Source of the DNA: Erysipelotrichaceae bacterium
GTDB taxonomy: Bacteria; Bacillota_I; Bacilli_A; Erysipelotrichales; Erysipelotrichaceae
Length of the DNA: 60,525 nt
Assembly: GCA_017404205.1 (NCBI GenBank)
Contig: JAFRCV010000005.1
Location: 1 to 60,525 of the forward strand
Reading direction: 5' to 3'
Below the pieces are notes generated by a model that saw only the letters and a list, made by a program, of their open reading frames with translations, was not told where the DNA came from and did no database searches. The position numbers and the translations under genes are program-made. Positions within the stretch are counted from its first letter, which is position 1. Each line of letters starts with the position of its first letter. Below, one piece after another: positions 1 to 60,525 of this stretch.

Positions 1-192
1 AAAATAAAAAATTCTTATTAGCCATATTCTTTTACCATATTTTTATCTACCCCCATATATATAAAATACATATAAAAAGCATATATTTATAGTTTTCATG
101 GTAATTAAGACTATGTGTACTAATAAGTTTGGAAAGTAACATGATGAATGATTTAACTTGTATTAAATAATAAATATTATAAAATTATTGAT
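1..192. other. Upstream region of mraY, no gene seen
   Basis: AT-rich sequence with no supportable coding region. A plausible promoter lies at its right end: -35 TTGTAT (158-163), 16-bp spacer, -10 TAAAAT (180-185), only 7 nt before the mraY start codon. The left edge is cut by the window, so an upstream gene's terminator could be partly included. Confidence 0.4.
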
Positions 193-1164
193 ATGGATTT
201 TTATTTGATTTGTATTTTAGGTTTAGTGTTGTCTTTTGTTTTGGTATATTTCTTAATGATTCCTTATATTGATATATTAAAACAACATAACATTAATCAA
301 GAAGTAAGTGAATATGCCTTAGATGAATATAAAGCAAAAGCTAAAACACCAATAATGGGTGGACTTTTATTTGTGCTTGTGCCAATACTTGTATTCTTAT
401 TGATTAACGCAAACGCATTAAAAGAAACTTCTTTATTGATTGTTGTATTATCATATTTTTTATTTTGCTTAGTAGGCTTCTTAGATGATATTTTAATCAT
501 TGTCAGAAAAGACAATAATGGCCTTAGTCCTAGAATTAAATTAATAATGGAATTTGTATTTATATCTTTATTATTAATCATTTTTAAAGATAGTTTAACT
601 TATAGTGTCAACATTCCATTTATAAATGGTGGCTTAACATTTAAGTGGTATATCTTTATTCCACTTGTTGTGCTTATGTTTTTAGGCGAAGCTAATGCCG
701 TTAATTTTACTGATGGTATGGATGGACTATGTGCTGGTGTTTCGGTTATTGGTTTATTAGGTTTTGTGATTTTATTGTTTGTTCAAAAACAATATAATTT
801 AGTTATTTTTGTATTATGTGTCATCGGTGGCTTATTAGCTTATTTAAAATATAACCATTTTCCAGCCAAGATATTTATGGGTGATAGTGGATCACTTGCT
901 TTAGGTGCATTGTTTTCATCAATTGCTCTTGTCAGCAATAATGAAATAATACTACTATTTATTGGTGGCGTATTCTTAATTGAAATGTTTTGTGTCTGTC
1001 TACAATTAAGCTTTGTTAAATTATTTAAAAAAAGAATATTCTCTTATACGCCAATACATTATGCCTTTGTTTTAAAAGGACATAAAGAAACTAAAGTTGT
1101 TCATGGCTTTTATTTAGCTACATTAATACTTACAATAATAGGTGTTATTTTAGGTTTAATATAA
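193..1164 (+). CDS. mraY: MraY-like phospho-N-acetylmuramoyl-pentapeptide transferase
   Basis: Polytopic membrane enzyme of the glycosyltransferase-4 family. MraY moves phospho-MurNAc-pentapeptide from UDP to undecaprenyl phosphate, the first membrane step of peptidoglycan synthesis. The 323-residue length and about ten hydrophobic segments fit MraY. Visible family motifs are MGGLLF, the aspartate pair in GFLDDILI, NFTDGMDGLCAG, MGDSGSLALGA, and a cytoplasmic histidine loop near the C-terminus (HYAFVLKGHKETKVVHGF). The HxH loop and the GGL motif favour MraY over the related WecA/TagO enzymes. It is not beside other mur genes; its stop overlaps the start of the next gene by one base. No Shine-Dalgarno precedes the ATG, and a -10-like box sits 7 nt upstream, suggesting a leaderless transcript. 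Confidence 0.88.
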   Translation: MDFYLICILGLVLSFVLVYFLMIPYIDILKQHNINQEVSEYALDEYKAKAKTPIMGGLLFVLVPILVFLLINANALKETSLLIVVLSYFLFCLVGFLDDILIIVRKDNNGLSPRIKLIMEFVFISLLLIIFKDSLTYSVNIPFINGGLTFKWYIFIPLVVLMFLGEANAVNFTDGMDGLCAGVSVIGLLGFVILLFVQKQYNLVIFVLCVIGGLLAYLKYNHFPAKIFMGDSGSLALGALFSSIALVSNNEIILLFIGGVFLIEMFCVCLQLSFVKLFKKRIFSYTPIHYAFVLKGHKETKVVHGFYLATLILTIIGVILGLI

Positions 1165-2663
1165 TGAAATACCGTTTTCATTCAGGAGATTTCTTAGATA
1201 ATTATTATCGAAACAATAATATAAGTGTCGATGATTTAGACACTTCTTTTTTTGATATCAAAAAAGAAGAAGCATTATTAACATTTAAAAAGACATTTGA
1301 AACACTAAAGAATGAAAAGTTTTTGATAGTTGGTGATTATGATTGTGATGGCATATGTGCTACAGCCATTATTAAAAGATTATTAACACACTTAAATATT
1401 GAACATTTATTTTATATTCCTTCAAGATCAAAAGAAGGCTATGGATTAAATGATGACATTGTGAAAATGGCTAAGAAAAATAATATTACAGTTATTTTTA
1501 CAGTGGATAATGGGGCTAGTGCTTATGAACCAATTGAATTAGCTACTAGTCTAGATATTAAAGTTATGGTTCTTGATCATCATGAATATGTTAAACAAGT
1601 TGAATGTTATGGCTTTATTCATCCTAATCTTTTAAGTAAACCATTTCAAAAACTATCAGCAGGTGGCTTAGCGACCTTATTTTCGAGTCTTTTTTATGAA
1701 GATGAATTAAGTATTGTCTATGGCGGTTTATCAATAATAGGTGATGTTGTAGGCGTTTTAGGCTACAATCGTTTATTAATTAAAAAAATGTATGAAATCT
1801 TAAATACAGGACGAATATATCAAATGAATCTTTTAAATGAATCAAGTAAATTTGATGCTCATTCAATTAATTATTTTTGTATTCCCAAAATTAATGCTGT
1901 AAGTAGACTAGATTATAATTCTAATCTTTTAGTTAAATACCTATTAGGAGACTATGCATATTGTCTAAAAGAGATTAACACAATAACAAAGATTAATAAT
2001 GAAAGAAAAAGCCTAAGCAGTAAACTTTCAAAAGATATTTTAAATAATTATGATAAAAGTAAAAAAATAAATATTATTGTCGGCGAAGATTATCTTGAAG
2101 GCATTTGTGGACTTATCGCAAATAGAATTATGTATTCCACTGGTAAACCAACAATTGTTTTTAATAAAAAAGATGGCATATTAAAAGGATCTGGCAGAAG
2201 TCCTGAAGGCTTTAATATTTATGAATATTTAAAAGTAAAGGAAGATCTATTTTTGACATTTGGTGGACATGAAAACGCTTGTGGTTTAAGTCTTAATGAA
2301 GAAAAATTTGCATATTTATGTGCGTATATTGATGATTGTGATATTGAAATAAAGGAAGTTTATGAAGATGTATATTTAATTGATATTAATAATGTTAATT
2401 TTGATTTATTATCAAAGATTAAAAAATTGGAACCATTTGGAGTAGATTTAAAAGAACCGCTATTGGCAATAAAAGACTTTGAATATCAAAATAAAACACT
2501 AGTATCGAATCGATTTTCTAAATATTTCATTAATGATCAATTAAGTGCCATATCATTTAAAAATGGTGATTTAAATAAAGAATTTGAAGGCTTTATAGGA
2601 TATATAGAAGAAGATACATATCGTAAAAATGCCTTAGTATTTACAATTGAAGATTTTATATAG
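1164..2663 (+). CDS. recJ: RecJ-like DHH-family single-strand exonuclease
   Basis: DHH/DHHA1 phosphoesterase of 499 residues. RecJ proteins degrade single-stranded DNA 5'-3' in recombination and repair. The N-terminal DHH domain shows GDYDCDGICATAI, TVDNGAS and the DHH signature itself as VLDHHEY. The C-terminal DHHA1 domain shows KGSGRSPEGFN and FGGHENACGLSL. It is shorter than many Firmicute RecJ proteins (often 550-780 residues), so the extra C-terminal module found in Bacillus appears to be absent. The ATG overlaps the mraY stop codon, implying translational coupling. A nanoRNase or other DHH phosphoesterase is a less likely alternative because the region between the two domains matches RecJ in order and size. 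Confidence 0.82.
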   Translation: MKYRFHSGDFLDNYYRNNNISVDDLDTSFFDIKKEEALLTFKKTFETLKNEKFLIVGDYDCDGICATAIIKRLLTHLNIEHLFYIPSRSKEGYGLNDDIVKMAKKNNITVIFTVDNGASAYEPIELATSLDIKVMVLDHHEYVKQVECYGFIHPNLLSKPFQKLSAGGLATLFSSLFYEDELSIVYGGLSIIGDVVGVLGYNRLLIKKMYEILNTGRIYQMNLLNESSKFDAHSINYFCIPKINAVSRLDYNSNLLVKYLLGDYAYCLKEINTITKINNERKSLSSKLSKDILNNYDKSKKINIIVGEDYLEGICGLIANRIMYSTGKPTIVFNKKDGILKGSGRSPEGFNIYEYLKVKEDLFLTFGGHENACGLSLNEEKFAYLCAYIDDCDIEIKEVYEDVYLIDINNVNFDLLSKIKKLEPFGVDLKEPLLAIKDFEYQNKTLVSNRFSKYFINDQLSAISFKNGDLNKEFEGFIGYIEEDTYRKNALVFTIEDFI

Positions 2664-2676
2664 ATTTATTATAATT
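2648..2676 (+). promoter_or_regulatory. Predicted promoter of apt
   Basis: -35 TTGAAG (2648-2653) and -10 TATAAT (2671-2676) with an exact 17-bp spacer, overlapping the end of the recJ-like gene. The apt Shine-Dalgarno CGGAGG (2694-2699) follows about 18 nt after the -10. Confidence 0.6.
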
Positions 2677-2706
2677 AAAAGGTATTTTTATACGGAGGTT
2701 TTATAA

Positions 2707-3225
2707 ATGAATTTCAAAGATTATATAGCATCTGTGCCAAATTTCCCTGTTGAAGGTGTATTATTTAGAGACATCACACCACTTCTTGAAAATGGACCAG
2801 CTTTTAATGAGGCTGTTAATGAACTTGCTGCATATGCCAAAAGTCGTGGTGCTGAAATAATTGTTGGGCCTGAATCAAGAGGCTTTATGTTTGGCTGTTC
2901 AATGGCTAATAAACTAAATATTGGTTTTGTGCCTGTAAGAAAGCCTGGCAAACTTCCTCGTGAAACAGTATCTTATAAATATGATCTTGAATATGGCTCA
3001 AACGAAATTCATATCCATAAAGACGCTATTAAACCTGGACAAAAAGTTGTCATTTGTGATGACTTACTCGCAACAGGTGGAACTGTGGAAGCTGCAATTA
3101 AATTAATCGAATCTTTAGGTGGAGAAGTTGTCGGAATTTGTTTCGTCATTGAAATTGATGAAGGATTAGGCGGCAGAAAGAAACTTGAAGGTTACGATGT
3201 TTATTCTTTAATTCAATATGATTAA
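2707..3225 (+). CDS. apt: Adenine phosphoribosyltransferase
   Basis: Converts adenine and PRPP to AMP and pyrophosphate in cytoplasmic purine salvage. At 172 residues it has the usual APRT length. The N-terminal FPVEGVLFRDITPLL segment and the PRPP-binding loop VVICDDLLATGGT are diagnostic. A strong Shine-Dalgarno (CGGAGG) lies at normal spacing before the ATG. It directly precedes rel, a common Firmicute arrangement, but a perfect palindromic hairpin separates the two. With upp and udp elsewhere in the window it indicates active base salvage. Confidence 0.96.
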   Translation: MNFKDYIASVPNFPVEGVLFRDITPLLENGPAFNEAVNELAAYAKSRGAEIIVGPESRGFMFGCSMANKLNIGFVPVRKPGKLPRETVSYKYDLEYGSNEIHIHKDAIKPGQKVVICDDLLATGGTVEAAIKLIESLGGEVVGICFVIEIDEGLGGRKKLEGYDVYSLIQYD

Positions 3226-3248
3226 AATCGAAGTTTAACTTCGATTTT
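3224..3248 (+). terminator. Perfect inverted repeat after apt, terminator-like
   Basis: Arms AAAATCGAAGTT (3224-3235) and AACTTCGATTTT (3237-3248) are perfectly complementary and begin inside the apt stop codon. The 3' arm ends in four T's but no longer T-run follows. The rel start codon is only 7 nt after it, so it could equally be a leader structure of rel. Confidence 0.65.
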
Positions 3249-3255
3249 CTATATT

Positions 3256-5442
3256 ATGAAAAATCAAGTTTTAAATAAAGAAATTTTTGAAAAAGAGATA
3301 CGTTCTTATATCACAAATAAAGACTCTTTGGAATTAATTGATAAAGCTGCTAACTATGCATATCAAAAGCATGATGGTCAATTAAGAAAAAGTGGAGAGC
3401 CTTATTTTGTTCATGTATTATCTGTTGCCTATACTTTAGCTACATTAAAATGTGGGCCTACCACAATATGTGCTGGCTTTTTACATGATGTCATTGAAGA
3501 TTGTAATGTTACAAAAGAAGAATTTATCGATGAATTTGGTGAAGAGATTTATTCTCTTGTTGAATCAGTTACAAAGATTTCTAATTTAAAATTTAATGAT
3601 GAAAAAGAGTATTTGGCCGCAAACCATCGTAAGATTTTGATGGCTATGGCTAAAGATGTGCGTGTAATAATGGTTAAACTTGCTGATAGACTTCACAATA
3701 TGCGTACACTTCAATATATGACAAAAGAGAAGCAACAAAAAATTGCTAAAGAGACTTTAGAAGTATATGCACCAATCGCTCATCGTCTAGGTATTGCTGA
3801 AATAAAAAATGAACTTGAAGATTTATCTTTTTATTATCTTGATAACGAAAGATATCATGAAATAGCTAAACTTGTTGAAAACAAAAAATCAGAAAGAGAC
3901 TCGCAAGTTAAACAAATGATTCAAGACATCACAAAGATGTTAGAAGAACACAATATTCCTTATCGCATCTTTGGAAGAAGCAAGCATTTATATTCAATCA
4001 ATAAAAAGATGATTCAAAAAAATAAACGTTTTGAAGAAATCTTAGATTTACTAGCAATTAGAATTGTCACAAAAACAGAACTTAATTGTTATGAAATACT
4101 TGGATATATACATGCTCAATATCGCCCAATACCAGGAAGACTCAAAGACTATATCGCTATGCCAAAAATGAACCTTTATCGTTCACTTCATACAACGGTT
4201 GTAGGACCAGATGGCAGAATTTATGAAATACAAATAAGAACCGAAGAAATGGATCAAGTTGCAGAAAGAGGTATTGCTGCCCATTGGTCTTATAAAGAAG
4301 GATCATATGATTCTAGTAAAGAACAAAGAGAAATTGTTAAAGAATTAGATTGGCTTTCAGCATTTAATGAAAATGAGGAATCAAACGATTCTGAATATAT
4401 GGATACGATTATTGGTGATGTTTTTAATGCGACCATTTATTGTATGACACCAAAAGGTAGAGTAATCGACTTGCCAAAAGGATCTACACCAATTGATTTT
4501 GCGTATCGTGTTCATACAGAAGTTGGACATACAATGATTGGTGCACTTGTCAATGGTGTACTTGTACCTTTAAATACTAATCTTCAAACAGGTGATGTTG
4601 TTGAAATTAGGACAAATAAATCATCATCGCCAAGTGAAGATTGGCTAAAGATTGCTAAAACCAATGGCGCAAAAAATAAAATCCGTGCATATTTCCAAAA
4701 GAAAGAACAGGAAGAAAAAGAAGCTTTAGTTAAAACAGGTGAAGATATGCTTAAGGGGGAAATGAATAAAAGAGGAATAGACCTTCAAGAATATTTCTCT
4801 AAAGAAAAATTTGAACCTTTATATGGCATCTATCGTACTCCTAACTATAATGATTTCATGTATGCTATTGCTAAAAAGTCAATCAGTTGTCAAAACATAA
4901 TTGAAAGACTTGTTAAGCTTGGTAAGAAAGAAATTGATGAAGATGTTTTAAAACAAATGGCTGAAAAGAATAAAGCCAAACATCAAAGAGAATTATCTAG
5001 AACTGGCATTATAGTAAAAGGCATCACAGGCATGAAAATAAATTTAGCTCCTTGTTGTTGTCCTGTATATGGCGATGAAATAGTTGGCTTTGTAACAAAA
5101 GGACAAGGAATCAAAGTGCATCGTCAAGATTGTCCTAATATTTTAAATAATTCAGCTCGTCTAATTGATGTATCTTGGGATAGTGTTAAACCTGAATATA
5201 AATATGAAACGAATATCCGTATTTATTCTAAAGATCGAAGCTATTTGTTGACTGATTTAGTAACATGTATATCACAATTTAAAGCCACTATCATGTCTTT
5301 AAATATCAATGTCAATCAAGAAGATTTAACCGCAACAGCACTTCTTACATTGACAGTAAATGATTTTGATCATTTACAATTGATAATGGCCAATATCCGT
5401 AAAGTTAATAGCGTTATTTCGGTTGAAAGAGCAATTAAATAA
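3256..5442 (+). CDS. rel: Bifunctional (p)ppGpp synthetase/hydrolase Rel
   Basis: Makes and degrades the stringent-response alarmone (p)ppGpp. The 728 residues follow the long RelA/SpoT order: HD hydrolase domain (GFLHDVIEDC, about residues 75-84); synthetase domain with GRLKDYIAMPK and RSLHTTVVGPDG; TGS domain starting at IYCMTPKGRVIDLP; zinc-finger-like segment LAPCCCPVYGDEI; and a C-terminal ACT domain. The RxKD form of the synthetase motif and the intact HD residues indicate a bifunctional enzyme rather than a synthetase-only RelA. No Shine-Dalgarno is visible before the ATG; a hairpin ends 7 nt upstream and no alternative in-frame start fits the family. Confidence 0.95.
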   Translation: MKNQVLNKEIFEKEIRSYITNKDSLELIDKAANYAYQKHDGQLRKSGEPYFVHVLSVAYTLATLKCGPTTICAGFLHDVIEDCNVTKEEFIDEFGEEIYSLVESVTKISNLKFNDEKEYLAANHRKILMAMAKDVRVIMVKLADRLHNMRTLQYMTKEKQQKIAKETLEVYAPIAHRLGIAEIKNELEDLSFYYLDNERYHEIAKLVENKKSERDSQVKQMIQDITKMLEEHNIPYRIFGRSKHLYSINKKMIQKNKRFEEILDLLAIRIVTKTELNCYEILGYIHAQYRPIPGRLKDYIAMPKMNLYRSLHTTVVGPDGRIYEIQIRTEEMDQVAERGIAAHWSYKEGSYDSSKEQREIVKELDWLSAFNENEESNDSEYMDTIIGDVFNATIYCMTPKGRVIDLPKGSTPIDFAYRVHTEVGHTMIGALVNGVLVPLNTNLQTGDVVEIRTNKSSSPSEDWLKIAKTNGAKNKIRAYFQKKEQEEKEALVKTGEDMLKGEMNKRGIDLQEYFSKEKFEPLYGIYRTPNYNDFMYAIAKKSISCQNIIERLVKLGKKEIDEDVLKQMAEKNKAKHQRELSRTGIIVKGITGMKINLAPCCCPVYGDEIVGFVTKGQGIKVHRQDCPNILNNSARLIDVSWDSVKPEYKYETNIRIYSKDRSYLLTDLVTCISQFKATIMSLNINVNQEDLTATALLTLTVNDFDHLQLIMANIRKVNSVISVERAIK

Positions 5443-5451
5443 TTGTAGAAT
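5423..5451 (+). promoter_or_regulatory. Predicted promoter of the T-box/hisS/aspS unit
   Basis: -35 TTGAAA (5423-5428), 17-bp spacer, -10 TAGAAT (5446-5451). It overlaps the last codons of rel, placing the transcript start at about 5457, exactly where the T-box stem I begins. Confidence 0.65.
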
Positions 5452-5455
5452 AAAC

Positions 5456-5640
5456 ATGTCGATGAAGGACAAAATTACATTGTTTATATTTAGCGAGAAG
5501 GGGCAAGGTGCAAGCCTTCTATAAATAAGTAAGGGACAATCTGGAGACATCTATTAATAGTAGACGTTACTCGCGTTAAGAGGAAAGTGATAAATTAAGG
5601 TGGCACCGCGCTTTGCGCCCTTGTGTTACCTTTTTTAATT
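5456..5640 (+). promoter_or_regulatory. T-box riboswitch leader of hisS-aspS
   Basis: The T-box sequence AAGGTGGCACCGCG (5597-5610) is nearly identical to the family consensus. The leader also shows stem I features: base stem ATGTC (5456-5460) with GACAT (5545-5549), a GATGA/GGA kink-turn-like loop, an apical AGCGAG bulge and a GGTG loop. A G/C-rich hairpin at 5597-5630 followed by T-runs is the terminator alternative to the antiterminator. The likely specifier is GAC (5535-5537), followed by A as expected. That reads aspartate, so uncharged tRNA-Asp would induce both synthetase genes. No CAC or CAT histidine triplet sits at that position. The T-box identity is certain from sequence; the specifier is my inference from manual folding. 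Confidence 0.93.
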
Positions 5641-5654
5641 TTTTAGGAGGCTTT

Positions 5655-6926
5655 ATGTATCAAACAGTAAAAGGAACTTATGATATTTTACCTGATGATT
5701 TAAAGGCATATGAAGATTTAGAAGACTCGTTTCGTTTACTTCTAGAATTATATGGCTATAAATTAATGAAAACGCCTGTTTTTGAATATACAGGAGTGTT
5801 TAAAAAAGAAAATGATACCAGTGATATGGTCACAAAAGAGATGTATACTTTTTCGCCAAACGAAAAAGATTCATTAACCTTAAGACCTGAAGGAACAGCT
5901 GGCATTATTCGTAGTGTAATTCAAAATAAGCTATATGCATCAAATGAACTACCATTAAAGCTTGCCTATATAGAAGAAATGTTTAGACATGAAAGACCAC
6001 AAAAAGGTAGACAAAGACAATTTACGCAAATGGGCGTTGAATGTCTTGGCGATAAGTCACCGTTAATAGATGCTGAAGTTATTGCTCTTGGTTATAACTT
6101 CATCAAGTTAGTTGGTTTAAAAGATATTAAAGTATTGATTAATTCTTTAGGCGACAGTGAAAGTAGATTGGCTTATAAAGATGCATTAAAGAATTATTTT
6201 AAAGATTATAAAGATCAATTGTGTTATGATTGCCAAAACAGATTCGATAAAAACCCATTAAGAATATTGGATTGCAAGGTTGATCATGATAAAGACTTTA
6301 TGAAAAATGCACCGAAGATGTCTGATTATTTAAGTGAGAGTGCTAAACAATATTTTGATAAATTAAAGATGTATCTTGATGAATTAAATATTCCTTATGT
6401 TATTGATGATAAACTTGTTAGAGGCTTAGATTATTATACTGATACAGTCTTTGAAGTAGTAAGCACAAATAATGAAGCTGGCTCTCAAGCAACAATATTT
6501 GCAGGAGGAAGATATGACAATCTAGTAGAAGAACTAGGTGGACCATCGCTTTCTGGCATTGGCTTTGCGATTGGGCTTGAAAGATTGTTGATAATGGCTA
6601 GAGCAGAAGATGTGATGTGTGAAATTGAAGATGGTGTAGATTGTTACTTAATTGATGTATCTGGCGGTAGTCCTTATGCATTGAAGATAGCTGAAGAATT
6701 GAGAAATAATTTCTATTCTTGTGTAGCTAATTTATATGAACGTTCAATGAAATCACAATTTAAATCAGCAGATCGTATTAAAGCAACATACACACTAATA
6801 GTTGGTGAAGATGAACTAAATAACAATACAGTAACAATTAAAGATAATATCACGAAGGAACAAATTAATGTCCCTTATATAGAATTAATTAAAACATTAG
6901 AAGATATGGAGAAGAAACATGAATAG
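5655..6926 (+). CDS. hisS: Histidine-tRNA ligase
   Basis: Class II aminoacyl-tRNA synthetase charging tRNA-His. The 423 residues show motif 2 in EEMFRHERPQKGRQRQF, the HisA-type block GLDYYTDTVFEV and motif 3 GIGFAIGLERLL, followed by the C-terminal anticodon-binding domain. The start is the ATG at 5655, behind a consensus AGGAGG (5645-5650). A longer reading from a TTG at 5613 would begin inside the T-box terminator and is rejected. The gene overlaps aspS by 8 nt and is controlled by the T-box just upstream. Confidence 0.96.
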   Translation: MYQTVKGTYDILPDDLKAYEDLEDSFRLLLELYGYKLMKTPVFEYTGVFKKENDTSDMVTKEMYTFSPNEKDSLTLRPEGTAGIIRSVIQNKLYASNELPLKLAYIEEMFRHERPQKGRQRQFTQMGVECLGDKSPLIDAEVIALGYNFIKLVGLKDIKVLINSLGDSESRLAYKDALKNYFKDYKDQLCYDCQNRFDKNPLRILDCKVDHDKDFMKNAPKMSDYLSESAKQYFDKLKMYLDELNIPYVIDDKLVRGLDYYTDTVFEVVSTNNEAGSQATIFAGGRYDNLVEELGGPSLSGIGFAIGLERLLIMARAEDVMCEIEDGVDCYLIDVSGGSPYALKIAEELRNNFYSCVANLYERSMKSQFKSADRIKATYTLIVGEDELNNNTVTIKDNITKEQINVPYIELIKTLEDMEKKHE

Positions 6927-8655
6927 AGATCATACTTGTGGACAATTAAGAAAAGAAGATGTTAATAAAAGAGTCAGACTTGCAGGTTGGGTAGCTAAAA
7001 GAAGAAATCTTGGCTCAATTGTCTTTATTGATTTAAGAGACCGTTATGGAATTACGCAAATAACTTTTGATGAAGCTCATAGTGATGAAGTAAAAGATAT
7101 TCGTAATGAATATGTCATTGAAGTAGAAGGAATCGTTAAATTAAAAGAAAACCCTAATACTAAATTAGCAACTGGTGAAATTGAAGTTTTAGCTGATAAG
7201 TGTACTGTTTTATCAGAATCAAAGACGACACCATTAATCATTGCGGATGAAACTGATGCATTAGAAGATGTTCGCTTAAAATATCGTTATCTTGATATTC
7301 GAAGAAATCCAATTAAAGAAAAGCTACTTTTGAGGGACAAAGTAACAACAATTGTAAGAAATACTTTGCATGCGAAAGATTTTGTTGAAGTAGAAACACC
7401 AATTCTATGTAAGTCGACACCAGAAGGGGCTAGAGATTACCTTGTGCCATCAAGACTTTATAATGGTCGTTTCTATGCACTTCCTCAATCTCCACAAATC
7501 TATAAACAATTATTGATGATTGGCGGTATGGATAGATATTTCCAAATTGCTAGATGCTTTAGAGATGAAGATTTAAGAGCTGATAGACAACCTGAATTTA
7601 CGCAAATTGATATTGAAATGTCATTTGCTGATGAAGATGATATTCAAGGTGTTGTTGAAGAAGTTATGCGCAATATTTTTAAAGAAGTAAAAAACATTGA
7701 TAATCTTGAATTTAAGAAGATTAAATATGTTGATGCTATGGATGATTATGGTAGCGATAAACCAGACTTAAGATTTGAAAATAAACTCGTAGATATTGGT
7801 GACATCTTTAAAGATACAGAATTTAAGATTTTCAAAGATGTTCTTGATAATAACGGTGTCATTAAAGGCGTAAGTTTCAATCATCTATTCTCAAGAAAAG
7901 ATATTGATAAATTAACTGAATTTGTAAAGATTTATAAAGCTAAAGCTTTGGCTTATTTAAAACTTGAAAATGGAACACTTTCTGGTTCATTAAATAATGC
8001 TTTAAGCGATAGTGAAAAGGAAGCTTTAAGACAAAGATTTGATCTTAAAGATGGTGATACATTATTTATTGTTGGTGATCAAAAAAAGATTGCTCAAAGT
8101 GCACTTGGAGCTCTTAGAAGTAAGTTAGGAAATGAACTTGGATTAATCAATAAAGATGAATATGCATTTGCTTGGATTACTGATTTCCCTATGTATGAAT
8201 ATTCAGAAGAAGAAGGGCGTTATGTAGCAGCTCACCATCCATTTACATCTCCTAAACTAGAAGATTTAGATAAGATGCTTACAGACAAGGCTAATTGTTA
8301 TTCAAGAGCTTATGATTTAGTTTTAAATGGCTATGAATTATTATCAGGATCTGTAAGAATTCATAATCAACAACTACAAGCTAAAGTATTTGAAGCTTTA
8401 GAAATAACTCCAGAAAAAGCTAAAGAAAGATTTGGCTTCTTCCTTGAAGCATTTGAATATGGAGCACCTCCTCATTGTGGAGTAGGCATTGGACTTGAAA
8501 GACTTATCATGATTTTATCAGATACCGATAATATCAAAGATGTAGTTGCTTTCCCTAAAACAGCAAGCGCTATGGATTTAATGGCTCAAGCACCATCACT
8601 TGTAGACCAAGACCAATTAGATTTCTTAGGATTAGAAATCAAGAAGAAAGACTAA
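6919..8655 (+). CDS. aspS: Aspartate-tRNA ligase
   Basis: Class IIb synthetase charging tRNA-Asp. The 578 residues match the bacterial form: N-terminal OB-fold anticodon-binding domain, catalytic motifs (ARCFRDEDLRADRQPEFTQ for motif 2 and GVGIGLERLIMIL for motif 3), and an inserted GAD domain in the middle. It overlaps the end of hisS by 8 nt, so the two are translationally coupled in one T-box-regulated operon. The sequence does not settle whether it is AspRS-specific or non-discriminating (Asp/Asn). The gatCAB genes in this genome make a non-discriminating role possible. Confidence 0.96.
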   Translation: MNRDHTCGQLRKEDVNKRVRLAGWVAKRRNLGSIVFIDLRDRYGITQITFDEAHSDEVKDIRNEYVIEVEGIVKLKENPNTKLATGEIEVLADKCTVLSESKTTPLIIADETDALEDVRLKYRYLDIRRNPIKEKLLLRDKVTTIVRNTLHAKDFVEVETPILCKSTPEGARDYLVPSRLYNGRFYALPQSPQIYKQLLMIGGMDRYFQIARCFRDEDLRADRQPEFTQIDIEMSFADEDDIQGVVEEVMRNIFKEVKNIDNLEFKKIKYVDAMDDYGSDKPDLRFENKLVDIGDIFKDTEFKIFKDVLDNNGVIKGVSFNHLFSRKDIDKLTEFVKIYKAKALAYLKLENGTLSGSLNNALSDSEKEALRQRFDLKDGDTLFIVGDQKKIAQSALGALRSKLGNELGLINKDEYAFAWITDFPMYEYSEEEGRYVAAHHPFTSPKLEDLDKMLTDKANCYSRAYDLVLNGYELLSGSVRIHNQQLQAKVFEALEITPEKAKERFGFFLEAFEYGAPPHCGVGIGLERLIMILSDTDNIKDVVAFPKTASAMDLMAQAPSLVDQDQLDFLGLEIKKKD

Positions 8656-8675
8656 TTAGTAATTGCTTTGCATTA

Positions 8676-8684
8676 TGATATAAT
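8676..8684 (+). promoter_or_regulatory. Extended -10 promoter of the ferredoxin gene
   Basis: TG at 8676-8677, one base, then TATAAT (8679-8684): a textbook extended -10. The -35 region (TTAGTA, 17 bp upstream) is weak. The small ferredoxin gene is thus probably transcribed on its own. Confidence 0.55.
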
Positions 8685-8707
8685 AACAAGGTAGGAGGAA
8701 ATGTTGT

Positions 8708-8881
8708 ATGCCTGTAAAAATTGATCGTGATACTTGTATTGGCTGTGGTGCTTGTACAGATGTATGTCCAACTGGTTCATTAGCAATCGATGCTGAAGGT
8801 AAGTGTGTATGCACTGAAGATACTTGCGTTGATTGTGGTGCTTGTGTTGGTACATGCCCAACTGGTGCTATTTCTCAATAA
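8708..8881 (+). CDS. 2[4Fe-4S] ferredoxin
   Basis: Small electron carrier of 57 residues with two clostridial-type cluster motifs: CIGCGACTDVCPTG near the N-terminus and CVDCGACVGTCPTG near the C-terminus. Each supplies CxxCxxC...CP, enough for two [4Fe-4S] clusters with the usual crossed ligation. Such ferredoxins serve anaerobic redox enzymes such as pyruvate:ferredoxin oxidoreductase and hydrogenase. AGGAGG (8693-8698) lies 9 nt before the ATG. An ATG at 8701 is closer but runs into a stop after seven codons, so the start at 8708 is firm. It has its own promoter and terminator. Confidence 0.96.
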   Translation: MPVKIDRDTCIGCGACTDVCPTGSLAIDAEGKCVCTEDTCVDCGACVGTCPTGAISQ

Positions 8882-8887
8882 TTTAAT

Positions 8888-8915
8888 AAAACCAAGTTTA
8901 GCTTGGTTTTTTTCT
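8888..8915 (+). terminator. Intrinsic terminator of the ferredoxin gene
   Basis: Stem AAAACCAAG (8888-8896) and CTTGGTTTT (8902-8910), loop TTTAG, followed by more T's. A classic rho-independent terminator just after the ferredoxin stop. Confidence 0.9.
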
Positions 8916-8935
8916 TAATGATAAGGAGACATAAA

Positions 8936-9712
8936 ATGATTAACTATAGCGAAGATCAAGCAAAACAATATCATACTAATTTAGGAAAAGATGATATTGG
9001 TGAATATGTAATACTTCCAGGAGATCCCGGCAGATGTGAAAAGATTGCGAAATATTTTGATAATCCAAAACACATCACAACAAATCGCGAATATTGTACA
9101 TATACTGGTACATTAGATGGTGTTAAAGTTTCTGTTGTGTCTACAGGAATTGGTGGTGCAAGTGCTTCTATAGCTCTTGAAGAATTATGTGATTTAGGAG
9201 CTAAAACATTTATTAGAGTTGGTACATGTGGTGGTATGCAACTAGATGTTAAAGGTGGCGATGTTGTTGTTGGCAATGCTTCAATTAGATTTGAAGGAAC
9301 AAGTAAAGAATATTGTCCAATTGAATATCCAGCAGTAGCTGATTTTGATGTTACTAATGCTCTTGTTGATAGCGCTAAAAAGCTTGGATTAAACTACCAT
9401 GTTGGTGTTTGCCAATCAAAAGATGCTTTCTATGGACAACATAGACCAGAAGTACTTCCAAATAGCCAAGAATTATTAAACAAATGGGATGCATGGTTAA
9501 AGATGGGCTGTCTAGCAAGCGAAATGGAATCAGCTGCTTTGTTTATTGTTTCTTCATTTAGAAGAGTAAAATGCGGCTCTGTATTCCTTGTTATGGCTAA
9601 TCAAGAAAGAGCTAAAGCTGGCTTAGATAATCCTGTAGTTCATGATACTGATGTAGCTATTAAAGTTGCAGTAGAAGCAATTAGAGAACTTATTAAAAAA
9701 GATCATAAATAA
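8936..9712 (+). CDS. udp: Uridine phosphorylase
   Basis: Cleaves uridine with phosphate to uracil and ribose-1-phosphate. The 258 residues align well with E. coli Udp as I recall it: the phosphate-binding ILPGDPGR motif, [18 protein letters not shown], the uracil-binding Gln/Arg pair in a GQHR block (GQER in E. coli), and [10 protein letters not shown], which supplies the ribose-binding MEME-type segment. The start at 8936 follows AAGGAG at proper spacing; a longer reading from 8903 would begin inside the ferredoxin terminator. It links functionally with upp, pyrR and the uracil permease further along. A broader purine nucleoside phosphorylase role is less likely because of the GQxR pair. Confidence 0.88.
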
Positions 9713-9758
9713 TTCTTATAAATATTATGATTAAACAGCCTTTTATCATCAAGTAAAA

Positions 9759-10055
9759 GGATTCTCTTGATTCTAGCGTGGAAAGATCTAGACGAATTAT
9801 CTAGATCTTTTTATATCGACTTATAAGCATACATCTTTTCCTAAATCTTTCAAAATTATGATATCCATATGTTACTTTTATTATTATGCTTACAGTGTTA
9901 TTAATTGATTCAACTATGCCATCTTAATAATATTGTCCTGTGTTGATGAATATCAGCATATACACAGCCGCATTTATTATGGCAAACTATTACAAAAATT
10001 ATAAAAAATAGCGTGAAATGTATAAATATTATTCCACGCTAGAATTAAGAGAACC
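9759..10055 (-). mobile_element. Internally deleted ISL3-type insertion sequence (MITE-like)
   Basis: Bounded by inverted repeats. The inner 13 bp TTCTAGCGTGGAA (9771-9783) is perfectly complementary to TTCCACGCTAGAA (10032-10044). The match continues outward imperfectly for about 11 more bases to GG/CC termini, a typical ISL3-family end. Inside, the minus strand retains only the C-terminal end of a transposase (next entry). I could not find an obvious 8-bp target duplication at the borders. At about 300 bp it cannot encode a transposase and could only move in trans. Confidence 0.7.
9801..9938 (-). pseudogene. C-terminal fragment of an ISL3-family transposase
   Basis: Reading the minus strand gives GQYY, a stop, then DGIVESINNTVSIIIKVTYG and YHNFERFRKRCMLI before the final stop. 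The pattern (N)GIVEGINN...K.I.KRV.YGY.NF.NFR.R is the conserved C-terminal block of ISL3-type DDE transposases. An internal stop (complement of 9924-9926) and the missing N-terminal catalytic part show it is dead. Confidence 0.72.
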
Positions 10056-10103
10056 AATAATCAAAAAGCATAATTGCTTGTTATACTTTTTGATTATTTT
10101 TTT
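10056..10103 (+). terminator. Terminator-like hairpin right of the IS remnant
   Basis: Arms AATAATCAAAAAG (10056-10068) and CTTTTTGATTATT (10086-10098) with an internal loop, followed by a T-run. It directly abuts the right inverted repeat of the IS remnant. It may be the original terminator of udp, separated from its gene by the insertion. Confidence 0.6.
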
Positions 10104-10180
10104 AGGAATCTTTTAGTTTTTTAATAATAATGACATAAGGGGGATTCTAAAAACTAGGTATAATAAGTAATCAATGTATT

Positions 10181-10241
10181 GTAAGAAAATCTTACTTTTA
10201 ACTTATAATTATGTTATTATTTATATGTAAGAAAATCTTAC
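10181..10241 (+). promoter_or_regulatory. Paired palindromic operators and promoter of the TA pair
   Basis: The same 15-bp sequence GTAAGAAAATCTTAC occurs twice (10181-10195 and 10227-10241), each with 6-bp palindromic arms, start-to-start distance 46 bp. Between and overlapping them is a promoter: -35 TTACTT (10192-10197), 17-bp spacer, -10 TATTAT (10215-10220). One palindrome overlaps the -35, the other the expected transcript start. Autorepression by the antitoxin or the complex is the likely purpose (inference). Confidence 0.75.
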
Positions 10242-10256
10242 TATGGGGGTTAAATT

Positions 10257-10523
10257 ATGAATGTTGATTTATTAACTGTATCTTCAAAAGGGCAGATTGT
10301 ATTACCAATTGAAATTAGAAAAGCTTTATCAATAGAATCAGGTGATAAATTAGCAGTATATGCGAGTGATGATGTAATAATGCTTAAAGCTATAAAAATG
10401 CCAACTGAAGAAGAATTCAAGATAAAGTTAAAACAAGCTAGCAAATGGGCAAAAGAAGTTGGTTATAAAGAAGAAGATATAAATGACATTATTAAATCTG
10501 TTAGAAAAAATAAGAAAAAATAA
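10257..10523 (+). CDS. AbrB/MazE-type antitoxin, SpoVT-AbrB DNA-binding domain
   Basis: An 88-residue protein whose first ~50 residues form a swapped-hairpin AbrB fold (VSSKGQIVLPIEIRKALSI...GDKLAVY). The C-terminal part is charged and helical, typical of the toxin-binding tail. It starts behind a GGGGG Shine-Dalgarno, and its stop codon overlaps the start of the PIN toxin by one base. The neutralising role is inferred from family and gene pairing. The duplicated palindromes immediately upstream are the probable binding sites. Confidence 0.85.
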   Translation: MNVDLLTVSSKGQIVLPIEIRKALSIESGDKLAVYASDDVIMLKAIKMPTEEEFKIKLKQASKWAKEVGYKEEDINDIIKSVRKNKKK

Positions 10524-10924
10524 TGAAGATTGTCATTGATACAAATGTTGTTATATCAGGCATATTTTTTAATGGTTTTCCAAGAAGAATAATCGAAGCC
10601 GTAGTTGATGATAAGCTTGAAGCTTTTACTTCGGAAGATATTATATTGGAATATCAAGAAATAGTTTCTGAGATGATTGATAGAAAACAAGGAAAACTGG
10701 ACCACAATATTCTTGATTTTTTTATTTCTAAACTTCATTTCGTTGATAAAAAATCAAATGTAAAAATATCTAGAGATCAAGATGATAATAAATTTATCAA
10801 CTGTGCTCTAGATTCTAAGTCGTTATTTGTTGTTAGTGGTGATAATGATTTACTTGTAATTAAAAAATATGAAGATATAGAAATAATAACTGCTGCAGAA
10901 TTCTGTAAGAAATTTCTACAATAA
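10523..10924 (+). CDS. PIN-domain toxin (COG1569-type ribonuclease)
   Basis: A 133-residue PIN-domain protein. The N-terminal IVIDTNVVISG carries the first catalytic aspartate. A central acidic helix (SEDIILEYQEIVSEM) supplies the glutamate. The C-terminal block SRDQDDNKFINCALDSK, followed by VVSGDNDLL, carries the remaining acidic residues. These are the metal-binding positions of PIN RNases, so it looks catalytically intact. It is translationally coupled to the AbrB-type antitoxin. Target RNA is unknown. With the IS remnant upstream, the pair looks like an accessory insertion between housekeeping genes. Confidence 0.87.
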   Translation: MKIVIDTNVVISGIFFNGFPRRIIEAVVDDKLEAFTSEDIILEYQEIVSEMIDRKQGKLDHNILDFFISKLHFVDKKSNVKISRDQDDNKFINCALDSKSLFVVSGDNDLLVIKKYEDIEIITAAEFCKKFLQ

Positions 10925-11065
10925 CAATGAGTATCTAAAATAAAATAGATTGTTTATTTGATGTTCGTTATTTATTATTAATTTTGTTTAATGTTTTTAA
11001 TAGCTTATCATTGAGTTTTAAAAGGTTTAGAAATATTCATACGAATAATTTATAATAATTATTGT

Positions 11066-12499
11066 ATGAAAAAAGATTATATTTTGCCCGATTTAAATAA
11101 AGCTAGAAACAGACGTAATTCTATTGAAAGAGTTAGTTTTAATATTGATGAAAATTATAATTTATTAGGACAGGGAAAAACATATTATATTGAGACACAT
11201 GGCTGCCAAGCTAACCAAAGAGATTCAGAAACTATCGCTGGTCTTTTAGACAAAATGGGTTTTGTAGCTAGTAAAGATGAAAATGCCGATTTATTCATCA
11301 TTAATACCTGTGCTGTAAGAGAAGGTGCCGAAGATAAAGTTTTTGGTAAGCTTGGTTCTTTAAAAAGAATCAAGAAAGAAAGAAAAGATTTTGTTATTGG
11401 CTTATGTGGTTGTATGGCCCAAGAAGAAAAGACTGTTGAAAGAATATTGGAGAAATATCATCAAGTTGATTTAATATTTGGGACACATAACATAACATCT
11501 TTACCTAAATTATTAAGTGATATCTATGAAAAATCAAAGAAGAAAGCTATTGAAGTTTATTCAAAAGAAGGCGAAATAGTTGAAGATGTACCAGTTACTA
11601 GATTTGTAGGACATAAAGCGTGGGTCAACATAATGTATGGTTGTGATAAATTCTGTACATATTGTATTGTTCCATACACTAGAGGAAAAGAACGTTCTCG
11701 ATTACTTGAAGACATTGTAAAAGAAGTAGAAGATTTAAAGAATAGCGGTTATAAAGAAGTATGCTTACTTGGACAAAATGTCAATTCTTATGGGAAAGAC
11801 TTAGGACTTGGTTATGGTTTTGATGTCTTATTAAGAGAAGTAGCTAAAACAGGTATCAATCGTATTCGTTTTATGACATCGCATCCTCGTGATTTTAATG
11901 AAGATATGATTGATGCTATTAAAGATAATCCCAATATCTGTCCATATATTCATTTACCTGTTCAAAGCGGTTCAAATAATATCTTAAAGAAGATGAATCG
12001 TAAATACACAATCGAAGAATATAAAGATTTATTTGACCGTTTAAAAGCTAAATTGCCTAATTTTGCCTATACGACAGATATTATTGTGGGTTTTCCTAAC
12101 GAAAGTGATGAAGATTTCAAGGGAACATTAGACATTGTTGACTATTGTGAGTATGATAATTGCTTTACTTTCATTTATTCTAAAAGAAGTGGAACACCAG
12201 CAGCCAACATGGAAGATTCCATAAGCAGAGAAGTCAAAGAAGCTAGACTACAAGAACTTAATAAAAAGGTTGCTTATTATGCTAATCTAAAGAATCAAAA
12301 ATATAAAGATCAAATAGTTGAAGTATTAGTAGATGGTCCATCTAAAAAGAATAGTGCAGTTTATTCTGGCTACACAAAAGACAATAAGCTTGTTAATTTC
12401 ACTGGCGAAAATATTAAAACTGGTGATTTAGTAAATGTCAAAATAACAGAAGTTATGAGTTTCTCATTAAATGGTGAACTCATTAATAAAGTTGATTAA
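11066..12499 (+). CDS. miaB: tRNA-2-methylthio-N6-dimethylallyladenosine synthase
   Basis: Radical SAM methylthiotransferase acting on i6A37 of tRNAs. The 477 residues show the N-terminal MTTase domain with three cluster cysteines (THGCQANQRDSE, NTCAVREGAEDKVFG, GLCGCMAQEEK), the radical SAM CxxxCxxC in YGCDKFCTYCIVPYTRG, and a C-terminal TRAM domain (about residues 410-475). The block order and the GxKRSGTPAA-type segment (FIYSKRSGTPAANM) favour MiaB over MtaB or RimO. A TATAAT (11051-11056) lies 9 nt before the ATG and no Shine-Dalgarno is visible. The preceding 140 bp is AT-rich noncoding sequence. Confidence 0.92.
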   Translation: MKKDYILPDLNKARNRRNSIERVSFNIDENYNLLGQGKTYYIETHGCQANQRDSETIAGLLDKMGFVASKDENADLFIINTCAVREGAEDKVFGKLGSLKRIKKERKDFVIGLCGCMAQEEKTVERILEKYHQVDLIFGTHNITSLPKLLSDIYEKSKKKAIEVYSKEGEIVEDVPVTRFVGHKAWVNIMYGCDKFCTYCIVPYTRGKERSRLLEDIVKEVEDLKNSGYKEVCLLGQNVNSYGKDLGLGYGFDVLLREVAKTGINRIRFMTSHPRDFNEDMIDAIKDNPNICPYIHLPVQSGSNNILKKMNRKYTIEEYKDLFDRLKAKLPNFAYTTDIIVGFPNESDEDFKGTLDIVDYCEYDNCFTFIYSKRSGTPAANMEDSISREVKEARLQELNKKVAYYANLKNQKYKDQIVEVLVDGPSKKNSAVYSGYTKDNKLVNFTGENIKTGDLVNVKITEVMSFSLNGELINKVD

Positions 12500-12534
12500 G
12501 TAATAAATTATAATTGAAATAGGAGGAATAATTT

Positions 12535-13125
12535 ATGGCTAAGTATGTATGTAAAGTTTGTGGATATGTTCATGAAGGTGATGAAGCACCTGAAGAATGT
12601 CCAGTATGTCACGCAAAGAAAGAAATGTTTGAAGAAGTTAAGGGTGAGTTAAAACTTGCTGCTGAACATCAATTTGGTGTTTATGGTGCAACTGTTAAGA
12701 ATAATCCAGACATTCCTGAAGATGTTAAAAAGTATATTTATGATCAATTAGTTTCTAACTTTAAAGGTGAATGCTCAGAAGTTGGCATGTATTTATGTAT
12801 GGCAAGAGTCGCTCATCGTGAAGGTTATCCTGAAGTTGGGCTATATTGGGAAAAAGCTGCTTATGAAGAGGCTGAACATGCTGCTAAATTTGCCGAATTA
12901 TTAGGAAGCGATTTAGAAGTTAATATGACAGATTCAACTGCCAAGAATTTAAAATGGCGTGTTGATTGCGAATTTGGTGCAACATCAGGCAAAACAGAAC
13001 TTGCTACATGTGCTAAAAAATATGGTTTAGATCCAATACATGATACAGTACATGAAATGGCAAGAGATGAAGCAAGACATGGCAAAGCTTTAAAAGGTCT
13101 ATATGATAGATATTTTGGTAAATAA
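12535..13125 (+). CDS. Reverse rubrerythrin (N-terminal rubredoxin-like domain)
   Basis: Non-haem di-iron peroxide-scavenging protein of 196 residues. The rubredoxin-like FeS4 domain is at the N-terminus ([12 protein letters not shown]...CPVCHAKK, residues 3-30), not the C-terminus, which defines the reverse rubrerythrins of anaerobes. The ferritin-like four-helix domain follows, with iron ligands in [21 protein letters not shown] and [13 protein letters not shown]. Consensus AGGAGG lies 8 nt before the ATG. It is followed 5 nt later by a small membrane protein gene. Family knowledge: these reduce hydrogen peroxide using NADH via partner oxidoreductases, protecting strict anaerobes. Confidence 0.9.
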
Positions 13126-13130
13126 TTAAT

Positions 13131-13460
13131 ATGGAAATTTGGCAAATAGTAATTGCAGCCATTGCCTTATTGATTGCTTCTGTTTTATTTTCATATGTCA
13201 ATAAAACACGTAAAAAACAAGGTCCAATTCTATCAAAAGTATATTTTTCTTTAAGCAATGAAGAAAAACAATATTTTGATTCGGATAGCGAATATGAACG
13301 TCTAACTATTTTGTATGGATTGTTTGCGAGCTTTTTTGTCTTTGTGGCTTTGTGCGTTATCACGTTATTACCTGTTTTTGGTTATATTGCGATTGGTGTT
13401 TTAATTGTTGCTTTGATATATTCAATTGCTAAATTAATTGAATTGAGGATGAAACAATGA
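13131..13460 (+). CDS. Small membrane protein, unknown function
   Basis: A 109-residue protein that I do not recognise. One hydrophobic segment at the N-terminus (IVIAAIALLIASVLFSYV) is followed by a basic stretch (NKTRKKQG), a soluble acidic middle (SLSNEEKQYFDSDSEYE), and two closely spaced hydrophobic segments (about residues 60-80 and 82-102), so three membrane spans. It starts 5 nt after the rubrerythrin stop without a clear Shine-Dalgarno, and overlaps the next gene by 4 nt, so it is probably translated by coupling. Confidence 0.7.
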   Translation: MEIWQIVIAAIALLIASVLFSYVNKTRKKQGPILSKVYFSLSNEEKQYFDSDSEYERLTILYGLFASFFVFVALCVITLLPVFGYIAIGVLIVALIYSIAKLIELRMKQ

Positions 13461-13852
13461 ACAATAATTTGACTGTTTGTGAACAAGAGTTTTTTAAATA
13501 TTTAAAAAAAGAATTCTTTCTAAAAGCTTTTAAGATTAAAACTAAAATATCTTTAAAAGAAATATGTGAACAAATAAAAGACATAAATATTGCATTTGAT
13601 TATAATAATGAATTAGTCAAAGATATAATAATTGATTTTGTTTTATATAAAAAGAATCAAGTTGTATGTGGTATTGAAATTGTCGATGAGAAAGAAGAGA
13701 AAGAATTAACAATGGGAAAAAATCTATTAATCGATACATTGTTTAAGACAATGGAATGTGAATACTTTAGGGTAATAGATTTGAATAATCTTAAAGAAGC
13801 AGCCAAAATTATTAAAAATAAAATTATAGAAAAACAGAATAAAACTAGTTAA
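13457..13852 (+). CDS. DUF2726-like nuclease-fold protein, unknown function
   Basis: A 131-residue soluble protein with no certain assignment. An N-terminal helix (CEQEFFKYLKKEF), an IDFVLYKK strand and the VVCGIEIVDE strand resemble DUF2726 proteins, a restriction-endonuclease-like fold in which D...E.x residues bind metal. Here the aspartate in IDFVL and the glutamate in GIEIVDE could form such a site, but the family's GxxH segment is not evident. It overlaps the small membrane protein gene by 4 nt and ends at a strong terminator, so these two genes form the tail of the rubrerythrin unit. Confidence 0.6.
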   Translation: MNNNLTVCEQEFFKYLKKEFFLKAFKIKTKISLKEICEQIKDINIAFDYNNELVKDIIIDFVLYKKNQVVCGIEIVDEKEEKELTMGKNLLIDTLFKTMECEYFRVIDLNNLKEAAKIIKNKIIEKQNKTS

Positions 13853-13859
13853 TAAATAT

Positions 13860-13890
13860 AATACTCTAATTGAAATTAGAGTATTTTTTA
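13860..13890 (+). terminator. Intrinsic terminator after the DUF2726-like gene
   Basis: Perfect arms AATACTCTAATT (13860-13871) and AATTAGAGTATT (13874-13885) followed by a T-run. A -10-like TATAAT (13893-13898) for the next gene comes immediately after. Confidence 0.88.
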
Positions 13891-13929
13891 AATATAATAA
13901 ATTAGTGCAGAAGATATGAGGTATAATCG

Positions 13930-15597
13930 ATGGAAAAAATTCGTTTAATGGCATTAGGAGGCCTTGACGAAGATGGCAAAAATATGTATTGTATTGAGAT
14001 CAATGATGACATCTTTGTTGTTGACGCTGGCCTTAAATATCCCGATAATCAACAGTTGGGTGTAAACTATATCATACCTGATTTTTCATATTTAATAGAA
14101 AACAAAGATCGAGTCAAAGCTATCTTTATTACTCATGGACATGATGATGTTATGATGGCCATTAGTCATATATTAAAGGAAGCAGATTTTGATGTTTATG
14201 CTACTGCCTTAACAGCTAGAATTATCGAAGATGAATTTCCTAAGAATTCTAAAAAACGCGTTAAAGTAATAAGAAGAAATGAAAAATTAAATATCAATGG
14301 TCATATAATTCATACTTTTCCAGTGATGATGTCAATTGCTGATGGTATTGGTTTAATATTTGAAACTGAACAAGGATCTATTGTTTATACTAGCGAATTT
14401 ATTATTGATTATGATATGAATTTTGATGCCTTTGCGATGGATTTAAATACCATCATTCGCATTGGCGAACACAATGTATTATGTTTGATGTCTGAATCAG
14501 TTGGCGCTAATAAACCTGGTTATACAGCACCAAATCATAAAATAAGTGATCATATTGAAACTTATATTGAAAATCTCAATACAAGAGTTATTATCACTTT
14601 ATATAAACAAAATCTATATCGTATTATTGAAGTTTTAGAATTAGCGAAAAAATATAAACGTAAAGTATTTTTCCATAATCCAGATCATTTAAAATTATTA
14701 AAACATGTTGAAGATTTAGGTTATTATAAGATTCCATTAAACACTATTATTACTAATAAAGAATTTAATAATGATTTAGATAATGTTATTTGCGTTGTAT
14801 CTGGATCTGGCAAGAAGGTGTTTAGGAAATTAAATAACATTTGTATTGGTGAAGATAAGATTCTTTCGCTTAGAAAAGATGATTTAGTAATAATTGCTTC
14901 TCCAGTTGTACCTGGTACTGAAAAAGAAGCCAGCAATATGGAAAATGATTTATATAAGGCTGATGTTAAGGTTATCAAATTAAATAAAGGCCAATTATTG
15001 TCAATGCATGCTTCAAAAGAAGACTTAAAGACAATGTTATATATGGTAAAACCTAAATATTATTTGCCGGTAAAAGGTCAATATTCTGATTTAGTAAATA
15101 ATGCTGATGTAGCTGTAGAAATGGGATATACACCTGATAAGATTATTATTTTAGATAATGGACAGTTTGCGACTTTTGAAAATCAAAAACTATATTCAAC
15201 TAGAGATCAACTTGAATTAAATGAAATATTAATTGATGGTTCTGATGGAACAGATGTATCTGGAATGGTTTTAAAAGATAGAGAAACATTATCAACGGAT
15301 GGTGCAATTGTGGCAGGCATTGTTTTAGATTTTAAAACTAAAGCTTTGATTGGTGGCCCCGATGTCCAAAGTAGAGGTGTCATTTATTTGAAAGATGCTG
15401 AAAACTTATTAAATGAAATTGGAAACATCTTAGTTAATACAGTTAAAGAAGAAGTTGAAGCTGATTGCTACAACAACATGACCGCAAGAGTTGAGGCAAG
15501 AGACCGTATTGCTGCCTATGTTTTAAAACATACAGGTAAACGCCCAATGATTCTTCCAGCAATTGTTGAAGTTAATGTGGAGAACAATAATGGCTAA
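13930..15597 (+). CDS. RNase J-family protein (RNase J2-like), degenerate metal site
   Basis: The 555 residues have the full RNase J layout: metallo-beta-lactamase core, beta-CASP insert and C-terminal domain. RNase J enzymes process and degrade mRNA. The core motif is HGHDDV (residues 69-74) rather than HxHxDH. The usual THSIPD histidine is Met134 (MMSIAD), TGDFKFD reads TSEFIID, and the late PVHGEY histidine is Lys (PVKGQY). So about four of seven metal ligands are changed. Bacillus RNase J2, as I recall it, is also altered (HGHDEN, PVNGEY), which makes a J2-like, structural or weakly active partner of a J1 elsewhere the best reading. The start is supported by GAGG 8 nt upstream. It overlaps the FtsK gene by 8 nt. 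Confidence 0.85.
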   Translation: MEKIRLMALGGLDEDGKNMYCIEINDDIFVVDAGLKYPDNQQLGVNYIIPDFSYLIENKDRVKAIFITHGHDDVMMAISHILKEADFDVYATALTARIIEDEFPKNSKKRVKVIRRNEKLNINGHIIHTFPVMMSIADGIGLIFETEQGSIVYTSEFIIDYDMNFDAFAMDLNTIIRIGEHNVLCLMSESVGANKPGYTAPNHKISDHIETYIENLNTRVIITLYKQNLYRIIEVLELAKKYKRKVFFHNPDHLKLLKHVEDLGYYKIPLNTIITNKEFNNDLDNVICVVSGSGKKVFRKLNNICIGEDKILSLRKDDLVIIASPVVPGTEKEASNMENDLYKADVKVIKLNKGQLLSMHASKEDLKTMLYMVKPKYYLPVKGQYSDLVNNADVAVEMGYTPDKIIILDNGQFATFENQKLYSTRDQLELNEILIDGSDGTDVSGMVLKDRETLSTDGAIVAGIVLDFKTKALIGGPDVQSRGVIYLKDAENLLNEIGNILVNTVKEEVEADCYNNMTARVEARDRIAAYVLKHTGKRPMILPAIVEVNVENNNG

Positions 15598-17821
15598 AAA
15601 AAGAAAAGAAAACAAAAAAACTTCAAGATATGGAGCGCTGGTATTAGCGATTATATTGTTGATGCTAATAATCTTTTGCGTTTCAAAGTTTGGCGTTTTT
15701 GGTATGATAGCTAATAATTTATTTAGTTATCTAATTGGACCATATTATTTATTAACATTATTATCTTTATTTGCGATATTTATAATGATTACGATTTTTG
15801 ATAATAAGGCTAAACTTAATGTTTGGTTTTATATTGGCATCGTTGTTTTAAATGTTGCCGTATATCTTTTAGGTGCACATCAAATCTATTCTTCATATGA
15901 TTATGGAATGACACAAATTGTTGAAGTTTCTGAACAAATAAGAAATATTACAACACTTGAAGGTCAATATGGCGGTGGCTTGATTGGAATGTTATTGCTT
16001 CTTCTTTCTTATGTATTATTTGCTAAAGAGGGGACGGAAATATTAATAATATTCTTATTCTTAATCGCTGCTATTTTAATAATTCCACTTGGTGTTGTTA
16101 AAAGTATTCTTCAATACATGAAGGAAACTTCTATTAAGGCTATTAATAATATAAAGAATAAAAAAGATGTTAAAAAGCAGCCTGAAATGATTGAAAATAA
16201 ATTAAGAAGAAAGAAAAGAAAAACTAAAAATGATAAGCCAATCATTAAAGATCCATGGATATTAGATGATGATCAAATAAAAACTATTGAAACAAAGAAA
16301 GAAAAAGAACAAATTAAAGTTCCTGCTTTAACTAGCGATACTAAACCCAAAACAACTTATACAAATAATGGAACTTATAGATTACCGCCTTTAAGTCTAT
16401 TAGATTCAAGTAATAATAAAGCTTCATCTTTAAATAAGCATTCTGCTCAAATTAAAGGTCAAAGATTAATAGAGGTATTGGAGAACTTTGATGTCCATGC
16501 TGAACTTGTTAATACATATATTGGACCAAGTATCACTAAATTTGAAGTTAAACCTGATTACAGCATCAATTTAAATAAAATTACTAGCTTACAAAATAAT
16601 TTAAAAATGGAACTAGCTGCCAAAAGTATTCGTATTGAAGCACCAGTTCCTGGAAAAAGTGTTGTTGGTGTCGAAATACCTAATGCTGAATCAAGTATGG
16701 TAAGCATTAGCGATTTGATGAAAAATGTACCTAGTTCAAAAGCGGATAATAAACTATTATTTACACTGGGAAAAGATGTAATGGGACAACCTGTATATTG
16801 TGAATTAAACAAGATGCCACATTTGTTGATTGCTGGTGCTACAGGCTCTGGTAAATCTGTATGTGTTAACACCATTATTTGTTCATTATTGATGCGTACA
16901 AATCCTGAAGATGTGCGTTTAGTTTTAATCGATCCGAAGATGGTTGAATTTGCACCATATCATGATATTCCACATTTGTTATGGCCTGTTGTTACCGATT
17001 CAACTAAAGCTAAAGATATTCTTGAAAGATTAAACGTTATCATGGATGACCGTTACAACGACTTTATGGAAGCTTCCGTTAGAAATATAGAAACATATAA
17101 TAGCTATGTAGAAAACTATAATACGGCATTAAAAGAAGATGAAAAACCAAAAGAGAAAATGCCTTATATTGTCGTTATTATTGATGAACTTGCGGAACTA
17201 ATGGCTGTTGCCAAAAACGATGTTCAATTATCTATTCAAAGATTTACTGCTAAGGCAAGAGCTTGTGGCATGCATCTAATAACTGCTACACAACGACCAA
17301 GCACAGATGTTGTTACGGGCCTTATTAAATCAAATATTCCAAGTAGAATTGCTTTTGCAGTTGCTAGCCAAATTGATTCAAGAACCATACTTGGCACAAA
17401 GGGCGCAGAAGATTTACTTGGAAATGGTGATATGCTATATGTTCCTCAAGGTCAAGATCCAAAACGTATACAAGGGGCTTTTGTTTCTGATAAAGAAATA
17501 AATAATATTACTTCATTTGTTAAAAAACAAGCTAAACCAGAATATGATGACTTCTATTTCCAATTAGAAAATATTAATAACAATGCTGGAGCCTTTTCAT
17601 TTAATGGTGAAGGTGGCAATCAAAAAGATGCATTATATGATGAAGTAATTGAATTTATCAAAACATCACAAAAAGCATCTGCATCTGTTCTTCAAAGAAG
17701 ATTTGGCATTGGCTATAATCGTGCATCAAGAATTATGGATCAGCTTGAAGAACAAGGTTTAGTTGGACCTTCAAACGGTTCTAAGTCAAGAGAAATATAT
17801 ATTAAGCCCGATGATGAATAA
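15590..17821 (+). CDS. ftsK: FtsK/SpoIIIE DNA translocase
   Basis: Membrane-anchored ATPase that pumps chromosomal DNA through the division septum. The 743 residues comprise about four N-terminal membrane segments, a basic linker (about 180-290), the alpha domain (IKGQRLIEVLENFDVHAELV onward), the beta motor domain with Walker A AGATGSGKSVCVN, Walker B VVIIDELAELM and the TATQRPS motif, and a C-terminal winged-helix gamma domain (SVLQRRFGIGYNRASRIMDQ) that reads KOPS/SRS-type sequences. The ATG at 15590 follows GGAG; a longer TTG start at 15563 is not supported. Overlap with the RNase J-like gene indicates one operon. Vegetative versus sporulation role cannot be told. Confidence 0.94.
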   Translation: MAKKRKENKKTSRYGALVLAIILLMLIIFCVSKFGVFGMIANNLFSYLIGPYYLLTLLSLFAIFIMITIFDNKAKLNVWFYIGIVVLNVAVYLLGAHQIYSSYDYGMTQIVEVSEQIRNITTLEGQYGGGLIGMLLLLLSYVLFAKEGTEILIIFLFLIAAILIIPLGVVKSILQYMKETSIKAINNIKNKKDVKKQPEMIENKLRRKKRKTKNDKPIIKDPWILDDDQIKTIETKKEKEQIKVPALTSDTKPKTTYTNNGTYRLPPLSLLDSSNNKASSLNKHSAQIKGQRLIEVLENFDVHAELVNTYIGPSITKFEVKPDYSINLNKITSLQNNLKMELAAKSIRIEAPVPGKSVVGVEIPNAESSMVSISDLMKNVPSSKADNKLLFTLGKDVMGQPVYCELNKMPHLLIAGATGSGKSVCVNTIICSLLMRTNPEDVRLVLIDPKMVEFAPYHDIPHLLWPVVTDSTKAKDILERLNVIMDDRYNDFMEASVRNIETYNSYVENYNTALKEDEKPKEKMPYIVVIIDELAELMAVAKNDVQLSIQRFTAKARACGMHLITATQRPSTDVVTGLIKSNIPSRIAFAVASQIDSRTILGTKGAEDLLGNGDMLYVPQGQDPKRIQGAFVSDKEINNITSFVKKQAKPEYDDFYFQLENINNNAGAFSFNGEGGNQKDALYDEVIEFIKTSQKASASVLQRRFGIGYNRASRIMDQLEEQGLVGPSNGSKSREIYIKPDDE

Positions 17822-17822
17822 T

Positions 17823-17845
17823 AAAAGCCGAAGATTTCGGCTTTT
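17823..17845. terminator. Bidirectional terminator between ftsK and upp
   Basis: Perfect arms AAAAGCCGAA (17823-17832) and TTCGGCTTTT (17836-17845), three-base loop. It overlaps the upp stop codon and serves both convergent genes. Confidence 0.88.
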
Positions 17846-18488
17846 AATATGTTCCATTTAATCGATCACCAATATCGCCAGCTGCTGTTACAATGAAACC
17901 TTGTTCATTTAAACCGGTAGGGATATAGGTAGCTGCATATATTTCAACATCTGGATGATTATCATGTATTAGTTTTACACCAACATTACTTGCAAACAAA
18001 GCCATGACTTTAATCTTTTTATAACCTTGTTCCTTTAATAATCTTATTGATTCTTCAATTGAGCCACCTGTTGCAAGGGCTGGATCAACAATTATTGTAG
18101 GTAAATCTAAAGCATTTTCAGGCATCTTAAAGTAATATGGGACTGGTTTTAAAGATTCTTGGTCCCTATACATGCCAATATAGCCAACTTTAGCATTAGG
18201 AACTAATCTTTTAAGTCCATCAACCATTCCAAGTCCTGCTCTTAATATCGGAACAATTGTGATTGTTTGCGCTAATACTGGCACATCCATCTTACATAAT
18301 GGAGCATCAATAGTGATTGTTTTTGTCTTTAAATCTTTCAAGACTTCATATCCCATTATCATTGTAAGTTCAGTGATTATTTCACCAAATTCTTTGCTTC
18401 CAGTATTAATATCTCTTAATTTACTTAATTTATGGGCAACAAGAGGATGAGAATCAAAACTAACGACATATTTGCTATAATCTTCCAT
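17844..18488 (-). CDS. upp: Uracil phosphoribosyltransferase
   Basis: Makes UMP from uracil and PRPP. At 214 residues it is near the usual 209. The PRPP loop is IIVDPALATGGSIEESI, and the uracil-binding C-terminus reads GDIGDRLNGTY. The conserved PILRAGLGMVDGL segment is intact. On the minus strand a clear AAAGGAG precedes the ATG. It is divergent from pyrR across about 50 bp. The minus-strand promoter probably uses an extended -10 (TG, A, TAACAT) in that gap. It forms a salvage cluster with pyrR, the DUF523 gene and the uracil permease gene. Confidence 0.96.
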   Translation of the reverse strand: MEDYSKYVVSFDSHPLVAHKLSKLRDINTGSKEFGEIITELTMIMGYEVLKDLKTKTITIDAPLCKMDVPVLAQTITIVPILRAGLGMVDGLKRLVPNAKVGYIGMYRDQESLKPVPYYFKMPENALDLPTIIVDPALATGGSIEESIRLLKEQGYKKIKVMALFASNVGVKLIHDNHPDVEIYAATYIPTGLNEQGFIVTAAGDIGDRLNGTY

Positions 18489-18538
18489 TTTTTTAATCTC
18501 CTTTAAAAATATGTTATCATTTTTTTGAGAAAGAAAAT

Positions 18539-19102
18539 ATGAACTTAAAAACTAATTTTAAATTCAAAGTACAACTTTTAGATGAACTTACAATGTTTAG
18601 AACCATTGCTCGTCTTTCATATGAAATTATTGAAAAACATCATGATTTAGATAAACTTGTTTTAATTGGGATTAAGACTAGGGGCATTCCTTTAGCTGAA
18701 ATGATTAGAGAAAATATATATAAAAATACTGGTGTGAAGATTCCTTTAGGAAGCTTGGATATTAATTTTTATCGTGATGATTTAGAAAAAGTAAATATTG
18801 ATCCCTTGATAAAAAAAGAAGAGTTGCCATTTTCTATTAATCAAAAAGAAATAGTTTTAATTGATGATGTATTATTTACAGGTAGAACTGTAAGAGCGGC
18901 TATTGATGCCTTATTTGACCAAGGCAGACCTGATAAGGTATCTTTATTAGTTTTAATTGATAGAGGACATAAAGAATTGCCTATTAGAGCTGACTATGTA
19001 GGTAAGAATATTCCTACATCATTAAATGAGATTATATCGGTAAATATTAAGCCAATAGATGAAAGAAATAATGTTGAATTATTGGAGAAAACAAATGCCT
19101 AA
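18539..19102 (+). CDS. pyrR: PyrR bifunctional regulator/uracil phosphoribosyltransferase
   Basis: PyrR binds UMP/UTP and a specific RNA hairpin to cause termination ahead of pyrimidine genes. The 187 residues contain the PRPP motif IVLIDDVLFTGRTVRAAIDA, the typical LVLIDRGHKELPIRADYVGK segment and GIKTRGIPLAEMI. The N-terminus is a few residues longer than in Bacillus. No upstream Shine-Dalgarno is strong (GAGAAAG only). It overlaps the DUF523 gene by 8 nt. A matching RNA target is present about 480 bp downstream, ahead of the permease gene, so the regulator sits beside its own target. Confidence 0.94.
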   Translation: MNLKTNFKFKVQLLDELTMFRTIARLSYEIIEKHHDLDKLVLIGIKTRGIPLAEMIRENIYKNTGVKIPLGSLDINFYRDDLEKVNIDPLIKKEELPFSINQKEIVLIDDVLFTGRTVRAAIDALFDQGRPDKVSLLVLIDRGHKELPIRADYVGKNIPTSLNEIISVNIKPIDERNNVELLEKTNA

Positions 19103-19547
19103 TATATTAATAAGTGCTTGTTTACTTGGCATTAATTGTCGTTATGATGGCAAAAATTGTTTAAATGAAAAAGTTTTAAAACTTAGAGAATACGCCAACA
19201 TAATTCCTATTTGTCCAGAACAAATGGGTGGCTTATCTACTCCGCGTGTACCTGGCGAAATAGTTGGAAATAAGATACTTTCTAAAAGCGGTGATAATTT
19301 AACTGATAATTATAATAATGGGGCAAATATAGCTCTTAAAATAGCTCAAATTAATAATTGCAAATATGCGTTGTTAAAACAAAAGTCACCATCATGTGGA
19401 TGCGGTTTAATATATGATGGCAGTTTTTCAGGTAAACTAATTGGTGGTGATGGAAATACCACTAAACTATTAAAAGAAAATGGAATTATGTGTTTTAATG
19501 ATGAAGAAATTGAAAAATTATTGAAATTGTTGATTGACAAATATTGA
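19095..19547 (+). CDS. DUF523 protein, probable TudS-like 2-thiouracil desulfurase
   Basis: A 150-residue stand-alone DUF523 protein. Conserved cysteines are Cys9 (ISACLLGINCRYDG), Cys40 (IICPEQMGGLSTPR with numbering at PICPEQ) and Cys101 (LKQKSPSCG). The same three-block pattern binds a [4Fe-4S] cluster in the characterised thiouracil desulfurase TudS, which converts 2-thiouracil to uracil. Position strongly supports that role: pyrR overlaps it by 8 nt upstream, upp is divergent and the uracil permease gene follows. The ATG at 19095 is behind GGAG; a longer reading from 19059 lies inside pyrR. Activity itself is inference, as not all DUF523 members are tested. Confidence 0.8.
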   Translation: MPNILISACLLGINCRYDGKNCLNEKVLKLREYANIIPICPEQMGGLSTPRVPGEIVGNKILSKSGDNLTDNYNNGANIALKIAQINNCKYALLKQKSPSCGCGLIYDGSFSGKLIGGDGNTTKLLKENGIMCFNDEEIEKLLKLLIDKY

Positions 19548-19561
19548 GTATAAGATAAAAT
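19534..19561 (+). promoter_or_regulatory. Predicted promoter of the uracil permease gene
   Basis: Consensus -35 TTGACA (19534-19539), 16-bp spacer, -10 TAAAAT (19556-19561). The -35 lies within the last codons of the DUF523 gene. The transcript would start about 19568, just ahead of the PyrR-type hairpin. Confidence 0.7.
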
Positions 19562-19584
19562 TAAAACAGTTAGATAAATCTTTA

Positions 19585-19664
19585 AGTCCAATACAGAGAT
19601 ATTGGTAAGATTGAATGTATCCTTTTCATTGAATCCTTACCTTGTCTTACGGACAAGGTTTTTT
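19585..19664 (+). promoter_or_regulatory. PyrR-dependent transcription attenuator
   Basis: Three mutually exclusive structures can be drawn. The PyrR-binding hairpin has stem CCAATA (19588-19593) with TATTGG (19600-19605), hexaloop CAGAGA (CNGNGA consensus) and upstream AGTCC. The antiterminator pairs 19604-19617 with 19627-19641 (GGTAAG with CTTACC at its core). The terminator is ACCTTGTC (19639-19646) with GACAAGGT (19652-19659) plus T-run. The 5' arm of the antiterminator overlaps the PyrR hairpin by two G's, and its 3' arm overlaps the terminator, as in Bacillus pyr attenuators. Confidence 0.88.
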
Positions 19665-19695
19665 AAAGAAAATGTTTAACTAGAGGAGGAAAAAC

Positions 19696-21030
19696 ATGAA
19701 ATTAGTCTACAATGTTGAAGACAAAGTCGATTTTAAGAAAAATGTCGTATTTGCCTTACAACAAATGATCGCAATCATGGCTGCAACATTACTTGTGCCA
19801 ATGATTATGTCAAGTTATCAAATGAGCAATGGCTCAACACTTTATTTTGATCCATCAGCTGCTTTATTTGGAGCTGGTGTTGGAACATTGTTCTACATTT
19901 TTGCTACAAGAAAGAAATCGCCTGTATTCTTAGGTTCATCATTTACATTCTTGCCAGCATATGCAGCAATTATTGCTATGAATTATGGCTATTGGGGTGT
20001 AATTATCGGTGTTGCTTTAGCAGGCTTAGTATATGTTATTATTGCTTTAATTATTAAATTTGTTGGTTCTGATTGGGTTAATAAATTAATGCCACCAGTT
20101 ATTGCTGGTCCAATTGTCGCAATTATTGGTTTATCATTATCTGGAACTGCTACTAGTTGGGCTAGTACAAATGGTGGTAGTGATTATAGCTTAGTTACAA
20201 TTTGTGTTGCGTTAGTTACATTCTTTGTAATATGCTTTGTTTCTGAAAAAGGCAGCAAGACTTTAAAATTATTCCCATTCCTAGTTGGAATTGGTGCTGG
20301 TTATGTAATTGCGCTTGTATTGACACTTCTTGGTGTTGCGAATTTAATTGATTTATCTGTATTCTCAAATATTCAAATATTCACAATTCCTAAATTTACA
20401 TTCCTTCAAGCAATCACTCAACATCCAGAAGGCTTACTTCCAATTGATGGAACTGCTTTTGGAAACATCGCTATGACATTTGTGCCAATCGCAATTGTTG
20501 AACTTGCTCAACATATCGGTGACCACAAGAATTTAGGTTCTATTATTAATAGAGACTTAATTACAGATCCAGGTCTTGATAAAACACTTGTTGGCGATGG
20601 CGTAGGTAGTGCTATTGGTGGTTTCTTTGGTGGAGCTGCAAATACTACATATGGCGAATCAATTGCTTGTGTTGCTATTACTGGTAATGCATCTATTTCA
20701 ACAATTATTCTTGCAGGCCTTGGTTGTATGCTACTTTCATTCTTTGGACCATTTGTATTAATCATTAATACAATTCCAAAATGTGTAATGGGTGGTGCTT
20801 GTATTGCTTTATATGGCTTTATCGCTGTATCTGGTTTAAAGATGTTAGCTGGTGTTGATCTAAATGATAATAAGAATCTATTCCCAGTATCGGCAATCTT
20901 AGTTATCGGTATTGGTGGACTTGTTCTTAACTTCGGATTTAATCCAGTAACAGGCGGACCATTATTACAACTTTCTGCATTAGCTACAGCATTATTGGTT
21001 GGTCTAATAACTCGACTCTTAGTAAAATAA
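19696..21030 (+). CDS. pyrP: Uracil permease (NCS2 family)
   Basis: Nucleobase-cation symporter of 444 residues with the usual 12-14 hydrophobic segments. NCS2 signature segments are visible: FLGSSFTFLPAYAAI in TM3, the substrate glutamate region IVELAQHIGDHKNLG, and a second functional stretch GGAANTTYGESI. GDHKNLG and the TTYGE block match UraA/PyrP-type uracil carriers rather than xanthine or purine members. A strong AGGAGG lies 6 nt before the ATG. A PyrR-type attenuator and a consensus promoter precede it, so expression should fall when UMP/UTP is high. Confidence 0.93.
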   Translation: MKLVYNVEDKVDFKKNVVFALQQMIAIMAATLLVPMIMSSYQMSNGSTLYFDPSAALFGAGVGTLFYIFATRKKSPVFLGSSFTFLPAYAAIIAMNYGYWGVIIGVALAGLVYVIIALIIKFVGSDWVNKLMPPVIAGPIVAIIGLSLSGTATSWASTNGGSDYSLVTICVALVTFFVICFVSEKGSKTLKLFPFLVGIGAGYVIALVLTLLGVANLIDLSVFSNIQIFTIPKFTFLQAITQHPEGLLPIDGTAFGNIAMTFVPIAIVELAQHIGDHKNLGSIINRDLITDPGLDKTLVGDGVGSAIGGFFGGAANTTYGESIACVAITGNASISTIILAGLGCMLLSFFGPFVLIINTIPKCVMGGACIALYGFIAVSGLKMLAGVDLNDNKNLFPVSAILVIGIGGLVLNFGFNPVTGGPLLQLSALATALLVGLITRLLVK

Positions 21031-21045
21031 ATTGTTATAAGAATT

Positions 21046-21076
21046 ATTAAAATGGCTATTTATTAGCCATTTTAAT
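21046..21076. terminator. Bidirectional terminator after pyrP
   Basis: Perfect arms ATTAAAATGGCTA (21046-21058) and TAGCCATTTTAAT (21064-21076), loop TTTAT. It overlaps the stop codon of the convergent lipoprotein gene. Confidence 0.85.
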
Positions 21077-21965
21077 TTATAAAATATGAATTCAAGAAGA
21101 ACATTAGTTCTTCTTTTATTTCATTAAATTCTTTTAATTTATTTATGTCATTTGTATATGAACTAATATTATATCCATCGATAAAGCTGATATTTATTTC
21201 ATAATAATCGCTAAAACAAGTGTTTATATCATCTTTAGATGTTCCATCATCTAAATCTTCTATTCCTAACTGATATATTAAATTAAAGAGTTCTTTTAAA
21301 TAATCATCTTGGATATTTGAATATATGATTTCTATATTTCCATTATCATCTATTTTTCTTACAATTTGATTATTCTCTAAATCTAAATAATAAGAATATG
21401 CCTTATTATCGTATTTAAAATTAAATAAATAGTCTTTAATAGTCTTAAATGAAGGTATTAAATCATTATGACCTTTTTCAATAAATAATCTTTTTAATAA
21501 TCGCAAGATTGATTTTGTCCAAAGACAATATGGATCACCATCATCTTTATAATGAAAAGTTTCGCCACTTTGATATTTGATATCTATATACATTGGTGAA
21601 TATTCATCTGGTAAACCGACACTTACAACATCATATCCATTTTTATCCACTAGATTATAATTATCAATTATTCTTTGAAATCTTTGTAAATCATCTTTAT
21701 TAATTACTTCTTTGATGTTAAATTCACTTGTTTCACTTAAAATAATTGAATTGTTGTCATTTATAATTTCTATGTCATAAGTGTGATTATCAATATTAAA
21801 ATGTGTTGATAAATATTCAATATCTTTTGAAATAATGCTTTTGGGTGCCTGATTATTACTATTATTAATGATTCCTCCATCATCTATATCAATATCTGAC
21901 TTACAAGAAGAAAGAAAAGCCATAATTAATAATAAAATGAATATTTCAATTTTTTTCTTTATCAT
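21072..21965 (-). CDS. Predicted lipoprotein, unknown function (divergent paralog A)
   Basis: A 297-residue secreted lipoprotein: basic N-terminus MIKKK, hydrophobic core, lipobox AFLSSC, then an acidic, Asn/Asp-rich body. Function is unknown. Two similar halves can be seen, each with an amphipathic helix (DLQRFQRIIDNYNL and YLKELFNLIYQLGI), then a strand pair around a G turn (IDIKYQSGETFHY and INISFIDGYNISSY), then a closing helix. The divergent neighbour has the same layout, so the two look like distant paralogs. The start at 21965 is chosen because a minus-strand TATAAT lies exactly 6 nt upstream and the signal peptide begins there. An upstream ATG at 21989 would precede the promoter. Confidence 0.75.
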   Translation of the reverse strand: MIKKKIEIFILLLIMAFLSSCKSDIDIDDGGIINNSNNQAPKSIISKDIEYLSTHFNIDNHTYDIEIINDNNSIILSETSEFNIKEVINKDDLQRFQRIIDNYNLVDKNGYDVVSVGLPDEYSPMYIDIKYQSGETFHYKDDGDPYCLWTKSILRLLKRLFIEKGHNDLIPSFKTIKDYLFNFKYDNKAYSYYLDLENNQIVRKIDDNGNIEIIYSNIQDDYLKELFNLIYQLGIEDLDDGTSKDDINTCFSDYYEINISFIDGYNISSYTNDINKLKEFNEIKEELMFFLNSYFIN

Positions 21966-21971
21966 AAGGGT

Positions 21972-21981
21972 ATTATATAAT
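21972..21981. promoter_or_regulatory. Palindromic overlapping -10 boxes of the divergent lipoprotein genes
   Basis: ATTATATAAT is its own reverse complement. It contains TATAAT on the plus strand (21976-21981, 8 nt before the ATG at 21990) and on the minus strand (complement of 21972-21977, 6 nt before the ATG at 21965). Neither gene has a Shine-Dalgarno, so both transcripts would start at or next to the start codon, and polymerases should compete for the site. Confidence 0.6.
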
Positions 21982-21989
21982 ATAAGCAA

Positions 21990-22910
21990 ATGTTGAATAG
22001 AAATATCTTAAAAATGGGAGTTATCTTAATTATGCTTACTTTTTTTGGTTGTGGAAATAAAATTAATGAAACTGACTTAGATTATTTTTATTATTCATAT
22101 GATGGCTCAATAGGTGGAAATAATTATTCATATGAATTAAAAGATGGTGTTTTAAAATATTTCGCAATGGACAAAGATTATCGAAATCTTGAAATGCAAG
22201 TTGATGATAAGCTATTCAAAGAATTAAAAGAATTATATATAGAATATAAGGTTTATAATTGGAACGGCTTTGATAAATATAATAAATATGTTTTAGATGG
22301 CGAAGGCTTCTCATTGAATATAAATTTTGAAGATGGTGAAAGATTAAGGGCTCATGGCTCTAATTCTTTTCCAAACAATTATTTCGAATTTCAATCAAAA
22401 CTTGATGAAATAATGAAGCCATATATTGAAGAAATGAAAAATAATTATATAGCTGAACTTGTTTCAAAAGGTGTAGATGGTCATCTTTGTTCAATAATGC
22501 TTCATTATATTGATAAAGAAAATGGCGATGATTATAATATATCTATTTATAAAACTGATAATAAATCTCATAAAAATTTTAGTGTTGATATAAAGAATAA
22601 TAGTAATAAAGATTTAAGTGAAGAGAATTTTTATATTTATGGGCATCTAGATAATGAATACATTAAATTTGAGCATATAGAAGAATTAATTAATAGCTAT
22701 TCAATATTAGCTTGGAGTGATTTTCATGGCAATAGTGATAAAAAAGATACCGAATGGTTTCAAATAAGCTTTGAATTTGATGATGAAAATCATACTAGAA
22801 TTAATGCTTATGGATCTTTATATCCCGATAATTATTTTGAATTTAAAGATGAAGCACTTAGATATTTAATTCCTTATATCAGGAATGTATCTTCTAATGT
22901 TGTCGAATAA
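21990..22910 (+). CDS. Predicted lipoprotein with duplicated domain (divergent paralog B)
   Basis: A 306-residue lipoprotein with signal segment GVILIMLTFFGC, the cysteine being the lipidation site. Function is unknown. The mature part holds two copies of one domain. Copy 1 (about residues 70-140) ends LRAHGSNSFPNNYFEF followed by a helix ending KPYIEEM. Copy 2 (about residues 225-300) ends INAYGSLYPDNYFEF followed by a helix ending IPYIRNV. The aligned NYFEF and PYI positions make an internal duplication clear. The layout matches the minus-strand neighbour. It is followed by a membrane protein gene one base after its stop, suggesting that they work together at the membrane. Confidence 0.78.
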   Translation: MLNRNILKMGVILIMLTFFGCGNKINETDLDYFYYSYDGSIGGNNYSYELKDGVLKYFAMDKDYRNLEMQVDDKLFKELKELYIEYKVYNWNGFDKYNKYVLDGEGFSLNINFEDGERLRAHGSNSFPNNYFEFQSKLDEIMKPYIEEMKNNYIAELVSKGVDGHLCSIMLHYIDKENGDDYNISIYKTDNKSHKNFSVDIKNNSNKDLSEENFYIYGHLDNEYIKFEHIEELINSYSILAWSDFHGNSDKKDTEWFQISFEFDDENHTRINAYGSLYPDNYFEFKDEALRYLIPYIRNVSSNVVE

Positions 22911-22911
22911 T

Positions 22912-23427
22912 ATGACTATAAACAAAAAACTTTTTGGATTCTTAGTTACTCTTGATATTTTATATTTGCTTATATTGACATTTTTAAATGATCCTTTTAA
23001 GACAAATTACTCAATGATGACAAGTAGTATTGTAGGCTACATAATGGTCTTTATTTTATGCCTTTTACTTGCCATAAGTATTTATATATCAACATATAAA
23101 TATAATAAAAAATATGCTCTAATAGCTTTTATAACGATGTTACTATCAGCTATATTCCCATACAATCAAAATGGTGACATCTTCTCTAATTTACATGAAA
23201 TATTTGGATATATTGCATTTGTGACAATTAATATTGTTACTATTTTAAATATTTATAAGTTTTATTTAATTGATTCATCTAGAGGAAAAACAATAGCTAT
23301 TTTATATATAATTATTTTGTTTATAGATGTTTTATTATATATTGAAACAAGTGGGACAAAAGCTATAGAACAATTAATATTATTGTCTTCAATTTTATTG
23401 ATTAATTATTATCTGTATATATATTAG
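22912..23427 (+). CDS. Polytopic membrane protein, unknown function
   Basis: A 171-residue, very hydrophobic protein with about six membrane segments and short loops; not recognised. The ATG at 22912 comes one base after the lipoprotein stop; longer readings starting inside the lipoprotein gene are possible but give an unnatural N-terminus. There is no Shine-Dalgarno, consistent with translational coupling. It may form a functional unit with the preceding lipoprotein. Confidence 0.65.
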   Translation: MTINKKLFGFLVTLDILYLLILTFLNDPFKTNYSMMTSSIVGYIMVFILCLLLAISIYISTYKYNKKYALIAFITMLLSAIFPYNQNGDIFSNLHEIFGYIAFVTINIVTILNIYKFYLIDSSRGKTIAILYIIILFIDVLLYIETSGTKAIEQLILLSSILLINYYLYIY

Positions 23428-23437
23428 GGGAAAACAT

Positions 23438-24529
23438 ATGAATAATTTTAAATTGGGTTTTGGATTAATGAGACTTCCTAAAAAAGATGGAAGAATTGAT
23501 GTTGAACAAGTTAAAAAAATGGTCGATTTATTTATAGAAGCAGGTGGAACATATTTTGATACAGCCTTTGCCTATGAAGGCTCTGAAGAAGCTGCTAGAG
23601 AAGCTTTAATTGAAAGATATCCTCGTGATAGTTTTACTTTAGCTACAAAGTTAATATGTTCAAGTGATATAAATGATGAACAAAGCGCTAAAGATGAATT
23701 CTATACAAGTTTAAGAAGAACTAATGCGGGATATTTTGACTATTATTTATTGCACGCTATTCAAAGAAGTAATTATGAAAAATATGATCGTTTTCACTTA
23801 TGGGATTTTGTTGAAGGCTTAAAGAAACAAGGCTTAATTAAACATTACGGTATTTCTTTTCATGGTGATTTGGAATTGTTAGAAGAACTATTAATCAAAC
23901 ATCCCGGCATTGAGTTTGTGCAATTACAAATTAATTATGCTGATTGGGAAAATCCTGGTGTTAATTCTAAAGCTAATTATGAGTTAGCTCGCAAATATGG
24001 CAAAGATGTTATTGTAATGGAACCAATAAAAGGGGGCATTTTAGCTAATCCAATTGATGATGTTAAAAAGATATTAAAAGATGCTAATCCTGAAGTCTCT
24101 TATTCTTCTTGGGCGCTTAGATTTGTCAATGAACTTGATGGCCTGATTTCTATACTTTCTGGCATGAGTTCAATTGAGCAAATGGAAGATAATTTAAAAA
24201 CAATGGTTAATTGTAAACCACTATCAGAAGATGAGAAAAAGACTATTGAATTAGCTCAAAAAGCAATTAATGAATTTAAAGCTATACCTTGTACAGCTTG
24301 TCGTTATTGTACAAAGGGTTGTCCAATGGATATACCAATTCCGGATATATTTACTGTTTATAATCGCAAAAAAGATTCTCCTGAATTTAGAACTAAAAGA
24401 GAATATGTCAATGTCACAATTAATAAAGGTAAAGCTTCCGATTGTATTAAATGTGGTCAATGTGAAAGCTCATGTCCTCAACATCTAAAAATAATTGAAT
24501 TGTTAGATGAATGTAAAATATTTGAATAA
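23438..24529 (+). CDS. Aldo/keto reductase with C-terminal [4Fe-4S] ferredoxin domain
   Basis: A 363-residue COG1453-type oxidoreductase. The TIM-barrel aldo/keto reductase domain covers about residues 1-275, with GFGLMRLP at the start, catalytic Asp/Tyr in YFDTAFAYEGSEE and a barrel lysine region (ATKL). The C-terminal ~80 residues carry two cluster motifs: CTACRYCTKGCPMDIPIP and CIKCGQCESSCPQHLKI, the second with full CxxCxxC...CP spacing. Such fused forms are common in anaerobes and probably exchange electrons with ferredoxin rather than relying on NADPH alone. Substrate is unknown. A GGGG Shine-Dalgarno precedes the ATG. Confidence 0.9.
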   Translation: MNNFKLGFGLMRLPKKDGRIDVEQVKKMVDLFIEAGGTYFDTAFAYEGSEEAAREALIERYPRDSFTLATKLICSSDINDEQSAKDEFYTSLRRTNAGYFDYYLLHAIQRSNYEKYDRFHLWDFVEGLKKQGLIKHYGISFHGDLELLEELLIKHPGIEFVQLQINYADWENPGVNSKANYELARKYGKDVIVMEPIKGGILANPIDDVKKILKDANPEVSYSSWALRFVNELDGLISILSGMSSIEQMEDNLKTMVNCKPLSEDEKKTIELAQKAINEFKAIPCTACRYCTKGCPMDIPIPDIFTVYNRKKDSPEFRTKREYVNVTINKGKASDCIKCGQCESSCPQHLKIIELLDECKIFE

Positions 24530-25120
24530 TTATTTATAAATAACTGTATATTGAGTACTATCCACAATCGCAAAGATGGTGTTTTCAACTAATGTTTTAG
24601 CGTTTTCTTTAGCTGTATCTAAAAGACCTTTTTCTTTGGCGACATCTTCAGCGTCTTTTTTTAGTTTAGCTTGACTAGTGTTCATATCTTCAAATGTGAA
24701 ATGGTTGAAGATATTATCTTTTGAATCAAAAACAACTAAACTGTCATTATCAATCTCATTACTTAGAATTTTTGTTTCAGGCAAAATAACAGTAATTTCT
24801 TTACTATCTTCATTTAATTCAATCTTTATATCACCATAATTTAAACCTGCTTTAATTACACCAGAATAAGCAAAAATAATCTTACTAGAAGTAAAAGGAA
24901 TTTTAATATTTAATACTTTAACTTCTTCTTTATCAGCAATTTCAGTTAGTGTATATACATATTCAGCAGTGGCTAATTCGCCTATATCGACAATTTTTCC
25001 TTCTAAATCTAATGCGGAAATAGTCGGTTCAACTTTTTTATTTGGCGCAAAATTAAAATAGACTATCATTAGCGCAGCACCCACAAGCAACCCAATTAAT
25101 ATATTAAATATCTTTTTCAT
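24530..25120 (-). CDS. DUF4230 family membrane-anchored protein
   Basis: A 196-residue protein with one N-terminal membrane anchor (ILIGLLVGAALMIVYF) and an extracytoplasmic body. The sequence order, IGELATAEYVYTLTE early, then FAYSGVIKAGLNYGDIKIEL and ITVILPETKILS, then a C-terminal helix rich in Ala/Lys/Glu, is that of DUF4230 proteins, whose function is unknown. A GGAGG precedes the ATG on the minus strand. It ends back-to-back with the aldo/keto reductase gene without a spacer. The tRNA-Leu gene lies upstream on the same strand behind its own terminator. Confidence 0.82.
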   Translation of the reverse strand: MKKIFNILIGLLVGAALMIVYFNFAPNKKVEPTISALDLEGKIVDIGELATAEYVYTLTEIADKEEVKVLNIKIPFTSSKIIFAYSGVIKAGLNYGDIKIELNEDSKEITVILPETKILSNEIDNDSLVVFDSKDNIFNHFTFEDMNTSQAKLKKDAEDVAKEKGLLDTAKENAKTLVENTIFAIVDSTQYTVIYK

Positions 25121-25173
25121 ACATATTCCTCCATTAAATTCATTATTATTTTAATATAAATACATGAGAAATA

Positions 25174-25198
25174 AAAAGAACAGTAAAACTGCTCTTTT
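25174..25198 (-). terminator. Terminator of tRNA-Leu
   Basis: On the minus strand, stem AAAAGAGCAG and CTGTTCTTTT with one G-T pair, loop TTTTA, ending in T's. It lies 9 nt after the encoded CCA of the tRNA. Confidence 0.82.
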
Positions 25199-25207
25199 GT
25201 GTTTAAA

Positions 25208-25292
25208 TGGTCCCCAGAGCGGGGGTCGAACCCGCACGGATTTCTCCTCACGATTTTGAGTCGTGCGTGTCTGCCAATTCCACCATCCGGGG
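25208..25292 (-). tRNA. tRNA-Leu(CAA)
   Basis: An 85-nt class II tRNA with encoded CCA (complement of 25208-25210). The acceptor arm CCCCGGA pairs with TCTGGGG, the discriminator is A, and the D-arm region is GTGGAATTGGCAGACAC as in tRNA-Leu. The anticodon arm is CACGA/TCGTG with loop CTCAAAA, giving anticodon CAA (reads UUG). The long variable arm (GAGGAGAAATCC...) and T-arm GCGGGTTCGACCCCCGC are intact. Confidence 0.96.
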
Positions 25293-25302
25293 ATGCTTTG
25301 TT

Positions 25303-25332
25303 ATTTTATCATAAAAATCATAATGATAAAAT
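25303..25332. promoter_or_regulatory. Symmetric divergent promoters of tRNA-Leu and recG
   Basis: ATTTTATCAT (25303-25312) and ATGATAAAAT (25323-25332) are perfect inverted copies with a 10-bp spacer. Each reads TGATAAAAT outward, an extended -10 (TG, A, TAAAAT). The recG ATG is 6 nt beyond its -10 and the tRNA begins 10 nt beyond the other. Confidence 0.6.
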
Positions 25333-25338
25333 ATAAAT

Positions 25339-27330
25339 ATGGAACTTGAAGATTTAAAGCTTACAGAAAAAAGAAAGCTAATTTGTCAAAAGTTAGATCT
25401 ACATAATAGTGATGATATTTTAAGATATTATCCTTTTAAATATGAAAAATATGTAATGACGCATTATGATGATTTTAAAGAAGGAGATAGAGTCTTTTTC
25501 GAAGGTGAATTAATTAGTTTTCCAAGTACATTTCGCTTTCGCAAAAACCTTTCGAAGACAACTTTTAAAGTCTTATATGAAGAAGAAGAAATAGTCGTTA
25601 CTATCTTTAATCGTCCTTGGATTAGAGGGATTAAAACTGATGATAAGATTGTCATAGTCGGTAAATATGATGGACATAATAAAGTAACTGCCAGCAATTA
25701 TTTCACAAAAGATATTAAGACTTTGCTTGGCATACAGCCAATCTATTCTTTAAAAGAAGGTATTAAACAAAACGAGATCGTTAAATTGATAGAATATACT
25801 TTTAATAAATGTGAAGACAATATATTTGATGATATTCCAAGTGATTTAATAGATTCTCATGGTCTTATCGATTTAAAGACAGCATTAAAAAATATTCATA
25901 AACCAATAAATGATGATTATTTAAGAAAAGCTTTGGCTAGACTTAAATATGATGAATTTCTTAGATTTTATTTATCTATTGAAGCTTTAAAAGGAACTAC
26001 AATTAATGAAACCAAAGAATCCAAGGAATTTGATCAAAATAAAATAAATGAATTAATTAATAAGCTAGAATTTGATTTAACTGTTGATCAAAAACAATGT
26101 ATTGAAGACATATTTAAAGATTTAAAAAGTAATAAGCCAATGTATCGCTTGGTTCAAGGCGAGGTAGGAAGTGGCAAAACAATTGTAGCCATTATTGGTT
26201 TATATGCTAATTATTTAGCTGGCTATCAAGGAGCTTTAATGGCCCCAACTGAGATACTAGCCAAGCAACATTATCAAAGTTTTAAAGAAATTATTGGTGA
26301 TAAAGCTAATGTTGCCTTATTATATTCAAATGGTTCAAATAATAATGAGATTAAAGAGAAACTTAGCAGTGGTCAAATAGACATTGTTATAGGTACTCAT
26401 GCCTTATTTCAAGAAGATGTATCATTTAAAAAACTTGGCTTTGTGGTAGCAGATGAACAACATCGTTTTGGTGTCAAACAAAGAAGAGCTTTAAAGGAAA
26501 AAGGTCATAATGTTGATTTTTTAATCATGTCAGCAACCCCAATTCCTCGTACTCTTGCATCATCTATTTATGGCGATTTAGATATTTCTTCAATTGCTTC
26601 TTTGCCAGGTGAAAGAAAAGGCTGCGATACATTTTTAATAAATAAGAATAGTATTGTAGATATCTTAGGTGATTTAAAAGAAGTTTTAAAAGAAGGACGC
26701 CAGATTTATATAATAGCTTCTGCTATTGAAGCTAGTGAAAACTATAGTGGCAAAGATGCTAGCGGTTTGTATAATAGTTTAATTGATGTTTTTAAACCTT
26801 ATAGATTAGGCCTAATCCATGGCAAGTTAAAGACCGAAGAAAAAGATGAAATAATGAATAAATTTAAAAATAACGAAATAGGTGTTTTGGTATCTACAAC
26901 AGTTGTGGAAGTAGGCGTAAATGTAAAAAATGCAACAACAATGGTTATTTATGATGCTGATCGTTTCGGTTTAAGTCAAATTCATCAATTAAGAGGAAGA
27001 ATCCAAAGGGGATCATATAAAGGCAAATGTTATCTTTTGACAGATAGTAAAGAAAATGATGTTTTAAAGCGACTAAATGTTTTATGTAAGACAAATGATG
27101 GCTTTAAGATTTCGGAAGAAGATTTGCGCTTAAGAGGACCTGGTGATATTCTTGGCACAAGACAATCGGGATTGCCTGCTTTTATCCTAGGCAATATATT
27201 TGAAGATAGCAAAATAATTGAAGGCGCAAAGAAGGATGCTAAAAAAATTGTGGAAAACTTAAATAATGTGGATTATGAAAAGTTTTACAATAATATCACA
27301 AAATTAGCACATCAAAGGGTCGTTGATTAA
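25339..27330 (+). CDS. recG: ATP-dependent DNA helicase RecG
   Basis: Branch-migration helicase that remodels stalled forks and Holliday junctions. The 663 residues show the N-terminal wedge/OB region (about 50-150), the SF2 helicase domain with Walker A VQGEVGSGKTIVAI, the DEQH box ADEQHRFGVKQRRAL and motif III MSATPIPRTLA, then a second helicase domain with TTVVEVGVNV and HQLRGRIQRG, and a RecG C-terminal tail. Slightly shorter than Bacillus RecG, with a short N-terminus. The ATG has no Shine-Dalgarno but lies 6 nt after an extended -10, so the mRNA is probably leaderless. Confidence 0.95.
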   Translation: MELEDLKLTEKRKLICQKLDLHNSDDILRYYPFKYEKYVMTHYDDFKEGDRVFFEGELISFPSTFRFRKNLSKTTFKVLYEEEEIVVTIFNRPWIRGIKTDDKIVIVGKYDGHNKVTASNYFTKDIKTLLGIQPIYSLKEGIKQNEIVKLIEYTFNKCEDNIFDDIPSDLIDSHGLIDLKTALKNIHKPINDDYLRKALARLKYDEFLRFYLSIEALKGTTINETKESKEFDQNKINELINKLEFDLTVDQKQCIEDIFKDLKSNKPMYRLVQGEVGSGKTIVAIIGLYANYLAGYQGALMAPTEILAKQHYQSFKEIIGDKANVALLYSNGSNNNEIKEKLSSGQIDIVIGTHALFQEDVSFKKLGFVVADEQHRFGVKQRRALKEKGHNVDFLIMSATPIPRTLASSIYGDLDISSIASLPGERKGCDTFLINKNSIVDILGDLKEVLKEGRQIYIIASAIEASENYSGKDASGLYNSLIDVFKPYRLGLIHGKLKTEEKDEIMNKFKNNEIGVLVSTTVVEVGVNVKNATTMVIYDADRFGLSQIHQLRGRIQRGSYKGKCYLLTDSKENDVLKRLNVLCKTNDGFKISEEDLRLRGPGDILGTRQSGLPAFILGNIFEDSKIIEGAKKDAKKIVENLNNVDYEKFYNNITKLAHQRVVD

Positions 27331-27332
27331 GT

Positions 27333-27338
27333 TATAAT
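27333..27338 (+). promoter_or_regulatory. -10 box 6 nt before the rnc start
   Basis: TATAAT immediately after the recG stop, with 6 nt to the rnc ATG and no Shine-Dalgarno. No convincing -35 is seen, so confidence is modest. Confidence 0.4.
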
Positions 27339-27344
27339 TAGGTC

Positions 27345-28034
27345 ATGACAATATTTGATTTTTTAGATGAGCATCATATAAAACATCACAATTCAAAGTT
27401 AATTGAACAGGCTTTTATTCATTCCTCATATGTCAATGAGCATAAAGGCTCTTATCATGACAATGAAAGACTTGAATTTATGGGTGATGCCGTTTTACAA
27501 ATATATTCAGCGCTTAGACTATACCAAATTAAACCGGAATTAAAAGAAGGACTCATGTCAACAAGAAGGGCTAATCTGGTTTGTGAAAAAGGATTGGCGA
27601 AGATTGTGAGAGAATTTGAACTTAATAAATTTTTAAAACTTGGCCAAGGAGAAGAAAAATCAGGTGGCAGAGATAGAGATTCAATCATATCCGATATGTT
27701 TGAAGCCTTTATTGGCGCTGTATATCTTGATACAAATATCAAAAATGTTTATAAATTATTAGATATCTTAATGCTTAAGCATATAAAAGAAACTGATGAA
27801 TCAATTTTTGATTATAAGACAAAGCTTCAAGAATACGTTCAAGCAGATTCAAGAAAATCTATTGATTATGAATTGATATATGAAAAAGGTCCAAGCAATA
27901 AGCCAGAATTTAAAGTAGCGGTTAAAATTGATAATTTGATATATGGCTATGGAATTGGAACAACCAAAAAACAAGCACAAAAAAATGCAGCGAAAAATGC
28001 ATTAGAAAAGTTAGCAGGCAATGATGAGATTTGA
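27345..28034 (+). CDS. rnc: Ribonuclease III
   Basis: Double-strand-specific endoribonuclease for rRNA and mRNA processing. The 229 residues contain the RNase III signature NERLEFMGDAVLQI, the second metal-site helix SDMFEAFIGAVYLD, and a C-terminal dsRNA-binding domain (TKLQEYVQADSRKSIDYEL ... KKQAQKNAAKNALEKL). All catalytic acidic residues appear present. It overlaps polC by 14 nt and ends in TGA, evidence that TGA is a stop here. An smc or ftsY gene, the usual neighbour, is replaced by polC. Confidence 0.95.
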   Translation: MTIFDFLDEHHIKHHNSKLIEQAFIHSSYVNEHKGSYHDNERLEFMGDAVLQIYSALRLYQIKPELKEGLMSTRRANLVCEKGLAKIVREFELNKFLKLGQGEEKSGGRDRDSIISDMFEAFIGAVYLDTNIKNVYKLLDILMLKHIKETDESIFDYKTKLQEYVQADSRKSIDYELIYEKGPSNKPEFKVAVKIDNLIYGYGIGTTKKQAQKNAAKNALEKLAGNDEI

Positions 28035-31000
28035 TAAGAATTGTTTATTTGATTATTTAAAATATGATGAAAATGAAAAAGAAATTTTCAAGGATTTTGA
28101 AATAATCGATTGTACATTAAATGTGGAAAATGATGCGGTATACATTGTTTTTAAGAATGATGTTATTTTGCCATATAAGAACTATATGGATTTAAGATCT
28201 TTTTTAGAATATAAAGAAATTGAAAATTTTCATCTAAGTTTTAAAGTACAGAATGATGATTTAGGTTTGAAAGATATAAATCATTATGTCGAATACTTTC
28301 AAAAATTAAACAATAATGATGCTTTTTCAAATGCTGTTGTTATTTTAAACAATTATGGTTTTGTGCTTTCTTATATTGATGAAAATACTTGTTCATCTGA
28401 TGAAGGATATTTATACGATTTAAAGCTCTTCTTTCATGATTTAGGTTATCGTAAAAATATTGAACAAGAGATAAGAGATGAAAAAGAAAATGAAATAGAA
28501 ACTGTTTATGTTCCTCAAGAAAGTGTAAAAACAGAAGCTAATAATGTCTTTAATCGTAAAAAGATTATTAATAAAGTTTACAAAGAAGTAAAGATTGAAG
28601 AGCTTGTCGATAATTTAAATAAAGTAATAATAACGGGCAATATTTTCAAATTTGAAGAAAGAGGAAAAAAAGAGCGTCTTACAACTTTACTATATGTAAA
28701 AGATGATACGGGTGCATTAATTGTGAAACTTCAAAATCGTTTCTTTGAAGAAGACATCATTGCCAAAGTAAAAAAAGAGGCAACAGAAAACTTCGCGCAT
28801 TTTTGGGGCGATTATCAATATGATGATTTTAATAAGGAATATTATTTTAATTTAAGAAAGATAGAGTTTATAGATAATCCTAACCCAATTAAAGATGAAG
28901 CTGAAGAAAAAAGAGTTGAACTTCATGCCCATACAAAATATTCGGAAATGGATGGTGTTTGTTCACCAACATATTTAATTGAAACAGCATTTAAGATGGG
29001 TCATAAGGCTGTAGCTATAACAGATCATTTAAATGTTGAAGCCTATCATGAATCTTTTATGACTGCTAAAAAACTATCTAAAGAAAGAGATTTTAAGATT
29101 CTTTATGGTGCAGAATTAAACATGGTTTATCCTAATTTGAATATTGTTTACAACTGTAAAGATGGTTTGTTAAAAGAAGCCGAATATATTGTTTTTGACC
29201 TTGAAACTACTGGCTTATCAATTGAATATGATTCGATTATCGAATTTGGTGCAGTATTAATGTATAAAGGCAATATAGTTGAAAGAAAAGACTTTTTCAT
29301 TAAGCCACCATTCTCTTTATCACAAAATATTAAAAAATTAACAAACATCTCGGAAAGCGATTTAGCTAATGCTAGAACATTTAAAGAAGCTAAAGATGAA
29401 ATTTTAGCTTTTATCAAAGATAGAGTTTTAGTAGCCCATAATGCATCTTTTGACTATGGTTTTTTAAATCAGGAATTAAAGCGTATTGGCGAAAAGCCAC
29501 TTAACAATATTGTCATTGATACGCTTGATTTATCACGTTCTTTATTTAAAGGGCGTAGGGCATATAGACTTGGTAATATGGCTAAGCTTTATAATGTAAA
29601 ATATGATGAAGATGTCGCCCATAGAGCTGATTATGATGCTGATGTTTTGGCTTCTGTTTTCAATATGATGTTAAAAGATATCGCAAAAGAAAATGTTGAA
29701 ACATTTAAAGAACTAAGTGAATTTCAAAGTGAAGATGCTTTCATCAAGAATAGGGCTTTCCATACAACAGTTTTATGTAAAGATAAAGTTGGTTTAAAAA
29801 ATCTATTTAAATTAATATCTATTTCTCATATTGATAGCTTAGCAGTTTTTGGTAAGGCCAATACCAAAGGCGAGAATTCCGAATATATGGCTGAACCTAG
29901 AATATTTAAAGAGGTTTTAAATGAACATCGTGAAGGCTTGTTGATTGGTTCAGCTTGCTTAAATGGTGAAGTCTTTGAAACAGCTCAAACTAAATCAAAA
30001 GAAGAATTAGCTAAAGTTATATCTTTTTATGATTATATTGAAGTTCAACCTTTAGAGAATTATCGTTTCTTATATGAAGATCGACAATTATTTACGATTG
30101 ATAGATTAAAGGAATATATAAAGGATATTATTGATGTCGCATTAAGTCAAAATAAAATTGTTGTTGCGACAGGTGATAGTCACTATATAAAAAAAGAAGA
30201 AAAAATTATAAGAGATGTTTTTGTCAATGCACCTGCAATAGGAGGCTTAGCTCATCCTCTATATGTTTATAATGAAGAAAAACGTATTAAACAAATCATC
30301 CCTGATCAACATTTTAGAACTACTAATGAAATGCTAGAAGCTTTTAGCTGGCTAGATAATGAAGAACTAATTAAAGATATTGTTATCAATAACACAAACA
30401 AGATAGCAGATATGGTTGATTATTTATCACCATTTTCAAGCGAATTAAAACCTCCAAAAGTTGTAGATGCGATTAAAATTGCTAAAGGCTGTGGAATAAT
30501 TGAAGAACCATTTGTTTTTTCAGATGATGTAATCACAGCTGATGAATATCTAGAAAAACTCGTATGGCATAATGCCAAAGAAATGTTTGGCGAAAATATG
30601 GAATCTTTTATTAAAGAAAGAATTGAAAGAGAACTAGATGCCATTATTTCTCATGGCTATGGTGTTATTTATTACACATGCCACTTACTTGTTAAAAGGT
30701 CAAATAATGATGGTTATATTGTTGGCTCAAGAGGATCAGTTGGTTCTAGCTTTGTCGCTACATTAAGTGGCATTACTGAAGTTAATCCACTTGTTCCATA
30801 TTATCTATGTCCTAAATGCCATCATTTTGAATTAATAAGTGATGTTGCATCTGGATATGATGCTAGAGATAAAAAATGTCCAGAATGTGGAACTATTATG
30901 CATGGCGAAGGCCAAAATATTCCATTTGAAACATTTATGGGCTTTAATGGCGATAAGGTTCCAGATATCGATTTAAATTTCTCAGGTGATTATCAACCAC

Positions 31001-32427
31001 GAGCACATTTATTCACAAGAGAAATATTTGGAAAAGATAATGTCTTTAGGGCAGGAACAATTTCAACCGTTAAAGAAAAGACGGCTTTTGGTTATGTGAA
31101 TAGATATTGTGAAATTAAGAAAATCGACAATATGACAAAAGCTTATAAGAATTATTTAGCTGCTAATTGTATTGGTGTTAAACGAACAACTGGCCAACAT
31201 GCAGGAGGTATTGTTGTTTTACCAGACGACATGGAAATAGAAGATGTTACACCAATACAATATCCTGCCAATGATAAGGAATCTCCTTGGTATTCAACTC
31301 ATTTTGAATATCACGATTACAATGATAATCTTTTAAAATTCGATATTCTAGGACATGTTGATCCTACGACTATGGCATTACTTGAGAGGGTTAGTGGTAT
31401 CGATATTAAAAAGATTCCATTAAATGATGAAAGAGCTATTTCTCTATTCTATTCACCAGAAGCTTTAAATATTATCAATCCTATATATAAAGAAACAACT
31501 GGCGCTTGTGGACTTCCTGAATTTGGTACTGCTAATACACGTAATACATTAATTGAAACTAGACCTAAAAAATTTTCTGAACTTGTTCAGATTTCAGGTT
31601 TATCACATGGAACTAATGTGTGGGCTGATAATGCTCAAACATTAATCCGAAGTGGTATTAAATTAGCAGATGTCATTGGTTGTCGTGACGATATTATGGG
31701 CAATCTAATATCTTATGGCATTGATAATCTTGAAGCTTTCAATATTATGGAAGCTATAAGAAAAGGTAAGGTTGCTCATGGCCAGTGTTCTAATTGGGAT
31801 GAATATGAAAAAGATTTATTAGATCACAATGTTCCTAAATGGTATGTTGAATCATGTAAAAAAATTGAATATCTATTCCCTAAAGCTCATGCTGTTGCAT
31901 ATTGTATTATGGCTGTTAGAATTGCTTGGTTCAAGGTTTATTATCCGCTTTATTATTACATTTCATTCTTAACACTTAGATGTGATGCTTATGAAATTAA
32001 AACGATGACAGCTGATGCCGATATTATTTATGCAAGATTGGAAGAATTAAGAGCGCTTAAAAATAGTAGAAATCCAGACAATAAAGCGACTGTCAAAGAT
32101 TTAGCTATTTTTGATACTCTTGAACTATGTTTTGAGATGGTATGTAGGGGATATCGCATTGGCAATATTGATTTATATCGTTCAGATGCTAAAGAATTTA
32201 TTGTTAATCCTGATAATGACCACGAACTAATTCCACCATTTGTTGTAATTGATGGACTTGGTGAAAACGTTGCCATTAGTATTATAAATGCCAGAAAAGA
32301 AGGGCACTTCTTATCTAAAGAAGACCTAATGAAAAGAACATCACTCTCTAAGACACTTGTATCTAAACTTGATGAACTACATGTCTTGGATGGAATGGAT
32401 GATTCAAACCAAATTTCTTTATTTTAA
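28021..32427 (+). CDS. polC: DNA polymerase III PolC-type alpha subunit
   Basis: Replicative polymerase with built-in proofreading, typical of low-GC Firmicutes and Mollicutes. The 1468 residues give the PolC order: N-terminal domain, OB-fold (VIITGNIFKFEERGKK), PHP domain starting VELHAHTKYSEMDGV, an inserted DnaQ-like exonuclease (VFDLETTGLSIEYDSIIEFG ... LVAHNASFDYGFL ... HRADYDADVLA), the second PHP half, a zinc-finger-like CPKCHHFE...CPECGT, and the family C polymerase core with KVPDIDLNFSGDYQP. The start overlaps rnc. Two adjacent ATGs (28021 and 28024) are equally possible. Confidence 0.96.
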   Translation: MMRFDKNCLFDYLKYDENEKEIFKDFEIIDCTLNVENDAVYIVFKNDVILPYKNYMDLRSFLEYKEIENFHLSFKVQNDDLGLKDINHYVEYFQKLNNNDAFSNAVVILNNYGFVLSYIDENTCSSDEGYLYDLKLFFHDLGYRKNIEQEIRDEKENEIETVYVPQESVKTEANNVFNRKKIINKVYKEVKIEELVDNLNKVIITGNIFKFEERGKKERLTTLLYVKDDTGALIVKLQNRFFEEDIIAKVKKEATENFAHFWGDYQYDDFNKEYYFNLRKIEFIDNPNPIKDEAEEKRVELHAHTKYSEMDGVCSPTYLIETAFKMGHKAVAITDHLNVEAYHESFMTAKKLSKERDFKILYGAELNMVYPNLNIVYNCKDGLLKEAEYIVFDLETTGLSIEYDSIIEFGAVLMYKGNIVERKDFFIKPPFSLSQNIKKLTNISESDLANARTFKEAKDEILAFIKDRVLVAHNASFDYGFLNQELKRIGEKPLNNIVIDTLDLSRSLFKGRRAYRLGNMAKLYNVKYDEDVAHRADYDADVLASVFNMMLKDIAKENVETFKELSEFQSEDAFIKNRAFHTTVLCKDKVGLKNLFKLISISHIDSLAVFGKANTKGENSEYMAEPRIFKEVLNEHREGLLIGSACLNGEVFETAQTKSKEELAKVISFYDYIEVQPLENYRFLYEDRQLFTIDRLKEYIKDIIDVALSQNKIVVATGDSHYIKKEEKIIRDVFVNAPAIGGLAHPLYVYNEEKRIKQIIPDQHFRTTNEMLEAFSWLDNEELIKDIVINNTNKIADMVDYLSPFSSELKPPKVVDAIKIAKGCGIIEEPFVFSDDVITADEYLEKLVWHNAKEMFGENMESFIKERIERELDAIISHGYGVIYYTCHLLVKRSNNDGYIVGSRGSVGSSFVATLSGITEVNPLVPYYLCPKCHHFELISDVASGYDARDKKCPECGTIMHGEGQNIPFETFMGFNGDKVPDIDLNFSGDYQPRAHLFTREIFGKDNVFRAGTISTVKEKTAFGYVNRYCEIKKIDNMTKAYKNYLAANCIGVKRTTGQHAGGIVVLPDDMEIEDVTPIQYPANDKESPWYSTHFEYHDYNDNLLKFDILGHVDPTTMALLERVSGIDIKKIPLNDERAISLFYSPEALNIINPIYKETTGACGLPEFGTANTRNTLIETRPKKFSELVQISGLSHGTNVWADNAQTLIRSGIKLADVIGCRDDIMGNLISYGIDNLEAFNIMEAIRKGKVAHGQCSNWDEYEKDLLDHNVPKWYVESCKKIEYLFPKAHAVAYCIMAVRIAWFKVYYPLYYYISFLTLRCDAYEIKTMTADADIIYARLEELRALKNSRNPDNKATVKDLAIFDTLELCFEMVCRGYRIGNIDLYRSDAKEFIVNPDNDHELIPPFVVIDGLGENVAISIINARKEGHFLSKEDLMKRTSLSKTLVSKLDELHVLDGMDDSNQISLF

Positions 32428-32448
32428 ATATTGTTTTTTATAAAAAAG

Positions 32449-32494
32449 TATAATATTATAATAAAGTAAATAAGCGAAGAGAAATCTTCGCTTA
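32449..32494 (+). promoter_or_regulatory. Promoter and leader stem-loop of the rimP-nusA-infB operon
   Basis: Two overlapping candidate -10 boxes TATAAT (32449-32454 and 32457-32462) follow polC. Then comes a perfect 10-bp hairpin TAAGCGAAGA (32471-32480) with TCTTCGCTTA (32485-32494), closed by a GAAA tetraloop. No T-run follows, so it is more likely a leader structure than a terminator. The rimP Shine-Dalgarno GGGAG comes about 10 nt later. Confidence 0.6.
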
Positions 32495-32513
32495 TATTAT
32501 TGTTGGGAGAAAC

Positions 32514-32948
32514 ATGGAACTTAAAAAATTAAAAGAATCATTGAAAAGAGATTTATTATCACTTGGTTATGATTTATATGATGTTTCATTTTCTAAGAAA
32601 GATAACACTTTACAAATACTTGTTGATAAAACAATGGATTTAAAAGAAGTTGAGAGTCTTTCAAAGAAATTATCAAAAATCATGGACATGTATGATGAGG
32701 ATATGGAAGAATATATCCTCGATGTTAGCTCGGTTGGTATTGAAAGACCAATTAGGGATAGAGAAGAGCTTAAAAATGCTATCGGTTCATATATCTTTGT
32801 AAAAACAAAAGACAATAAAATATATGCCCATTTAAAAGCATTTGATGGTACGGTATTAAAACTTGAAGCAAAAGAAAAAAATATTAAAAAGAATATTACG
32901 CTTAATTACGATGAAATTAAGTTAGTGCGCTACGCTGTTGAATTTTAA
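32514..32948 (+). CDS. rimP: Ribosome maturation factor RimP
   Basis: Needed for maturation of the 30S subunit. The 144 residues match the two-domain RimP fold: N-terminal alpha/beta part with LGYDLYDVSFSKKDNTLQIL, VDKTMDLKEVESLSKKLSKI and the ILDVSSVGIERPIRDREEL signature, then a C-terminal SH3-like barrel. It opens the rimP-nusA-ylxR-ylxQ-infB-rbfA operon conserved in Firmicutes, behind a GGGAG Shine-Dalgarno. Confidence 0.93.
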   Translation: MELKKLKESLKRDLLSLGYDLYDVSFSKKDNTLQILVDKTMDLKEVESLSKKLSKIMDMYDEDMEEYILDVSSVGIERPIRDREELKNAIGSYIFVKTKDNKIYAHLKAFDGTVLKLEAKEKNIKKNITLNYDEIKLVRYAVEF

Positions 32949-32960
32949 AGGAGAAGTTAA

Positions 32961-34706
32961 ATGAGCGGTATTAGTTTAAAAAGCAACAAGAATTTTATTG
33001 AAAGTATGAAAATGTTTGAAACAGATCGAAAGATTGATACGGGATTTGTTTTAGACACTTTAAAGGAAGCTATCGTTAAGACTTATCAAAAGCACATCGA
33101 AGCTCCTGCTGCTAATGTTAGAGTTGATTTTGATGGAAAAGAAATGCACATTTTCCATATTTTAGAAGTTGTTGATGATGATTCAGATACTTTTGATGAA
33201 ACTCTAGATATTTTATATTCAGAAGCTGTAAAAGAAAATCCTAATATAAAAGTTGGCGACAGTATTGAGCATGAAGTTGATTTTAAAGAAATAAGTAGAA
33301 CAAGCATCAATGTAGCTAAACAAATGCTTAAACAAAAGATTAAAGAATATGAAAAGCAAAAAGTTTATGATGAATATAAAGATAAAGAGTCTGAACTTAT
33401 TTCAGGTATTATCAAGACTGTTGAAGAAAAGTTTGTTTTAGTAGATATTAAAAATACAATCGGTATCTTATTGAAGTCTGAACAAATACCTGGCGAAGTA
33501 TATCGTGAAGGCAATACTATCAAAACAATCATTAAAGAAGTATCAAAAAACTCAAAAGGTTCGCAAGTTGTTTTAAGTAGAGCTAGTGCCATGTTTGTTA
33601 AACGCTTATTTGAAAAAGAAGTTCCTGAAATTCAACAAGGTATCGTAGAAATAAAAGCTATCGCTAGAGAAGCTGGTGAAAGAACAAAGATGGCTGTTTA
33701 TTCTCGTAATGAAGATGTTGATGCTATTGGCGCTTGCATTGGTCTTAAAGGCAATAGAGTTCAAGGCGTTATTTCAGAAGTTAAAGGTGAAAAGATTGAT
33801 GTCTTTGATTGGAACGATGATATTGGTGAATTAGTAAAAAATGCTTTAGCTCCTGCTGAAGTAAAAGCTTGTTTCTATTCAAATGCTTTAATTAATCCAG
33901 AATTAACTGATGAAAAGATTGAAAAAGAAGAGAAACATAATAATCGTCCATTAGTAGTTGTTGTTGAAGATGATAAATTATCAATTGCTATTGGTAAAAA
34001 AGGTAAGAATGCAAAACTTGCTGTTAAATTAACAGGCCGTAAGATTGATATTAAGACCGAAAGTGAAATTGCTGCTCTTAATATTGATGTTGAAAAAGAA
34101 GTTGAATTCTTTAAAGAAGATCAAATTAGAATTAAGAAAGAAAAAGAAGCTAGAGAATTCTTGGAACTTCAAAAAGAAGCTGCTAAACGTAAAGCTGAAT
34201 TTGATGAAGAGATTGCCGCAAATGATACTGGCTTAATCGAAGAAGCTTTAGAAGAAATGGAAGAAAAACCAGAAGAGATTACTTACGTTGACGAAAAAGA
34301 TGAAAATGTTGAAGAAGAAGTAATCGAAGAAGAAGCTCAAGAAGAAAAGGTTGAAGATGATAAACCAAAAGCTAATAGTGAAATTGAAGAAATCAAGATT
34401 ACTAAGAAGCCTCTAGTTCCTAGAACTGATTATGTTTCTAAATTTGAGGAGATTGCAGGATCAACTAAGAAAAATGAAGAAAAAGCTGTTCCTAAGAAAC
34501 GTAAGAGAAAAGATGATGAAGATAGAAGACTTCGTGCTGAAAATCTTGAAAAGAAAGAATATGACGAAGATGTTAAGCCTATCTATTCTGATGAAGAATT
34601 AGAAGAAATCAGACTTCAAGAAGAAGAACTTGAAGAAGATTCATGGATCAATGATGATGATATTGATTTTGATGAATATGATGAATATTACGATGAGGAG
34701 AACTAA
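32961..34706 (+). CDS. nusA: Transcription termination/antitermination factor NusA
   Basis: Binds RNA polymerase and nascent RNA to control pausing and termination. The N-terminal polymerase-binding domain, S1 domain (SGIIKTVEEKFVLVDIKN) and two KH domains (GACIGLKGNRVQGVISE; SIAIGKKGKNAKLAVKLTGR) are all present within about the first 380 residues. The remaining ~200 residues form an unusual acidic, coiled, Glu/Lys-rich tail ending in an Asp/Glu/Tyr-rich stretch. Bacillus NusA stops near the end of the second KH domain, so the tail makes this protein about half again as long. Similar long tails occur in some Mollicutes. Confidence 0.95.
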   Translation: MSGISLKSNKNFIESMKMFETDRKIDTGFVLDTLKEAIVKTYQKHIEAPAANVRVDFDGKEMHIFHILEVVDDDSDTFDETLDILYSEAVKENPNIKVGDSIEHEVDFKEISRTSINVAKQMLKQKIKEYEKQKVYDEYKDKESELISGIIKTVEEKFVLVDIKNTIGILLKSEQIPGEVYREGNTIKTIIKEVSKNSKGSQVVLSRASAMFVKRLFEKEVPEIQQGIVEIKAIAREAGERTKMAVYSRNEDVDAIGACIGLKGNRVQGVISEVKGEKIDVFDWNDDIGELVKNALAPAEVKACFYSNALINPELTDEKIEKEEKHNNRPLVVVVEDDKLSIAIGKKGKNAKLAVKLTGRKIDIKTESEIAALNIDVEKEVEFFKEDQIRIKKEKEAREFLELQKEAAKRKAEFDEEIAANDTGLIEEALEEMEEKPEEITYVDEKDENVEEEVIEEEAQEEKVEDDKPKANSEIEEIKITKKPLVPRTDYVSKFEEIAGSTKKNEEKAVPKKRKRKDDEDRRLRAENLEKKEYDEDVKPIYSDEELEEIRLQEEELEEDSWINDDDIDFDEYDEYYDEEN

Positions 34707-34963
34707 TGAAAAAGGTTCCAATGCGTAAGTGTATTGCAACAAATGAGTCGCTTCCTAAAAAAGAACTATTGAGAATAGTTAGAACACCAGAAGGTGAACT
34801 TAAAGTTGATTTAAGTTCTAAGTTAAATGGGAAGGGCGCATATTTAAAAAAATCAGTTGAAGCTTTAGAGATAGCTAAAAAGAAAGACTTAATTAGTAAA
34901 GCTCTTGAAGTAAGTGCAACTGATAAATTATATGAAGAAATCTTAAAGGCTATTAATGGATAA
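34706..34963 (+). CDS. ylxR: YlxR (DUF448) RNA-binding protein
   Basis: An 85-residue nucleoid/RNA-associated protein encoded between nusA and infB in most Firmicutes. The signature RKCIATNESLPKKELLRIVR is close to the family (R)TC(I/V)...KKELLRIV. GKGAYLKKS is the second conserved segment. It overlaps nusA by one base and ylxQ by 8 nt. Family knowledge links YlxR to regulation of transcription in Bacillus; its exact job is unsettled. Confidence 0.92.
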   Translation: MKKVPMRKCIATNESLPKKELLRIVRTPEGELKVDLSSKLNGKGAYLKKSVEALEIAKKKDLISKALEVSATDKLYEEILKAING

Positions 34964-35240
34964 AGTTTTATCAATAATTGGTTTAGCATATCGTGCTAAC
35001 AAGATTTATTTAGGTGAAAAATGTCTTGAGGATTTTAAGAGAATTAAATTCTTGTTCATTGCTAGTGATATTTCGATCAAAAGTAAAGAGAGATATTTAA
35101 AAAAATGTCATTATTATGATGTTAAATATTTTGATGAATTTAGTAGTGAACAATTATCTAAAAGCATAGGAAAGAATAATATTAAAATCATTGGTATTAT
35201 TGATGATGGCTTTAAAGATTTGATTTTAAAAAATTTATAA
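34956..35240 (+). CDS. ylxQ: YlxQ, L7Ae-family RNA-binding protein
   Basis: A 94-residue member of the L7Ae/L30e/S12e fold, probably binding kink-turn RNA. The start [12 protein letters not shown]...[10 protein letters not shown] corresponds to the GLAxRAGK...GE motif, in which the usual glycine-lysine is here asparagine-lysine. [11 protein letters not shown] is the central strand. It overlaps ylxR and precedes infB by 11 nt with a strong Shine-Dalgarno for infB. Divergence in the RNA-binding loop makes the RNA specificity uncertain. Confidence 0.85.
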
Positions 35241-35251
35241 AGGAGGAGATT

Positions 35252-37090
35252 ATGGCTAAGCAAATATACAAAAAACATCTTAATAAAAACAAGAAGACTG
35301 TTGCAGTGAGTCAAAATGGAAAAAAGAAAGATGATGTAAAAATTGAGAATATTAATTATTATGATGGCATAACTGTTAATGAATTAGCTACAAAGATTAA
35401 TAAGAACGCTAGTGACATAATTAAACTTTTGTTTATGCTTGGCAAAATGATGACAATTAATTCTCCTTTAGATGATGAAAATGTTGAACTTGTTTGTATG
35501 GAATATGGCATCACTGCTACAAAAGTCGAAGAAAAAGAAGATGAATCATTAGTTGATGATGAAATTGATGATGCAAGTGATTTAGTAGAAAGAGCACCTA
35601 TTGTTACAATCATGGGACATGTTGATCATGGTAAAACAACACTATTAGATACAATTAGAAAAACAAATGTTACTGCTGGTGAATTTGGTGGTATTACTCA
35701 ACATATTGGTGCATACCAAGTTGAAGTAAATGGAAAAAAAGTGACATTCTTAGATACGCCAGGACATGAAGCATTTACAGCTATGAGAGCTAGAGGAGCT
35801 TCTGTAACTGATGTTTCGATTATTGTTGTTGCTGCCGATGATGGTGTAATGCCTCAAACAAGAGAAGCAATTGACCACTCAAAAGCAGCTGGTGTGCCTA
35901 TTATTATCGCCATTAATAAAATTGATAAGCCTGGTGCAAACATTGATAAGATTAAAAACGCCTTAGCTGAACTAGGTTTAATGCCTGAAGAATGGGGTGG
36001 CGATACAATCTTTGTGGAATGTTCCGCTAAAACTGGACAAGGTGTGAAAGATGTTCTCGAAACAATACTTGTTGTATCAGAAGTTCGTGAACTAAAAGCA
36101 AACCCTAAGAAAAAAGCCACTGGTACGGTAATTGAAGCTAAACTTGATAAGGGTCGAGGTCCAGTAGCAACTTTACTTGTCCAAAACGGTACATTAAGAC
36201 AAGGCGATTCTATCGTTGTTGGTACAGCATATGGTAAAGTCAGAAGAATGGCTAATGATAAAGGTGAGGATATTAAAGAAGCCTTACCAAGTACACCAGT
36301 TGAAGTTATCGGATTAAATGATGTTCCTGTTGCAGGCGATAATTTTAAAGTGTTTGAAGATGACAAGGATGCAAGAGCTGTTGCTGCAGCAAGAAATAGA
36401 ACACGAATTGAAAAAGAAAGAAAAGCATCTAGTGCCATGTCTCTTGATGATTTAAGTTCACAAATTGCTGCTGGTGAAATTAAAGAAGTACCAGTTATTG
36501 TTAAATCAGATGTACAAGGCACAGCCGAAGCTGTTGCTTCATCATTGAGTAAGATTGATGTAGATGGTGTCAAAGTAAATGTTATTAGAAGTGCAGCAGG
36601 TAGTATTTCTGAATCTGATATTATTTTAGCATCTGTATCAAAAGCGGTTATTTATGGATTTAATGTTAGACCAGATGCCAATGTAAGAAAGAAAGCACAA
36701 GAAGAACAAGTTGAAATAAGACTTCATAATATTATTTATAAAGCAGTTGAAGAAATGGAAGCAGCTATGAAGGGTATGCTTGCACCAGTATATGAAGAAG
36801 TTGTTCTTGGGCAAGCTGAAGTTAGAAAAACATATAAAGTTTCTAAAGTTGGTACAATTGCCGGTTGTATGGTAATTGATGGCAAAATTGTAAGAGATTG
36901 TAATGTTCGTTTAATAAGAGATGGCATAGTTATTTATACTGGTAAACTTGGATCATTAAAACGTTTTGAAAATGATGCTAAAGAAGTATTAAGTGGTTAT
37001 GAATGTGGTTTAACTATTGAAAACTTCAATGATATTAAAGAACAAGATATTATTGAAGCTTATGCTGATCAAGAGGTAAAAGCTGAATAA
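35252..37090 (+). CDS. infB: Translation initiation factor IF-2
   Basis: GTPase that brings initiator tRNA to the 30S subunit. G-domain motifs are clear: G1 [15 protein letters not shown]3 [15 protein letters not shown] and G4 NKIDKP, followed by domains II-IV ending in the fMet-tRNA-binding C2 domain. The 612 residues are near the short end for IF-2. The long N-terminal domain is reduced to about 120 residues with a basic start and one IF2N-like segment ([20 protein letters not shown]). Its stop overlaps the rbfA start by one base. Confidence 0.96.
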
Positions 37091-37410
37091 TGGGTAGAGT
37101 AGAAAAATTAGATTCAATCTTGATGAAAGAAATATCAAGCATTATTCAATTTGATTTAAATAATCCTGATGTTGGCTTTTGTACTGTATCAGAAGTTAAG
37201 CTATCAAACGATTTATCAAAAGCTAAAGTATATGTATCATTCTTTGGCAATAATTATGGTATTGCTGCATTAAAAAGATCTAAAGGTTTTATTAAGAGTA
37301 CTTTAGCTAAAAGATTAAAAATGCGTAAAATACCTGATATTGAATTTGTAGTTGATGATTCACTTGAAAGAGTATCAAGAATTGAAGAAATAATTAATAA
37401 TGATAAATAA
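37090..37410 (+). CDS. rbfA: Ribosome-binding factor A
   Basis: A 106-residue KH-fold protein for late 30S maturation and cold adaptation. Typical segments are ISSIIQFDLNNPDVGFCTV, KAKVYVSFFG and the C-terminal IPDIEFVVDDSLERVSRIEEI. The infB stop and rbfA start overlap. It is the last gene of the operon and is followed at once by a terminator. Confidence 0.94.
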   Translation: MGRVEKLDSILMKEISSIIQFDLNNPDVGFCTVSEVKLSNDLSKAKVYVSFFGNNYGIAALKRSKGFIKSTLAKRLKMRKIPDIEFVVDDSLERVSRIEEIINNDK

Positions 37411-37432
37411 TCTCATAGCGAGATTATTTTTT
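37405..37432 (+). terminator. Terminator of the rimP-rbfA operon
   Basis: Stem AAATAATCTC (37405-37414) and GAGATTATTT (37420-37429), loop ATAGC, then T's. It overlaps the rbfA stop. Confidence 0.9.
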
Positions 37433-37499
37433 AAGTTGAAGATTGATATAATAATTATAAGAAGATAAGCATATTAATTTATTATAATGGGAGATTAAT

Positions 37500-38000
37500 A
37501 TGAAAAAACTATCTATTATAAATATAATTTGCATTGTTAGTTTACTTTTTGCCTGTAGTTCTTCACATAAAGATAAAGTATTAAAGACAATAAAAGAAAG
37601 TTCTGTTTCTGAATCTTCTATTATGTATCATAACGACCTTTGGTATAATTTTAGAAATCAAGATGAAGAGGTCAAAGAAAAGTATTTAGTTTATCTTGAT
37701 GAAATTGTTGATTATATTCAAAATCTTGAATTAACAGAAATAAAAGAAGATTCATTTAAAGGAAAAACAACATTCGACATAAAAGTTGAAAAAGATGACC
37801 ATAAGTATTTATTGCATTTGACATATAAATGGCCAAATACGAATTATTTAAAGTTATCTATTGATAATAAAGATAAGTATTATAAATTGAAAGATGGCGA
37901 TGGCGTAGAACTTACGAACATTTATGCTTTTTCAGAAAATGCTCCATTTAATAATATTCATCTTTATGAATATCAAGAAAATGAACGAAGGAATAAATAA
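37500..38000 (+). CDS. Small predicted lipoprotein, unknown function
   Basis: A 166-residue protein with a lipoprotein signal (MKKLSIINIICIVSLLFAC, Cys19 lipidated). The body is charged with many Lys, Asp and Tyr, and I recognise no family. A central pattern TFDIKVEKDDHKYLLHLTY looks like alternating beta strands. GGGAG precedes the ATG; a terminator follows. Unrelated in length and pattern to the paired lipoproteins at 21-23 kb, though all three suggest an expanded set of small surface proteins. Confidence 0.78.
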   Translation: MKKLSIINIICIVSLLFACSSSHKDKVLKTIKESSVSESSIMYHNDLWYNFRNQDEEVKEKYLVYLDEIVDYIQNLELTEIKEDSFKGKTTFDIKVEKDDHKYLLHLTYKWPNTNYLKLSIDNKDKYYKLKDGDGVELTNIYAFSENAPFNNIHLYEYQENERRNK

Positions 38001-38001
38001 T

Positions 38002-38034
38002 AAAATGTTCTAGAATAATCTAGAACATTTTTTA
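38002..38034. terminator. Strong bidirectional terminator
   Basis: Arms AAAATGTTCTAGA (38002-38014) and TCTAGAACATTTT (38019-38031), loop ATAA, T-rich on both sides. It serves the lipoprotein gene and, on the minus strand, ppdK. Confidence 0.88.
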
Positions 38035-38067
38035 TATTTATTAGTTAGCCCGTAGGCATCTTAATTA

Positions 38068-40695
38068 TTATTTGTTTTTTATTGCAGCTTGAGCAGCAGC
38101 TAATCTAGCAATTGGAACACGATATGGAGAGCAAGATACATAATTTAATCCAATTCTATGGAAGAAATCAACTGAAGCAGGATCACCACCATGTTCACCA
38201 CAAACACCTAGCTTGATATCAGGTCTAACTTTTCTGCCTTGTTCAGCAGCAAGCTTAACTAGGATACCAACACCGTGTTGGTCAAGTTTTTGGAATGGAT
38301 CTTGTTCGTAAATCTTAGCATCATAATATGATTTTAAGAATTTACCAGCATCATCTCTTGAGAATCCAAATGTCATTTGAGTTAAGTCGTTTGTACCAAA
38401 TGAGAAGAATTCAGCTTCTTGAGCGATTTCGCCAGCAAGTAATGCAGCTCTTGGAATTTCAATCATTGTACCAACATGATATTGAACTTTAACATCACTT
38501 CTTGCAATCAAATCATCAGCAGTAGCTTCTACTACACTCTTAACATAACTTAATTCTTTTACATCACCAACAAGTGGAATCATAATTTCTGGAACTACAT
38601 TCCATTCTGGATGTTTTCTTTGTGTATTGATTGCAGCACCAATTACAGCCTTAGTTTGCATTTCAGCAATTTCAGGATAAGTAACAGCTAATCTACAACC
38701 ACGATGTCCCATCATAGGGTTAACTTCATGAAGGTTAGAGATAATTTCTTTTAAATCTTCAATAGAAATGTTCATTTCTCTAGCTAAATCTTCAATTTCT
38801 TTTTCACCAGTTGGAACGAATTCATGTAGAGGTGGATCTAAGTAACGAATTGTTACTGGATTACCTTGCATAGCTTCATAGATGCCTTCGAAGTCTTCTT
38901 GTTGTAATACAAGAACTTTTTCAAGGGCAGCTCTTCTTTGTTCAGCAGTTGAAGAAACGATCATTTCTCTAATAGCTTTAATCTTGTTTTCTTCAAAGAA
39001 CATATGTTCAGTTCTAACTAGACCAATACCTTCAGCACCAAATTCAAGAGCTTTAGCAGCATCTTTAGGTGTATCAGCGTTAGTTCTAACTTTTAGAACT
39101 CTTCTTTCATCAGCCCAATCCATAAATCTCTTGAAATAACCAGAGATAGTAGCAGGTTCAGTAGGTAAAGCTTCACCATAAACATTACCTGTGCTTCCAT
39201 CTAATGAAATCCAATCAAATTCATGGAATTCTCTTCCGTTAACATAGAATACTTTATTATCAGCATCGATTGTGATATCGCCACAACCAGATACACAACA
39301 TTCACCCATACCTCTAGCAACAACAGCAGCATGAGATGTCATACCACCTCTAACAGTTAAGATACCTTGAGATACAGCCATACCTTCGATATCTTCTGGA
39401 GATGTTTCAAGTCTTACAAGAACAACTTTCTTTCCTTCAGCTGAAGCTTTCTTAGCATCTTCGGCAGAGAATACAACTTGTCCACAAGCAGCACCTGGAG
39501 AAGCAGCTAAACCTCTTGTTAATACAGTTGCATTATTTAATGCTTCTGCATTAAACATAGGGTGTAGTAATGAATCTAATTGTTTAGGCTCAACCATTAA
39601 TAATGCATCATCAATTTCAACTAAGCCTTCATCTACCATATCACAAGCAATCTTTAGTGCAGCAGCAGCTGTACGTTTACCATTTCTTGTTTGTAACATG
39701 AATAGTTTTCTATTTTCAATTGTGAATTCCATATCTTGCATATCATGATAATGATGTTCAAGAGTATTACAGATATTTACAAATTGTTCATAAGCTTCAG
39801 GCATTACTTCTCTTAATTGATCAATAGTTTGAGGGGTTCTAACACCAGCAACAACATCTTCACCTTGAGCGTTCATTAAGAATTCACCAAATAACTTATT
39901 TTCACCAGTAGCAGGGTTACGAGTAAAGGCAACACCAGTACCACAATCATCACCCATATTACCGAATACCATCATTTGAACATTGACAGCTGTTCCCCAA
40001 GAAGAAGGGATATCATTTTCTTTACGATAGAAGATAGCTCTAGGATTATTCCAAGATCTAAATACAGCTTCAATAGCTCTTTCTAATTGAACATTTGTAT
40101 CTTGTGGGAAATCTTCATTTAAATTCTCTTTATAGAATTCTTTGAAGCGTCTTACAAGTTCTTTCATGTCTTCAGCATCTAATTCAGTATCTAATTTAAC
40201 ACCTTTAGCTGCTTTTAATTCATCAATGATTTCTTCAAAACGTTTCTTAGATAATTCCATTACAACGTCTGAGAACATTTGAATGAAACGACGATAAGAA
40301 TCATAAGCGAATCTTTCATTTCCTGTTTTTCTAGCTATTGTTTCAACAACAACATCATTAATTCCTAAATTTAGGATAGTGTCCATCATACCTGGCATAC
40401 TAGCACGTGCACCAGATCTAACAGAAACTAATAGTGGGTTTTCACTATCGCCAAGTTTTTTTCCTGCTTGTTCTTCTAATCGAACTAGAGCATCTTTAAC
40501 TTGTTGCATGATTTCGGCATTAATCTTTTTGCCATCATCATAGTAGGCAGTACATGCTTCTGTAGAAATTGTAAAGCCATAAGGTACTGGTAGACCAATA
40601 CTAGACATTTCTGCAAGGTTAGCACCTTTACCACCAAGCAATTCACGCATGTTTGCGTTACCTTCTGCAAACATATAAACATATTTCTTGCTCAT
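38068..40695 (-). CDS. ppdK: Pyruvate, phosphate dikinase
   Basis: Interconverts pyruvate + ATP + Pi and PEP + AMP + PPi; in anaerobes it often runs glycolytically, using pyrophosphate to gain ATP. The 875 residues match the usual PpdK. N-terminal ATP-grasp features include LLGGKGANLAEM and SVRSGARASMPGMMDT. The phosphohistidine domain has GGMTSHAAVVARGMG. The C-terminal PEP/pyruvate barrel has GHRGCRLAVTYPEI, FGTNDLTQMTFGFSRDD and the catalytic-cysteine region GVCGEHGGDP. AAAGGAG precedes the ATG on the minus strand. It is divergent from the ATP synthase operon. Confidence 0.97.
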   Translation of the reverse strand: MSKKYVYMFAEGNANMRELLGGKGANLAEMSSIGLPVPYGFTISTEACTAYYDDGKKINAEIMQQVKDALVRLEEQAGKKLGDSENPLLVSVRSGARASMPGMMDTILNLGINDVVVETIARKTGNERFAYDSYRRFIQMFSDVVMELSKKRFEEIIDELKAAKGVKLDTELDAEDMKELVRRFKEFYKENLNEDFPQDTNVQLERAIEAVFRSWNNPRAIFYRKENDIPSSWGTAVNVQMMVFGNMGDDCGTGVAFTRNPATGENKLFGEFLMNAQGEDVVAGVRTPQTIDQLREVMPEAYEQFVNICNTLEHHYHDMQDMEFTIENRKLFMLQTRNGKRTAAAALKIACDMVDEGLVEIDDALLMVEPKQLDSLLHPMFNAEALNNATVLTRGLAASPGAACGQVVFSAEDAKKASAEGKKVVLVRLETSPEDIEGMAVSQGILTVRGGMTSHAAVVARGMGECCVSGCGDITIDADNKVFYVNGREFHEFDWISLDGSTGNVYGEALPTEPATISGYFKRFMDWADERRVLKVRTNADTPKDAAKALEFGAEGIGLVRTEHMFFEENKIKAIREMIVSSTAEQRRAALEKVLVLQQEDFEGIYEAMQGNPVTIRYLDPPLHEFVPTGEKEIEDLAREMNISIEDLKEIISNLHEVNPMMGHRGCRLAVTYPEIAEMQTKAVIGAAINTQRKHPEWNVVPEIMIPLVGDVKELSYVKSVVEATADDLIARSDVKVQYHVGTMIEIPRAALLAGEIAQEAEFFSFGTNDLTQMTFGFSRDDAGKFLKSYYDAKIYEQDPFQKLDQHGVGILVKLAAEQGRKVRPDIKLGVCGEHGGDPASVDFFHRIGLNYVSCSPYRVPIARLAAAQAAIKNK

Positions 40696-40785
40696 TAAAA
40701 GTCTCCTTTATTTACAACATATATATTTTATCATTTTTTTCTTATTTTTCTATTCAAATATGACAATAATTGTAAAGCCATAGGT

Positions 40786-40791
40786 TATAAT
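40786..40791 (+). promoter_or_regulatory. -10 box of the ATP synthase operon
   Basis: TATAAT ends 6 nt before the first ATG of the operon, with no Shine-Dalgarno and no strong -35 nearby. The transcript would begin at the start codon. Confidence 0.45.
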
Positions 40792-40797
40792 AAACAT

Positions 40798-41127
40798 ATG
40801 TCAAAGAAGAATTTTTTATACGTATACTTACTTGTATTGTTGCTGACCATAATTTTTCTCTTTATTGATTTTAAGATTTCGTTAGGGATTATTGTCGGTC
40901 ATTTATTTTCGCTTATCAATTATTATTTAATAATTTTGCGATATAGAGATTTAACTAAAGTTTCAGCTTTCACAATAATTAGTATCATATTTTCTATTTT
41001 TGTATTAGTTATTCCAATAATGTTAGCTTTTTTACTACCAGATATTATAAGTTGGATAGGTGTTATAATAGGTCTATTGGTACTTAAGATGAGTATCATA
41101 ATTACGAATATAAAGGTTGGAAAATGA
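40798..41127 (+). CDS. atpI: ATP synthase subunit I-like membrane protein
   Basis: A 109-residue protein with four hydrophobic segments, placed just before atpB. Size, topology and position are those of AtpI, which assists assembly of the c-ring or ion handling. Sequence conservation is low in this family, so the call rests mainly on context. It ends with TGA overlapping the atpB start by 4 nt. Confidence 0.75.
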   Translation: MSKKNFLYVYLLVLLLTIIFLFIDFKISLGIIVGHLFSLINYYLIILRYRDLTKVSAFTIISIIFSIFVLVIPIMLAFLLPDIISWIGVIIGLLVLKMSIIITNIKVGK

Positions 41128-41813
41128 AGATAACTATTCAAGCACATGTATTTTCTATATTATTAATAACAACTATCTTGATAGTTATTTTATTGTTTAT
41201 GAATAGAGCCTTAAAAAATTTCGATCCATATTCAAAGCCAAAAGGTTTAGTATTAATAAGTCTAATGGCTGTTGAAATGGTAGATAAAACAGTAAAAAAT
41301 GATGTTAATGATGAAATATTTGAAAATTTAGGCCCTTATATTGGAAGTCTATGGGGCTATATTTTGTTGTCATCAATATCGGGCTTATTTGGCTTACAAG
41401 CAGTACCAACAGGGAATTTATCTGTTACCTTAACACTTGCGATTATTACTGTATTCTTGGTCGAATTTAATAGTATTAAATATAATGGTATAAAAAATTA
41501 TGTCCAAGGTTTATTTGAACCTTTCGCTTTCTTTTTACCAATTAATATTTTTTCCAAGTTTTCGCCAATTATTTCATTGTCTCTTCGTTTGTTCGCAAAT
41601 GTTTTGACTGGAACAATTATGATGACAATGCTATATACATTTACAGGCTTTGTATCAAGCTTAATTCCGATTATTGGAAGCTTTAATTTCTTTGGTGTTG
41701 CGTTGGCACCAATATTTCACGCTTATTTTGATTTAATTAGTGGATTGCTACAGACGTTTATCTTTACGTCTTTAACAATAATGTTTATTAGTAAGGAATT
41801 ACCTGAAAAATAA
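41124..41813 (+). CDS. atpB: ATP synthase F0 subunit a
   Basis: Membrane stator subunit forming the ion half-channels. The 229 residues include about six hydrophobic spans. The essential arginine lies in SLRLFANVLTGTIMMTML, the most conserved part of the family, and the last span follows HAYFDLISGLLQTFIFTSL. The N-terminus carries an ALKNFDPYSKPKG segment. It overlaps the gene upstream by 4 nt and precedes atpE by 9 nt with an AAGGAG for atpE. Confidence 0.93.
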   Translation: MKITIQAHVFSILLITTILIVILLFMNRALKNFDPYSKPKGLVLISLMAVEMVDKTVKNDVNDEIFENLGPYIGSLWGYILLSSISGLFGLQAVPTGNLSVTLTLAIITVFLVEFNSIKYNGIKNYVQGLFEPFAFFLPINIFSKFSPIISLSLRLFANVLTGTIMMTMLYTFTGFVSSLIPIIGSFNFFGVALAPIFHAYFDLISGLLQTFIFTSLTIMFISKELPEK

Positions 41814-41822
41814 GGAGGTCTT

Positions 41823-42056
41823 ATGGATTTAGGAAGAGGTTTAGTTGCTATCGCTGCTGCAATTGCAGTATTTGCAGGATTTGGAACAGCCATTGGTGAA
41901 GGTAATGTATTCGCAAAAGCTGTAGAAGCTGTTGGAAAAAACCCTGAAGCTCATGACAAGATTAGGTCTTTAGCTATAGTGGGTGCAGCTATTTCAGAAA
42001 CTGTTGCTATTTATGGTGTTTTAATTTCGTTTTTATTGATGTTTGTATTTAACTAA
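41823..42056 (+). CDS. atpE: ATP synthase F0 subunit c (rotor), two-carboxylate type
   Basis: A 77-residue hairpin of two membrane helices forming the rotor ring. Helix 1 carries AIGEG with Glu26. The polar loop is KNPEAHDKIR. Helix 2 carries ISETVAIYG with the essential carboxylate Glu59, followed by Thr60 and Tyr64. Glu in helix 1 plus E-S/T and Tyr in helix 2 is the sodium-site pattern described for the Fusobacterium nucleatum ring, with the same 33-residue spacing. Proton-coupled rings usually have a hydrophobic residue at those auxiliary positions. Sodium coupling is therefore likely but is inference. Confidence 0.94.
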   Translation: MDLGRGLVAIAAAIAVFAGFGTAIGEGNVFAKAVEAVGKNPEAHDKIRSLAIVGAAISETVAIYGVLISFLLMFVFN

Positions 42057-42061
42057 TATTT

Positions 42062-42571
42062 ATGGAATTTGATATTCAAGGTGTTTTGTTTCCAAATTTA
42101 ATAACAATGATTGTACAATTATTGTCTACAATTGTGCTTTTTTTGTTAGTTAAAAAATTACTATGGAAACCAGCTAGAGAAATATTAAAGAAAAGGCAAG
42201 AAAAGATTGATGCCGATTTGGCTAATGCTGAAAAGATTCAAGCTGATGCTATAAATGAACTTAATGAAGCTAAGCAGAATCTTGAAACCGCACGCAACAA
42301 ATCAAATGAAATTATTGATGAAGCACGTAAAGAGGCTAATAATTTAAGACAAGAAATCGTTTCTTCTGCTAAAAAAGAAGCTGCAGACAAACTCAAGGAT
42401 GCTGAAAGAAATATTGAACAAAAGAAAATTGAAGCATCAAATCAAATACATGATGAAATGGTTACTGTTGCATTGGCGGCTGTCAGTAAACTTTTAAATG
42501 ATAAATCTCAAGCTGTTGATGATGAAAAAGCTATAAAAGAATATATTAATGAGGTTAAAGATAAAAAATGA
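42062..42571 (+). CDS. atpF: ATP synthase F0 subunit b
   Basis: Peripheral stalk subunit: one N-terminal membrane helix (LITMIVQLLSTIVLFLLVKK) and a long charged alpha-helical dimerisation stalk with heptad-like Ala/Glu/Lys pattern. Length 169 residues, as usual. It starts 5 nt after atpE without a clear Shine-Dalgarno and ends in TGA overlapping atpH by 4 nt. Confidence 0.93.
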   Translation: MEFDIQGVLFPNLITMIVQLLSTIVLFLLVKKLLWKPAREILKKRQEKIDADLANAEKIQADAINELNEAKQNLETARNKSNEIIDEARKEANNLRQEIVSSAKKEAADKLKDAERNIEQKKIEASNQIHDEMVTVALAAVSKLLNDKSQAVDDEKAIKEYINEVKDKK

Positions 42572-43104
42572 CCTTAGTTGCGACAAGATATGCCGAAAGT
42601 CTTTTTTCGTTGGCTGTTGATTTAAAATTAGTCAAGGAATATAAAGAACAAATTAGTTTTATTAATGATAGTTTTAATGAAGTAGATGTTAAAAGCTTTT
42701 TTGCATCTAGTCGTATTAATAAAGATGAAAAGAAGAGGCTTTGCGAAAAAGCCTTTAAAGATAACATTGATAAGTATATTTTAAATTTCTTATATGTATT
42801 AATTGATAAAAATCGGATGATTTATTATGAAGAAATCTTTGATGAATTCATTAATCTATGCAATGAATACTTACATATTGATGTTGGAGTAGTTGAAGTT
42901 GCTCATGATATAGATCAAAATTTGTTAAATGAGCTTGAAGATGCTTTAAGCAATAAAGACAAGAAAATTGAATTAAAAATTAAAACAAATAAAGAATTGA
43001 TATCTGGATTTAAAATTACGATAAAGAATAGGATTATTGATAATTCTATGAAAAATAGAATTGATGAATTACAAGAAGCTTTACTTAAGAAAGGTGGTGC
43101 ATAA
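42568..43104 (+). CDS. atpH: ATP synthase F1 subunit delta
   Basis: Links the peripheral stalk to the top of F1. At 178 residues it fits OSCP/delta: the N-terminal helical bundle begins [16 protein letters not shown], the canonical start of the family, and the C-terminal part has the [20 protein letters not shown] segment. It overlaps atpF by 4 nt and atpA by one base. Confidence 0.93.
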
Positions 43105-44623
43105 TGGAATTAAAAACTGGTGAGATTAGTTCTCTAATTAGAAAACAAATTGAGAATTATAACGAAAAGATAAAAACTGAAGATGTGGGCACCATCGTCA
43201 AAGTTGGTGATGGTATCGCTATTATTCAAGGTTTAGACAATGCAATGTCTTCTGAACTTTTACAATTCCCAGGTGGCATCTATGGAATGGTTCTTAATCT
43301 TGAAGAAGATAATATTGGCGCAGTTTTACTTGGTGATGATACCAATATTAAAGAAGATGATGAAGTAAGAAGAACTGGTAGAATTGTTGAAGTTCCTGTA
43401 GGTGATGTGCTACTTGGAAGAGTTGTAAATGCCTTGGGACAAGCAATTGATGGTGGTCCTGAAATTAAAAGCGATAAATATCGTCCAATTGAAAGAGTTG
43501 CACCAGGCGTTATGACTAGAAAATCGGTTTGTGAACCTTTAATGACTGGACTTAAGATTATTGATTCGATGATACCTATAGGCAAAGGCCAAAGGGAATT
43601 AATTATAGGCGATCGTCAAACAGGCAAAACCGCTATTGCGATAGATACAATTATCAATCAAAAAGGCAAAGGCGTTAATTGCATATATGTCGCTATTGGA
43701 CAAAAAGCTTCAACAGTTGCTCAAATAGTTGAAAAATTAAGACAAGCTGGAGCTTTAGAATATACAACAATCGTTTGTGCAAGTGCTAGTGAATTGTCTC
43801 CGCTTCAATATATTGCACCATACGCTGGTTGTGCAATGGGCGAAGAATGGATGGAACAAGGCAAGCATGTTTTAATTGTCTATGATGATTTAAGTAAACA
43901 TGCTGTTGCATATCGAACAATGTCTCTATTATTAAGAAGACCACCAGGAAGAGAAGCATATCCTGGAGATGTTTTCTATTTACATAGTCGTTTACTTGAA
44001 AGGGCAGCCAAGCTTTCTGATGCTTTAGGTGGTGGTTCACTTACAGCGTTACCAATAATTGAAACACAAGCTGGCGATATTTCTGCTTATATACCAACAA
44101 ATGTAATTTCAATTACAGATGGCCAAATATTCCTACAAACTGAATTATTTAATTCTGGCGTTAGACCAGCTGTTGATTCAGGATTATCAGTTAGTAGGGT
44201 AGGTTCTGCTGCTCAAACAAAAGCTATTAAATCAGTTTCAAGTTCATTAAAACTTGATTTAGCTCAATATCACGAATTGTTGTCTTTTGCTCAATTTGGT
44301 AGTGACTTAGATGCTTCAACAAGAGCCACTATTGATAAGGGTGCTAAATTAACTGAGCTTTTGAAACAAGCTCAATATAGTCCTCTTTCAATGGCTCAAC
44401 AAACATTAAGTCTTTATTTAGCGAAATATGGTTATTTAAAGAATATTGATGTTGAACATGTAAGAGATTTTGAATCATATATGCATAAAGAAATAAGTAA
44501 TAAATATCCAATGATTTTAGAAGAATTAGAAAAGAAAGAATTAATTGATGATGAATTAAATAATTCAATAAAAGAAGCATTGGACAATATATTGAATAAT
44601 TATTTAGAGGTATTTGGTAATTA

Positions 44624-44624
<1 letters not shown>
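43104..44624 (+). CDS. atpA: ATP synthase F1 subunit alpha
   Basis: Non-catalytic nucleotide-binding subunit. The 506 residues show the N-terminal beta-barrel ([17 protein letters not shown]), the P-loop [13 protein letters not shown], and the [20 protein letters not shown] signature. The arginine finger region is [14 protein letters not shown]. It overlaps both neighbours by one base, giving tight translational coupling in the operon. Confidence 0.98.
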
Positions 44625-47253
<2,629 letters not shown>

Positions 47254-47256
47254 TTT

Positions 47257-48741
47257 ATGGAAAGAAAATCTGGTATACTAATGCCTATTTCCTCTTTACC
47301 AAGTGATTATGGAATTGGTACATTTGGAAAAGAAGCGCGAAAATTTGTTGATTTTTTAAAAAAAGCAAAACAAACTTATTGGCAAATTTTGCCATTATCT
47401 CCTACAAGTTATGGCGATTCACCATATCAATCTTTTTCGACTTTTGCTGGCAATCCTTATTTTATAGATTTTGATATTTTAAAAGACTGGGGCTTATTAA
47501 AGAAAAGCGATTATAGTAAGATTGATTGGGGAAACGATATTAGCAAAGTTGATTATGGAAAAATATACAACAAGCGTTTTACAGTTTTAAAAAAAGCTGT
47601 AGGAGCTTTTTTGAATCAAAACAATTTTGATGAATATAATGATTTTTTGAACAATAATATTTCTTGGATTAATGACTATGCTTTATTTATGTGTGTTAAA
47701 GGCATTAACCATAATAAAGGCTTAATTGATTGGGATGAGAAATATCGTCTAAAAGATAAAAAAACAATTGCTAGTGTAATCGATAAATATGAAGATGAAA
47801 TTGAATTTTGGAAGATTATACAATTTTTCTTTTATAAACAATGGTTTGAATTAAAGGAATATGCCAATAGTAATGGTGTGGAAATAATAGGTGATTGCCC
47901 AATTTATGTCGCAAGTGATTCAGCTGATTTATGGAACAATCCTGAAATATTCGAAGTGGATGAAAACCTAGTTCCAATAAGTGTAGCTGGCGTACCACCA
48001 GATGACTTTACAGCTGATGGACAGCTTTGGGGCAATCCTTTATATCGTTGGGATGTTTTAAAAGATACAGGTTATAAGTGGTGGGCTGAAAGAGTTAGCC
48101 ATCTATGCTATGTATATGATTATTTAAGAATTGATCATTTTAGAGGTTTGTCACAATATTTTTCGGTTAAATATGGCGAAAAGACAGCCAGAAATGGAAA
48201 ATGGTTAAAAGGACCTGGTAATGATATTGTAGATATTTTTAAACAATATACTGACAATAAAATAATTGCTGAAGATTTAGGCTATCTTGATGATGAAGTT
48301 AAAGAATTATTAGCTTATAGTGGTTATCCTGGTATGGCGGTTCTTGAATTTGGCTTTGGACTTAATGATGACAATACAAATTTCAATACACCATACAACT
48401 TAAAGAAAAACCAAGTTGTATATATTTCAACTCAAGATTCCGATACGCTTGTTGGTTGGTTAAAGGCCATTCCTAAAAAACAATTAAATTATGTTAAACG
48501 TTTCATCAATTACAATAAAGATGAAGAATTACATTGGCAAATGATTGGTTTACTACTTTCAAGTGTCAGCGATACGGCAATTATTCTAGCTCAAGATTTA
48601 TTAGCTTTAGATAATGATTCAAGAACTAATCGCCCTGGTATACTTGGTGGCAATTGGCTGTGGAGAGCTAAGAAGGGTGATTTTAATTTAAAAATCGCAA
48701 ATAAACTTAAGAAAATTACACAATTATATGGAAGAGAATAA
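47257..48741 (+). CDS. malQ: 4-alpha-glucanotransferase (amylomaltase, GH77)
   Basis: Transfers glucan segments in glycogen/maltodextrin metabolism. The 494 residues fit the short GH77 type. Visible are LPSDYGIGTFGKEARKFV at the start, GDCPIYVASDSADLW, VAGVPPDDFTADGQLWGNPL, catalytic nucleophile in YLRIDHFRGL and acid/base in IIAEDLG. The third catalytic region normally reads THDND but here is TQDSD: the aspartate is kept, the histidine is Gln. It follows atpC by 3 nt with no Shine-Dalgarno and so appears to be the last gene of the ATP synthase operon, an unusual place for this enzyme. Confidence 0.93.
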   Translation: MERKSGILMPISSLPSDYGIGTFGKEARKFVDFLKKAKQTYWQILPLSPTSYGDSPYQSFSTFAGNPYFIDFDILKDWGLLKKSDYSKIDWGNDISKVDYGKIYNKRFTVLKKAVGAFLNQNNFDEYNDFLNNNISWINDYALFMCVKGINHNKGLIDWDEKYRLKDKKTIASVIDKYEDEIEFWKIIQFFFYKQWFELKEYANSNGVEIIGDCPIYVASDSADLWNNPEIFEVDENLVPISVAGVPPDDFTADGQLWGNPLYRWDVLKDTGYKWWAERVSHLCYVYDYLRIDHFRGLSQYFSVKYGEKTARNGKWLKGPGNDIVDIFKQYTDNKIIAEDLGYLDDEVKELLAYSGYPGMAVLEFGFGLNDDNTNFNTPYNLKKNQVVYISTQDSDTLVGWLKAIPKKQLNYVKRFINYNKDEELHWQMIGLLLSSVSDTAIILAQDLLALDNDSRTNRPGILGGNWLWRAKKGDFNLKIANKLKKITQLYGRE

Positions 48742-48763
48742 CAGTGAGCGCTGTTATTCTTTT
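48735..48763 (+). terminator. Terminator after malQ
   Basis: Stem AGAATAACAG (48735-48744) and CTGTTATTCT (48751-48760), then T-rich sequence. It ends the atp-malQ unit. Confidence 0.85.
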
Positions 48764-48779
48764 ATTATTCAATAAATGT

Positions 48780-48785
48780 TATAAT
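48780..48785 (+). promoter_or_regulatory. -10 box of the yloU-fakA unit
   Basis: TATAAT about 22 nt before the yloU ATG. A GGGAGG Shine-Dalgarno (48797-48802) follows, so this unit, unlike several others here, has a normal leader. Confidence 0.5.
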
Positions 48786-48807
48786 TTATTAGTTATGGGA
48801 GGTTTTT

Positions 48808-49164
48808 ATGCCACTAAATTCTAAGAACACTTTAGGTCAAATTAAAGTATCTAATGATGCAATCGCTTCTCTAATTGGAAGCACTGTTTGTGAATGCTAT
48901 GGTGTAGTTGGCGTTGTTTCGAAGAATATTGTAGTAGACAAATATAACGAACTATTAAAAAAGGAAAATTATGCCAAAGGCGTTCTTATTTCTTTTAAGA
49001 AAAATGAATTAATAATTGATATTTTTGTTTTCTTATCGGCTGGTATAAAGATATCAGAAGTAGTATTAGAAATGCAAAAACGTGTTAAATATACTGTTGA
49101 AAAAACATTAAATCTTGATGTTAAACAAGTTAATGTTCATGTAGAAGGTATAAAGGAAGTTTAA
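48808..49164 (+). CDS. yloU: Asp23/Gls24 family protein (YloU-like)
   Basis: A 118-residue member of the Asp23 family, small proteins tied to the cell envelope and alkaline stress. It begins LGQIKVSNDAIASLIGSTVCECYGVVGV and contains LIIDIFVFLSAGIKI and VQK-type helix LEMQKRVKYTVEKT, as in YloU. It sits 2 nt before fakA, the conserved yloU-yloV order of Firmicutes. Confidence 0.9.
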   Translation: MPLNSKNTLGQIKVSNDAIASLIGSTVCECYGVVGVVSKNIVVDKYNELLKKENYAKGVLISFKKNELIIDIFVFLSAGIKISEVVLEMQKRVKYTVEKTLNLDVKQVNVHVEGIKEV

Positions 49165-49166
49165 TT

Positions 49167-50804
49167 ATGAAGAAGTTAAATGGCAAAGATTTTAAAGCAA
49201 TGCTTTCATCTGGCGCTGCTAATTTAGAAAATTATCAAAATGAAATAAATGCATTAAATGTATTCCCTGTTCCTGATGGCGATACAGGAACTAATATGTC
49301 TATGACTTTTATGAATGGTTCAAAAGAAGCAAACAGCTCTTTATCAAACGATATTGGCGACATCGCAAAAGCATTATCTAAGGGATTACTCATGGGCGCA
49401 AGGGGCAATTCTGGTGTAATCACATCACAGATTTTCAGAGGCTTTGCTCAAAGTGTTGAAGGAAAAGAAGAAGTAAACGCCTTAGAAATAGCCGAAGCAT
49501 TTGAAAATGGCAGTAGGGTAGCATATAAAGCTGTCAAAAAGCCAATTGAAGGTACCATTTTAACGGTTATAAGAGAAGCTTCTTGGTATGCTCATAACGA
49601 TTTTAAAACAAATCCTAAGATTACTATTGAAGAATATTTTAAAAATTTAGAAAACTATATGTCAGAATCACTAGCTAATACACCTGAATTGTTGCCTGTA
49701 TTAAAAGAGGCTGGTGTAGTTGATAGTGGTGGCGCTGGACTTGTAAGGATTGTCGAAGGCTTTAATTTATTCTTTGAAGGAAAGCCAGTTATCGCTAATC
49801 CTGTCACAGTTGAATTAAATAATCGAAATGCACAAGCGGTATTTGAAAATGAAGAGTTTGGTTATTGTACAGAATTTATTTTCCGTATTAATGATAAATA
49901 TTTAAAGACATTTGATGAAAATCATTTGAAAAACAAATTATCAGAAATAGGCGAATCACTTGTTGTTGTACAAGATGAAGAATTAGTTAAAGTTCATGTT
50001 CATACTCTTCATCCTGGTGATGCACTTAACTTAGCTCAAAGATATGGTGAATTCATTAAATTGAAAATTGAAAATATGCAAGAACAACACCATGAACTAA
50101 TCAATACTGCTGAATTTGAAACAAAGAAAAAACCAAAAGAGCCAAAAGAAATTGGCATTATCGCTGTTGGTTCAGGAGAGGGCATTAACAAATTATTTAA
50201 AGACTTAAAAGTTGATGAAATAATTGCCGGTGGACAAACGATGAATCCTTCTACGCAAGACTTTGTCGATAAGATTAATGAATTAGATAATTGCGAAAAG
50301 ATATTAATATTCCCTAATAATTCAAATATTATGTTGGCTGCTAAACAAGCTAAAGATATTATGAAGAGTAGAGTCATTGAAGTTGTAAATTGTACTTCTA
50401 TCCAAGCTTGTATAAGTGCCCTTGCGATGTATGATTCTAAGATGGGCTTTGAGAATAGTTTAAAAGTAATAAACGAAGCATGTGGAAATATTAAAGAAAT
50501 TGATGTTACCTATGCGGTAAAAGACACAACTTATGATGGAGTTGATGTTAAGCAAGGTGACTATATGGCCATGGGTAAAAAGACAATTCTTGTTTCGGGA
50601 AAAGACTTAGCACAAGTTGTATGTGAAGGAATAAAGAAGATTATTGATGATGATTCAAGTATTGTTACTTTAATTACTGGTGAAGATAGTGATGAAGAAA
50701 CAGATAATAAGATTGTTGATTTCATCAACAATGAAACTGATTTAGAAGTAGATGTTATTAAAGGAGATATACCTGTTTATTATTATTTAATTGGCATAGA
50801 ATAG
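49167..50804 (+). CDS. fakA: Fatty acid kinase subunit A (DAK2/YloV family)
   Basis: ATP-binding subunit that phosphorylates fatty acids held by a FakB/DegV partner. The 545 residues have the DAK2 kinase domain at the N-terminus with FPVPDGDTGTNMSMTF and SKGLLMGARGNSGVI, the DAKL-type GVVDSGGAGLVRI segment, and a C-terminal DegV-like domain (about residues 325-545). The PDGDTG motif binds Mg-ATP. Family knowledge: this feeds exogenous fatty acids into phospholipids. No FakB gene is in the window. Confidence 0.93.
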   Translation: MKKLNGKDFKAMLSSGAANLENYQNEINALNVFPVPDGDTGTNMSMTFMNGSKEANSSLSNDIGDIAKALSKGLLMGARGNSGVITSQIFRGFAQSVEGKEEVNALEIAEAFENGSRVAYKAVKKPIEGTILTVIREASWYAHNDFKTNPKITIEEYFKNLENYMSESLANTPELLPVLKEAGVVDSGGAGLVRIVEGFNLFFEGKPVIANPVTVELNNRNAQAVFENEEFGYCTEFIFRINDKYLKTFDENHLKNKLSEIGESLVVVQDEELVKVHVHTLHPGDALNLAQRYGEFIKLKIENMQEQHHELINTAEFETKKKPKEPKEIGIIAVGSGEGINKLFKDLKVDEIIAGGQTMNPSTQDFVDKINELDNCEKILIFPNNSNIMLAAKQAKDIMKSRVIEVVNCTSIQACISALAMYDSKMGFENSLKVINEACGNIKEIDVTYAVKDTTYDGVDVKQGDYMAMGKKTILVSGKDLAQVVCEGIKKIIDDDSSIVTLITGEDSDEETDNKIVDFINNETDLEVDVIKGDIPVYYYLIGIE

Positions 50805-50814
50805 AGGTTTTGTG

Positions 50815-53976
<3,162 letters not shown>

Positions 53977-53984
53977 TGGTGGGT

Positions 53985-54269
53985 ATGAAAAAAGAAGATA
54001 TTAAAGTATTGGCAAACAATTTAATGTTTGATCTAAATGATGAGGAAATAGAAGACATTTCAAAAGAGTTTGATAAACTTGATAAAATGTTAGCTTTTTT
54101 TGATGAAATAGATACAAACAATGTTAAAGAGATGGTTTATCCATTTGAAGATGAAACAAGTTTTTTAAGAGAGGATGAGGTAAGTAATGTGCTTAGTCAA
54201 GATGACGCATTAAAAAATGCTGCAAAAGTTATCTCTGGACATGTTGTTGTACCTAAGGTGGTTAAATAA
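53985..54269 (+). CDS. gatC: Asp/Glu-tRNA amidotransferase subunit C
   Basis: A 94-residue subunit that wraps GatA and GatB. Segments IKVLANNLMFDLNDEEIEDIS, EFDKLDKMLAFFDEIDTNNV and the LREDEV...VPKVV C-terminus match GatC. The ATG at 53985 is used; an earlier TTG reading adds three residues only. The only Shine-Dalgarno-like bases (GGTGGG) are too close to the ATG. It overlaps gatA by one base. Confidence 0.92.
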   Translation: MKKEDIKVLANNLMFDLNDEEIEDISKEFDKLDKMLAFFDEIDTNNVKEMVYPFEDETSFLREDEVSNVLSQDDALKNAAKVISGHVVVPKVVK

Positions 54270-55627
54270 TGAAATTAGAAAATACATCAACTGCTATAAA
54301 AGCTTACGAAAAACTTGCTGAAGTTAATTCAAAATTAAATTGTCTTGTCACTAGTGTTAAACCAGCTAAGGAAGGAATTCCGATTGTTTTAAAAGACAAT
54401 GTTTCTACTGCTGGTATTTTAACAACTGCTTCTTGTCGTATACTTGAAAATTATATTCCGGTTTATAATGCACATATTGTTGATAAATTAAATGAAAATG
54501 GCTTTGCTTGTATTGGCAAAGCTAGTATGGATGAACTAGCCATGGGCGGTACAAATCTTACAGCAGTAACAGGTCCATGTAAAAACCCATATGATTTAAA
54601 TAGAATATCTGGCGGTTCTTCTGGAGGAAGCGCTGTTCTTGTCGCAAGTGGAGTTGTACCTGTTTCCATTGGCTCTGATACTGGTGATTCAATTAGAAAA
54701 CCAGCTTCATTTAATGGCATCGTTGGAGTTAAACCAACTTATGGTCGCATTTCTCGTTATGGCATTATTCCTTATGCAAGTTCTTTAGATCATGTTGGCT
54801 ATTTTACAACTTGTGTAAAAGATGCTGCTAAAATGCTTGAAGTATTAGCTGGCAGAGATGATCGTGATATGACTTCAAGTTATAAAGAAGTATTACCTTA
54901 TTCATCGTTGTTAAATTCTGATATGAATGGTAAGAAAATTTTAGTTTTTAAGAATGTCACGGATGCCATTTCTAATAAAGAAGTTATCAATGAATTTAAT
55001 TGTATTGTAAACTCTTTAAAAGAAAAAGGAGCTATCATCAAAGAAGTTTATTTTGATGAAACATTAATGAAGGCAATTTTGCCTACTTATTACATCATCG
55101 CTAATGCTGAAGCTACTACTAATCACTCAAATTTAGATGGCATTTCTTTTGGAAGAAGAGTGGATGGCGATAGTGTTGATGAAATAATGATGAAATCTAG
55201 AACTGAAGGTTTTGGTCCATGGATTAAAAAACGTTTTGTCGTTGGGTCTTATGCCTTATTTGAAGAAAATCAAGATCGTATATTTAGAAAAGCTCAAAAG
55301 ATTAGAAGAATGATTGTTGATGAAGTGATGAAAGAATTAAAAGATGCTGATGCATTAATGGCTCCAGCAGCTCCTGGCAAAGCACCATTAATTAATGAAA
55401 GTTCTTCTGATGAATTGACTGATGAATATTTAATAGCTGATAATCACATGGCTATCGGCAATTTTGGTGGATTGCCTTCTATGACTTTACCTATGGGATA
55501 TGTAGATAATATGCCAATTGGTGTAAATATTACATGCAATCGATTTAAAGAAGAAGATATGTTCAATATTGCTTTAGCGATTGAAAATATAACTGGTTTA
55601 GCTGACAAAACCAAGGAGGTATTCTAA
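54269..55627 (+). CDS. gatA: Asp/Glu-tRNA amidotransferase subunit A
   Basis: Amidase that releases ammonia from glutamine for transamidation of Glu-tRNA-Gln or Asp-tRNA-Asn. The 452 residues show the Ser-cisSer-Lys triad: lysine in VLKDNVSTAG, first serine in ISGGSSGGSAVLVASG, and nucleophile in GSDTGDSIRKPASFNG, where the usual TGGSIR is TGDSIR. The C-terminal NFGGLPSMTLPMG is typical. It is coupled to gatC and gatB by one-base overlaps at both ends. Confidence 0.96.
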   Translation: MKLENTSTAIKAYEKLAEVNSKLNCLVTSVKPAKEGIPIVLKDNVSTAGILTTASCRILENYIPVYNAHIVDKLNENGFACIGKASMDELAMGGTNLTAVTGPCKNPYDLNRISGGSSGGSAVLVASGVVPVSIGSDTGDSIRKPASFNGIVGVKPTYGRISRYGIIPYASSLDHVGYFTTCVKDAAKMLEVLAGRDDRDMTSSYKEVLPYSSLLNSDMNGKKILVFKNVTDAISNKEVINEFNCIVNSLKEKGAIIKEVYFDETLMKAILPTYYIIANAEATTNHSNLDGISFGRRVDGDSVDEIMMKSRTEGFGPWIKKRFVVGSYALFEENQDRIFRKAQKIRRMIVDEVMKELKDADALMAPAAPGKAPLINESSSDELTDEYLIADNHMAIGNFGGLPSMTLPMGYVDNMPIGVNITCNRFKEEDMFNIALAIENITGLADKTKEVF

Positions 55628-57054
55628 TGAACTATGATGTTGTTGTAGGCTTAGAAATTCACCTTGAGCTTAACACTAAAACAAAAATGTTTTCTGGCGC
55701 ACCTTATAAATTTAAAAGTGAAGCTAATACTTGTATTAATGAAGTAGATATTGCGCTTCCTGGAACGCTTCCTTGTTTAAACAAAGAAGCTGTTAAGAAA
55801 GCAATTTCATTATGCCTTGCTTTAAATATGAATATTGATCAATTAATTAGATTTGATCGTAAGAATTATTATTATTCTGATTTACCAAAAGGTTTTCAAA
55901 TTACGCAACAATTTCATCCAATTGGTAGCCATGGTCATTTAGATATTTATGTTGAAAATGAATATAAAACAATCAGAATAAATCGTGTTCATATGGAAGA
56001 AGATACCGCAAAACAATTTCATTTAAAAGATGTATCTTTAATTGACTATAATAGAGCAGGTGTTCCTTTATTGGAAATTGTTTCTGAGCCCGATTTATCT
56101 AGTGGGAAAGAGGCAAGTGCCTATATTGAAAAATTAAGACAAACTTTTACATACCTTGGTATTTCTTTAGCGAGAATGGAAGATGGCGAAATGAGATGTG
56201 ATGTAAATATATCATTAAAACCTAAAGGTTCAGATGTTTTTGGCACCAAAGTTGAAATTAAAAATATTAATTCAATTTCTAATGTTAAAGATGCCATTGA
56301 TTATGAAATTAAACGTCAAAGTGAACTATTAGATAAAGGTGAAAAGATTATCCAAGAAACTAGACGTTTTGATGAAGCTTCTATGACTACTATATCAATG
56401 CGTTTAAAAGAAGGCGCTGTTGATTATAAATATTTCCCTGAGCCTAATATTTTCCCAATAAGAATTCCTGATTCAATGATTGAAGAAGTAAGGGCAAATA
56501 TGCCTGAACTTCCTGATCAAAAATCTAAACGATATTTACATGATTATAATTTGAGTGAATATGATGCCAATGTTTTACTTGCGAATAAATATCTAGCTAA
56601 TTATTTTGATGAAGCAATGAAAATTGCTAAAAACCCTAAATTATTATGTAATCTATTAACAAGTGAATTAATTGGTTTATTAACTAAAAATAATTCAAGT
56701 ATTGAAGATTGTAAAATTGCTCCTAAAGATTTAGCTTCATTATCTAATCTATTAGAAGACAACATTATCTCTTCTAAGCAAGGAAAAATGGTTCTTGAAG
56801 AAATGTATAATACATTAAAAGATCCTGAAAGCATTGTCAAAGAAAAGAATATGGTTCAAGTTTCTAATGAAGATGAATTATTAAATATTATCAATGAAGT
56901 CTTAGATGAAAATCCTAAATCAATTGAAGATTTTAAAAATGGTAAAGATCGTGCAATTGGTTTCATGATCGGCCAAATTATGAAAAAGACTAAGGGCCAA
57001 GCTAATCCTAAGCTTGCAAACGATTTATTGACTAAGAAGTTAATGGAAAGATAA
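55627..57054 (+). CDS. gatB: Asp/Glu-tRNA amidotransferase subunit B
   Basis: Kinase-transamidase subunit that binds the mischarged tRNA. The 475 residues begin VVGLEIHLELNTKTKMF and show YYSDLPKGFQITQQFHPIG, EEDTAKQFH, DYNRAGVPLLEIVSEPD and KYFPEPNI in order. The YqeY-like C-terminal domain (about residues 330-475) ends with QIMKKTKGQANPKLANDLL. Together with gatC and gatA it forms the complete complex, indicating that this organism makes Gln-tRNA or Asn-tRNA, or both, by the indirect route. Confidence 0.97.
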   Translation: MNYDVVVGLEIHLELNTKTKMFSGAPYKFKSEANTCINEVDIALPGTLPCLNKEAVKKAISLCLALNMNIDQLIRFDRKNYYYSDLPKGFQITQQFHPIGSHGHLDIYVENEYKTIRINRVHMEEDTAKQFHLKDVSLIDYNRAGVPLLEIVSEPDLSSGKEASAYIEKLRQTFTYLGISLARMEDGEMRCDVNISLKPKGSDVFGTKVEIKNINSISNVKDAIDYEIKRQSELLDKGEKIIQETRRFDEASMTTISMRLKEGAVDYKYFPEPNIFPIRIPDSMIEEVRANMPELPDQKSKRYLHDYNLSEYDANVLLANKYLANYFDEAMKIAKNPKLLCNLLTSELIGLLTKNNSSIEDCKIAPKDLASLSNLLEDNIISSKQGKMVLEEMYNTLKDPESIVKEKNMVQVSNEDELLNIINEVLDENPKSIEDFKNGKDRAIGFMIGQIMKKTKGQANPKLANDLLTKKLMER

Positions 57055-57064
57055 AATAAATAAG

Positions 57065-57658
57065 ATGGAAAAGAAAAAAACAAAAAAGAAATTATCTAAA
57101 GGCGCTATTGTCTTAATCGTTGGTATCATTATTATCGCTATACCTGTAGTTGTCTTTTTAACAATCTTAATAACAGCTGCTTTACAAACTGGAAGACCAG
57201 TTTTAGGGTCTCGTTATGAAAATGATTTAAACCCAGCTATTACAAATAGTCAAACACAAACTATTGAAAAACAAATATCTTCTTTAAGTGGTGTTGAAAA
57301 ATGCGTTATTGAGCTTAGAAGTGCACAATATCGTATTAATATTGATACAGTTGATTCTTTAAGTTCAGAACAGATTCGTGATTTGACGCTTGAAGCATAT
57401 AATACTGTGAACGCAAATCTACCAGTATCAACTTATTTCACTTCAAGTGATTCTATGAAAATGTATGATTTAGATATCAACACATACAATTTTATTGATG
57501 GTGATAATAACAATATGATTCTTTATATTTTGACAAAAAATTCTAAAATGGAAACATATACAATTCAAAATGTAACTGAAGCTGTTGATGAAGAATTAGC
57601 TAAAGAATTAAGAGGGGAAACTATCCCGACAGTAGAAGAAAATAGTGAAGAAAACTAA
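57065..57658 (+). CDS. Membrane-anchored protein, unknown function
   Basis: A 197-residue protein with a lysine-rich N-terminus (MEKKKTKKKLSKG), one long hydrophobic anchor (about residues 14-40) and an extracytoplasmic body. The middle shows an alpha/beta pattern around LSGVEKCVIELRSAQYRINI and DLTLEAYNTVNANLPVSTYF; the tail is acidic. I do not recognise a family. It follows gatB by 10 nt, with a TAAAAT box 7 nt before the ATG and no Shine-Dalgarno. It ends at a hairpin just before rlmD. Confidence 0.7.
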   Translation: MEKKKTKKKLSKGAIVLIVGIIIIAIPVVVFLTILITAALQTGRPVLGSRYENDLNPAITNSQTQTIEKQISSLSGVEKCVIELRSAQYRINIDTVDSLSSEQIRDLTLEAYNTVNANLPVSTYFTSSDSMKMYDLDINTYNFIDGDNNNMILYILTKNSKMETYTIQNVTEAVDEELAKELRGETIPTVEENSEEN

Positions 57659-57680
57659 ACCTCATAAATGAGGTTTTCTT
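57657..57680 (+). terminator. Hairpin between the unknown anchor protein and rlmD
   Basis: Perfect arms AAACCTCAT (57657-57665) and ATGAGGTTT (57668-57676), two-base loop, few T's after. It overlaps the upstream stop codon, and the rlmD ATG is only 7 nt beyond it, the same arrangement as at rel. Confidence 0.7.
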
Positions 57681-57683
57681 TAT

Positions 57684-58991
57684 ATGAAAAATTATGTTGT
57701 TTATTTAAAATGTATTGATATTACAAATGATGGACAAGGCATCTGTAAAAAAGATGGTCTTGTCATTTTTGTGAAGGAAATGCTTATTGATGAAGAAGCG
57801 GAAGTTAAGATTATTGCTGAAAAGAAGAATCTTGCTTATGGAATAATTGATAAATTAATTGTTCCTTCTAAATATCGTCAAGAATCTCTATGCCCAATTT
57901 CATATAAATGTGGTGGTTGTGATTTTTTATATGTTGATTATAACTATCAACTTGTTTTAAAGAAACATATTCTTGAACAAACATTTAAGAATATGGATTT
58001 AAATATAAAAATCAATGATGTTATTGGTGCTGATAATCCATATGAATATCGAAGCAAAGTTCAAATACCTGTTAATAATCATGAATTTGGTTTTTATCGT
58101 AAATATTCTAATGATATTGTGGAATTTGATAATTGTTATATTCAATCAAAATTATCAAATGATATTTTTAAATATCTAAAAGAAAAATTATTGAATTTAA
58201 GAATTGATAAATATATTCGACACATATTAATTAAACATTGTTTTGGAACTAATGAAGTAATGTTATGTTTGATTGTAAAAGATTTTAATATTCCTAATAT
58301 TGAAGAATTAGTAAATGATATTATTATTAAGTTTAATGATATTAAATCATTTATATTAAATTTAAATACAAGAAATGATAATGTTATTTTGGGAAATGAA
58401 GAAAAAGTATTGTATGGCAAAAATTATGTAACTGATATATTTGATGGAATTAAATTCAATATCAGTTTAAAGTCATTTTATCAAGTTAACTACGAGCAAA
58501 TGAGAAAACTCTATTATCTCGCAAAAGATTTAGCTGATGTTAATGACCAAACAAAATTGTTAGATTTATATTGTGGCATTGGTACTATATCTTTATTTAT
58601 GGCTAGATTCTGTAAAGATGTCGTTGGTGTAGAAATCGTTAAGGAAGCAATTGAGAATGCAAAATTAAATGCGGAAATAAATGGTATAAAAAACGCAACG
58701 TTTTATCTAGATGATGCAAATAATGAAATGGATAAATATCTAATTGACAAAGATGTAGTTATTGTAGATCCTCCTAGAAAAGGGCTAAATGATAAATTGA
58801 TTAATTCATTAATTAATTCAGATATTAAAAAAATAGTTTATATTTCATGTAATCCAGCAACACTGGCAAGAGATTTATGCAAATTTGAAGGATATTTTAG
58901 TTTTGATACAGTTTATCCAGTTGATATGTTTCCTAACACAAAACATGTTGAGACGGTAGTATTGATGTCAAGGGTTGAGCTAGTGGTTTAG
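57684..58991 (+). CDS. rlmD: 23S rRNA (uracil-5-)-methyltransferase, RumA/RlmD family
   Basis: Radical-free SAM methyltransferase making 5-methyluridine in 23S rRNA. The 435 residues show an N-terminal TRAM domain (about 1-55), an Fe-S-type cysteine group (LCPISYKCGGCDFLY), the SAM motif LLDLYCGIGTISLFMA and catalytic blocks VIVDPPRKGLND and YISCNPATLARDL. It has no Shine-Dalgarno; a hairpin ends 7 nt upstream. The last ~16 codons (KHVETVVLMSRVELVV) use GAG, ACG, GTA and AGG, unlike the rest of the gene. The rlmD/rumA 3' end is an integration hotspot, so the C-terminus may have been rebuilt by an inserted element. Confidence 0.93.
   Translation: MKNYVVYLKCIDITNDGQGICKKDGLVIFVKEMLIDEEAEVKIIAEKKNLAYGIIDKLIVPSKYRQESLCPISYKCGGCDFLYVDYNYQLVLKKHILEQTFKNMDLNIKINDVIGADNPYEYRSKVQIPVNNHEFGFYRKYSNDIVEFDNCYIQSKLSNDIFKYLKEKLLNLRIDKYIRHILIKHCFGTNEVMLCLIVKDFNIPNIEELVNDIIIKFNDIKSFILNLNTRNDNVILGNEEKVLYGKNYVTDIFDGIKFNISLKSFYQVNYEQMRKLYYLAKDLADVNDQTKLLDLYCGIGTISLFMARFCKDVVGVEIVKEAIENAKLNAEINGIKNATFYLDDANNEMDKYLIDKDVVIVDPPRKGLNDKLINSLINSDIKKIVYISCNPATLARDLCKFEGYFSFDTVYPVDMFPNTKHVETVVLMSRVELVV
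58944..58991 (+). other. Probable mobile-element junction in the rlmD 3' end
   Basis: Near 58944-58970 (CATGTTGAGACGG and following) the codon usage of rlmD switches to GC-richer codons, and all sequence to the right is visibly GC-richer with different gene types. The site corresponds to the conserved HVETVVLMS coding block at which integrative elements of Firmicutes insert. The second junction lies outside the window. Confidence 0.5.
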
Positions 58992-59063
58992 ATGTTTTTG
59001 TGGTAGGGTTGAAGCTGTGATTTAGAAGTCGGAGCGACAACTCGAAATTTGTGAGGATGAGAA

Positions 59064-59531
59064 ATGGAGATCAGATTTATTAATCCAGCTCACAACAGAG
59101 AAAAATCAGCAAGATATATGAAAACAGTTGGAGATTACGGAAATGGTTTCGTTAATTGTTCTCTTGACGGGATAGGATACAAGGCGATGAATCATAAGAC
59201 AAAGAAATTTATTGATGATGTTAAGGAAATCATAAAAATCTATTTTGGGCTTGACGCGGAAACAAAACGTTTGATTGGAACAGGGGTTTCTTTGATGCAA
59301 GGAATTGGTTCCATTTTCATAAAGCTGATAATCGGAATTTTCTCGCGTTCCTTTGTATTCTTATATTCCTGCCTATATGCGCTCGGTATGGTGGTATGTC
59401 GAATTATATATATAAAATGTCAATCCGGCGATGAGAGGAAGAAGAATAAGGGATACCTGCTGATTACGGGAATAATGTTTTTTACGGCAATCGTTTTTGA
59501 CATCTATCTTCTGTACGACAAAGCTCGGTAG
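59064..59531 (+). CDS. Membrane protein, probably N-terminal part of a frameshifted gene
   Basis: A 155-residue ORF: about 65 soluble residues (RFINPAHNREKSARYMKTVG at the start), then about four hydrophobic segments to the end. No family recognised. GAGGATGAG precedes the ATG. Its stop lies 5 nt before the next ORF, which is in the -1 frame and continues with more membrane spans. Restoring one G at the GG of 59528-59529 would join both into one protein of about 265 residues through the peptide KARVARVEHYHP. Base use is GC-richer than the rest of the window. Confidence 0.6.
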   Translation: MEIRFINPAHNREKSARYMKTVGDYGNGFVNCSLDGIGYKAMNHKTKKFIDDVKEIIKIYFGLDAETKRLIGTGVSLMQGIGSIFIKLIIGIFSRSFVFLYSCLYALGMVVCRIIYIKCQSGDERKKNKGYLLITGIMFFTAIVFDIYLLYDKAR

Positions 59532-59536
59532 CGAGA

Positions 59537-59866
59537 GTGGAACACTATCATCCAATCATAGTAATCGGATTCAGTATTTTTATATTATTCAGCTATTATT
59601 TGACTATTAAAGGATTGTTTGAAGCAAGAATGCAGAAAAATTTGATCTTAATTGCGTTGCGGCTTGTTGGTTTTTCTGGTATGCTGATGAATCTTGTCCT
59701 TATGCAACGCCTCGTATTGGGGTGCATCAATGTCACTGAGGAAGTCGCACAACTTGTAAATTTGTATTTTGGGTTTTCCTGTGGCGGAGCTATGGTTTCT
59801 GTCACAATATGTATGCTCATATATTATGCATATCTAAGGCGGAAGCCAACAGATATTGGTTCGTAA
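59537..59866 (+). CDS. Membrane protein, probably C-terminal part of a frameshifted gene
   Basis: A 109-residue ORF from a GTG start, with about three membrane segments (IIVIGFSIFILFSYYLTI; a middle pair around GFSGMLMNLVLM; VSVTICMLIYYAYL). Unknown function. There is no independent Shine-Dalgarno in front of GTG and the gap to the previous ORF is 5 nt in a different frame, so it may be the second half of one broken gene. It could also be a translationally coupled separate small protein. Confidence 0.5.
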   Translation: MEHYHPIIVIGFSIFILFSYYLTIKGLFEARMQKNLILIALRLVGFSGMLMNLVLMQRLVLGCINVTEEVAQLVNLYFGFSCGGAMVSVTICMLIYYAYLRRKPTDIGS

Positions 59867-60273
59867 TAGGTGAGAACCGATATCCTCTCACAGGGTTTTC
59901 AGAGGTCAGGTATGTTTATCAATTCAAATGAGAGTTGAGCTTAACAAATTCCAGCTTGCACAAGACACACCACGGCTCCTACACTGCCATCAGTGGTGGC
60001 GGGGCCTTGTTTTATGCACGTAAGCACTCAAATATTGGGTACCATCCGCTAAAAAACTGCATGCCTGCAGGACTGGGAAATATAGATAGATATGCGATTT
60101 GGAAAAATGCTGACTGAGAAAGTACAGGAGATATAGGCTTCACTAACTATTGTCTCCATTGGCACGAAATGATATATTATAGGCACGCAGTATCATTCAT
60201 TATTCCTGTGCCGGCAAGTATAATGTCGCTGTAAGCCGAATAAGTTGGCATCAAATACAGGAGGATGATACGA
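59867..60273. other. 407-base intergenic region in the foreign segment
   Basis: No convincing gene. A short reading (59935-60117, TTG start, 60 residues) has a suggestive HHGSYTAISGGGALFYARK stretch but neither Shine-Dalgarno nor family match, and may be a gene fragment. A -10-like TATAAT (60219-60224) and repeats of GGCAC (60161 and 60182; inverted GTGCC near 60207) lie before the dehydrogenase and could be its promoter and operator. Confidence 0.45.
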
Positions 60274-60525
60274 ATGGATAAGAAAACCATTATTATTACC
60301 GGTGGGAGTTCCGGTATAGGAAAGGCAGCAGCAAAGTTGCTGAAAGAAAAAGGGCATGAGGCCGTAATCGTTGGCCGCAGCCCAGAGAGAACGAAAGCAG
60401 TCGGAGAAGAGCTGGGCGTCGATTATTATATTGCCGACTTTACGAAGCTGAACGACGTCCGTGAGCTGGGGCAAAAGCTGCACGACAAATATCCGAGGAT
60501 CGATGTGCTCTTCAATAACGCCGGA
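60274..60525 (+). CDS. Short-chain dehydrogenase/reductase, partial (3' cut by window)
   Basis: The 84 visible residues begin MDKKTIIITGGSSGIGKAAA, the TGxxxGIG NAD(P)-binding motif of classical SDR enzymes, and end at VLFNNAG, the NNAG motif. VIVGRSPERTK after the second strand, with Arg, hints at NADP preference. A strong AGGAGG lies 9 nt before the ATG. GC-rich codon use marks it as part of the foreign segment. The catalytic YxxxK lies beyond the window, so substrate class cannot be judged. Confidence 0.9.
   Translation, partial: MDKKTIIITGGSSGIGKAAAKLLKEKGHEAVIVGRSPERTKAVGEELGVDYYIADFTKLNDVRELGQKLHDKYPRIDVLFNNAG

Follow-up and report, generated by a model that had tools for sequence, protein, structure and literature searches.

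Each of the two lipoproteins encoded divergently at this locus consists of two related units, and the first unit of the plus-strand protein is predicted to have the fold of Mago nashi, a messenger-RNA-tagging core protein of the exon junction complex. The unexpected part is this apparent Mago fold in bacterial surface lipoproteins. Our preferred reading, held with modest confidence, is that the two proteins are lipid-anchored on the outer face of the membrane and serve as paired, non-enzymatic Mago-fold binding modules.

Two divergent lipoprotein genes and a membrane protein gene

The window, meaning the whole stretch of DNA analysed (60,525 nucleotides), has a G+C content of 30.6% and belongs to a genome of 1.62 Mb. 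The sequence-only reading had described two divergent lipoprotein genes and a gene for a six-span membrane protein, and all three open reading frames are present. MINUS (21072..21965, minus strand) encodes a 297-aa lipoprotein with an ATG start, the lipobox LSSC and two divergent units; a TTG at 21989, listed among the open reading frames as an alternative start, was judged less likely than the ATG at 21965. PLUS (21990..22910, plus strand) encodes a 306-aa lipoprotein with the lipobox FFGC and tandem units. The lipobox cysteine ends the signal peptide in both proteins (lipobox at residues 18-21; PLUS signal peptide and lipobox at 21990..22052, plus strand, residues 1-21), as read from the sequence and from our own pattern check, in which F was permitted at the first position. 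A gap of 24 bp (21966..21989) separates the two start codons, and a motif scan found no promoter-like sites inside it.

MEM (22912..23427, plus strand), the six-span membrane protein of 171 aa, has its ATG one base past the PLUS stop codon; the coordinates 22910 and 22912 thus agree with the spacing first noticed. Two other ATGs are possible, at 22885 and 22897, and the starts of relatives favour 22912 by eye. Two terminator-like hairpins, one per strand, lie at 21046..21115, between the end of the permease gene and the MINUS 3' end, with the plus-strand hairpin inside the MINUS gene; between 20950 and 23700, 3 terminator-like sites were observed against 0.2 expected. Genes for uracil phosphoribosyltransferase, PyrR and a uracil/xanthine-family permease lie upstream of the locus, and downstream are those for an aldo/keto reductase carrying clusters of the ferredoxin type and for a DUF4230 protein. 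None of MINUS, PLUS and MEM reached a Pfam or NCBIfam cut-off. Like the sequence-only reading, we found no described system with this composition. Elsewhere in the window (10257-10924), two overlapping genes were judged by eye to resemble an antitoxin of the AbrB type and a toxin with a PIN domain.

The two lipoproteins share a duplicated unit

The duplication had been called plain in the plus-strand protein, and pairwise comparison bore this out. The PLUS halves matched by BLAST (8e-9, 32% identity over 77 aa), and their Smith-Waterman score of 123 compared with a shuffle mean of 39, with 0 of 500 shuffles as high. No duplication was visible in pairwise comparison of the MINUS halves, where 203 of 500 shuffles equalled the real score, and the whole MINUS and PLUS proteins gave a BLAST E of 0.95. 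Among the cross-comparisons of MINUS and PLUS halves, only the two C-terminal halves stood out (1 of 500 shuffles); for the remaining three pairs, 19, 103 and 369 of 500 shuffles reached the score.

Kinship became visible with profile alignments of relatives (A4, 12 rows; A5, 33 rows, from which L127 was excluded, its match spanning more than one frame). The whole MINUS and PLUS profiles, signal peptides included, gave a colinear hhalign match of 97.8%. With the signal peptides removed, hhalign gave 97.8% for PLUS-N with PLUS-C, 91.7% for MINUS-N with PLUS-N and 87.9% for MINUS-C with PLUS-N; the weaker pairs were MINUS-C with PLUS-C (69%), MINUS-N with PLUS-C (26%) and MINUS-N with MINUS-C (8%). 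Column shuffles reached the score in 0 of 60 cases for each of the six pairs, a generous control, since shuffling columns also scrambles the sequence of structural elements. As independent support, a profile of the MINUS N-terminal half alone, run against 1135 open reading frames of the fetched neighbourhoods, matched two PLUS-type lipoproteins of genome G274 (2e-9 and 8e-9) and a single-unit protein of G140 (7e-7); the third lipoprotein of the G274 array was unmatched. At the level of sequence profiles, these comparisons show MINUS to be a distant relative of PLUS, built from the same two units. The earlier description of each lipoprotein as two related units therefore stands, with the MINUS units matching each other weakly and both matching PLUS. 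MINUS unit 1 (21465..21836, minus strand, residues 44-167) was placed by hhalign to PLUS unit 1, and MINUS unit 2 (21078..21449, minus strand, residues 173-296) by hhalign to PLUS units 1 and 2.

Other arrangements of the unit were seen among relatives. Three adjacent two-unit lipoprotein paralogs lie on one strand in G274 (L141:7854-10585). At L121:1974-4834, a MINUS-type protein (a single unit matched) and a two-unit protein of the PLUS type are encoded on one strand within 3 kb; between them lie genes for a membrane protein of 219 aa and for a Nudix-like product (both by eye). A single protein at L127:4083-4961 fuses the unit to a second, larger stretch.

The first PLUS unit is predicted to have a Mago nashi fold

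An AlphaFold2 model of PLUS, made with no templates, reached a mean pLDDT of 90.3 and a pTM of 0.79. In this model, PLUS unit 1 (22077..22469, plus strand, residues 30-160) has strands at 30-38, 45-51, 54-60 and 66-70 and a helix at 73-85, followed by a second part with strands at 106-113 and 118-124 and a helix at 131-160, two very short elements being omitted here. PLUS unit 2 (22482..22898, plus strand, residues 165-303) repeats this order of elements in the model, and its profile matches that of unit 1 in hhalign. Structure prediction, which had been proposed as a check on the halves, gave a common predicted order for the PLUS units, b-b-b-b-a-b-b-a. The unit had been read as helix, strand, turn, strand and helix; this fits its second part, and four more strands are predicted to precede it.

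We then compared the model with known structures. With Foldseek against the PDB, Mago nashi or Magoh chains made up 8 of the first 9 rows, with E values from 4.2e-4 to 5.6e-3 and a probability of 1.00. With VIA, human and fly Mago came top (Z 12.4, 3.0-3.2 Å over 121-122 residues, 17% identity), and the eight Mago rows together spanned Z 11.7-12.4 and 2.9-4.0 Å over 112-123 residues at 16-18% identity. The first non-Mago fold had Z 6.3, followed among the listed rows by MHC-type molecules at Z 4.2-5.3. These alignments with Mago cover PLUS unit 1 only and come from one predicted model. The published order of MAGO, as given in the available text of PMC4807384, is b1-b2-b3-b4-a1-b5-b6-a2-a3, and the agreement of the modelled order with it supports a Mago-like fold. 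The results thus support a Mago nashi fold for PLUS unit 1 in the predicted model, and the MINUS units would share a fold of this type. A viral structure library gave 3 rows below E 0.001 (best 4.7e-5), which were unconvincing, with TM-scores of at most 0.22 and rmsd above 18 Å.

The unit is scattered across bacterial genomes in several forms

A PLUS search of 61 genomes matched 11, or 10 after G042 was dropped, and all 10 belong to the genus. The dropped G042 matches, L011 and L015, have equal frame length and score; the L011 sequence was inspected and resembles a transposase by eye. The full-length two-unit PLUS form occurred only in G000, G014 and G020 (3 of 36 genus genomes), and MINUS occurred in 13 of the 36 at E <= 0.01, two of them weakly; many of these 36 genomes are incomplete. 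The unit profile matched in 11 of 296 genomes of the class and, at a stricter limit, in 6 of 295 genomes in the set drawn as the phylum.

A scan of named genome contigs found 19 loci with the unit, single or in tandem, under titles naming Bacilli, Firmicutes, Erysipelotrichaceae, Clostridia, Clostridiales, Oscillospiraceae, Lachnospiraceae, Saccharofermentans, Mageeibacillus and Coriobacteriaceae. By eye, the unit occurs in lipoproteins, in proteins with one N-terminal helix, in short proteins without a signal and once behind a zinc-ribbon-like N-terminus. Several relatives have a lipobox or a single N-terminal hydrophobic helix (by eye and by pattern check). Short relatives free of a signal peptide are present in the genus, so surface display is not general.

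The protein at L110:1492-2097 joins the unit to the zinc-ribbon-like N-terminal part (by eye) and matched phrog_24571 at 3e-12; its 7 matches to phage records were all confined to residues 6 to 63. No phage record matched PLUS. Among viral contigs, 102 stretches fitted a pattern and 0 were confirmed.

The lipoproteins may act as surface binding modules

The lipobox signal peptides, the duplication, the kinship of the units at profile level and, in a confident model, the fold of the first PLUS unit are all supported. On the proposed mechanism, MINUS and PLUS would be anchored by lipid to the outside of the cell membrane, where each would display two copies of a small, non-enzymatic Mago-fold domain. 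The units would most likely act as protein-binding modules, with small-ligand binding less likely, and the two copies would provide two binding faces. The divergent genes would be expressed together. The near-invariant residues of the unit are Y48, W91, D103, G104, F107, A121, G123 and P128. A catalytic role was considered and rejected, as these residues are unlike a catalytic set and look structural by eye. Together with a nearest fold that binds protein and a tandem, lipid-anchored display, they point to binding modules with two faces. A binding rather than catalytic unit and co-expression of the divergent MINUS and PLUS genes are both inferences. No neighbour gene is constant across the contexts of the family.

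Two other roles were weighed, both of which we consider improbable. The lipoproteins could be surface immunity or decoy proteins against the toxins of competitors, which would explain why they are patchy, divergent and sometimes arrayed. The patchy spread of the unit profile (11 of 296 class genomes) and the three adjacent two-unit paralogs in G274 fit this idea. However, no toxin gene was recognised beside the family in any of the 14 neighbourhoods listed out of 16 (by eye, from the first 75 residues of the neighbours), and PADLOC returned one weak, partial match to PLUS (1.1e-4, residues 133-205), with no match to any of the five further proteins scanned.

A role for MINUS as an accessory of an envelope-stress complex of the PspA/SPFH type seems no more probable than immunity. 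In two genomes, G014 and G001, MINUS is adjacent to SPFH, TPM-domain and zinc-ribbon genes, and in G015 it lies seven open reading frames from such genes; the G035 stretch has the zinc-ribbon gene alone, further off. YdjG and YdjH of B. subtilis carry zinc-ribbon and TPM domains. According to the available text of PMC8581546, the SPFH protein YdjI of B. subtilis, with YdjG and YdjH, anchors PspA and so links it to the membrane. The neighbouring genes and this parallel make the stress-complex role a fair rival. Nevertheless, the full SPFH, TPM and zinc-ribbon set was found in 3 of 12 MINUS neighbourhoods, the window counted, and in the window itself MINUS does not adjoin it.

MEM is probably linked to pyrimidine salvage

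The model of MEM (pLDDT 95.7) has six long helices and one short one, and its structural search returned generic helix bundles only (at best E 1.6 with Foldseek and Z 10.2 with VIA). Relatives of MEM were found in 28 of the 61 genomes searched, 27 of them among the 36 of the genus. Family matches of these relatives were all weak among those listed, with a best E for any family of 0.0018: DUF998 (PF06197) matched 6 of 28 at E <= 0.1 (best 0.0047), and Frag1/DRAM (PF10277) matched 1 of 28 (0.0095). MEM itself scored 12.5 bits against DUF998, below the gathering cut-off of 30 bits.

Of the 26 genus neighbourhoods other than the window, 21 have a uridine phosphorylase gene directly upstream of MEM on the same strand, overlapping it by 17-50 bp in 20 of the 21 cases, with overlaps that depend on the start codons picked by the open reading frame script. 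The other genes preceding MEM encode a Mur-ligase-type, folC-like product (2 of 26), a secreted-looking product (2 of 26) and a putative acetyltransferase (1 of 26). The identity of the 21 neighbours (loci L068-L071 and L080-L096) rests on their 68-73% identity to the uridine phosphorylase of the window, whose gene (8903-9712) is closest to 3qpb (1.2e-108, next matches about 1e-54). In the window, that gene is not followed by MEM, which lies 1.9 kb from the permease gene. As MEM elsewhere mostly follows uridine phosphorylase, its family is probably linked, by its neighbours, to uridine or uracil salvage. In the window, MEM would be a pyrimidine-salvage-linked protein that came to sit behind PLUS, and it is probably not functionally tied to the lipoproteins.

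The survey of co-occurrence suggested as a check went against a single module. Full-length PLUS occurred in 3, MINUS in 13 and MEM in 27 of the 36 genus genomes, many of them incomplete, and all three genes share one locus only here and in G014 (2 of 36). The single envelope module suggested by the sequence-only reading, a sensor or adhesin to which MEM would belong as membrane partner, is quite unlikely: the 1-bp PLUS/MEM spacing in the window, the one-strand order in G014 (PLUS, 5'-nucleotidase, a secreted-looking gene, MEM, aldo/keto reductase) and the MINUS-type, membrane and PLUS-type proteins within 3 kb at L121 favour it, but the rarity of the full trio and the uridine phosphorylase that usually precedes MEM argue against it.

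A 5'-nucleotidase gene and an uncharacterised gene stand in series with MEM at L060:7231-10415 and L061:2462-6728. In G001, a nucleotidase open reading frame lies head to head with MINUS, overlapping it as the script called the starts. In the genome of the window, the best match to the G014 5'-nucleotidase, with the secreted-looking gene behind it, is on a different contig.

Comparison with DUF6438 and Mago nashi

DUF6438 (PF20033) is the nearest named family. At E <= 0.1, 13 of 33 members of the unit family matched it, over spans beginning at profile positions 16-43 and ending at 97-115 of 116 (ranges seen). The best match (2.7e-6) reached 28.1 bits and PLUS 15.7 bits, both below the gathering cut-off of 30 bits. 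The lipoprotein-like L166 stands between the two, with 26.6 bits for DUF6438, under the cut-off, and 23.9 bits for the PLUS unit profile. The one DUF6438 protein over the cut-off, L165, gave no match to the unit profiles, which counts against a close relation. Our literature search found no paper on DUF6438. The present model would offer a first structural frame for the family of the unit, bacterial surface proteins for which the closest named family, DUF6438, has no assigned function.

Common descent with Mago was assessed by sequence. With hhalign against human and fly Mago, 4, 45, 7 and 1 of 100 shuffles reached the score for PLUS-N, PLUS-C, MINUS-N and MINUS-C, a weak test because the Mago profile consists of two near-identical sequences; in global mode, the half-profiles gave no signal against Mago. 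A PDB sequence search with profiles A1, A4, A5 and A6 returned 4, 4, 0 and 0 matches, none below E 0.2. The window proteins do not exceed the curated cut-off of PF02792 (Mago_nashi), and 0 of 296 class genomes had a match above it. Below this cut-off, 28 of the 296 class genomes gave matches at E 0.004-0.5, which were treated as noise; 11 of their 31 rows had internal stops, and none was in G000. Because the sequence tests were unconvincing, we claim the fold and not membership of the Mago family: the fold is common with Mago, and common descent is unproven by sequence.

A 2014 database survey states that MAGO and Y14 are eukaryote-specific (PMC3885619), and Magoh was already present in the last eukaryotic common ancestor according to a 2018 study (PMC5862402). 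Among the matches listed by a literature search, no bacterial, prokaryotic or Mago-like case came up. It is conceivable, though doubtful, that Mago nashi has a genuine bacterial homologue in this unit and that the exon-junction-complex core protein came from a widespread bacterial binding domain. Were this so, Mago would be no eukaryotic invention, and its ancestral domain would now reside in DUF6438-like surface proteins of gut bacteria.

Mago nashi is intracellular and has no signal peptide. The PLUS unit has in common with Mago nashi/Magoh (PF02792, exon junction complex core) the order of strands and helices and the overall fold, with the b4-a-b2-a arrangement predicted in unit 1 and the same order in unit 2. 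Unlike Mago nashi, the window proteins are bacterial, both carry lipobox-type signal peptides that would mark them as exported and lipid-anchored, and their units stand in tandem. A bacterial family with a Mago fold would make the origin of this exon-junction-complex protein testable.
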